Shown one piece after another: positions 1 to 33,971 of a stretch of 33,971 nt of DNA; the stretch's first letter is position 1; each line of letters opens with the position of its first letter. This DNA is from Nitrospira sp. (GTDB taxonomy: Bacteria > Nitrospirota > Nitrospiria > Nitrospirales > Nitrospiraceae). The stretch spans positions 11,945-45,915 of the forward strand of contig SWDP01000006.1 of NCBI GenBank assembly GCA_005116885.1, read 5' to 3'. The notes beneath the pieces are model-generated. The model worked only from the letters and a program-made list of their open reading frames with translations, ran no database searches and was not told where the DNA came from. A program made the position numbers and the translations under genes.

Positions 1-80
1 CTAGCTTGCTGGCGACAGTCCCGAAGCAGGAAGTTGGGGTCAGGCATGACTATTGACTTATGCAGGCGAAGGCTTAGCCA

Positions 81-632
81 ATGAGTCTGACATTTCCTGT
101 CGACGCGAAACTCAAAGATGGCTCGCCTGTTCAGTTGGTGCTGGCCGACAATCAGGATATTGAGCTGCTACGAGACCTCTACCGGGTCATCGTCGAAGAG
201 GGGACGTCGTACCCGCATGACCGGTTCCCGGAGCAGGATGCCTTCATGGACTATTGGTTTCGCGGCAAGAGCACGGTGGCGGCCTACGTGCCGGACCGAG
301 CCGGTGCGGTGGGCATGGTCGGGGCGTTCTACCTCAAGGCAAACTGGCCGGAGCGGGCAAAACAAGTGGCGAACGCCGGTTTCATCGTTGCACCAGACTG
401 GCGCAATAAAGGTCTGGGTTGGCTGTTGGGCGCCACGATGCTGGCCTATGCCAAGCAACTCGGCTACCGCAGCGTGATCTTCAACCTGGTATTTTCTGAA
501 AATGTGGCCGCGCGCCATCTCTGGGACAAACTTGGCTTCAAAGAGCTGGGCGTGATCCCCGGCGCGGTGCGGAAGAACGACGGGACGTTTCAGGATTCGA
601 TTATTATGTTTCGATCGTTGCTTGGAAGTTAG
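81..632 (+). CDS. GNAT family N-acetyltransferase
   Basis: This 183-residue protein has the GNAT fold signature and would transfer an acetyl group from acetyl-CoA to an unknown amine substrate. The acetyl-CoA binding motif A appears as a beta strand (GFIVAP) followed by R108-N-K-G-L-G113 and a hydrophobic helix. Motif B appears as N-V-A-A-R-H-L-W-D-K-L-G-F at about residues 141-153, a typical GNAT C-terminal signature. The length is normal for a single-domain GNAT. The ATG at 81 is used; the bases before it contain only a weak AAGG purine run. It stands alone, followed by a repeat-bearing intergenic region. The substrate cannot be told from sequence. The family is secure; the specific role is unknown. 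Confidence 0.9.
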   Translation: MSLTFPVDAKLKDGSPVQLVLADNQDIELLRDLYRVIVEEGTSYPHDRFPEQDAFMDYWFRGKSTVAAYVPDRAGAVGMVGAFYLKANWPERAKQVANAGFIVAPDWRNKGLGWLLGATMLAYAKQLGYRSVIFNLVFSENVAARHLWDKLGFKELGVIPGAVRKNDGTFQDSIIMFRSLLGS

Positions 633-656
633 TCTGCCTCTTTTCATTGCTCCTAA

Positions 657-797
657 CAGGCTGCGGAAAAACTCTGTGCGCACGCCGGAATTTCTGGTTC
701 AATCAAATAAACAAGACAAACCAATCAAACCAATTAAACGGGACAAACCGAACAGACCAAATGAACAAGTCGGACTGGCGGATTTTTTCAGCATCCT
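657..797. repeat. degenerate inverted-repeat element with an AC-rich core
   Basis: The left end (CAGGCTGCGGAAAAACTC, 657-674) and the right end (CTGGCGG then TTTTTTCAGCATCCT, 775-797) are imperfect inverted copies of each other. The right end matches the terminus of the better preserved element at 20443-20578. The interior, roughly 695-771, is not shared with that copy and is a low-complexity tract of degenerate ACAAACC and CAAACCAAT units. It ends 17 bp before the next gene, so the element may form part of that gene's 5' region. Confidence 0.5.
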
Positions 798-814
798 ACT
801 AGAGGAGGAACGTT

Positions 815-1249
815 ATGGAGAGTGAAGCAGTGAATGAAGCCACACGCCGGGCTTGGCGCGAGCTAGGGTTTTTTTGCGGTCGAAACGATGCCGCGAAGGA
901 GTGGCGCATTGTTGGGTCGGTGGCGGGTTTGAGGAAGTTCGCTGCCGAAGTACGCAAGTATGCCTCTAATCCAGCGCACGATCGGCTGTCGGAGTACACC
1001 CAGTTCGGACCGGCCATGAATCTTGAAATTGGCACCTCGCATCAAACGGAAATCACTGAGCAGTGGATTGGCGGTCCGTTGGTGGATCTACTCCGCCTCG
1101 CGACGTTTATTGAGCGGAGCGCGCAAGCCAATGTGGTCGGGACGTGCATTGCGTTGCGCTCGAATTTCTCGCCCATGGCTCCCTATGAACTTATCTTGGA
1201 CGTTCGCGATGATGCGTTTGACCCTGGACTCGCCGACTTGGTGAAATGA
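815..1249 (+). CDS. conserved-looking hypothetical protein, 144 aa
   Basis: I do not recognise a named family. The gene is probably real because a strong Shine-Dalgarno sequence (AGAGGAGGAAC) sits just before the ATG at 815. The protein is soluble, with no signal peptide or membrane segment. It has a charged N-terminal helix, a middle stretch with S-E-Y-T-Q-F-G-P and a block T-E-Q-W-I-G-G-P-L-x-D-L-x-R-L, then a C-terminal L-D-V-R-D-D-A-F-D-P. This pattern vaguely recalls small immunity-type or uncharacterised proteins, but that is only an impression. No partner gene is adjacent. The final TGA is followed by about 60 bp and then a terminator hairpin that serves the opposite strand. Confidence 0.75.
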   Translation: MESEAVNEATRRAWRELGFFCGRNDAAKEWRIVGSVAGLRKFAAEVRKYASNPAHDRLSEYTQFGPAMNLEIGTSHQTEITEQWIGGPLVDLLRLATFIERSAQANVVGTCIALRSNFSPMAPYELILDVRDDAFDPGLADLVK

Positions 1250-1310
1250 GTAAGGGGCAGGCATAGCTGTTGAATAGACACCGGCGCTGAAGATGTCGAG
1301 ATCGTGAAAA

Positions 1311-1341
1311 GAACAAGGGGCTAGCTCAGATCCCTTTGTTC
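1311..1341 (-). terminator. Rho-independent terminator downstream of the retropepsin-like gene
   Basis: Read on the minus strand, GAACAAAGGG and CCCCTTGTTC form a ten-base-pair stem with one mismatch and an 11-nt loop, followed at once by TTTT. It lies about 35 bp past the stop codon of the minus-strand gene at 1376-2164. There is no T-run on the plus strand, so it is assigned to the minus direction. Confidence 0.7.
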
Positions 1342-1375
1342 CAAGGTTGCCCATGATGTATTTAACCTGATCCGA

Positions 1376-2164
1376 CTACCCCTTTCCTCCCTCAAAATTC
1401 TTCCTGTCCGGAAAAGACAAAATTCTTTGAAGAACGCACTCTTTGAAAAGGCCTTTCCACCATTGCTCGTTATGCCCACCAGGTGAGTTCGGATCAGGCG
1501 ATAGCGCTTCGAAGACCACCACTCGCTTTACGGAATCGATTTTCATTGAGTACTTGGACATGAAATCCATACCGATGAGTCCCTCATATGCAGGGGATGA
1601 TAATGATTTGATAATAGTGGCGGGGATAAAGAAATCCTTTGCTCCCCCCACCTGAACCGTATCAATGAAAGTGCGAATTGAAGGAGTGTTTCCCCCGATG
1701 CCACCGGCTGTGGCGTGAACCTTGCCTTCGTCATTACCGAATATTCCAAGTTTTTCGGCAAGTTGGGTTGAGATCACTAAGCCGGGCGCACCGGTGTCGA
1801 GGATCATAGGGGCGGTCACAGTATCGTTGAACATGACGGACACAATAACCCGTTGTGCTGACCCTTCATACGCTTCGAACGGTACTTCATAACTAGTGAG
1901 TGTTGGCTTTTCTCCCTGACTTTCTAGGGTGCGGCTACGTGAGTTGGTGTGAGGCCCTTCCGAGCGAGATTGTTGTGGCAATTTCGCTTCTTTGAATTTC
2001 TCCAGCTTTACCTGGCCTCGGTATTTCGCTGGAACGGTGTCCGTAGAATCAGAGAAATGTAGCGTGCCTTTCTCATCGGTCCATTGAACCAAGTCTCCGG
2101 CAAACGTAGATGAAAGGGATGCGAGCAGGACCACGAGCAGGACGCTCAGAGAAGTTCTATACAT
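1376..2164 (-). CDS. secreted retropepsin-like aspartic protease with N-terminal DUF4124 domain
   Basis: The 262-residue form starts with a clear signal peptide (basic MYRTS, a run of Leu/Val, then A-S-L-S-S-T-F-A-G), so it acts in the periplasm or outside. Residues 24-58 resemble DUF4124 (V-Q-W-T-D-E-K-G-T-L-H-F-S-D). The C-terminal half is a single-chain retropepsin-like domain: the catalytic D123-T-G sits in a hydrophobic M-I-L-D-T-G-A context and a G-L-I-G-M-D-F segment follows near 190, as in bacterial aspartyl protease families. Such domains usually act as dimers. Longer starts exist at 2212 (ATG) and 2227 (TTG), but they place about 20 polar residues before the signal peptide and have no ribosome binding site. 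The substrate is unknown. Confidence 0.8.
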   Translation of the reverse strand: MYRTSLSVLLVVLLASLSSTFAGDLVQWTDEKGTLHFSDSTDTVPAKYRGQVKLEKFKEAKLPQQSRSEGPHTNSRSRTLESQGEKPTLTSYEVPFEAYEGSAQRVIVSVMFNDTVTAPMILDTGAPGLVISTQLAEKLGIFGNDEGKVHATAGGIGGNTPSIRTFIDTVQVGGAKDFFIPATIIKSLSSPAYEGLIGMDFMSKYSMKIDSVKRVVVFEALSPDPNSPGGHNEQWWKGLFKECVLQRILSFPDRKNFEGGKG

Positions 2165-2227
2165 GCTCCACCATTTTTGCTTTATCCGTGCAGCCGGAGG
2201 CTCATGGTTCATGATGGCATTGAACAA

Positions 2228-2574
2228 CCGAGCTACATCGAAAACTCGAACCGTCTACGCCACTATGAGTTCCGGTAGAGATAGCACAGTGCGGAAAGTG
2301 GCCAATATGACTTCATAGGGGCCATTGGGCCTTGATGTGCCAGGCTCTTGCTGAAAACATTAGCAGGAATGGGCTGTTTCAGGAAGAAGAAATCCATTAC
2401 AGATTCGGACTCCTTCCTCATTCATTGGCGATGGCGGCTAGGGATCTGTCCGACATTACCTTCGTGACGAGGCGAAGGAGCTACGACCAGATGCAGAGCC
2501 GAAAATGACGCAGATGGTCGCGGGACGTTCGGTGCAGTAAAACGGTCAATGTTGAACAGCCTGCTAGGCAAGAC
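2228..2574. other. intergenic region without a recognisable gene
   Basis: Nothing coding can be supported in these bases. Close to the right end, GAACAGCCTGCT (about 2553-2564) resembles the tip of the CAGGCTG-type repeat end seen at 657, so a repeat remnant is possible. Both flanking genes are on the minus strand, so this region should hold the promoter of the retropepsin-like gene, but no convincing hexamers were found. Confidence 0.4.
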
Positions 2575-5241
2575 TCATTCATTTTTGTAGGGGGTTCTCC
2601 TGAGCCCTCGTGAAGCTGGCCTGTTTTGCTGAAAATGCTGCCGGACCAGTGTTTCGACTGAAGTGAAGTGCCGGTCGGGGAGATTTTTGAATCGCCGTTT
2701 GCAATCGAGGAGGGCTTCGTCCGCTGTGGCGAAGGGTTCGATTACTGACATGAGGTGATTGTGGTAGTCCATAAGTTTCAGCTCAACGGTTCTCAGATGA
2801 CTAGGATCGCCTGCGATGGCGAGTGCGGCGTCGGTCTGATCGCCGGCTGCCTCGACTAGCGCTTGGAAGCAGAGGCCCTTCAATCGTTGCGTCACGGTAC
2901 TACGGTCCCACCCTAACGTTTTTGCTGTCGCCTGCATGTCGAAGCTGTGTTGACGGAGGCAATGCAATACCGCGGCATCGCTAGCCGGATCTGGGAGAAT
3001 TTGTGATGTCTTGGTTCGACCTGCCGACTGAAGGGCGTTGTCGAGTCGTAATGATTCTTTGTTGAGCAGGGGGCCGTCACTGAGCGCGATAGCCTGTTCC
3101 AGACAATGCCGGAACTCCCGCACGTTTCCTTTCCATTCATGTTCGATCAGCGTCCGAAGGGCCTCGTTCGAGAGCTGTGGGATCGGTTTATTCATCTGAG
3201 TGGCGATGTCGTGGAGAAACGTTTCTGTGAGGATCGGGACGTCGTTCATGCGTTCTCGCAACGGTGGGAGTCGGAACACCAGACCGGTCAGGCGAAAATA
3301 GAGATCCTCACGGAACCAGCCTTCAGACACTCCGCGCTGCAGATCGCGGTTCGTGGCGGCGACAATCCGCACATCCACCGTGGTGGGGAGCGTGGCACCG
3401 ACGCGATAGAAAGATTTCTCCTGTAAGATTCGCAGTAGCTTGCTCTGGTGATCCAATCGCAGATCGCCGATCTCGTCCAGAAAAATAGTTCCATGGTTGG
3501 CCAGTTCGAAGTAGCCGCGCCGGTCTCCCGTCGCGCCGGTGAAACTGCCTCTCGTGTGCCCGAAGAGTTCACTTTCAAACAACTCTGGGGAAATTGCTGC
3601 CATGTTGACGGCGATGAAGGTTTTGCCGGCGCGTGGACTGAGCCGGTGGACCGCCCGGGCAAAGAGTTCTTTCCCGGTCCCCGGTTCGCCGAGCACAAGG
3701 ACCGTCAGAGGCGACTTGGCCCCTTTCTTGAGATCCCGGTACAGGCGCAAGAGGCCGGGGTCTTGCGTGATGATGCCGAGCTGCCGACATTCATCTCGCA
3801 GGCGCGCGAGTTCTGTGTCGTCTATTGCCGTGGGCTCGTGTGTGGCAGCACGCAGATTATGCAATTGCTGTTCGAGTCCTCCCAGCTTCTTGCGCGCGTC
3901 ATCTTCCTGTGTTCGGGCATCGGCGAGTTGGGAGCGAAGGACGTCTGCGGATCTGGAGAGTTCTTCCTGCTGGCCCGTCGATTGTGTGATAGCGGCTCGT
4001 GCGACGTCGAGGTCTTCCTGCAACGTGTCTGCTCGGGTTTCCCGCAGCACAAGTGCTTCGCGTACGGCGTTGGTTTCCTGCTGCAGGTAGAGCATGTCCT
4101 GTTCGATGAGCATCAGCCGCTGATGAGCGGTGAGGTGGCTCCAAATAGTGGCGCCGACGAGCACCAACAGAGCCGCCGTCATGGGCATGGCGAGGGGAAG
4201 CACCAAGTGGGCCATCGTGAGCGCGAGGATCATGACGACTCCATATGAGGCCATGGCTTTCCCCGCAAAAAGCAGGCTGATCGCCCCTCTGAAACGAATC
4301 AGGGTCCAGGCAACCAACCAGGCTACGAGCAGCGTCAGCAACGAACGGCTGGTGACACCGAGTTGGTAGAAGTGATTGCCAGTCAGCAGCATGTTGAGGA
4401 CGTGGAGATGTGCAACCGCGCTCGTGATCGTCTGTCCCGTGGGCAAGAGCGAGCTTCCTCCCGTGACAGGATTCGGGAGAAATACGACGATCTTACCCTT
4501 GAACCACTCGGTCAGCCGGTCGCGCTCGTGATGCTCGATGGCGTTCCAGACGGATGACAAAGGAACGGTTGGAAGGGCATTGATTGTTCCATTGCCGACG
4601 TAGTTGATTAAAAGAGACGTTGTGCTTCCTTGTGAAAATGACAGCCTTGTTGGTGAAGTTTGTTGTTGAAATGCCTCGAACAGTGCAATACCGAATGCTG
4701 GGATGGATTGCTTATCTCCGGTTACCGTCACAGGTACTGTTCGTGTGACACGATCAAGATGGGGCGTGACGACAAGATGACCTGCGATCGTTTCGGTTGA
4801 GACCAGCGTTGCCTCAGGGCTTTCTACCACGACAATGGGGCCGGCGGCGCTTATGGCTTCTAGCAGCAAGGCATCGCTCTCAGCCCCGCCGAGCTGAGAA
4901 GGACTAGCGTGGTCGAGGCGATGATCGAGGCCGATCGTGAGAGCGCCGGATTCATGCGCACTGGTCAGCAGGCGTGCGAGAACGGCGCGGTCCCATGGCC
5001 CGGCACCGAGCGCTTCTTCACTGGCCAGATCTCGCGTGACAATGAGAAGGGATTGGCTGACTGGGATAGGTGCGCGATCGGTCAGCCAGAAATCGTATGC
5101 GGTCCAGTCCAACGCCGTAAATGTCGATGAGGCTGCAGCCCACAGTCCGAGCGCCATGACGGTCGCAAGCAGCCCCATGGCGCCGGCCTGGAGCCAGGAA
5201 GAGCTGAGAAATTGTCGCCACAGGCGTGAAGTATCGAGCAT
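2575..5241 (-). CDS. membrane-anchored sigma-54-dependent activator with CHASE2 sensor domain
   Basis: This 888-residue protein joins an extracytoplasmic sensor to a sigma-54 activator. A membrane segment at about 16-36 is followed by a CHASE2 domain (about 40-290, starting L-D-W-T-A-Y-D-F), then two or three membrane segments (about 300-370) and a coiled coil (about 375-465). The AAA+ domain has Walker A G518-E-P-G-T-G-K-E, the sigma-54 contact loop G-S-F-T-G-A near 565-570 (usual form GAFTGA) and Walker B I-F-L-D-E-I-G-D-L near 586-594. A short helix-turn-helix lies near 768-790, followed by about 100 residues of unknown function. It has no response-regulator receiver domain, so it would act as a one-component transmembrane regulator. 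The exported TPR gene at 5251 is 9 bp upstream and probably co-transcribed. The ligand and target genes are unknown. Confidence 0.92.
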   Translation of the reverse strand: MLDTSRLWRQFLSSSWLQAGAMGLLATVMALGLWAAASSTFTALDWTAYDFWLTDRAPIPVSQSLLIVTRDLASEEALGAGPWDRAVLARLLTSAHESGALTIGLDHRLDHASPSQLGGAESDALLLEAISAAGPIVVVESPEATLVSTETIAGHLVVTPHLDRVTRTVPVTVTGDKQSIPAFGIALFEAFQQQTSPTRLSFSQGSTTSLLINYVGNGTINALPTVPLSSVWNAIEHHERDRLTEWFKGKIVVFLPNPVTGGSSLLPTGQTITSAVAHLHVLNMLLTGNHFYQLGVTSRSLLTLLVAWLVAWTLIRFRGAISLLFAGKAMASYGVVMILALTMAHLVLPLAMPMTAALLVLVGATIWSHLTAHQRLMLIEQDMLYLQQETNAVREALVLRETRADTLQEDLDVARAAITQSTGQQEELSRSADVLRSQLADARTQEDDARKKLGGLEQQLHNLRAATHEPTAIDDTELARLRDECRQLGIITQDPGLLRLYRDLKKGAKSPLTVLVLGEPGTGKELFARAVHRLSPRAGKTFIAVNMAAISPELFESELFGHTRGSFTGATGDRRGYFELANHGTIFLDEIGDLRLDHQSKLLRILQEKSFYRVGATLPTTVDVRIVAATNRDLQRGVSEGWFREDLYFRLTGLVFRLPPLRERMNDVPILTETFLHDIATQMNKPIPQLSNEALRTLIEHEWKGNVREFRHCLEQAIALSDGPLLNKESLRLDNALQSAGRTKTSQILPDPASDAAVLHCLRQHSFDMQATAKTLGWDRSTVTQRLKGLCFQALVEAAGDQTDAALAIAGDPSHLRTVELKLMDYHNHLMSVIEPFATADEALLDCKRRFKNLPDRHFTSVETLVRQHFQQNRPASRGLRRTPYKNE

Positions 5242-5250
5242 GAGTATTCT

Positions 5251-6510
5251 CTACGGTCCTACAATTTCTGCCAAAATCGCTTTCGATTCTTGCTTGGGCA
5301 GCCCCTTCAGCATTGCCTTGGCTTTCTGCACATCTGGCGTGACACCGAGGCCTTTGCCATAGATGCGTGCCAGCGCTTTCTTTGCCGGAATGAACCCATC
5401 GCCAGCAGTGCTGGTAAAGCATGTCAGAATGCGTGCGTCGAACTGAGTGAGCCTGGTATCGAGCCCGGTCTCATACAGGCGCGCTAGTTCGTCGTGCGCA
5501 GTCTCGCCCAGCGCAAAGGCTTCGGCAAACAGAGCCGTGACTCCATTGGGTGATTGGCTATCTTTGAGCAGGGTGATGCCCAAGGGTTCACCAGGGTCGG
5601 TCCTACTGACATCCGGGTAGTCAGCCCAGAGTTGATCGCGATACTGACTGAAGCCTTCGTATGCATCCTTTCTTCGGCGATCGGATTGATCGGGCGAAAG
5701 CGCTTGTCGGCGAAGTTGTGAAAGGGATTCTGCCGCGCGCTGCTGGCCGAGCTCGACAGCTTTGGCCCACCAGTGGATCGCCAGTGCGAGATTCTTTTCA
5801 ACGCCCTGCCCGTTGCGATAGGCGTTTCCCATGAAGTACTGCGCCTGGGGAATCCCGCCGATTGCGGCATCTTCCATCAATTGTGTGGCTTCTCGATGTT
5901 GATTCGTCAGCTTCAAGATCAATGCAAGGCGATAGCGGGCGTCGGGAAAGTGCGGGTGCAGTTCCAACGCTCGGCGATAGGATTGGATCGCCGCGGTGAG
6001 GTGGCCCAGCGAGTACTGGACACTGGCCAGGCTGTAATGCGCGAGCGTAAGTTCTGGATCGAGCCGAATGGCTTCCTTCAAAGCCATGGCAGCAGGGCGG
6101 CCTTCCTGTTTGGCCATGAGTGTGATGCCAAGTTGCATATGGGATTCGGCGTTGGTTGGATCGATCGTGATTGCAACACGGCATTCATCGATGGCTGTGT
6201 CGAGATCACCGATACGATAGAGTCCCTGAGCCAGCTTGAGCCGGTCGTCTGCACTGTCCGGGGACAGCCGGACTGCATTGCGTAACCTACCCAGTGCTGT
6301 CACGGCGTCCTCTCGCTCATGCGTCAAGAGCTCGGGGAGGCGCGGTTCATCCGGAGGTATTGGAGCAGGCAGGGATTCGGAAGACGGAGGCGGGGACTCA
6401 ACCACCGGGGGCGGTACGTCTTCGAGCGCCTGCGCGAACGACGAATGGATGGGGAGTTGGGTGATGAGAGATGCGAACAAGAGGGTTACAAGCACCGATC
6501 GGCGACGCAT
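5251..6510 (-). CDS. exported TPR/Sel1-repeat protein
   Basis: The 419-residue protein starts with a signal peptide (MRRRS, hydrophobic core, S-S-F-A-Q) and a proline-rich spacer (P-P-P-V-V-E-S-P-P-P), so it probably works in the periplasm. Residues about 65-200 form TPR repeats (for example L-A-Q-G-L-Y-R-I-G-D-L-D-T-A-I). Sel1-like repeats follow (Y-F-M-G-N-A-Y-R-N-G-Q-G-V near 225), with another near the C terminus (I-Y-G-K-G-L-G-V). Such proteins are scaffolds for protein-protein contacts. The ATG at 6510 is preferred over the one at 6555 because it begins directly with the signal peptide and has an AGG six bases upstream. It ends 9 bp before the CHASE2/sigma-54 activator, which suggests that the pair works together, perhaps with this protein presenting a signal to CHASE2 (inference). 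Confidence 0.85.
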   Translation of the reverse strand: MRRRSVLVTLLFASLITQLPIHSSFAQALEDVPPPVVESPPPSSESLPAPIPPDEPRLPELLTHEREDAVTALGRLRNAVRLSPDSADDRLKLAQGLYRIGDLDTAIDECRVAITIDPTNAESHMQLGITLMAKQEGRPAAMALKEAIRLDPELTLAHYSLASVQYSLGHLTAAIQSYRRALELHPHFPDARYRLALILKLTNQHREATQLMEDAAIGGIPQAQYFMGNAYRNGQGVEKNLALAIHWWAKAVELGQQRAAESLSQLRRQALSPDQSDRRRKDAYEGFSQYRDQLWADYPDVSRTDPGEPLGITLLKDSQSPNGVTALFAEAFALGETAHDELARLYETGLDTRLTQFDARILTCFTSTAGDGFIPAKKALARIYGKGLGVTPDVQKAKAMLKGLPKQESKAILAEIVGP

Positions 6511-6585
6511 TGGAAACCTGTGACCCTCCCTGGGATGGGTGAACAACCACGTCATTATAGCAGCTCATAGCATCTCCGGGTGCGT

Positions 6586-6613
6586 GCCTCTTTACGTGGG
6601 AGAGTAAAGAGGC
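6586..6613. other. perfect 10-bp hairpin upstream of the TPR gene
   Basis: GCCTCTTTAC and GTAAAGAGGC form a perfect ten-base-pair inverted repeat around an 8-base loop. Neither strand has a T-run after it, so it is not a standard terminator. It lies 76 bp upstream of the start at 6510 and could be an operator or a leader hairpin. Confidence 0.4.
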
Positions 6614-6645
6614 GGTTATCAAGCTTCGTTGAGGTGAGGTTCTAT

Positions 6646-6909
6646 TTAAGTCGGCGGAGGGTGATTCTGAAAAGCAAGAAACATGGTTCCGATACAGGCA
6701 TGCCCAGCCCCGATACTGAGTGTGGAGAAGAAGTTACCAGGGACAAGTACCCACGGGGAATAACACCGAATCAGTGCTTGTATACCACCGCGCTCACTTA
6801 GGTAGAAGGATCCAAAGAGTAGAGCAGCAAACAGGGGTAGGATAACAATATTGACCCAGAGGGTCGCTGTTTCATGAGAGGCGGGGAGGTAGTCAGAGAT
6901 TAGCCTGAG
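6646..6909 (-). pseudogene. possible decayed membrane-protein fragment
   Basis: An open frame of 87 codons on the minus strand has no usable start. It contains a strongly hydrophobic stretch (L-W-V-N-I-V-I-L-P-L-F-A-A-L-L-F-G-S-F-Y) and a second one near V-L-V-P-G-N-F-F. A TAG lies immediately upstream (6910-6912), and the frame continues beyond it for about a dozen protein-like codons (G-L-Q-F-L-L-V-D-P) until a TGA. This could be the remains of a small membrane protein or a chance open frame. I do not recognise a family. The region 6556-6995 holds no intact gene. Confidence 0.25.
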
Positions 6910-6995
6910 CTATGGATCTACCAAGAGGAACTGGAGGCCGTTGGTTGGTCAAAAGAAAGGGTGGTTTTTGTCACTGGTAGTGATGGTGGGACTTG

Positions 6996-7424
6996 CTATC
7001 TCAGTTTGGCGATTTCAGCACTGATACGTTGAATACTCGCCTGAAGTTCTACTGTAATTGGCTGGATCGGTTCATGCTGCACTCGCCACACTGGCTCGAG
7101 GGGAGCCGGGTCGCCAGCCAATCTTGGAATCACATGCCAGTGCATATGGGGGAGTTGGTTGCCGAGGAGTTCGTAATTGATCTTCTTGGCCTCGTAGATC
7201 TGTGAAAGAGCTTTTGCCACGAGATTGACCTCTTCCATCAACTGAGCCCGTTCTGTGGGGGCCAGATGAAAGAGCTCTGATGCGTGGTGTTTGAGCACGA
7301 CAACCGTCCAGCCGGGAAAGAATTGATCTTCGTGTAAATAGGCCTTGGAGAGGCTCATATCTGCGATGAAATGGCTTTCCCTCGGCCAGTTAGCTAGGCA
7401 GGCCTTGCACGTGGGGTCGCTCAT
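6996..7424 (-). CDS. HIT family protein (histidine triad nucleotide-binding)
   Basis: The 142-residue protein carries the histidine triad H93-M-H95-W-H97 followed by V-I-P-R, the signature of the HIT superfamily. These enzymes bind nucleotides and hydrolyse nucleotidyl-phosphate bonds; the middle histidine is the nucleophile. A C-A-C pair near the N terminus (C-K-A-C) may bind zinc, as in several HIT members. The ATG at 7424 is chosen because it overlaps the stop of the upstream gene as ATGA, a mark of translational coupling. A GTG at 7445 would add 7 residues inside that upstream gene. The exact substrate cannot be told. Confidence 0.92.
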   Translation of the reverse strand: MSDPTCKACLANWPRESHFIADMSLSKAYLHEDQFFPGWTVVVLKHHASELFHLAPTERAQLMEEVNLVAKALSQIYEAKKINYELLGNQLPHMHWHVIPRLAGDPAPLEPVWRVQHEPIQPITVELQASIQRISAEIAKLR

Positions 7425-8068
7425 GGCTGGTTGGTTTTGCGCCACTCTTCTTCTGTGATCACGCCCTTCTTGATCAACAACTGAGTCAGCTTATCGATGG
7501 AGTTGCGACTGGGTGTGCTTGGAGTAATTCCTGGCTGAACTGGGGATGCTGCTTGGGTTTGTTTCGGCTCAGGCGGCGGACGTTTTTGTCCCAACACTTT
7601 GAAGGAAGGTGTAAAGACCGAAACATAGTCCTTGTTTCTGAGACGCACTGTGACAGGGAGGCTGTCGGCCAGTGGGCCGAGGTCGGGGGTTGGCCCAAGT
7701 GGAATGCGAAAAAACGGTTTACCGTCGTCGGTTTCGCCGTCCTGCCCGAGTATGTCGAACCGTTTGAGGAAAGATTCGCCGGTTAATCCTTCTCGGTCTG
7801 CACCTGCAAGGTTGGCAATCTTATCGAGCACGATGACCAGCGAGTCGGCGATCAGCAAATCAGCGGAGTGGTTTCTGACACTGACGTCATAGCGGTATTC
7901 GCTCGTGAAGTTGTCGCGCCCTTTGAGCGTGACCACGACTGAGGCATTGCCGGTGAGGTCGGTGAGTTGATCCAGCGATGGGGCTGCGAATCCTGTGATC
8001 GAGGTCAGAAGGGTAGCGGTGCAGAGGAATACGCGCAGGACGATCTTAGATAGATATAGTCTGGTCAT
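7421..8068 (-). CDS. exported hypothetical protein with SHOCT-like C terminus
   Basis: The 215-residue protein has a signal peptide (hydrophobic core about residues 10-25, ending T-G-F-A-A-P) and is probably periplasmic. The middle part (V-V-V-T-L-K-G-R-D-N-F ... Y-D-V-S-V-R-N-H-S) looks like an all-beta domain. A proline/glutamine-rich linker leads to a short C-terminal helix pair (L-I-K-K-G-V-I-T-E-E-E-W) similar to the SHOCT-type module often found at the ends of bacterial proteins. It overlaps the downstream HIT gene by 4 bp, so the two are co-translated. I do not recognise a family for the main domain and assign no function. Confidence 0.75.
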   Translation of the reverse strand: MTRLYLSKIVLRVFLCTATLLTSITGFAAPSLDQLTDLTGNASVVVTLKGRDNFTSEYRYDVSVRNHSADLLIADSLVIVLDKIANLAGADREGLTGESFLKRFDILGQDGETDDGKPFFRIPLGPTPDLGPLADSLPVTVRLRNKDYVSVFTPSFKVLGQKRPPPEPKQTQAASPVQPGITPSTPSRNSIDKLTQLLIKKGVITEEEWRKTNQP

Positions 8069-8166
8069 CGTTCAGCCTGATTTATCCGGAACAATCTCCG
8101 TCGGACGTTCCGGTCGAGCATAGCAGAGATTAGGCCTTTCATCGAGGGTTAGTAGACGGGTTTGCC

Positions 8167-8196
8167 TTGACACCTCGTTTCGTCGAACGATATTCT
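8167..8196 (+). promoter_or_regulatory. candidate sigma-70 promoter of the HD-domain gene
   Basis: TTGACA (8167-8172) and TATTCT (8191-8196) are spaced by 18 bp, close to the sigma-70 consensus. The same TTG could be read as a start codon, but the promoter reading explains the hexamers better and leaves ATGs downstream. In the same divergent spacer, CCGGAAC (8086-8092) and GTTCCGG (8107-8113) form a perfect inverted repeat that could be an operator. Confidence 0.45.
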
Positions 8197-8241
8197 CCTC
8201 ACGGTCGTTTTTGTGATCCATGCACTGCGACACCCCGACTC

Positions 8242-9111
8242 ATGAAACGAACTGCCCACGCACATGCCCCGCTTCTGGTTTCCCGTGCACTTCTGCCACG
8301 GTTGATGCGTCTTTACGATTACCCTCATCCGGCTCACCCTGGCCGGGTCATTCGCGGGTATGATCGACCTCATGCGGTGCGGACTGCGCGCATGTGCGCA
8401 GCGGTGGCCATGGCATTGGGCCATGGAGCTGAGCGGGTCCACCAGTATCAGATTGCCTGTTTATTGCATGATTTGGGCCGTGCGGGGCTCGATCGCCGAC
8501 TCTTCGGGAAAATTTGGTCTTGGGCCAAGGAGCGCGGAATTCCGACCAGGCCGCGTGAATGGAGAGCCATACATCCAGAGACGGTTTATGGACGAGAAAC
8601 AGAATCCTTTCTCCGGCAATACCGCAATGAGTTAGAAGCTGACGGTATTGCGATGACTCCTTGGGCCAAAGAGCAGATCGAGATGCGGTTGGGTTATTCG
8701 AGACGGCTTGCCCGTCGGCTGCGCATGGTTCGACCAGCTATCGGAAAGATGGGGGTGACGTGGGCCCCTTGGATGCAGCACGTCATGCTTTATTATTACT
8801 ATCCAGAGAAGCTGGCGTCGGCCACACCCTGGGTCAAGCAGTTGGCAGAAATTCTTGTCGCCTGTGAACAGTTTGAAGCCTACAGCAATCAGCGTCGTGG
8901 GCGGGACTACTATGTACGGAAGAAAGAAACGTTGATCGATGCCTTTGCCTACTTGGAAGAGCTACAGCAGGAAGGGGTGTTGAGTGACGTGGTCATGGGG
9001 ACGTTGCGTCGGTTGACGGCGCAAGGCGAATTCGATGCGATTCTTGAGGAGGCTCGCGGTTGTGCCTTCTCACAGGAAGAGCGACAAGCGCTCCGAGCAA
9101 TGGAGTCATAA
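8242..9111 (+). CDS. divergent HD-GYP-like metal-dependent phosphohydrolase
   Basis: The protein (289 residues from this start) has the HD signature L-L-H76-D77-L-G-R-A-G-L-D, an earlier histidine in D-R-P-H-A-V-R-T-A-R and a downstream E-W-R-A-I-H-P-E, an order seen in HD-GYP cyclic-di-GMP phosphodiesterases. The segment where HD-GYP proteins have H-H-E and G-x-G-Y-P instead reads H-V-M-L-Y-Y-Y-Y-P-E-K-L, so the GYP signature is lost. The following helix (L-A-E-I-L-V-A-C-E-Q-F-E-A-Y) keeps the family's shape. It could be an altered hydrolase or a binding protein. Start choice is uncertain: ATGs at 8242 and 8305 both lack a good ribosome binding site. It ends 2 bp before yjbQ and may be in one operon with it and the protease. 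Confidence 0.75.
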   Translation: MKRTAHAHAPLLVSRALLPRLMRLYDYPHPAHPGRVIRGYDRPHAVRTARMCAAVAMALGHGAERVHQYQIACLLHDLGRAGLDRRLFGKIWSWAKERGIPTRPREWRAIHPETVYGRETESFLRQYRNELEADGIAMTPWAKEQIEMRLGYSRRLARRLRMVRPAIGKMGVTWAPWMQHVMLYYYYPEKLASATPWVKQLAEILVACEQFEAYSNQRRGRDYYVRKKETLIDAFAYLEELQQEGVLSDVVMGTLRRLTAQGEFDAILEEARGCAFSQEERQALRAMES

Positions 9112-9113
9112 GT

Positions 9114-9536
9114 ATGGCGGTCAAAACGGTGTCGTTGCGTCTCTCCATGCAGGGGAATACACAGATCGAAAATCTCACGAAGTCTGTCACCGATGCTTTG
9201 GCTGGCACCAGGTTATTGGCGGGGATTGTCACGGTATTCGTGAAGCACACCACTGCGTCGGTGATGATCATCGAAGATGAACCGGGCATCAGGGCCGACA
9301 CCAAAGCCTTCTGGGATCGGGCCGTGCCTGCCGATCCGGCCTGGCAGCACAATACGAGAAATGCCGGCGAGGACAACGGCCACAGCCACTTGCGAGGTCA
9401 GTTGCAGGGACCATCGGTCACGATTCCTTTCCTGGACGGAGTGTTGCTGCTCGGGGCTTGGCAACAGGTCGTCCTTGTCGATTTCGATACTCGATCCAGG
9501 ACTAGGGAAATCATTATCCAAATCATGGGGGAATGA
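9114..9536 (+). CDS. yjbQ: YjbQ family protein (UPF0047)
   Basis: The 140-residue protein matches the small YjbQ/UPF0047 family over its full length. It has H-T-T-A-S-V-M-I-I-E-D-E, then G-H-S-H-L-R-G-Q-L-Q-G and the C-terminal L-L-L-G-A-W-Q-Q-V-V-L-V-D-F-D-T-R-x-R. Family members form trimers, and some show weak thiamine-phosphate synthase activity; their main role is unsettled. The ATG at 9114 follows a GGAG with 8-base spacing that lies within the end of the upstream gene. The stop overlaps the next gene's ATG, so the protease is probably translationally coupled. Confidence 0.93.
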   Translation: MAVKTVSLRLSMQGNTQIENLTKSVTDALAGTRLLAGIVTVFVKHTTASVMIIEDEPGIRADTKAFWDRAVPADPAWQHNTRNAGEDNGHSHLRGQLQGPSVTIPFLDGVLLLGAWQQVVLVDFDTRSRTREIIIQIMGE

Positions 9537-10654
9537 TTGCGATGAAGGCGCTGGTTGTTTCGATGGGACTGCTGCTTATTGGTCTTTGCCCCGCTCTGTT
9601 GACGGCAGAGTGGGGCAAGCCTCTGGGTGGGGCCTATGATGGTCCTGAAGGAAAGCCGCGCGTGGTGACGCCTGCGCCAGCCGAGTTGGGTTCAGATGAG
9701 CGGGCCACAATGGCTGTGTTCGAACGGGCGACGAAATCTGTGGTCTTCATTGCGAATACGGCGATTCAACGAGACCCCTGGTCGTTCAATCTCTTCGAGG
9801 CTCCGCAAGGGTCCGGGACAGGGTTCATCTGGAACAAGCAGGGGCACATCGTCACGAATTTTCATGTCGTCTACGGGGCAAACTCGATCACTGTCACGCT
9901 GGCCGATCGAACGGAGCATAAGGCCACACTCATCGGCGCCGATCCTGATCACGATGTGGCGGTGCTGCAGATTCGGGCGCCTGAAGACACGCTTTCGCCT
10001 CTCACGGTCGGGACGTCGAATGAATTGCGCGTCGGACAGAAAGTCTTGGCGATCGGGAATCCGTTCGGCCTCGACCATACGCTGACGACCGGTGTGGTGA
10101 GTGCCTTGGGGCGGACAATCAAATCTCTATCTGATCGGACGATTGAAGGGGTTATTCAAACCGATGCGGCCATCAATCCGGGAAATTCTGGAGGGCCGTT
10201 GCTCGATAGCGCCGGTCGATTGATCGGTGTGAATACACAGATTATTAGCCCGAGCGGGGCGTTTGCGGGAATCGGTTTTGCCGTGCCGGTCGATACCGTC
10301 AACCGGATTGTTCCGGAACTCATCAAGCACGGCAAGCTTATCCGGCCGGGGATCGGAGTCTCACTCGTTCCCGATGCGATGGCCAAGCGTTGGGGAGTCA
10401 AGGGGCTGATTATCGGCAAGGTGTCACGTGGCAGTGGGGCAGAGCAGGCCGGGCTGAAAGGCGCACGCGAGACTGTGACCGGCCGGGTAGAGTTGGGCGA
10501 TATCATCACCGCGATCAATGGTAAACCAGTCGGAACTTTGGATGAACTAATGGATGTGATGGAACGGCATAAAGTCAATGATCGGGTTACAGTCGAAATC
10601 CTACGAGGAACCCGCCACGAACGTGTCCCCGTCACTCTTCAAGCCATCAATTGA
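9533..10654 (+). CDS. HtrA/Deg-like trypsin-family serine protease with one PDZ domain
   Basis: The 373-residue protein has an N-terminal signal peptide (cleavage near L-L-T-A-E), so it acts in the envelope. The protease domain carries the catalytic triad H111 (T-N-F-H-V-V-Y), D141 (D-H-D-V-A-V-L) and S219 (N-P-G-N-S-G-G-P-L-L). A single PDZ domain follows at about 275-370, which makes it DegS-like in layout, although the hydrophobic N terminus looks cleavable. Its likely task is degradation of misfolded envelope proteins. The start overlaps the yjbQ stop (ATGA); an in-frame ATG at 9542 has better spacing from the GGGGGA. It directly precedes the proteasome locus, but the gap of 74 bp and a small hairpin (10667-10688) suggest separate transcription. 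Confidence 0.93.
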   Translation: MIAMKALVVSMGLLLIGLCPALLTAEWGKPLGGAYDGPEGKPRVVTPAPAELGSDERATMAVFERATKSVVFIANTAIQRDPWSFNLFEAPQGSGTGFIWNKQGHIVTNFHVVYGANSITVTLADRTEHKATLIGADPDHDVAVLQIRAPEDTLSPLTVGTSNELRVGQKVLAIGNPFGLDHTLTTGVVSALGRTIKSLSDRTIEGVIQTDAAINPGNSGGPLLDSAGRLIGVNTQIISPSGAFAGIGFAVPVDTVNRIVPELIKHGKLIRPGIGVSLVPDAMAKRWGVKGLIIGKVSRGSGAEQAGLKGARETVTGRVELGDIITAINGKPVGTLDELMDVMERHKVNDRVTVEILRGTRHERVPVTLQAIN

Positions 10655-10728
10655 ACAGTTGCGATAAGCGGCAATCCATGGGGCCGCTATGGTAGGATCA
10701 TCCATCTGTTCAGCATGGAGGACCACCG

Positions 10729-12486
10729 ATGAGTGATCGCCGACCCGCGCAGCCACAGGATCCAGCATCCAACGGGAAGACTGAGGATCCCCTGAATCAA
10801 TCCATGCGCATGGAATCCGATCCGCTCGAGCTCATAGAAGAATGTCTTGCCTCTTTCTCAGATAGTGATCCTCGACAGAAGATCCTCTACAAGCTGCGCC
10901 ATGTCGTGACCATTGGGCAAGCCGCGCAGAAGCAGCGAGAAGTTGAATTCAAGAAAGTTGCCGATGTTATCGCGAAGCTCACGGCGCCGGCTAATCGGGT
11001 CGGCACTCTACTGGAGGTGCCGGGTGAAGGCCTTGCCAGGATCCTGGTGGGGGGTGCCGAATACTATGCCTCGGTCGATCCACGGGTGCAGGCTGCCGAG
11101 TTAAAGATCGGCGCCCAGATTCTCGTGAATGAGGCGTATGCGGTGATTAAGGTCTTGGGCTACGACCGTAATGGGCCTGTGTTGAAAGTAGCGGAAACGT
11201 TGGCGGATGGGCGGCTTCGTTTCGAGCAGGAGATGGGGCGGCAGGTCTTGATCCTCCAGCGGTCGAGCGATCTTGTCGGCGTGGACCTGAAGGCAGGCGA
11301 TGAGGTGCGTATCGAGCCTAGCCTCCATGTGGCGATCGAAAAACTGGAAGACCGGAAAGCTAAGTCCCACTTGCTCGACGAGGTTCCCACGGTCACATGG
11401 GAGCAGATCGGTGGGCAAACGGAGGCGATCACAGCCATTCAGAAAGCTATCGAGTACCCCTTGCTCCATGCGGAGACGTTTCAGCGCTTCAAGTTTACTC
11501 AACCGAAGGGCTTCCTGCTCCATGGTCCTCCAGGTTGTGGAAAGACCTTAATTGGACAGGCGGCAGCCGCCAGCCTCTCGAAGCTGGTGGGGGAGTCGGG
11601 CCAGGCTGGCTCCGGTCCGAAGGGAGACAAGATTCCCGTGACTCGCGGGGCCTTCCTCCACATCAAAGGGCCAGAGATTCTGAATATGTGGCTGGGGGAG
11701 TCGGAGCGGATGGTCAGGGACCTGTTCGCCCAAGCCCGTGCTCGTCGGAAAGAGGGGGCATTGCCGTTTATTTTTATCGATGAGGCGGAATCGGTTCTCG
11801 GGACGAGACGGGCTTCTCGTTCTTTTAATATTTCCAGCACGCTGGTCCCGATGTTCTGTTCCGAGATGGACGGGATTGAATCGTTGCAAGATGTGGTGAT
11901 CATTCTAGCTTCGAATCGTCCTGATTTGATCGACCCGGCTGTGCTGCGACCAGGGCGTATCGATCGCAAGATTAAAGTGAGCCGTCCGAATCGTGATTCG
12001 GCGGCATCGATTTTGAGTGTGTATCTCACGGATGATCTACCTCTGGACCGGCAATGGATCGACCAGCATGGTGGAGACCGGAAGAAAGCCTGTGGCGACC
12101 TTGTCGAGCACGCGCTTTCCGCGATCTTCTCGCGTATCGATGAGAATCGACTGCTGTCGGTCAGGCTCAGAAACGGGCAGAATAAGGTGCTGTATCGGAG
12201 CGATCTGATCAGCGGTGCGATCCTGGCTTCAATCGTGCAAAGGGCGAAGGAACAGGCGATCGATCGCATGATTGCGTCCGGTGGGACTGACCAAGGCGGC
12301 ATGACCTTGGACGATCTGGTGAACGCGGTGCACGCAGAGTTCCGAGAGGGCGAGATGCTCCCGCCTGACGATGCAGCGGAAGAATGGCTCAAGCTGCTCG
12401 ATCACCATCCGGAGCAGGTCGTGGGAGTCTCGTCGTTTCGACGCGGGCGGCAGTCCGAAGAGCGACTGATCAATCAAATTATTTAA
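10729..12486 (+). CDS. mpa: proteasomal AAA+ ATPase (ARC/Mpa)
   Basis: The 585-residue ATPase forms hexamers that bind the modifier, unfold its conjugates and feed them to the 20S proteasome. An N-terminal tail is followed by a coiled coil (about 55-90), which in Mpa docks the Pup-like modifier, and OB-fold domains (about 92-205). The AAA domain has Walker A G266-P-P-G-C-G-K-T, the pore-loop region I-K-G-P-E-I-L-N-M-W, Walker B F-I-F-I-D-E-A-E-S (347-355) and the arginine-finger region R-P-G-R-I-D-R. The C terminus ends L-I-N-Q-I-I and lacks the penultimate tyrosine of the GQYL tail that docks Mycobacterium Mpa onto its proteasome. A GGAGG (10717-10721) precedes the ATG by 7 bases. It is the first gene of the proteasome locus. 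Confidence 0.97.
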   Translation: MSDRRPAQPQDPASNGKTEDPLNQSMRMESDPLELIEECLASFSDSDPRQKILYKLRHVVTIGQAAQKQREVEFKKVADVIAKLTAPANRVGTLLEVPGEGLARILVGGAEYYASVDPRVQAAELKIGAQILVNEAYAVIKVLGYDRNGPVLKVAETLADGRLRFEQEMGRQVLILQRSSDLVGVDLKAGDEVRIEPSLHVAIEKLEDRKAKSHLLDEVPTVTWEQIGGQTEAITAIQKAIEYPLLHAETFQRFKFTQPKGFLLHGPPGCGKTLIGQAAAASLSKLVGESGQAGSGPKGDKIPVTRGAFLHIKGPEILNMWLGESERMVRDLFAQARARRKEGALPFIFIDEAESVLGTRRASRSFNISSTLVPMFCSEMDGIESLQDVVIILASNRPDLIDPAVLRPGRIDRKIKVSRPNRDSAASILSVYLTDDLPLDRQWIDQHGGDRKKACGDLVEHALSAIFSRIDENRLLSVRLRNGQNKVLYRSDLISGAILASIVQRAKEQAIDRMIASGGTDQGGMTLDDLVNAVHAEFREGEMLPPDDAAEEWLKLLDHHPEQVVGVSSFRRGRQSEERLINQII

Positions 12487-12534
12487 AGGCGCTAAACGTG
12501 TAGATTTCCGGTCTCAGATGTGGGCGACTCCCCT

Positions 12535-12557
12535 CGTTTCACCTTTCACGTCTAACG
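12535..12557. repeat. TTTCACG-type intergenic repeat (copy 1)
   Basis: The mpa-dop spacer contains CGTTTCACCTTTCACGTC followed by TAACG, just before the dop start. Similar strings occur at 14338-14362, 17580-17598 and 19332-19358. The unit is about TTTCACG(T/C)(T/C)TCACG. Confidence 0.45.
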
Positions 12558-12561
12558 AATT

Positions 12562-14088
12562 ATGCGACTCTACGGCATCGAAACAGAGTATGGGATTACG
12601 AGGGAAGACCAGGACGCGGTCGATCCGGTCGTGGAGTCGATGGAACTGGTGCGAGCCCATCTGACGGCCTCCTTCGAGCGGCGCTGGGACTATGGTGGTG
12701 AAGACCCGCACGAAGATGCGCGGGGGTTCCGGGTTTCCGGCTTACAACAGGATAAAGAAGAGGACGAATTCTCCAAGGTCGATGCCCATCGGCCATTTTC
12801 ATTTCACGAGATGAAGAGCGATCTCGTGCTTCCAAACGGGGCACGCTTCTACAACGATCATACGCATCCTGAATACTCCACGCCTGAATGCCGAACGTTG
12901 CGAGATATCCTGGCACATGACCGTGCAGGGGAGCGCATTACCCAGCGAGCGGCGGCGAGGCGTAATCACGCGCTTGGCGGGCCGCATGTGCAACTCTACA
13001 AGAACAACACAGACTTTCACGGACACAGTTACGGCTGTCACGATAACTACCTCGTCTCTCGTTCGATTCCCTTCCCTTCGCTGACCGCGGGGTTACTGCC
13101 GTTCCTTGTCAGCCGGCAGATCATTGCTGGCGCCGGGAAAGTTGGGGTTGAAGGTCAAGAAAACGGGTTCGTGCCGGGCCAGTACCAGCTGTCTCAACGA
13201 GCTGATTTTATGGAGACGGACTTAAGCGTCGATACGATGCACAACCGGCCCATTCTGAATACGAGGGACGAGCCGCACGCGGTTCGGGAAAAATACCGTC
13301 GGCTCCATCTCATCGTCGGCGATGCCAATATGTGCGAGTACGCAACGGCGTTGAAGGTTGGGACGACGCAGTTGGTATTGGAGTTGATTGCGCGCAAGGC
13401 GGCACCGACTCTTGAATTAGAGCATCCCGTCACTGCGGTGAAGCAGCTGTCTCGCGATCAGAATCTGAAGGCGACGGTCCGTCAAAAGAACGGCAGCACC
13501 ATCACGGGCCTCGACATTCAAGAGCAGTACTACCTCGCGGCCGAGAAACATTTAGCCGGTGTTGATGCAGAGACCGATTGGATCCTTCGCGAATGGGCGG
13601 CCACGCTGCGGTTGCTCACCGGTGATCGAGTACAACTCGTCGGGCGGCTCGATTGGGTCACTAAACTCTGGCTGTTAGAAACTTTTATACAGGAAGAGCG
13701 GATTGGATGGGACGATCCCTGGCTGGCGAGTTTGGATTTGGAGTACCATAATGTGAATCCTGAACGCGGGCTCTTCCTGGGAATCGAGGCCGAGGGGAAG
13801 GCTTGGCGGATGACGTCGGAGCAGGATGTCGAATCGGCATTGGTGGTTGGCCCGGCCGATACGAGAGCAGGGATTCGCGGCCTCTGCATTAGGCGGTTTC
13901 CGGATCAGATCAAGTCGATGCAGTGGGAACGTATTCAGTTCAGCGGTGGGCTGCTTCCGCGGAAATTAGAGATGGGCGACCTCTTCGAGCCAGAGGCGGT
14001 GCAAGTCTGCGCGCAGATATTCGAAAGCGCGGCATCCCCAGTGGATGCGTTGAACGCATGGAACAGTGAAAAGGAGTCTCGATCATGA
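12562..14088 (+). CDS. dop: Dop, deamidase/depupylase homologue acting on the UBact modifier
   Basis: The 508-residue protein belongs to the Pup ligase/Dop carboxylate-amine ligase family. It starts M-R-L-Y-G-I-E-T-E-Y-G, with the glutamates that bind magnesium and ATP. R-W-D-Y-G-G-E-D-P-x-x-D-A-R-G-F is the Dop-type motif. F-Y-N-D99-H-T-H-P-E-Y-S carries the aspartate used as nucleophile in Dop. Y-K-N-N-T-D and N-T-R-D-E-P-H-A are further family blocks. Dop is preferred over PafA because of the R-W-D-Y block and the D-H-x-H-P-E-Y-S form. Since the modifier here already ends in glutamate, its main role would be cutting the modifier off targets. The stop overlaps the ubact start by 4 bp. Confidence 0.93.
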   Translation: MRLYGIETEYGITREDQDAVDPVVESMELVRAHLTASFERRWDYGGEDPHEDARGFRVSGLQQDKEEDEFSKVDAHRPFSFHEMKSDLVLPNGARFYNDHTHPEYSTPECRTLRDILAHDRAGERITQRAAARRNHALGGPHVQLYKNNTDFHGHSYGCHDNYLVSRSIPFPSLTAGLLPFLVSRQIIAGAGKVGVEGQENGFVPGQYQLSQRADFMETDLSVDTMHNRPILNTRDEPHAVREKYRRLHLIVGDANMCEYATALKVGTTQLVLELIARKAAPTLELEHPVTAVKQLSRDQNLKATVRQKNGSTITGLDIQEQYYLAAEKHLAGVDAETDWILREWAATLRLLTGDRVQLVGRLDWVTKLWLLETFIQEERIGWDDPWLASLDLEYHNVNPERGLFLGIEAEGKAWRMTSEQDVESALVVGPADTRAGIRGLCIRRFPDQIKSMQWERIQFSGGLLPRKLEMGDLFEPEAVQVCAQIFESAASPVDALNAWNSEKESRS

Positions 14089-14279
14089 ACTACATCTCAA
14101 TGCCGGAGCGGCGGGAAGGCCCAGGCAATCCGATGCCGAAGGCGCCGAGTCCGTCTGATGAGGGTGGCGGTCCGAAGCGACCGGAGACTGGGTCGCCCGA
14201 CAAGGACAATCTGCTCAAACGCATGCGCAAGGTCGATCCGAAACAGGCCGAGCGGTATCGGCAGAGGACTGGGGAGTAA
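14085..14279 (+). CDS. ubact: UBact, Pup-like protein modifier
   Basis: This 64-residue, lysine-, proline- and glycine-rich, apparently disordered protein sits between dop and prcB, where Actinobacteria have pup. It resembles the UBact family described from Nitrospirae and some other phyla: a proline/glycine-rich N-terminal half (E-R-R-E-G-P-G-N-P), a helix-prone C-terminal part (L-L-K-R-M-R-K-V-D-P) and a tail R-Y-R-Q-R-T-G-E. The C-terminal glutamate would be linked through its side chain to target lysines by PafA. The start at 14085 has AAGGAG 8 bases upstream and overlaps the dop stop as ATGA. The function is inferred from family and context. Confidence 0.93.
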   Translation: MNYISMPERREGPGNPMPKAPSPSDEGGGPKRPETGSPDKDNLLKRMRKVDPKQAERYRQRTGE

Positions 14280-14337
14280 AGACGTTAAGGGTAAGGGGTT
14301 AGGCGTGAGGGGGTAGCCATGATGTCCTATCGCCTGC

Positions 14338-14362
14338 CGCTTCACGTTTCACGCTTCACAAG
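14338..14362. repeat. TTTCACG-type intergenic repeat (copy 2)
   Basis: CGCTTCACGTTTCACGCTTC followed by ACAAG is the clearest copy of the repeat, in the 94-bp spacer between ubact and prcB. The spacer also contains GGTAAGGGGTTAGGCGTGAG (about 14290-14309), a roughly complementary purine-rich run, so the two may form an imperfect stem in the mRNA between these genes. Confidence 0.45.
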
Positions 14363-14373
14363 GGGTTTTGAAG

Positions 14374-15147
14374 ATGGGGATGCAAGGGGATTTTCTTCAG
14401 TTGTTAAAGGAACAGGGCTATACGCTTGGCGCCTCAACGGCGGTGGGGACTGGCCATGCACTCACGAATGCCACCACGATTTTGGCTTTCAAGTATCGCG
14501 ATGGCGTGCTGGTGGCCGGTGATCGTCGCGCGACCGCAGGCAATATGGTGATGTACGACCGGACAGACAAGGTGTTGGAGATTGATCGGCACAGTGTCAT
14601 GGCGATTGCCGGCGTCCCGGCGACCGCTTATGAAATGGTGCGTGTTTTGGAGCACTCCTTCAAATATTATCGGAGGACGCAGCTGCAAGAGCTGAGTTTC
14701 GACGGCAAACTTCGCGCGGTTTCCAAGCTCTTGAAGGAGAACGTGCCGGCGGCCTTGGCCGGGACGGGCGCGGTGGTCCCGGTGTTTGCCGGCTACGATA
14801 TGGAGCAGGGCTCGGCCAAGATCTATTTCTACGATATCCTCGGGGCGGAGTTTGAAGCTGTTGAGTATGCCGTATCCGGGTCCGGTTCCCCGACGATCCG
14901 AGGGATCTTGCACTATCAGAATACATGGGGCGAGCAGCCCCTGAGTGCGCTGCCTGAAGAACAGGCTATGGTGCAGGCTTTACGATTGCTTGCGAGCGCG
15001 GCGGAGTTCGATTCGGCGACTGGCGGTGTGAACCGAGAGGCAAGTTTGTATCCTGTGATCAAGTTGATTACCGGGGCTGGTGTGCAGACGGTTCCGGACG
15101 CGACGATGAAACCCCTCTATGAATCTCAGGTGGTGCGCTATGTATGA
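14374..15147 (+). CDS. prcB: 20S proteasome beta subunit (catalytic)
   Basis: The 257-residue subunit is the catalytic, N-terminal threonine hydrolase of the core particle. A 33-residue propeptide would be removed to expose T34 (A-T-T-I-L-A-F). Counting from it, D17 (V-A-G-D-R-R) and K33 (D-R-T-D-K) match the Thr1-Asp17-Lys33 catalytic set. S-A-T-G-G and G-S-G-S-P are further proteasome blocks. The ATG at 14374 has AAGGGG upstream with 8-base spacing; an ATG at 14380 and a TTG at 14368 are alternatives. The end overlaps prcA by 8 bp. Confidence 0.97.
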   Translation: MGMQGDFLQLLKEQGYTLGASTAVGTGHALTNATTILAFKYRDGVLVAGDRRATAGNMVMYDRTDKVLEIDRHSVMAIAGVPATAYEMVRVLEHSFKYYRRTQLQELSFDGKLRAVSKLLKENVPAALAGTGAVVPVFAGYDMEQGSAKIYFYDILGAEFEAVEYAVSGSGSPTIRGILHYQNTWGEQPLSALPEEQAMVQALRLLASAAEFDSATGGVNREASLYPVIKLITGAGVQTVPDATMKPLYESQVVRYV

Positions 15148-15970
15148 AGAGCCGTATCGCTGGGTCGAAGCTGTCGGCAATCGGCGCCAATATCTCGACG
15201 AACAGTTCAAGCAGGGGAGTCCGGTTGTCGCTCTGTCCTATGATGGAGGGATTCTCCTGACGACAGTGAGCAAGGGTACTCCAAAGCTCTACGAGATCTA
15301 CGACCGGCTGGCATTGGGGGGAATGGGGCATCCTACGGATTTGGAAAAAATTCGCTTTAGTCTACTCGAAATGGCGCATGTCGAAGGTTTCAATCGTTCC
15401 CCGTCTGACGTCACGGGGTCGAGACTAGTAAAATACGGGATTGCCCCGGTGATCAAGCAGGCCTTTGAGGAAGTCTATAAGGCGCCGTTTATTGTCCGTA
15501 TCTTGGTGGCCGAGTTGGGACAGAAGCCGGAGAAGGATGCGTTGTTGACGATCAACTACGATGGGACGTTTGAGGAAACGACGGGTCGTGCGGTGTTGGC
15601 TGCTACCCCGGCTGTTCAGACGAAGATGATGTCGTATCTCAAAGAGCAGCAGCCGGCTCCGCTGTCATTGGAACAGGCGTTGGATCTTGCTTTGCGCGCC
15701 TGGGCGATTGGTTCGTTGGCGCATCAACAAGATGAGGCAGACCAACAGGCTGAGGCCAAGCCACAGACAAGTAACGCAGCCTCATCGGCCGCCGCCATCC
15801 CCAGTAGTGATACCTTGATCGCACATGTCCGAAGCATTGCCGGTGAACGGACAATCGAATGCGCAATTCTCGAGCGCCAGGCTCCCGGCAGCTCAAAGTA
15901 TCGGTCGCTCAAACAGATGGACCTGTCACGCCTCCTGCCGGCCGCGCTTCAGTCCGTCGTGGCGAACTAA
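15140..15970 (+). CDS. prcA: 20S proteasome alpha subunit
   Basis: The 276-residue alpha subunit forms the outer rings and gate of the core particle and docks the ATPase. It lacks a catalytic N-terminal threonine. Family features include G-S-P-V-V-A-L-S-Y-D-G-G, Y-E-I-Y-D-R-L and D-V-T-G-S-R-L. It is somewhat longer than the Mycobacterium subunit (about 248) because of a low-complexity Gln/Ala/Ser stretch at about 196-224, just before the last beta strands. The ATG at 15140 overlaps the prcB stop and has AGGTGG upstream. It ends 1 bp before the pafA start. Confidence 0.95.
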   Translation: MYEEPYRWVEAVGNRRQYLDEQFKQGSPVVALSYDGGILLTTVSKGTPKLYEIYDRLALGGMGHPTDLEKIRFSLLEMAHVEGFNRSPSDVTGSRLVKYGIAPVIKQAFEEVYKAPFIVRILVAELGQKPEKDALLTINYDGTFEETTGRAVLAATPAVQTKMMSYLKEQQPAPLSLEQALDLALRAWAIGSLAHQQDEADQQAEAKPQTSNAASSAAAIPSSDTLIAHVRSIAGERTIECAILERQAPGSSKYRSLKQMDLSRLLPAALQSVVAN

Positions 15971-15971
15971 G

Positions 15972-17456
15972 ATGTTGAACCGTATTTTCGGACTTGAAAC
16001 CGAATACGGACTCTTGGTTAATCAAGAGCGGCCCGATCATTCCCCGACGTGGTTCGCCCACAAGATCCGAGACCATCTCTTTCACGTTCAGCGGCGAGGC
16101 GTCCTCGATCTGCACCACCGGGGTCACGATGAACCCCCTGGCAACGGAGGATTTCTCACCAACGCCGGGCGCATGTATCTGGACATGGGGCATCTGGAAT
16201 GGGCTTCACCGGAGTGTGAATCGCTCAGCGATGTGGTGGCAGCCGACCGGGCTGGCGATCAGTTGCTGCAGGAAGCGGTGCACGATCTCGGTCTGGCAGA
16301 TACGGTGTCATTGATCAAGAACAATGTGGATCATGAGACCGATGCGACCTTTGGATCCCACGAGAACTATCTCGTCTCGCGGCGCTTTCCCTTTACGCGT
16401 CGAGGCCTCGGCCCGTTTGTGACCTTCCTCGTCACCAGGCAGATCTTTACAGGGGCGGGACGTATCGGTACCGCTGGCCCTCAAGATGGCTGGGTCCAGA
16501 TGGACCGGCTCCTTGTTCCGCGAGGAGTGAGCCATCGCTATGCGCAGGAGTCTTCCCTCCCGTTTCAGATTTCTCAGCGCGCGGACTACATCGTGAACGA
16601 TTTTTTCGAATGGGTGCAGCAGAATCGCGCGATCGTCAATACCAGAGATGAACCCTTAGCCGACCCTAATCAATTTCGGCGTATTCACTTGTTATTGGGT
16701 GACTCAAATATGGCTGAGGTCGCCACAGGCTTGAAGCTGGGGACGACGGGGCTGGTTCTTCAACTCATCGAAGAAGGCCACGCGCCGCTCGATCTCGACC
16801 TCAATGAGCCGGTCGAAACTATGCAGGACCTATCGCAAGATCAGAGTCGGCAATGGATTGTTCAGTTGCAGTCGGGGAAGACGATCTCCGCGATCGATAT
16901 TCAAGAAGCGTTTCTCGTGGCGGCGGAAGAACACTATCGTGGACAGGACGATGAAACCGATTGGGTGCTTGACCAATGGGAAACAGTCTTACGCGATCTC
17001 CGTGGGGACTACCAGGCGCTGGTGGGTCGGGTCGATTGGGCCTCGAAGTTATGGCTGCTTGAAACCTTTCGCGAGGCGGAGCAGATGACGTGGGCGGACC
17101 CGTCGCTGAAGAGCCTCGATCTGGAATACCATAATCTCAATCAAGGCAAGGGGCTCTATTATGGTCTTATGGAAGAAGGGCGGGTTCCACGCCTCATTAC
17201 GGACAAGGCGATTGCGTTGGCGATGGACCATCCTCCACGCAATACCAGGGCATTTGGGCGAGGTGAACTTGTTCGTCATTTGTTAGCATGTGGACTTCCG
17301 GACGCATCTGACGATCCCAAGCCGGAGGAACGGTTTTCTCCCTCGTATGTGATTAACTGGTCTATCTTTCAACTGCGTGGCCACGCGCCCTTTCCTATGC
17401 CGGACCCGTTTAAAACCTACGTGCAGGAAGTGCGGACCCATCTTCAATCAGCCTGA
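15972..17456 (+). CDS. pafA: PafA, ligase that conjugates the UBact modifier to proteins
   Basis: The 494-residue enzyme is the second member of the Pup ligase/Dop family in the locus. It would phosphorylate the C-terminal glutamate of the modifier and join it to target lysines. I-F-G-L-E-T-E-Y-G holds the catalytic glutamates, M-Y-L-D71-M-G carries the catalytic aspartate, and K-N-N-V-D, G-S-H-E-N-Y-L-V and N-T-R-D-E-P follow. The C terminus (I-N-W-S-I-F-Q-L ... D-P-F-K-T-Y) lines up with the end of Mycobacterium PafA rather than Dop. The usual G-S-H-P-E-Y is replaced by G-H-L-E-W. The start at 15972 lies 2 bases after the prcA stop codon begins its TAA end. Confidence 0.93.
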   Translation: MLNRIFGLETEYGLLVNQERPDHSPTWFAHKIRDHLFHVQRRGVLDLHHRGHDEPPGNGGFLTNAGRMYLDMGHLEWASPECESLSDVVAADRAGDQLLQEAVHDLGLADTVSLIKNNVDHETDATFGSHENYLVSRRFPFTRRGLGPFVTFLVTRQIFTGAGRIGTAGPQDGWVQMDRLLVPRGVSHRYAQESSLPFQISQRADYIVNDFFEWVQQNRAIVNTRDEPLADPNQFRRIHLLLGDSNMAEVATGLKLGTTGLVLQLIEEGHAPLDLDLNEPVETMQDLSQDQSRQWIVQLQSGKTISAIDIQEAFLVAAEEHYRGQDDETDWVLDQWETVLRDLRGDYQALVGRVDWASKLWLLETFREAEQMTWADPSLKSLDLEYHNLNQGKGLYYGLMEEGRVPRLITDKAIALAMDHPPRNTRAFGRGELVRHLLACGLPDASDDPKPEERFSPSYVINWSIFQLRGHAPFPMPDPFKTYVQEVRTHLQSA

Positions 17457-17513
17457 TCGGAAGGGTCTTCATGTCCCATACGGCGCTCTTGCTGTGCTCT
17501 CATGTATTGTGAA

Positions 17514-17598
17514 AGGTGAGAGGTGGAAAGTGAAATGAAGAACTGCTGAGGGTTCTTTCTCCGAAACCTTTTATCTTTGATATTTCACGTCTCACGGG
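17514..17598. other. convergent intergenic region with hairpin and TTTCACG-type repeat
   Basis: Between the convergent pafA and hydrolase genes, AAGAAC (17538-17543) and GTTCTT (17552-17557) form a small hairpin that could be a weak terminator for pafA. Around it, GTGAGAGG-TGGAAA-GTGAAAT (from 17516) and ATTTCACGTCTCAC (about 17582-17595) are imperfectly complementary, so a longer stem is possible. The right part is a copy of the repeat found at 14338. Confidence 0.4.
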
Positions 17599-17608
17599 TC
17601 TCTGTGGC

Positions 17609-18607
17609 CTACATTCGTCCTTGCAAGAAATCCATAATCCGATTCTCCGCCCAGAAATGATCTTCCCCGTTGCGTGGCCATTGTAAGAATCCGCAATGGC
17701 CACCGTAGCGAGGTGCAATCACCTGAATCCTAGAGTTGCACCGAATCGGCGGCACGGTGAACATGGAGTAGGGGATGAAGGGATCGTCTTGTGCCGTAAT
17801 AATGAGCGTGGGGACGGTGATGGAGTCGAGCACTAGGCACGCGCCCGCACGATTGTAGTAGTCGGCTCCGCTGGCATACCCTCCGTCCGGGGCTGTATAG
17901 CGGTGGTCGAATTGGCTCATGGTGACAGTGCTGTCGAGATTCTTAAGATCCCACTTGCCTGGGATGAGCGCCGCTTTTCGTCGGAGTCGTGCTTTGAGCT
18001 CCACAAGAAAGTGTCTGTGGTAAATCCAATTCCGAGGCTGCTCAAGAGCCTCGACGCATTTTGGAGGGTCGATGTTCGGGGAGACCGCGATCGCTCCTTC
18101 CAACGAGGCTTCTGACGAGCCGACTTCTCCCGCTGCCTTCAAGATGAGGTTCCCTCCCATCGAATAGCCGACAAGCCAGATGCGAGTGAGTCTATCCACG
18201 TGTGCCAATTCTTTGACGATCGCTCGATAGTCCTGGCTCAAGCCGGTGTTATAGAGTGTCGGGGTTAGATGCTCGGTTCCACCACACGTACGCTGGTTCA
18301 TCCGGATGACATTGAATCCTGCGCGATACGCTTTCGCAGCGATGCCGTGCATGTAGTGAGATTCGCTGGAGCCTTCCAGACCGTGCACAATGATCACGGT
18401 CTGGCACGCTGTGCGAGTCGGCTGCCAGTGACAGAATCCGAGTAACTGGGTGTGTGGCTCGGTGGTAAAGAGGCGCGACTCAGTCGGTACTCCGGCAAGC
18501 AGTCCTCCACGAGGCCAAAAGCCTGGGACAATGGTCATGAGATGTGGATTGCGGAGCAAGACCGCTGGTGTAAACTCTCGACCGTTTGATGACATAGGAG
18601 CCATCAT
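17609..18607 (-). CDS. YheT-type alpha/beta hydrolase
   Basis: The 332-residue protein is an alpha/beta hydrolase of the YheT group (putative esterases of unknown substrate). The early block L-R-N-P-H-L-M-T-I-V-P-G-F-W-P-R is typical of the group. The oxyanion region is V-H-G-L-E-G-S-S-E-S-H-Y, and the triad is S149 (G-Y-S-M-G-G-N), an aspartate in A-Q-D-D-P-F-I-P (about 274-275) and H304 (Y-G-G-H-C-G-F). No signal peptide is present. Three ATGs (18607, 18604, 18595) lie close together and none has a strong ribosome binding site, so the first is reported. Confidence 0.93.
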   Translation of the reverse strand: MMAPMSSNGREFTPAVLLRNPHLMTIVPGFWPRGGLLAGVPTESRLFTTEPHTQLLGFCHWQPTRTACQTVIIVHGLEGSSESHYMHGIAAKAYRAGFNVIRMNQRTCGGTEHLTPTLYNTGLSQDYRAIVKELAHVDRLTRIWLVGYSMGGNLILKAAGEVGSSEASLEGAIAVSPNIDPPKCVEALEQPRNWIYHRHFLVELKARLRRKAALIPGKWDLKNLDSTVTMSQFDHRYTAPDGGYASGADYYNRAGACLVLDSITVPTLIITAQDDPFIPYSMFTVPPIRCNSRIQVIAPRYGGHCGFLQWPRNGEDHFWAENRIMDFLQGRM

Positions 18608-18686
18608 ACCGAAAAATTCGATGGAGCTGCAGTAGGTATTGCAGGGTTACGGCCACTGGAATGGGCGTTTTCCACTGAAGACAACA

Positions 18687-18716
18687 AAGGCCTTCGAGAG
18701 ATGTCTCGAAAGCCTT
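18687..18716 (-). terminator. strong terminator hairpin on the minus strand
   Basis: On the minus strand, AAGGCTTTCGAGA and TCTCGAAGGCCTT form a 13-base-pair stem with one G-T pair and a 4-base loop, followed by TGTTGTCTTC. It is well placed to end transcripts of the interrupted ORF at 18850-19203. Upstream of it, GGCAC and GTGCC (about 18749-18763) form a smaller hairpin. Confidence 0.6.
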
Positions 18717-18849
18717 GAGGTAATGGCTCCATGAAGCTAGTGAATCTAGGCACTGGAGGTGCCTGGTGGAGATTCCATGTGCGAAAGAAATTTGTTGATA
18801 CCAGACCACTATCTCGAAGTCGTTGCCGTTTTTTGGCTGATACCAGCTT

Positions 18850-19203
18850 TCACCCGTAGCGAGCCCTTCGCGGGCTTGTTATACGGCGTAAGGCTCTGTT
18901 CGGGATCTTTCTTGTTTTCTTTCCTTTGAGTACTTCAAACCATTCATTGATGGATTCCAAATTGTCATCCCACGTGTGGGAAGTCCCGTCTGGTTGTCGA
19001 AACCAGACATCTATTCTTCCGACATTTGACCCTCTAAGGACTATCCAAATCTACCCTTTTCGATGGATTTTTGCAGTTGGCCGATTTCTATGGTCTCTGA
19101 CGACCAAATCTTTTTTCAGCCGAACTCTGTCGCCTACTGTTAGCCCACATTTGTATCTTGCAACAGGGTAATCGGTGACGAGTATGTATTTGTCTCGTGA
19201 CAT
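18850..19203 (-). pseudogene. small hypothetical gene interrupted by an in-frame amber codon
   Basis: Reading the minus strand from the ATG at 19203 gives 50 codons, then TAG (19051-19053), then 66 more open codons in the same frame to a TGA at 18850. Both halves look like one protein. The first has G-D-R-V-R-L-K-K-D-L-V-V-R-D-H and P-T-A-K-I-H-R-K-G; the second continues I-W-I-V-L-R-G-S and then V-W-F-R-Q-P-D-G-T-S-H-T-W-D-D with E-W-F-E near its end. The second half has no start codon of its own. The simplest reading is a recent nonsense mutation in a roughly 117-residue soluble protein. I do not recognise a named family. A terminator follows at 18687-18716. Confidence 0.6.
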
Positions 19204-19331
19204 TTTTTGTTATCCGAACTATGGAGCACACTGCCAGGAATGGCGGGCCAAGACAGGCTGCAATTGATTTATGATTGTCACGTGCCTTCAATTACTTGTC
19301 AATGTTTACCAGAACGCAGGGTTGGCGGTCC

Positions 19332-19358
19332 CACGTTTCGCTTTTCACGGCTTACGCG
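19332..19358. repeat. TTTCACG-type intergenic repeat (copy 4)
   Basis: CACGTTTCGCTTTTCACGGC followed by TTACGCG is a degenerate copy of the repeat at 14338-14362. It lies downstream of the tRNA terminator and upstream of the interrupted ORF on the minus strand. Confidence 0.35.
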
Positions 19359-19385
19359 TACCGATCTTCGGCTGTGGGAAAAAGC

Positions 19386-19420
19386 AAAAGGGGTACTTCA
19401 CAGAGTGAAGCACCCCTTTT
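19386..19420 (-). terminator. Rho-independent terminator of the tRNA-Asn gene
   Basis: AAAAGGGGTGCTTCAC and GTGAAGTACCCCTTTT form a 16-base-pair stem with one mismatch and a 3-base loop. On the minus strand it is followed by GCTTTTTCC. It begins 9 bases after the encoded CCA of the tRNA. Confidence 0.85.
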
Positions 19421-19470
19421 CGTCTGGATTGGCTCCCCGGGCAGGACTCGAACCTGCGACCAGCCGGTTA

Positions 19471-20026
19471 CAAGTGCCCCAGTTTTTCAACCGGGCTTGG
19501 ACTATCTCTTCACCCGCCTGCAAAAGCAGGGGAGGGTGTCGGGCGCTAGTGAGGCGTTATTGGACGGGTTCCGCAGCCTCTAGTCTCTGCACGGTCCTGC
19601 CTACACGCTGACCCTTCGGCAGGCTTCGCTCAGGATTCCCATTCCGATTCGTCGTGGAATCGGGGCAGGCTTCCCTGAATTCACCCAAAGTTTCAACCAC
19701 GGTTTCCCGTGGAGGCTGCAGTGAGGAGTGAACTTCTCTGTGGCAGTTTGCGCAGAGGAGCACACATTTATCCAACTCCGCTCGGATTTTTTCCCAGCTG
19801 CGGGTGTATCCCTTACTCGAGATACCAAAATCCTTCTTGGTCGAAGTGAGATGATGGAACTCCAACGCTTCCATACATTGATCGTAACCACATCTCTGGC
19901 ATCGCCCACCTTTATAGGTTAAGGCTCTGTAGCGAACCGTCTTCCGGCGTTTGCGGACGGCATCGATGAGATAGTTGCGACGATCGGAGTATGTGCGGCG
20001 CTCCGCCACGAGTCCCCCACGTTCCT
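19471..20026 (-). ncRNA. self-splicing group I intron in the tRNA-Asn anticodon loop
   Basis: The 556-base insert has the group I boundaries: the 5' exon ends in U and the intron ends in G. All four core elements are visible in order on the minus strand: P-like AATTCAGGGAAG (19681-19670), Q-like AATCCTGAGC (19637-19628), R GTGCAGAGACTAGA (19592-19579) and S AAGAGATAGTCC (19510-19499). P4 forms between CAGG and CCTG, and P7 between ACTA and TAGT. An internal guide GCAGCC (19719-19714) pairs with exon bases GGCTGT and gives the required G-U at the splice site. It is followed by a P2 hairpin CCACGG-GAAA-CCGTGG. P5-, P6-, P8- and P9-like hairpins are present. The endonuclease frame fills the loop of P1. 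Confidence 0.92.
19557..20009 (-). CDS. HNH homing endonuclease encoded in the group I intron
   Basis: The 150-residue frame encodes an HNH nuclease. C37-x-x-C40 and C86-x-x-C89 form the zinc ribbon, H52-H53 and the later N88 and H94 (A-N-C-H-R-E-V-H) supply the HNH active site. Such enzymes cut intron-less alleles to spread the intron. The GTG start at 20009 has GGGGGA a few bases upstream and lies 18 bases inside the intron. The HNH domain is finished by about residue 97. The last 53 codons run through the guide sequence and the P, Q and R core elements, so that tail is constrained as RNA and probably has no protein function. Functional expression is not proven. Confidence 0.88.
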   Translation of the reverse strand: MAERRTYSDRRNYLIDAVRKRRKTVRYRALTYKGGRCQRCGYDQCMEALEFHHLTSTKKDFGISSKGYTRSWEKIRAELDKCVLLCANCHREVHSSLQPPRETVVETLGEFREACPDSTTNRNGNPERSLPKGQRVGRTVQRLEAAEPVQ

Positions 20027-20159
20027 ACAGCCGGCTGCTCTACCAACTGAGCTACCGGGGAATCTGGTCCAGACGAAACGAGGGCATTCTAGCATAAACT
20101 AGTGTGGGGGGAGCGAGCATTTTTTAGAGGAGAGACGGATAAGCATGGCCTACGCTTCG

Positions 20160-20429
20160 CTACACATCGAAATCTTCTGTTTCGTCCTCATCCGAGCTTG
20201 CATCCGTGTTACCTGCTGCGACAGATGCGTAATGCTTTGCCCAGGTCAGATAGAGATTACCGCTATCGCGCATGGTATCGGCAGCCTTGACGAGTGTGTG
20301 CGCCAAATCCGGGTCTTTCCCACTGGCATGAATTTCAGCTGCGCGGCGTTCGAGCGCTTTCGGGTATTGATGGATCAGGCCAGAAATCTCTTGAAGGAGT
20401 TCACCTATGACATTGTCTTCAGTTTCCAT
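20160..20429 (-). CDS. small acidic hypothetical protein, 89 aa
   Basis: The gene has a strong ribosome binding site (CCAGGAGGAG, ending 4 bases before the ATG region at 20429), which supports it. The protein is mostly helical, with a block G-E-L-L-Q-E-I-S-G-L-I-H-Q-Y-P-K-A-L-E-R-R and a very acidic tail (S-S-D-E-D-E-T-E-D-F). No membrane segment or signal peptide is present. I do not recognise a family. It lies between the tRNA-Asn gene and the inverted-repeat element and is transcribed in the same direction as the tRNA. Confidence 0.75.
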   Translation of the reverse strand: METEDNVIGELLQEISGLIHQYPKALERRAAEIHASGKDPDLAHTLVKAADTMRDSGNLYLTWAKHYASVAAGNTDASSDEDETEDFDV

Positions 20430-20442
20430 CTATCTCCTCCTG

Positions 20443-20578
20443 GCAGGATGCTGAAAATGCCCGCCAGCTTCGTTCTCGCATCGTTCAGATCCTCAACGTA
20501 CCCCAGAGGGTACGCCTCCAGTCTTCACTCACTGCGGCCTTGCTGAACGGACTTTTTGAGCATCCTGCATGGTGTTGC
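20443..20578. repeat. 136-bp inverted-repeat element (MITE- or REP-like)
   Basis: The ends are imperfect inverted repeats of about 27 bp: left GCAGGATGCTGAAAATGCCC, right (reversed) GCAGGATGCTCAAAAAGTCC, each followed by a CCGnnCAGC-like stretch. In the middle, GTACCC and GGGTAC form a perfect hairpin (about 20498-20513). There is no reading frame for a transposase. I recall similar sequences scattered between genes in Nitrospira genomes, but did not check. A degenerate relative is at 657-797. It begins 14 bp upstream of the small gene at 20160-20429, just before its ribosome binding site. Confidence 0.7.
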
Positions 20579-20605
20579 TTTTGTTATTCTATGCTGACTA
20601 ACCAA

Positions 20606-20637
20606 CAAAAAACCCCATAGCGCAGGCGCCATGGGGT
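20606..20637 (-). terminator. Rho-independent terminator of the ferredoxin oxidoreductase operon
   Basis: On the minus strand, ACCCCAT and ATGGGGT form a stem, with GCGC-type pairing possible in the loop, followed by TTTTTT. It lies about 28 bp after the stop of the last gene of the operon. Between them, GCGGG and CCCGC (20643-20655) make a second small hairpin. Confidence 0.85.
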
Positions 20638-20664
20638 CTTGCGCGGGAGACCCGCTAATAACGG

Positions 20665-20943
20665 TTACCCTTGGTAGGCCTGCCCCAGCGCGGCGGACTC
20701 ACCTTTATTGGACATGAGCTGTCCGGTGGCACTGACGGCCTGCATGGTGATGGCATAATGCTTGGCCGCGTCGCAGACGATCACGCAGAGTTCACAGCCT
20801 TTACAGCGGTCGATGATCACTTCGGCCACCATTTTGGTCGGATTGAGGTCGAGGCAATTGGCCTCAGGACAATACATGATGCACAGTCGGCATCCCTTTT
20901 TGGCCACGCATTTTTCGTCGATGACTTGCGCTACGTTATACAT
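20665..20943 (-). CDS. forE: 2-oxoacid:ferredoxin oxidoreductase, ferredoxin-like subunit (ForE/PorE type)
   Basis: The 92-residue protein is a two-cluster ferredoxin-like subunit that passes electrons between the catalytic subunits and soluble ferredoxin. One 4Fe-4S motif uses C12, C18, C21 and C25-P (K-G-C-R-L-C-I-M-Y-C-P), and the second uses C47-K-G-C50-E-L-C53-V-I-V-C57. The first motif is stretched (five residues between the first two cysteines), and an extra cysteine occurs at position 30. It is the last gene of a five-gene operon, 23 bp after the gamma gene, with GAAGGAA upstream. Whether the enzyme uses pyruvate or 2-oxoglutarate cannot be told from sequence reading. Confidence 0.88.
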   Translation of the reverse strand: MYNVAQVIDEKCVAKKGCRLCIMYCPEANCLDLNPTKMVAEVIIDRCKGCELCVIVCDAAKHYAITMQAVSATGQLMSNKGESAALGQAYQG

Positions 20944-20966
20944 GCGAGCTGGTTCCTTCTCTCTCG

Positions 20967-21674
20967 TTACGCCGCTACGGCAGGATTGCCGACTCGCAGC
21001 TCATACTGATTCTTCTCGGCCCACGCGCTGGCGATGTCGTAGGCTGCCTTTACTGTTGCCAGGTTCTTGGCCAGTAACATTTCCTTCTTGGCGAATTTTT
21101 TCTTAATCGCTTCATCCAAGGAGGCGGTTCCACCGGATGCGACGAACTTTTTCCCGAACCGTTCCTGTAAGGCGCCATCCAGAGATTCCATTGAGACGCA
21201 CTTGGTAATGCCTGCGACCGATCCGATCATCGACATATTCGTCGATAACTCGGTGCCGGCCACCTCGATTGCGAGTTCGGTTCCTGCAATGTAAAATACT
21301 TTTACGTTCAGATCCTTGAGCCGCTCAATATCATCGGCCGACAGAAGCTCCTGGTCGGAGTTGATAACGACGAGGCCGCCTTCTTTCACGCCGGAATAGA
21401 AGGGCATGGTATAGCTCTTCCCCATAGTGATGACCTGGGGATGAAAGACCTGAATGACGTCGGGAAATACTAATTCCCCACGGTCGTAGATTCGTTCGAT
21501 GCCGATTCGGCAATAGCTCTCCGCCGGCGCCATGCGTTTCTCGGCGCCGAAGAAGGGATTGGAGATCGAAAATTTGCCGTCGCGGTTGGCAGCCATGGCC
21601 AGAACATGCGCAGCAGTGACAGCGCCCTGCCCTCCTAATCCCGACATCCGGATGTTCAGTCTTTTCTTGATCAT
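20967..21674 (-). CDS. forG: 2-oxoacid:ferredoxin oxidoreductase, gamma subunit
   Basis: The 235-residue subunit has the gamma-family start (R-M-S-G-L-G-G-Q-G-A-V-T-A-A-H-V-L-A), the A-E-S-Y-C-R-I block and a C-terminal helical tail. In this enzyme class the gamma subunit contributes to coenzyme A binding and assembly. A strong GGAGGAG precedes the ATG at 21674. It lies 24 bp after the beta gene and 23 bp before the ferredoxin-like gene, so it is part of one transcript. The order D-A-B-G-E equals that of the five-subunit enzymes known from Hydrogenobacter. Confidence 0.92.
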   Translation of the reverse strand: MIKKRLNIRMSGLGGQGAVTAAHVLAMAANRDGKFSISNPFFGAEKRMAPAESYCRIGIERIYDRGELVFPDVIQVFHPQVITMGKSYTMPFYSGVKEGGLVVINSDQELLSADDIERLKDLNVKVFYIAGTELAIEVAGTELSTNMSMIGSVAGITKCVSMESLDGALQERFGKKFVASGGTASLDEAIKKKFAKKEMLLAKNLATVKAAYDIASAWAEKNQYELRVGNPAVAA

Positions 21675-21698
21675 AATCGTCTCTCCTCCAGAATCGGA

Positions 21699-22604
21699 TT
21701 AGGCCCCCTGAGAGGCAAGCTGTTTTGCAGCGGCCTTCTTTTCCTTGTCTTTGGCGGCTATCTCTGCCAGGAGTTGCTTGGCTGGTTCGCTCATATACTC
21801 TTTGTAGGCGAACCGCTCGGTCGGTTTTTCAGAATCCCGCATTTCCTGGAGCCCTTCCATACTGTTCTTCCCGATTTCGAGAATGCATGGCGTATAGAGC
21901 TGGAGATACGTCGGGCCGATTTCTCGCGAGATCATGACGGCGTTTCGGACTACCTTTTCCACAAGGGATGGCTTGCTGACGGTGCATTGAACCACATAAT
22001 GGCAGCCTGACTCGCGTGCGATTTCAGGCAGACGGACCTTGTCGAAGAGTTTTCCGACCGGTGCCATCTTGGCGACAAATCCTTTTTGCATGAGACCACT
22101 TTCCTGGCCTCCGGTATTGGCGTACAGCTCGTTATCGAAGCAAATCGTGGTGAATTTTTCCTGGCGAAACCAAGCTTGTAGTGTCATATCGAGGCCGATA
22201 TCGACGGTGGCACCGTCACCGGCAAGCACGACCACATCTTTCGTCCGTCCAGGAAAGCGAACGCTTAAGGCGCGCTTCAAGCCGGAGGCGATCGCGTTTT
22301 GGTTGCCGAAGAGAGAGTGAATGTTATGCACGGCCACCATGGGGAACACCAGGCTGGTACAGCCGGTGGAGCCAACCATGACTGTGTCTTCGGGGTTCGG
22401 CAATGAGGCGAGGATATATCGGAAGGCCATGGACTCGGGGCAGCCTGCACAGAGGGAGTGCTGCTCTATCAGTTCCTTGCTGTTGCCGATATCTTTCCAG
22501 CCTCGGTCTTCTTTGCCGTAGGTTGCGCTTTTGACCAGGTCTTGATAGTCGGATGGCATAATGTCGTATAGGTCATCCGAAATCTTGATACGTTCTTTGC
22601 TCAT
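21699..22604 (-). CDS. forB: 2-oxoacid:ferredoxin oxidoreductase, beta subunit (TPP-binding)
   Basis: The 301-residue subunit binds thiamine pyrophosphate and an iron-sulfur cluster. Cluster ligands fit C52-A-G-C55, C82 (S-T-G-C-T-S) and a later cysteine (V-V-Q-C-T). The TPP motif is A-G-D-G-A-T-V-D-I-G near 128-137, continuing to the N-E-L-Y-A-N-T-G-G-Q block. It is the site of oxidative decarboxylation of the 2-oxoacid, or of the reverse reductive carboxylation. It is followed 24 bp later by the gamma gene. A lysine/alanine-rich tail (K-D-K-E-K-K-A-A-A-K) ends the protein. Confidence 0.94.
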   Translation of the reverse strand: MSKERIKISDDLYDIMPSDYQDLVKSATYGKEDRGWKDIGNSKELIEQHSLCAGCPESMAFRYILASLPNPEDTVMVGSTGCTSLVFPMVAVHNIHSLFGNQNAIASGLKRALSVRFPGRTKDVVVLAGDGATVDIGLDMTLQAWFRQEKFTTICFDNELYANTGGQESGLMQKGFVAKMAPVGKLFDKVRLPEIARESGCHYVVQCTVSKPSLVEKVVRNAVMISREIGPTYLQLYTPCILEIGKNSMEGLQEMRDSEKPTERFAYKEYMSEPAKQLLAEIAAKDKEKKAAAKQLASQGA

Positions 22605-22670
22605 GTTGGCCTCCTCAGTACGTGCGTCTTATTCAGGTTCAGGTCGTTTATTCTTGCTGCACAGATACGA

Positions 22671-23882
22671 TCAACCGCCTCGACCGGCCATCGACATGCT
22701 GCGCATGCCGAGCAGGTTCTTGATTTCTGAGACAATAATTTCCGGTGGCATCGTCATACCTCCGCAGACACGCGGACCGGCGTTTACACGGTCACTGTTC
22801 GGGATGGTAGCCTTAATTTCCTTTGCCAACCACCCGGTCACATTAAATTCCGGGACGATGATGTGCTTAGCATTTTTTGTGGCTTCACGGATTTCCTCGC
22901 CCGGCCAAGGTCGCAAGGACTTGATTTTTACCAGACCGCAACGGATGCCTTCGTCCTCAAGGAGTCGGATGGCTTCACGGCCTTGCGATACTGCCGTACC
23001 AGAGGAGACGATAATGACCTCGGCATCGGTATTTTCCGTCTCGATCAACCCGTTTATCCACTTGATTGTGTGCTTGCGGGACCGCTCCACTGCTGCCCAG
23101 ACTTCTTGCTGCCAGGAAGCGTGGGTGGCATAGCTGATGTAGTTGCTTTTCATGACAAACGGATCGCGCATCATCCGAACCGGCGGACATTCCATGTCCA
23201 TGCAGGGCACGGGGGAGCGGTAGGGGTCATAAGGTGGAAGGCACATGTCGGCTGGGGTGAGATTGACGACGTCCTTGGTGTGCGTCACGAAAAATCCGTC
23301 GCAACACAACGCTAAAGGGAGGTGCACGTCAGGCTCTTCCGACACCATATAGCCTTTGAGGATCCAATCGAAGAAGTCTTGTGCGGTTTCTGCGTGCCAG
23401 ACGAGCATGCCGGTATTCAGAAGATAGGCAATCTCTAGCGTGTCTGGCTGAATTGATAGGGGAGAGTTGATGCCACGGCAGGTGACGATCATCTGAATCG
23501 GCAACCGTGCGCCTGACCACATTGGGAAGTTCTCCATTGCGCGCATCGTGCCTGGTCCCGCGGTCGTTGTAAACACGCGCGCTCCACCGAAGGCCGCTCC
23601 TGCACATTGTGACATGACAGCGAACTCGCTCTCGCCGCGGAAGTAATCGCCGATGTAACCCTCGGCAAAGAGTTCGCCGATCAAAGCAGCCGCTTCGCTT
23701 TGCGGAGTAATCGGATAGGCGATCATCACGTCGCAGCTGGCCCGCCGGAGCGCTTCCTTGATGACCTCGCTGCCCGTGAAGAACGACGGTGTACGTGGTG
23801 CGTCGTTCATCATCGTCCAGGTGTCGGTAAAGGTCTGCCCTTTTTTATTTTTTGTGCCGATGACGGAGTGTGAGTCTGCCAT
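22671..23882 (-). CDS. forA: 2-oxoacid:ferredoxin oxidoreductase, alpha subunit
   Basis: The 403-residue alpha subunit carries the pyrimidine-binding part of the TPP site, with the family motif I-A-Y56-P-I-T-P-Q-S-E near the N terminus. Later blocks include the G-R-E-A-I-R-L-L-E-D-E-G type helix and G-R-C-type C-terminal domain region (V-I-V-P-E-F-N-V-T-G-W). The ATG at 23882 is chosen because AGGAG lies 8 bases upstream; the longer GTG start at 23900 would include that ribosome binding site as coding sequence. It is preceded by the D gene (45 bp) and followed by the beta gene (66 bp). Confidence 0.94.
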   Translation of the reverse strand: MADSHSVIGTKNKKGQTFTDTWTMMNDAPRTPSFFTGSEVIKEALRRASCDVMIAYPITPQSEAAALIGELFAEGYIGDYFRGESEFAVMSQCAGAAFGGARVFTTTAGPGTMRAMENFPMWSGARLPIQMIVTCRGINSPLSIQPDTLEIAYLLNTGMLVWHAETAQDFFDWILKGYMVSEEPDVHLPLALCCDGFFVTHTKDVVNLTPADMCLPPYDPYRSPVPCMDMECPPVRMMRDPFVMKSNYISYATHASWQQEVWAAVERSRKHTIKWINGLIETENTDAEVIIVSSGTAVSQGREAIRLLEDEGIRCGLVKIKSLRPWPGEEIREATKNAKHIIVPEFNVTGWLAKEIKATIPNSDRVNAGPRVCGGMTMPPEIIVSEIKNLLGMRSMSMAGRGG

Positions 23883-23927
23883 GATGTAGGCTCCTTTCAC
23901 TGTCTTCAGAACCCCAAACCCTGTCGC

Positions 23928-24563
23928 TTAGTTTGAGGCTCCGCTCTTGGCTGATGTCAGCCGTGGTTGAACCGTCCCTTTTAATCTTTTCACAGCATCA
24001 GCCAGCCGCATAATCTTTTCAACGGACGCGTCGCGGAAGGACAGCATCGCATCTTCATGACCGGCTTGAGCACACATGGCAATGGTGTAACAGGATGTAC
24101 CGCCCCGAATGATTTTGAGCGACAAATTGGCTTGATGGCAGTGAACTCCGATGAACATACAGCAGTCGATTTTATTGTGCCAGATAGTCAGATTCGGGTG
24201 ATTGGGGTTGATTTCGACTTCAGGATTGATCTTCGGATATTTGGGGCGATAGTCAGGCATCGGAATCAACATGGGGGTTTGCCCAGGCTGCACGCATTCC
24301 TTGAGCGTGTTGTACAAGTGGCGGATGGCCGTGGCCTTCTTGGCCGCTTTCTCATTCCATGCCCACAGGACTAAGGGGCCGGGAAAGAGGGTTGGCACTT
24401 TGGCCATAAGAAATTGCTTCGCTGCTTCTTCGTAGGCTTTTTCCTCGGGGACGATCACACCGTTGATATGAGCCTCCCCGGGGTTTGGTAAACGAATGCC
24501 CATACTGGCAGCTGATGGGGGAAGGAAATGTTCTGGGCCTGGAAGGACACGATACTGAGTCAT
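23928..24563 (-). CDS. forD: 2-oxoacid:ferredoxin oxidoreductase, accessory D subunit
   Basis: The 211-residue protein occupies the D position of the D-A-B-G-E operon. It has an N-terminal R-V-L-P-G-P-E-H-F-L-P-P segment, a central P-M-L-I-P-M-P-D-Y-R-P-K-Y-P block and a cysteine- and histidine-rich stretch (D-C-C-M-F-I-G-V-H-C-H). The pattern resembles the extra subunit of the five-subunit pyruvate or 2-oxoglutarate enzymes; its exact role is not established. The start at 24563 has GGAGAG about 10 bases upstream. It is the first gene of the operon, about 225 bases after the predicted transcription start. Confidence 0.85.
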   Translation of the reverse strand: MTQYRVLPGPEHFLPPSAASMGIRLPNPGEAHINGVIVPEEKAYEEAAKQFLMAKVPTLFPGPLVLWAWNEKAAKKATAIRHLYNTLKECVQPGQTPMLIPMPDYRPKYPKINPEVEINPNHPNLTIWHNKIDCCMFIGVHCHQANLSLKIIRGGTSCYTIAMCAQAGHEDAMLSFRDASVEKIMRLADAVKRLKGTVQPRLTSAKSGASN

Positions 24564-24795
24564 TGCAGCATACTCTCCGGCAAGGGGTTAATGAACGAAA
24601 AACACATGTTCTCAGGCAATGTCAGCCTGGACTACTCTAAGCTTTTTCTGTGTCCCCTGCAACCTTGCAGAAGACCCACTGCCAAGAAATTTGGGGCCAT
24701 TGAACGGCGGAGACTTAGGCCTTTTGTCCTCAGATTCTGGCTTTATCAAGGGGCGGCAAAATACAGCGCATTTAGCGCACATTTTAAGCGCTCAC

Positions 24796-24825
24796 ATTAT
24801 AGGGGCGGCCCATCTGGTCTGTCAA
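24796..24825 (-). promoter_or_regulatory. near-consensus sigma-70 promoter of the oxidoreductase operon
   Basis: On the minus strand, TTGACA (24825-24820) and TATAAT (24801-24796) are both perfect hexamers with 18-bp spacing. Transcription would start near 24789 and give a leader of about 225 bases before forD. Around and after the start, GCGCT occurs three times (24787, 24774 and 24765 as AGCGC on the plus strand), which could be an operator. The rest of the 24564-24907 gap holds no gene. Confidence 0.8.
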
Positions 24826-24907
24826 ATCAATCGGTAAGAGTCGGGCTGTATAGAGCGGGGTCAATTGTGTGTGTGACGGTCCCGCGAAATCGACCAGCTG
24901 CGCAGTA

Positions 24908-26176
24908 TTATGGCAATTGCTCACAAGCCTGAACGGATCCGATGACGCAGGCTCGGTCAAGGTCTTCTTTGGCGAGCCAACCTTGCAACCGTGCCTTGTA
25001 AAGTTTCGCTCTGGTCACTAGTGCGGCAGTATTAGTAGGGTCGACCCTAATCACAGTGGATAAATCTTCAATCGCTTGTTCCGGTTGATTTAATTTAAGG
25101 TAAATTTCGCTCCGTAGTATATAGGCCTCTATTTGATCGGGGATCCAACTTTCAGGTGTTTGAGGGTTGAGGAGTTTCTTCAGCGTGGCTAGCGCCTGAC
25201 GCCAAGACTTAGCGTCAGCCTGACGACGAGCTTGCGTCGTGTATATGCCTATGAGCGGCTGGCGTGCGATATCGGCAAATGGATCAAGCGAGGGGACTTG
25301 CTCGTATGCCTCGGCAGCTTTATCCAATTGTTTCAACCATGTGAACACATTTCCTTTCCCGACCCATGCCCATACGTTCTTGGCATCAAGTGCGATCGCA
25401 CGATCGAAGTCTATTTTCGCCTTGTCCAGATAGTCCGCATAGTCTGAGGTCTGACCCCGTTGGGAAAACGCCAGCGAGACGAGTTGGAGGTAGGTCTGTC
25501 CACGCACAATCAACGGATCGGCATAGTGATCATCAAGGGTGGCGGCATCGGTGCTGAGCTGGAGCTTGTCCCGCAAGTTCGATGTATGGAGAGCAGTCTC
25601 AAGTATAGTGCGTGCCTGTTGATATGAGGCGGGTTTTCCATTCGGATCGATTGCCAACATTCGGACGCCGATCGGCTGCTGTTGAAGCTCTTGGATCTGC
25701 GCCCGTAAATGGTGGTTTTCCTGCTGAAGCCGATGAAAGTGTTGTGTAAGCTGTTGATTGGATTGAAATCGGCGGATGGCTTCCGCCAAGCTGCCCATAT
25801 CAACTGTGGCACGAATGCGCACGAAGAAGATGGGCCGGCCCAGCTCGAAGGAGCGCTTGGATTCCAGGATTTCTGTTTCGGTGACCGCAGCGGCAATCGT
25901 TCTAATTTCCAGCGAACTGGTTTGCGTACTTTTCCCGCCCAGCTCTTTTTCGACATCGTGGAATGTCGATTCGAGATAGAGACCCGCTTCTTCCACCGCG
26001 TTGCGTTGGGCTCGTTGGAGGACTTTTTCCTCTGCGTTGGCTAATGTGTCGCCATCCGCCATGACATAGTGGCCGTCAGCAATGACGGTTTTCGTGGAGG
26101 CGCTGAACGCAGGGGTTTCCCATAGTAAAAGGAGGGTGAAAAGGAAGTGGTAGAGTAATCGCCAATATCGCCCCAT
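24908..26176 (-). CDS. exported TPR protein with FlgT/LPP20-like N-terminal domain
   Basis: The 422-residue protein has a signal peptide (L-L-Y-H-F-L-F-T-L-L-L-L ... A-F-S-A-S). Next comes a domain of about 100 residues with repeated A-x-x-x-A-x-R-N-A-V-E-E-A-G spacing (Q-R-A-Q-R-N-A-V-E-E-A-G), like the small alpha/beta folds of FlgT N-terminal and LPP20 families. A coiled coil (about 150-185, Q-Q-E-N-H-H-L-R-A-Q-I-Q-E-L-Q-Q-Q) leads to TPR repeats at about 215-410 (for example A-W-V-G-K-G-N-V-F-T-W-L). It is probably a periplasmic scaffold. It is transcribed alone, with no strong ribosome binding site before the ATG. The specific partner is unknown. Confidence 0.8.
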   Translation of the reverse strand: MGRYWRLLYHFLFTLLLLWETPAFSASTKTVIADGHYVMADGDTLANAEEKVLQRAQRNAVEEAGLYLESTFHDVEKELGGKSTQTSSLEIRTIAAAVTETEILESKRSFELGRPIFFVRIRATVDMGSLAEAIRRFQSNQQLTQHFHRLQQENHHLRAQIQELQQQPIGVRMLAIDPNGKPASYQQARTILETALHTSNLRDKLQLSTDAATLDDHYADPLIVRGQTYLQLVSLAFSQRGQTSDYADYLDKAKIDFDRAIALDAKNVWAWVGKGNVFTWLKQLDKAAEAYEQVPSLDPFADIARQPLIGIYTTQARRQADAKSWRQALATLKKLLNPQTPESWIPDQIEAYILRSEIYLKLNQPEQAIEDLSTVIRVDPTNTAALVTRAKLYKARLQGWLAKEDLDRACVIGSVQACEQLP

Positions 26177-26271
26177 TAGATAACTATACCCTACCGCGCA
26201 ATGGCGTTAGGAGCGATGCAACTGGATTGGGCAAAGGGGGTAGGAGTTAAAGGACGAGCGATAGGTTTTGA

Positions 26272-26550
26272 CTATTGTTCTTTAGGGAAGATTTGAGTAA
26301 AGGGGTGGACCTCAATCCGTTCGAAGACACCGTGGACGGTATAGGGGTCTTCACGGGCAAACTGTTGTGCCTCTTCCAATGAGTCTGCTTCGATGACGAT
26401 AAGACTCCCTGCTTTATCCGTGAGCGGACCGGCCAGCACGACGCGGCCTTGTGCATCAAGGGGTTCCATTTTGGCGAGATGCGCGGGGCGATAAATTTTC
26501 CGCTTGGCTTCTCCGTCGGGACCATCGAATCCGAAAATGGCAAATTTCAT
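26272..26550 (-). CDS. YciI-like protein
   Basis: The 92-residue protein matches the YciI/YCII-related small-protein family. It starts M-K-F-A-I-F-G-F-D-G-P-D-G, has R-P-A-H-L-A-K-M-E-P-L and G-R-V-V-L-A-G-P-L-T-D, and ends with S-L-E-E-A-Q-Q-F-A-R-E-D-P-Y. The conserved histidine and aspartate of the putative active site are present. These proteins form dimers with a ferredoxin-like fold; the function is mostly unknown. The ribosome binding site is weak. It lies 36 bp after the DUF2203 gene and is probably co-transcribed with it. Confidence 0.88.
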   Translation of the reverse strand: MKFAIFGFDGPDGEAKRKIYRPAHLAKMEPLDAQGRVVLAGPLTDKAGSLIVIEADSLEEAQQFAREDPYTVHGVFERIEVHPFTQIFPKEQ

Positions 26551-26586
26551 AAAGTATGTTCGGAAATTGAGGGTGAGGATTCTGTT

Positions 26587-27000
26587 TCAGGCTAGGCCTT
26601 CTAGCGGACACCGATCTTTATAGCCAGTAGTTGTTTCATGCCACCAGCGAACTTCTTGTTCCCCAAGTTTCCAGCATAGATAGACGACTCGACCGTCACG
26701 AAAATGAGGGAAGTCACAGAGGCCGGTATCCAGGTCTTTGACCAGGATCCCGAGTTCCTGAATCGCTTGAAGATTCGCGCTGACTTGTTGCAGGCCTAAA
26801 ATATAGAGGTGCCCAACGGTACTTCCCCCACCATATTGGGCCTGGGCACTGGCTTTCTTGATATCTTCTTTCGTCCGGGACAAGACGGCCTTAGCTTGTT
26901 GAATAGAAGTCAGCTTAGAATTGAGCTGGGGGATGAGGCGATTAGCCTCCGATAGCGTGAACATTCGCTCGTGTTGTCCGTATTCGTCGTCATGCGCCAT
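26587..27000 (-). CDS. DUF2203 family protein
   Basis: The 137-residue protein fits the DUF2203 family of unknown function: F-T-L-S-E-A-N-R-L-I-P-Q-L near the N terminus, then a long helix. Near the C terminus come the blocks G-I-L-V-K-D-L-D-T-G-L-C-D-F-P, V-Y-L-C-W-K-L-G-E and W-W-H-E-T-T-T-G-Y-K-D-R. The last two blocks are the family hallmark. It is soluble, with no signal peptide. A GGGGA lies upstream of the ATG at 27000. It is divergent from rho and followed by the YciI-like gene. Confidence 0.88.
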   Translation of the reverse strand: MAHDDEYGQHERMFTLSEANRLIPQLNSKLTSIQQAKAVLSRTKEDIKKASAQAQYGGGSTVGHLYILGLQQVSANLQAIQELGILVKDLDTGLCDFPHFRDGRVVYLCWKLGEQEVRWWHETTTGYKDRCPLEGLA

Positions 27001-27162
27001 GGTGTGTCCCCACTGGTTCTCTCCTTTATCACACCACTCTTTTGTGCTGCAACCAGCAAGCTGCAGAGAAAGTTAGTGTCTCTATGGTGAAATTAGGAAG
27101 AGGTTCATTGGATTGGACGAGTTCAGCGTGAAGGTGGTGGGATGAAAAAAAAGATATCCCTG

Positions 27163-27191
27163 TTGACAAGGAGCCACCCGCACGGTATTAT
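27163..27191 (+). promoter_or_regulatory. sigma-70 promoter of rho
   Basis: TTGACA (27163-27168) and TATTAT (27186-27191) are separated by 17 bp, close to the consensus. An A-tract lies just upstream (about 27145-27152), which can act as an UP-like element. The predicted start near 27198 is about 337 bases before the rho ATG. Confidence 0.8.
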
Positions 27192-27197
27192 TTGGCC

Positions 27198-27534
27198 ACA
27201 ATCTCAGCTCGATTCAAGGCTATCTCCACACACAAGACTTCCGGGGCAGATCTCGATACAAGCCGTAATTGCGTAGAGAATAGAAGCGAGTCAACGAGGC
27301 ATGAGTTCCAGCCTGCAACAATCATCTGCAACCATGAGACAGAGTCGAGCCCTGGTAGCGACGTACGATAATAGGTCAGTCCCTCACGGGTCACCCTCTT
27401 TATAGTCGATAGACACGACACAATCATCAACGCATTACCATTGCGCTATCATTTAGTTCGCAGACAATTTCCCATGGTTCAACCTGTGCGATCGCTGCAG
27501 ATAACGATGCAGCTTGGGGCTTGAGAGGATATTC
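27198..27534 (+). promoter_or_regulatory. long C-rich leader of rho, possible autoregulatory region
   Basis: About 337 transcribed bases lie between the promoter and rho, and no conserved ORF is apparent. The first part is rich in C and poor in G runs (for example TCTCCACACACAAGACTTCC near 27226), the kind of RNA Rho can load on. A short hairpin GCTGCAGATAACGATGCAGC (27494-27513) lies close to the start. Feedback attenuation by Rho, known for E. coli rho, is possible here but is inferred. Confidence 0.45.
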
Positions 27535-28806
27535 ATGGCACAAACGAAGGGGGAGGTTATGCATCTGGCGGAGCTCAAGCAGAAGTCCATCGCCGATCTT
27601 AATGAGGTGGCGCGCGATCTGAAGATCGATGGCGCCCCTACGCTGCGAAAGCAGGAATTAATTTTTGCGATTTTGCAGGCGCAGACTGCGAACAACGGCG
27701 TGGTCTTCGGCGAAGGTGTACTCGAAACGCTCCCTGATGGGTTCGGATTTCTACGCGCTCCCGATTCGAACTATCTTCCCGGTCCCGACGACATCTATAT
27801 CTCGCCTTCCCAAATTCGGCGTTTTAATTTACGAACTGGCGACATTGTGTCCGGTCAGATCCGGCCGCCAAAGGAAAGTGAACGGTATTTCGCGCTGCTC
27901 AAGGTTGAGAAGGTCAATTACGAAGATCCTGAAGTGTCGCGCGATAAGATTCTCTTCGACAACCTGACGCCACTCTATCCGGAAGAGCGTCTCGTTCTTG
28001 AGTTCGACCGTGAAGAATATTGTACGCGCGTGATGGATCTTACAACTCCGATCGGTAAAGGCCAGCGTGGGTTGATCGTCGCAGCTCCCCGAACCGGGAA
28101 AACGATGTTGCTGCAGGCCATTGCCCGGGCCATTCTAAAAAACCACAAAGAGGTGACCTTGATTGTGTTGCTCATAGACGAGCGACCGGAAGAAGTCACC
28201 GATTGGCAGCGGCAAGTGAAAGCCGAAGTCATTAGCTCCACATTCGACGAGCCGGCCCAACGCCATGCTCAAGTGGCTGAAATGGTGCTCGAAAAGGCAA
28301 AGCGGTTGGTCGAACATAAGAAGGATGTCGTGGTCCTGCTAGACAGCGTCACCCGTCTGGCGCGCGCCTACAATACGATTGCCCCGCCGAGCGGCAAGGT
28401 GTTGTCGGGAGGACTAGACTCGAATGCACTCCAGCGTCCGAAGCGGTTCTTTGGGGCGGCCCGCAACATTGAAAACGGCGGGAGTCTTACCATTATGGCG
28501 ACCGCACTTGTCGACACCGGCAGCCGGATGGATGACGTGATCTTTGAAGAGTTCAAAGGGACCGGCAACATGGAAGTGCATCTTGATCGCCGTCTGGCCG
28601 ATAAGCGGCTCTTCCCCGCCATCGATATCAGCCAGTCCGGGACGAGAAAAGAAGAATTGTTGGTGGACAAGGATCGCCTCAATAAAATGTGGATTTTGCG
28701 CAAGGTGTTGAGTCCACTCGGGACGATGGAAGCCATGGAGTTTCTCATGGACAAGCTCCATGGGACCAAGACCAATCAGGAATTTCTGCAGTCGATGAAT
28801 CGATAA
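27535..28806 (+). CDS. rho: transcription termination factor Rho
   Basis: The 423-residue protein is the hexameric RNA helicase that ends Rho-dependent transcripts. The N-terminal helix domain ([10 protein letters not shown]) is followed by the cold-shock-like RNA binding domain with G-F-G-F-L-R-A-P (about 70-77). The motor domain has Walker A A-P-R-T-G-K-T (about 184-190) and Walker [17 protein letters not shown]. The length equals that of E. coli Rho (419). The ATG at 27535 has AGAGGA with 5-base spacing. An ATG at 27559, with its own GGGGAGG, gives the usual start of the family, so 415 residues is an alternative. rpmE follows 94 bp later. Confidence 0.97.
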
Positions 28807-28900
28807 TATCCAGCTTGTATCCGGTCATTGAGACAGGGTAGAGTGGCGGGCCTTCGAATAGGCGAAGGCTGATGACTGTGATGGCGGGGGAGTGTAAATT

Positions 28901-29107
28901 ATGAAGAAGGGTATCCATCCCGTGTATCGGGAAGTCGCAGTGCACTGCGCCTGTGGCAATAAATATAAGACCAGATCGACGGGCGGCGACATCAATGTCG
29001 ATATCTGTTCGAACTGTCATCCGTTTTTCACGGGGACGCAGAAGATTATCGACACCGAAGGGCGCGTTGAACGGTTCAAGAAGAAGTACGCGAAGAAAGA
29101 CAAGTAG
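28901..29107 (+). CDS. rpmE: 50S ribosomal protein bL31 (zinc-binding form)
   Basis: The 68-residue protein is bL31 of the large ribosomal subunit. It has the zinc-binding cysteines C16-x-C18 and C36-S-N-C39, so it is the C-plus form. The start M-K-K-G-I-H-P-V-Y and the block H-P-F-F-T-G-T-Q-K are typical. GGGGGAG lies 8 bases before the ATG. It is followed by a terminator (29127-29160), so rho and rpmE may form a transcript that ends there. Confidence 0.98.
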
Positions 29108-29126
29108 CTCGAGAAGAGATCATATG

Positions 29127-29160
29127 AGGGACCCTGCTTCGCTGAGGGGCAGGGTCTCTT
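29127..29160 (+). terminator. Rho-independent terminator after rpmE
   Basis: GACCCTGC (29130-29137) and GCAGGGTC (29149-29156) form an 8-base-pair stem, extended by AGG and TCT bases, with an 11-base loop. TCTTTGTTTG follows. It separates rpmE from prfA, which begins about 45 bp later. Confidence 0.8.
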
Positions 29161-29205
29161 TGTTTGTGTGTGGAAGGTTGACGCGCATTCGAAGGAAATC
29201 TGGCT

Positions 29206-30282
29206 ATGGAAGCCGTGCTGCTGAAAAAGTGGGAAGTGCTGGCGACTCGATACGATGAGTTGACGAATCAGCTCATGGATCCGTCCATGATGAGTCAGCC
29301 CTCGCAGCTACACAAAGTCAATAAGGAGCGGACGGATATCGAGCCGGCGGCCAAGCTTCTCGCCACGTATCGAGACAACGTCAGGCAGTTGGACGAAGCG
29401 GTTCAAATCCTTGCAGACCCCACGTCCGGGACCGAAATGCATAAGATGGCGATGGAAGAAAGCGCCCAGCTCGAACGCCAGCAAGCAGAGATCGAGCGGC
29501 AGGCCCAAGAGTTTCTCATTCCCAAAGATCCGCGAGACGGAAAAAATCTGCTTTTCGAAATTCGTGCCGGGACCGGCGGTGACGAGGCGGCACTCTTCGC
29601 TGGCGAGTTGTTCCGCATGTACAGCAAGTACGCGGAGATCAAAGGTTTCAAGGTTGATATGGTCGAAGCCACAGAAACTACGGGTGGAGGCTACAAGGGG
29701 GTTGTTGCCCTCATCGAAGGCAAGGGTGCGTACAGTCATTTCAAGTTCGAAGCTGGGGTCCACCGGGTACAGCGTGTTCCCGTCACTGAGGCCAGTGGTC
29801 GGATTCACACGTCGACCGTGACTGTCGCGGTGATGCCAGAAGTGGACGAGGTCGATGTTCAGATCGATCCCATGGATCTTCGAATCGACACTTTCTGTTC
29901 ATCCGGTGCCGGCGGCCAGAGTGTCAACACGACAAAGTCGGCCGTGCGGATCACCCATATCCCGACCGGTGTGGTGGTGAGTTGTCAGGACGAACGGTCG
30001 CAACTGAAGAACCGCACAAAGGCGATGCGGACTTTGCGGGCCAGAATTGTCGAGGCGGAGCGGGAGAGGCAAGACGCGGAAACCGCGCAGAACCGTAAGG
30101 CTCAGGTGGGCACGGGAGAGCGGAGTGAGAAGATCCGCACCTATAACTTCCCGCAGAACCGGGTGACCGACCATCGTGTGGGGATAACCTTGCATAAGTT
30201 AGAACAGGTGCTCGAAGGCGACCTCGACGAATTCGTTCAAGCACTGAAGGCGCAGCGGCAGCAGGAAGTGGGAGCTGCATAA
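29206..30282 (+). CDS. prfA: peptide chain release factor 1
   Basis: The 358-residue factor releases finished proteins at UAA and UAG stops. It carries the G-G-Q motif at 236-238 (S-G-A-G-G-Q-S-V-N), which PrmC methylates, and the RF1-type stop-recognition tripeptide P-V-T (192-194, form P-x-T), which separates it from RF2. The length is normal. The prmC gene follows 1 bp later and was expected from the pairing known in many bacteria. An AGGA lies about 10 bases before the ATG. Confidence 0.98.
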   Translation: MEAVLLKKWEVLATRYDELTNQLMDPSMMSQPSQLHKVNKERTDIEPAAKLLATYRDNVRQLDEAVQILADPTSGTEMHKMAMEESAQLERQQAEIERQAQEFLIPKDPRDGKNLLFEIRAGTGGDEAALFAGELFRMYSKYAEIKGFKVDMVEATETTGGGYKGVVALIEGKGAYSHFKFEAGVHRVQRVPVTEASGRIHTSTVTVAVMPEVDEVDVQIDPMDLRIDTFCSSGAGGQSVNTTKSAVRITHIPTGVVVSCQDERSQLKNRTKAMRTLRARIVEAERERQDAETAQNRKAQVGTGERSEKIRTYNFPQNRVTDHRVGITLHKLEQVLEGDLDEFVQALKAQRQQEVGAA

Positions 30283-30283
30283 G

Positions 30284-31189
30284 ATGGACGCAGTCGTTCC
30301 TATCCCACAGTCGGCAGGCCAGGCCACGCTCGGCGAGGTGATTGCCGAGTCACGACGTTTGCTGGATCAAGCCTGCATTGAGAGCGCGGAGCAGGAGGCC
30401 TTGTGGATTGTGCAGCATGTGCTCCGGCTTCCCGCGCATCATGTGGTGATCGATCGAGACCGATTGCTGGCTTCTACTGAACTGGCGGATGTAAAGGGGT
30501 TGATCCAACGGCGGGTCGGTCGAGAGCCCTTGCAGTACATTTTAGGGACGCAAGAATTTTGCGGGCTGGAGTTTCATGTCAATCCGGCGGTGCTTATTCC
30601 GAGGCCGGAGACCGAGCTGTTGGTGGAGTATGTCGCACAACGGATTTCTTCTGAGCAATCGGCCACTATCGTCGATGTCTGTACGGGGTCCGGGTGCATT
30701 GCTGTAGCGATTGCACGGCAGAGGCCTCGCGCCCGACTGATTGCCACCGATCTATCGACTCGCTCTCTCGATGTTGCGAGGCAGAACGCGGCCCGCCATT
30801 CGGTAGGAGAGCGCATGATATGGCTGGAAGGCAACTTGCTGGGAGCATTGGCAGGGCAGAGGTTAGAGGGGCAGGTTGATGTCATCGTCTCGAATCCTCC
30901 CTATATTTCGGAGGCTGATTGGGCGACACTCCAGCCTGAAGTGAGGCTGTTTGAACCCCGTGGCGCGTTGGTAGCAGGGCCCAAGGGGACGGAGTTGCAC
31001 GAACGGCTGCTGCAAGAGGCTAGTCGGTACCTCTCTCCCGGCGGTGCATTGATCCTGGAGATCGGCGCCGGTCAGGCGCGCGCGATACGCCAGATTGTTG
31101 AGCAGATATCAGGGTACAGATTCCACCGGCTGGTCTATGACGAAGCAGGACTTGAGCGTGTGGTCATTGTCGAGCGAGCAGGCGGGTAG
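30284..31189 (+). CDS. prmC: release factor glutamine methyltransferase
   Basis: The 301-residue enzyme methylates the glutamine of the GGQ motif in RF1 and RF2 with S-adenosylmethionine. The N-terminal helical domain is followed by the methyltransferase domain with the SAM motif V-D-V-C-T-G-S-G-C-I-A (about 130-140) and the catalytic N204-P-P-Y207. I-P-R-P-E-T-E (about 105-111) is another family block. It starts 2 bases after the prfA stop, in keeping with co-expression with its substrate. murA follows 9 bp later. Confidence 0.97.
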   Translation: MDAVVPIPQSAGQATLGEVIAESRRLLDQACIESAEQEALWIVQHVLRLPAHHVVIDRDRLLASTELADVKGLIQRRVGREPLQYILGTQEFCGLEFHVNPAVLIPRPETELLVEYVAQRISSEQSATIVDVCTGSGCIAVAIARQRPRARLIATDLSTRSLDVARQNAARHSVGERMIWLEGNLLGALAGQRLEGQVDVIVSNPPYISEADWATLQPEVRLFEPRGALVAGPKGTELHERLLQEASRYLSPGGALILEIGAGQARAIRQIVEQISGYRFHRLVYDEAGLERVVIVERAGG

Positions 31190-31198
31190 AGGTAGACG

Positions 31199-32476
31199 AT
31201 GGATCGTACAGTCATCACCGGTGGGACGCCGCTTCGAGGAGAGGTTCAGATCGGCGGGGCGAAGAATGCTGCATTGCCGATCTTAGCGTCCACCATACTC
31301 GGCGGCGGGGAATGCGTGATTACGAATGTGCCTCGCGTGGTAGACGTCGTCACCATGGGCAAGCTGTTGGGCATCTTAGGCGCGAAGGTTCATTATGAGG
31401 GGAATCGCGCGGTTATTAATGCTGCCGTGATTACATCAACCCAGGCCCCCTACGATCTGGTTAAGACCATGCGGGCCTCCGTGCTCGTGTTAGGACCGTT
31501 ATTGGCACGATGGGGAGAAGCCACGGTGTCGATGCCAGGTGGTTGCGCCATTGGGTCACGGCCCGTCAATCTTCATCTTGCCGGGTTGGCGAAAATGGGT
31601 GCGGACGTGTCGATGGAACACGGGTATATTCGGGCCAAAGCGAAGCGGTTGATTGGTGCTCAGATCTATTGCGATACGCCGACGGTCACGGGAACGGAAA
31701 ATTTGATGATGGCCGCATCGCTCGCTCAGGGAACCACGGTCATTGAAAATGCCGCGAAGGAACCGGAGATTGTGGACCTCGCGAATTTTCTCATGAAACG
31801 AGGGGCGCGCATTGACGGTGCTGGGTCGGATGTGATCACGATCGAAGGGGTGCGTGAGTTGCACGGGAGTGATCATGACGTCATTCCCGATCGTATCGAA
31901 GCCGGCACCTATCTCGTGGCTGGAGCCATTACGAGAGGGACGGTGACGCTCAACCGGTGCCGGCCGAATCACATGGATGCCTTGCTGATGAAGCTGCGTG
32001 AAGCCGGTGTCGGGATGCAGGTGGACAAGGAGCAGATCCATCTGAACGCGGGATCGCCGCTCAAAGGTATCGATATTCGGACATTGCCCTATCCCGGATT
32101 CCCTACCGACATGCAGGCACAGATGGTAGCCTTGATGACATCCGCCGAAGGGACGAGTGTGATTACAGAGACGGTGTTCGAAAGCCGTTTCATGCATGTT
32201 GAGGAGTTGCGACGAATGGGGGCCGATATCAAGGTCGAAGGCAATCGGGCGGTGGTGACCGGACCGAGCAGGCTGGCTGGAGCTCCGGTGATGGCGTCCG
32301 ATCTTCGTGCGAGTGCGGGGTTGGTCTTGGCTGGTCTTGCGGCGGAAGGCACGACAGAGATTCTCCGGGTCTACCATCTGGATCGTGGCTATGAACGGAT
32401 GGAAGAGAAGCTGCGCGGGTTGGGTGCGACGATCACCCGTCATAAAGAAGGCACGGCTCCGGCCGAGATTCACTGA
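31199..32476 (+). CDS. murA: UDP-N-acetylglucosamine 1-carboxyvinyltransferase
   Basis: The 425-residue enzyme catalyses the first step of peptidoglycan synthesis, the transfer of enolpyruvate to UDP-GlcNAc. It has the start G-G[18 protein letters not shown] and the active-site cysteine C116 in [10 protein letters not shown]. This cysteine is the fosfomycin target; proteins with aspartate here are resistant, and this one is not of that type. The length is normal. It sits between prmC and hisG with short gaps and is probably in the same operon. Confidence 0.98.
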
Positions 32477-32480
32477 CATC

Positions 32481-33185
32481 ATGCTGACGATTGCTTTGTC
32501 GAAGGGGAAAATGCTGGATCTCACGCTGGACATCTTTCGCCGGGCAGGCTATGCCATGGGCAGCCTCTCTATCGAAAGCCGTCGGCTGGTATTTCCATGT
32601 CCGGAGATTGGCATGACGTTTCTGATCGTGCGACCCACCGATGTGCCGACCTATGTCGAATATGGTGCAGCGGATGTTGGGATTGTCGGGAAAGACGTCT
32701 TGATGGAGCAGGACAGCGATGTCTATGTGCCATTGGATTTGGGGTTCGGAGCGTGTAGAATCGTCGTCGCTGCGCTCAAAGGACAGGCCTCACGCGATCG
32801 GCTGTCCTCGAAAATTCGAGTCGCGACCAAGTATCCGAAGATCACCGAGCGATATTTCAATCACCGCGGCGTATCGGTCGAAATCGTCAAGTTGTACGGC
32901 TCGATTGAATTGGCGCCGTTGGTTGGTCTGGCTGATCGTATCGTCGATCTGGTCGAGACAGGTAACACGCTGAAGGCCCATGACCTTGTCGAAGTGGAGT
33001 GCATTGCACAGTCCACGGCTCGGCTGATTGTCAATCGAGCGAGCCTGAAGCTGAAGCATGCGGTGGTCACAGAGTTAATTGAAAATCTCCGGGCTGTCAG
33101 CGATACATCAACAGGGGCTCGAACAGCTGCTCCACGCAAAGCTTCTCGTGGGGCACGTCGAACGGTCAGACGCATACGCGCATGA
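32481..33185 (+). CDS. hisG: ATP phosphoribosyltransferase, short form
   Basis: The 234-residue protein catalyses the first step of histidine synthesis (ATP plus PRPP). It begins L-T-I-A-L-S-K-G-K and has G-A-A-D-V-G-I-V-G-K-D and the PRPP-binding block D-L-V-E-T-G-N-T-L. The C-terminal regulatory domain of the long form is absent, so it should need HisZ encoded elsewhere. A basic tail (R-K-A-S-R-G-A-R-R-T-V-R-R-I-R-A) of about 25 residues goes beyond the usual short-form end. The ATG at 32481 lies 4 bp after the murA stop. The stop overlaps hisD by 4 bp. Confidence 0.96.
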   Translation: MLTIALSKGKMLDLTLDIFRRAGYAMGSLSIESRRLVFPCPEIGMTFLIVRPTDVPTYVEYGAADVGIVGKDVLMEQDSDVYVPLDLGFGACRIVVAALKGQASRDRLSSKIRVATKYPKITERYFNHRGVSVEIVKLYGSIELAPLVGLADRIVDLVETGNTLKAHDLVEVECIAQSTARLIVNRASLKLKHAVVTELIENLRAVSDTSTGARTAAPRKASRGARRTVRRIRA

Positions 33186-33971
33186 AGATTGTAGCCTCCA
33201 CCGAGCGAGCCTTTCTCCCCGCCCTCAAGAAAGTGGCATCGCGTGCCCGTGTGCAGGGGGCTGCCGTCGAAAAGACGGTCAAGTCAATCTTGCAAGCCGT
33301 GGAACGGGGCGGCGATAGGGCTGTTCTCCGTTATACGAAACAGTTCGACCGCGTCTCCATGAAGGAGGCGGAGTTGCGCGTCACTCCCGAAGAAATCAAA
33401 GAGGCCTACTTCCACATTCGGAAAGACGAGGGTGATGCGCTTAGGTTTGCAGCCCAGCGGATCATGTCGTTCCACGAACGCCAGCGCCTCAAGACCTGGA
33501 TGTATCAGGACCATGAGGCGACGTTGGGGCAGGTCATCACGCCTGTCGATGCAGTCGGGGTGTACGTGCCGGGGGGCAAGGCGGTCTATCCTTCGTCGGT
33601 CTTGATGTGCGCAATCCCAGCCAAAGTCGCGGGCGTCTCTCGCGTGGTGATGTGTACGCCCCCGCAAAAAGGGCCCATCAATCCCTATTTGCTGGTTGCA
33701 GCGGACATTGCCGGCGTGACGGAGATTTATCGTGTTGGGGGTGTGCAAGCGATTGGAGCGATGGCCTACGGAACCAAGACAATCCAACGCGTCGACAAAA
33801 TCGTGGGTCCCGGCAATATTTATGTGGCGACGGCCAAGCGGCTTCTCTACGGCACGGTTGGGATCGACATGGTGGCAGGCCCGAGCGAGCTGCTCGTCGT
33901 CGCAGATGGCGACGCTAAGCCGGCGCATGTCGCAGCCGATTTGCTCTGTGAAGCGGAGCATGACGAGGATG
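33182..33971 (+). CDS. hisD: histidinol dehydrogenase, 5' part (cut by window end)
   Basis: The frame opens at the ATG overlapping the hisG stop (ATGA) and stays open to the end of the window, giving 263 residues of a protein that is usually about 430. HisD oxidises histidinol to histidine in two steps. Family blocks seen are V-G-V-Y-V-P-G-G-K-A-V-Y-P-S-S-V-L-M, R-V-G-G-V-Q-A-I-G-A-M-A-Y-G-T, V-G-P-G-N-I-Y-V-A-T-A-K and G-I-D-M-V-A-G-P-S-E. The last readable residues, L-C-E-A-E-H-D, approach the zinc-binding region. The translational overlap suggests coupled synthesis with HisG. Confidence 0.97.
   Translation, partial: MKIVASTERAFLPALKKVASRARVQGAAVEKTVKSILQAVERGGDRAVLRYTKQFDRVSMKEAELRVTPEEIKEAYFHIRKDEGDALRFAAQRIMSFHERQRLKTWMYQDHEATLGQVITPVDAVGVYVPGGKAVYPSSVLMCAIPAKVAGVSRVVMCTPPQKGPINPYLLVAADIAGVTEIYRVGGVQAIGAMAYGTKTIQRVDKIVGPGNIYVATAKRLLYGTVGIDMVAGPSELLVVADGDAKPAHVAADLLCEAEHDED

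Follow-up and report, generated by a model that had tools for sequence, protein, structure and literature searches.

A putative mobile group I intron carrying an HNH endonuclease gene in the apparently only tRNA-Asn(GUU) gene of a Nitrospira genome

The stretch of DNA analysed here (the window, 33,971 nt) carries on its minus strand a tRNA-Asn(GUU) gene which is interrupted inside the anticodon. Without intron mode, ARAGORN calls no tRNA in the whole window; in intron mode it reports tRNA-Asn(gtt) at c[19430,20061], with an intron of 556 nt inserted at 35-36 ("gctgt-Intron-taacc") and a 76-base product. The 5' half has 35 bases and ends in ...CUGU, and the 3' half has 41 bases (UAACC...CCA). 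The last base of the 5' exon is a U (20027) and that of the intron a G (19471); position 19470 opens the 3' exon. The features of the locus are the following:

20027..20061, minus strand: 5' exon of tRNA-Asn(GUU), bases 1-35, ending in G34 U35 (sequence and ARAGORN)
19471..20026, minus strand: group I intron of 556 nt which splits the anticodon between bases 35 and 36, with the omega-G as its last base (Rfam and ARAGORN)
19557..20009, minus strand: HNH endonuclease ORF, 150 codons, GTG start (ORF list, Pfam, PHROGs)
19725..19901, minus strand: HNH domain, Pfam PF01844, residues 37-95 (Pfam)
19714..19719, minus strand: internal guide sequence GCAGCC, which can pair with the exon ...GGCUGU (P1, with U.G at the 5' splice site; complementarity)
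19697..19712, minus strand: P2 hairpin (intron alignment)
19682..19689, minus strand: 5' strand of P3 (Rfam match and alignment)
19581..19586, minus strand: region of the 5' strand of P7, AGACTA (Rfam match and alignment)
19538..19545, minus strand: 3' strand of P3 (Rfam match and alignment)
19513..19536, minus strand: P8 (intron alignment)
19500..19504, minus strand: region of the 3' strand of P7, TAGTC (Rfam match and alignment)
19478..19495, minus strand: P9 hairpin (intron alignment)
19430..19470, minus strand: 3' exon of tRNA-Asn, bases 36-76, CCA encoded (sequence and ARAGORN)
19379..19420, minus strand: hairpin followed by a T-rich stretch just 3' of the tRNA, a likely intrinsic terminator with approximate limits (by eye)

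Once joined, the two halves fold into a cloverleaf with the anticodon GUU, a U1-A72 pair and G73 (ARAGORN; sequence). The joined 76 bases are identical to the uninterrupted gene found at the same locus in intron-less relatives (L257, L259 and others); the junction is therefore no chance fit. An earlier note on this DNA had read two halves of a perfect 76-base tRNA-Asn(GUU), separated by an insert of 556 bp between anticodon bases 35 and 36. The intron mode of ARAGORN and the intact gene of the relatives bear out the host, and the length and the insertion point are also exact.

The insert contains the sole Rfam match at gathering threshold in the window, to RF00028 (cmscan, 19740-19478, minus strand, 63.2 bits for a gathering threshold of 50, E=6e-14), and this match covers the full model (1-253). 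The group I identity proposed earlier thus stands up to the covariance model, and the U before the 5' splice site and the terminal intron G fit it. On the 3' side of the guide, P2, P3, P4, P7, P8 and P9 follow in this order, a core which we take to resemble the Azoarcus type (group IC3). Judged from its sequence, the insert is a group I intron.

The 300 nt which precede the ribozyme core belong to the HNH gene, which is absent from the earlier note. This ORF begins 17 bases into the intron and its codons 1-96 fill the P1 loop; its tail crosses the guide, P2 and core strands, and stops just past the 5' strand of P7. In this respect it differs from the usual intron ORFs, which according to passages of a review (PMC3984707) sit wholly in loops outside the core. 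Because the tail overlaps core strands, translation and folding may compete there. The predicted protein matches Pfam PF01844 (22.6 bits for a cut-off of 21.4, E=1.2e-4) and the HNH endonucleases of PHROGs (phrog_2255, E=3.8e-29). An NCBIfam search with it returns nothing (best 12.7 bits for a cut-off of 150) and a PDB sequence search nothing useful (best E=0.072). With tblastn, something similar is found in 396 phage records; in 393 of them the identity stays below 60% even where it is highest, and in no record does it extend over more than 80% of the query.

Elsewhere in the window, positions 10729-17456 of the plus strand hold a bacterial proteasome cluster, with a proteasomal ATPase and a proteasome subunit (Pfam); the Pup ligase-type gene and the second proteasome subunit next to them are named by eye only.

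The scan of 235 Nitrospirales genomes gives at least 58 RF00028 matches in at least 41 genomes, which are lower bounds since the filters lose some weak matches. Typing of the hosts with the intron mode of ARAGORN gives 30 tRNA-Asn interrupted at 35/36, in 30 of the 235 genomes, 23 tRNA(CAU) and five matches without a host; one further call, "Ala" in L076, is spurious. The matches without an ARAGORN tRNA host (L062, L072, L073, L087, L088) may lie in other host genes or be decayed introns. The 30 Asn introns share a single site, with CTGT before it and G at the end of the intron, so that the U before the 5' splice site and the final G are present in 30/30. An exact pattern for the uninterrupted gene, which defines an intact tRNA-Asn here, is found in 158/235 genomes; 47 genomes have neither the intact gene nor the intron. 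The window's genus is represented by 32 genomes: the intron is present in eight of them and the intact gene in 21, and three show neither.

In sister genomes, the tRNA-Asn at the same locus is uninterrupted and represents the intron-less allele. The flanks are syntenic: the ferredoxin-type gene which precedes the tRNA is found by tblastn in 27 of the 29 other intron loci and in 42 of the 44 empty loci (the loci without it are L051, L056, L235 and L236), and the neighbouring genes also include other oxidoreductase genes, named by eye. The empty site of L257 (G144) is 94.9% identical to the window over 2067 upstream bases. The segment between the ferredoxin-type gene and tRNA-Asn (20158-20440 of the window, minus strand) is conserved across genera and could be a small reading frame, below the length limit of the ORF list, whose product has an acidic C-terminus.

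The search was extended beyond Nitrospirales with a pattern which joins the S element to the 3' half of tRNA-Asn. It gives at least 114 stretches in genome_contigs and 21 in viral_contigs. According to strict rules (acceptor and anticodon stems plus D arm), 68 of the 114 matches listed and six of the 21 viral ones are tRNA-Asn cut at 35/36; the unassigned matches include uninterrupted tRNAs, genes cut by contig ends and cases which may have escaped the rules. As five of the 68 are already in the Nitrospirales set, 69 distinct introns remain in the wide set. The RF00028 threshold is reached by 61 of them (15/18, 16/20, 19/20 and 11/11) and missed by eight. ARAGORN had typed many introns of the wide set as tRNA-Thr(UGU), and some as Arg, His, Tyr, Pro or Asp; this typing is overturned for the loci which the strict rules rejoin as Asn at 35/36. 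In the 74 reassigned loci, 69 tRNAs have U1-A72 and G73, one has U1-A72 and A73, and four have G1-C72 and G73.

The titles of the records name Omnitrophota, many Patescibacteria lineages, Microcoleus/Tychonema/Hormoscilla, Elusimicrobia, Deltaproteobacteria, Thermodesulfovibrionia, Planctomycetales, Chloroflexi, Marinamargulisbacteria and Pacearchaeota, and most of the records are metagenome bins. L092, L094, L098, L133, L135 and L142 are tRNA-Asn group I introns of oscillatorian cyanobacteria (Microcoleus, Tychonema, Hormoscilla and one titled Oscillatoriaceae). Six others (L207, L208, L210, L211, L219, L222) are on contigs of the viral collection; L207 is surrounded by many tRNA genes and could be a phage-borne copy.

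Nine Nitrospirales Asn introns out of 30 contain the HNH gene in intact form, 123-150 codons long. In L044 the insert of the P1 loop is shortened, and the intron of L046 has a short stretch which resembles, by eye, the end of the ORF insert. In the wide set, 26 introns are at least 320 nt long and 19 of these contain an ORF of at least 70 codons. All 19 ORFs match the HNH protein of the window (E 1.9e-4 or better), and 17 of the 19 are outside Nitrospirales (17 of the 69 introns), with 44-67% identity over the matched part. The 96 codons shared by the nine Nitrospirales copies align without any indel. Their dN/dS is 0.042-0.209 in 26 of the 36 pairs, dS being saturated in the other ten pairs and above 1 in many of these 26; the six pairs with dS below 0.5 cover the same range. 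As judged from these ratios, the HNH part is under purifying selection.

This bears on the alternative which survives best, although we consider it unlikely: the intron would splice, and its ORF would no longer be a homing endonuclease, being either decayed or kept as a splicing helper. It draws on the 21 of 30 Nitrospirales Asn introns without an intact ORF, which indicate that the ORF is dispensable for splicing in general, on the overlap of the ORF tail with the core, on the Pfam HNH match of a close relative's ORF (L065), just below the cut-off (20.5 bits for 21.4), and on several wide-set copies which appear truncated or frameshifted (L100, L158, L178 and L193 among them). The low dN/dS and the lack of indels in the HNH part of the nine copies argue against it, as does the fact that every ORF-bearing intron of the wide set encodes the same HNH family. 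We favour the reading of the ORF as a putative homing endonuclease.

The assembly from which the window comes (G000) has one group I intron. It contains 33 RF00005 matches, 30 of which are typed by ARAGORN, and none of these 30 is a tRNA-Asn; the remaining three, read by eye, have no GTT anticodon loop. The genome thus looks devoid of tRNA-Asn because default ARAGORN and RF00005 miss the interrupted gene. (One match in this genome, L090, at G000:C7:37368-37459, is a tRNA-like sequence of 92 bases with 35.2 bits and a long variable region, which ARAGORN types as Ala(cgc).) The earlier note had considered that the interrupted gene may be the only tRNA-Asn gene, and the genome search agrees: no second one is found in this assembly, which is 83.91% complete in 49 contigs, so that a second gene could lie in the missing part.

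A search with the joined 76-mer finds tRNA-Asn as nothing but halves in ten intron genomes (G000, G054, G063, G199, G200, G022, G155, G156, G143 and G079), four of which are single-contig genomes (G054, G063, G199, G200). The same search recovers the full gene in the intron-less controls G144 and G061, and a 97% match over bases 7-76 in the intron-less G145; the other matches, at 75-83% over longer stretches or short, are presumably other tRNAs. The intact pattern is found in none of the 30 Nitrospirales genomes which carry the intron, compared to 158 of the 205 others. Likewise, 50 of the 63 genomes with wide-set introns were examined and no intact tRNA-Asn match was found in 48 of them; the exceptions, with one match each, are an Elusimicrobia genome and the genome of L148. 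Since the intron genomes of the order, and nearly all of those examined outside it, show no intact tRNA-Asn match, splicing is probably obligatory for the reading of AAY codons.

It could be argued that the interrupted gene is dead or redundant and its intron under no pressure to splice, with a normal tRNA-Asn in the 16% which the assembly lacks. The incompleteness of the assembly and its 49 contigs leave room for this, which nevertheless appears improbable: the exons are flawless and do not differ from the intact gene of relatives, the intact pattern is missing from all 30 intron genomes of the order, halves only are found in the ten genomes searched, including the four single-contig ones, and the core pairs are maintained by compensatory change.

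The evidence for compensatory change comes from an alignment of the cores of 99 distinct tRNA-Asn introns (30 from Nitrospirales and 69 from the wide scan). In 36 chosen pairs of P2, P3, P4, P7, P8 and P9, 92.9% of the cells are standard pairs; this figure is raised by the omission of P6 and of the outermost P3 pair, and for some of the retained P8 pairs the standard share is as low as 58-79%. P5 and P6 are outside the 36 pairs (P6 as first written is 16-58% standard in the wide set), and the outermost P3 pair, which was dropped, is 11% standard in the wide set and 0% in Nitrospirales. When the partner is slid by 1-3 bases as a control, the proportion falls to 31.0-45.2%. Two-sided change is seen in 27 of the 36 pairs; two-sided types are still seen in 16-22 pairs of the slid columns, which makes the percentage of standard pairs the telling measure. 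Compensatory two-sided changes are found in P2, P3, P4, P8 and P9, and P3 and P7 cross. P7 is nearly invariant and adds no covariation support.

P1 is a different case. GCAG is complementary to CUGU in 99/99 introns, having been searched for as such. Covariation between guide and exon had been expected and is not borne out: there is none at exon positions -5/-6 across the 99 introns and the guide is nearly constant, so that P1 is proposed from complementarity. The two rules used to select GCAG disagree in 14 of the 99 rows, so that some rows may be miscut at their 5' end; in the intron of the window, the pairing rule picks another GCAGC than the GCAGCC at 19714-19719. In the wide set, the U/G boundaries hold by construction of the search. 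The P10 pairing with the 3' exon looks weak or absent, by eye on the Nitrospirales introns only, and we presume that the pairing of the exons in the anticodon stem may replace it.

The anticodon loop also hosts tRNA introns which are spliced by proteins, and the insert could in principle be removed by an endonuclease and a ligase, as bulge-helix-bulge introns are, with no ribozyme. The full-length RF00028 match, the covariation of a group I core and the U/omega-G boundaries make this very improbable. The site also speaks against it, at 35/36 compared to 37/38 for most archaeal tRNA introns according to passages of PMC8450103. That the assembly has fused a tRNA gene with a ribozyme sequence unrelated to it is hardly credible, since the junctions are identical in 30 Nitrospirales genomes, including four which consist of a single contig, and recur in named records of other groups. 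In its favour are the metagenomic source of the assembly and the G143 locus, where the 5' half is duplicated and one stretch, probably a scaffold gap, has no self-match.

At this G143 locus (L277, G143:C14:192500-199500), the 5' half of tRNA-Asn occurs twice, at a distance of 1.6 kb. The first copy lies in a 742-base stretch which is 98.8% identical to the window and includes the start of the ORF. The second is part of a gene which is complete and whose intron lacks the ORF; a 291-base stretch of this intron is 98.6% identical to that of the window. About 100 bases nearby have no self-match and are probably a scaffold gap; the arrangement is either a misassembly or a real duplication.

The history of the group I intron was approached with quick trees, whose support values are SH-aLRT only. 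The upstream flanks of L040 fall within genus g1 (support 100), and its intron groups with introns of genera g15/g16 (97); we read this as one supported between-genus transfer into the same site. A transfer of L046 from genus g1 was considered and rejected, because its flanks are also nearest g1 (97). The flank tree has 72 rows; L051 and L235 were dropped as too short, and L056 and L236 are on very long branches. In the intron tree, the 99 Asn introns are separated from the 23 tRNA(CAU) introns by a branch with a support of 100, and 57 of the 118 inner branches are poorly supported. A single origin of the Asn introns is plausible and no stronger than that, because introns of Leu, Ile and Arg tRNAs are outside this tree. 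We regard the element as a probable mobile intron with a specialisation for tRNA-Asn.

Three members of the wide set come from records titled Pacearchaeota (L095:1883-2215, L193:5248-5812 and L100:893-1390), and each is a tRNA-Asn with an intron at 35/36. The tRNA is preceded by an aIF2-beta-like gene and a KRR1-like KH gene in L095 and L193, and by a KH-like gene only in L100. In L095, the Pfam match to eIF-5_eIF-2B is well above the cut-off and the KH matches are just below it; the neighbours in L193 and L100 were named by eye. The Pacearchaeota tRNA-Asn have G1-C72. L095 reaches 83.1 bits with RF00028, and L100 and L193 are below the threshold. The three introns group with four Omnitrophota introns and one intron of the viral collection (support 87). 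The consulted text of Nawrocki et al. (2018, PMC6125680) gives 39 archaeal group I introns, all in rRNA genes and with DPANN lineages among the hosts. The Pacearchaeota introns share with them the intron class and the DPANN hosts, and differ by lying in tRNA-Asn. The same text sets aside two significant matches of the IC3 model as being of doubtful archaeal origin; these could be of the tRNA-Asn kind.

That bacterial tRNA genes can host group I introns is well established. The introns of cyanobacterial tRNA-fMet, whose endonuclease is I-Ssp6803I, were reportedly described by Biniszkiewicz in 1994 and by Bonocora and Shub in 2001. The intron of the window shares with them the class, the position in a bacterial anticodon loop and an encoded homing endonuclease (predicted here), and differs by the host tRNA, the site and an unrelated endonuclease. 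The 23 tRNA(CAU) introns of Nitrospirales, of initiator type by eye, are L050, L058, L059, L061, L063, L066-L069, L071 and L074-L086; the one ORF tested among them, in L059, matches PDDEXK_5 (3.4e-53). With the known bacterial tRNA introns such as that of Azoarcus tRNA-Ile, the intron of the window has in common the class of host and, as judged by eye, a compact core layout; it is set apart from their descriptions by its Asn host, the 35/36 site and an HNH gene in the P1 loop.

In the text consulted, PMC3984707 mentions the Azoarcus tRNA-Ile intron and PMC5733544 adds Arg, Gly and Lys to the cyanobacterial tRNA hosts. A survey of chloroplasts (PMC9840617) also deals with introns in tRNA genes which it calls group I and, in the part consulted, lists tRNA-Asn among the tRNAs without such introns, in contrast to the tRNA-Asn of the window. 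No tRNA-Asn host is named in the consulted parts of PMC8450103, PMC3984707, PMC5733544, PMC11809585, PMC12641178, PMC6125680, PMC11835236, PMC3888941, PMC8096339 or PMC9840617 or, more generally, in what was searched of the open PMC literature. A 2025 preprint by Nakagawa et al. (10.1101/2025.07.03.662931), cited in PMC12641178, is by its title on a novel intron site in tRNA genes of Patescibacteria. Its title fits the Patescibacteria members found here and concerns Patescibacteria, not Nitrospira; it may describe the same tRNA-Asn site. The suggestion of the earlier note that the host is new or little described thus agrees with the literature searched, but the intron is not a one-off (30/235 Nitrospirales genomes and several phyla) and may already be in that preprint.

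The observations which have to be explained are the anatomy of the locus, the covariation of the core, the empty and filled sites, the lack of a second detectable gene, the selection on the endonuclease and one between-genus transfer. The reading which we hold to be very probable is that a group I intron, itself mobile, sits in what seems to be the cell's sole tRNA-Asn(GUU) gene, with an HNH homing gene in its P1 loop and with AAU/AAC decoding hanging on splicing. The precursor would be transcribed and the intron would fold into a group I ribozyme. An external guanosine would attack after U35, held in P1 by the pairing of the guide GCAG with the CUGU of the anticodon loop, and ligation of the exons after the omega-G would restore the anticodon GUU. 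Decoding of AAU and AAC would then depend wholly on splicing. The HNH endonuclease would cleave tRNA-Asn alleles which lack the intron, close to the anticodon, and the intron would be copied in during repair. tRNA-Asn is highly conserved around the anticodon, and the element could for this reason spread between distant hosts.

On balance, we lean towards a broader reading, with less confidence: an ancient intron family, together with one family of P1-loop HNH genes, would be a specialist of the tRNA-Asn(GUU) anticodon and would have spread across many bacterial phyla and into archaea, where its Pacearchaeota members may be the first group I introns seen in tRNA genes. It would persist because the only tRNA-Asn gene of its host becomes dependent on splicing, so that precise loss would be the only way back.

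The supply of an essential tRNA thus seems to hang on an element which is selfish and splices itself. In Nitrospirales, a single syntenic locus is found empty, with an intron that has or lacks the ORF, or with a remnant, so that the cycle by which a homing intron is gained, decays and is lost can be tested there. The archaeal copies, if true, would add the tRNA genes of archaea to the range of group I introns.
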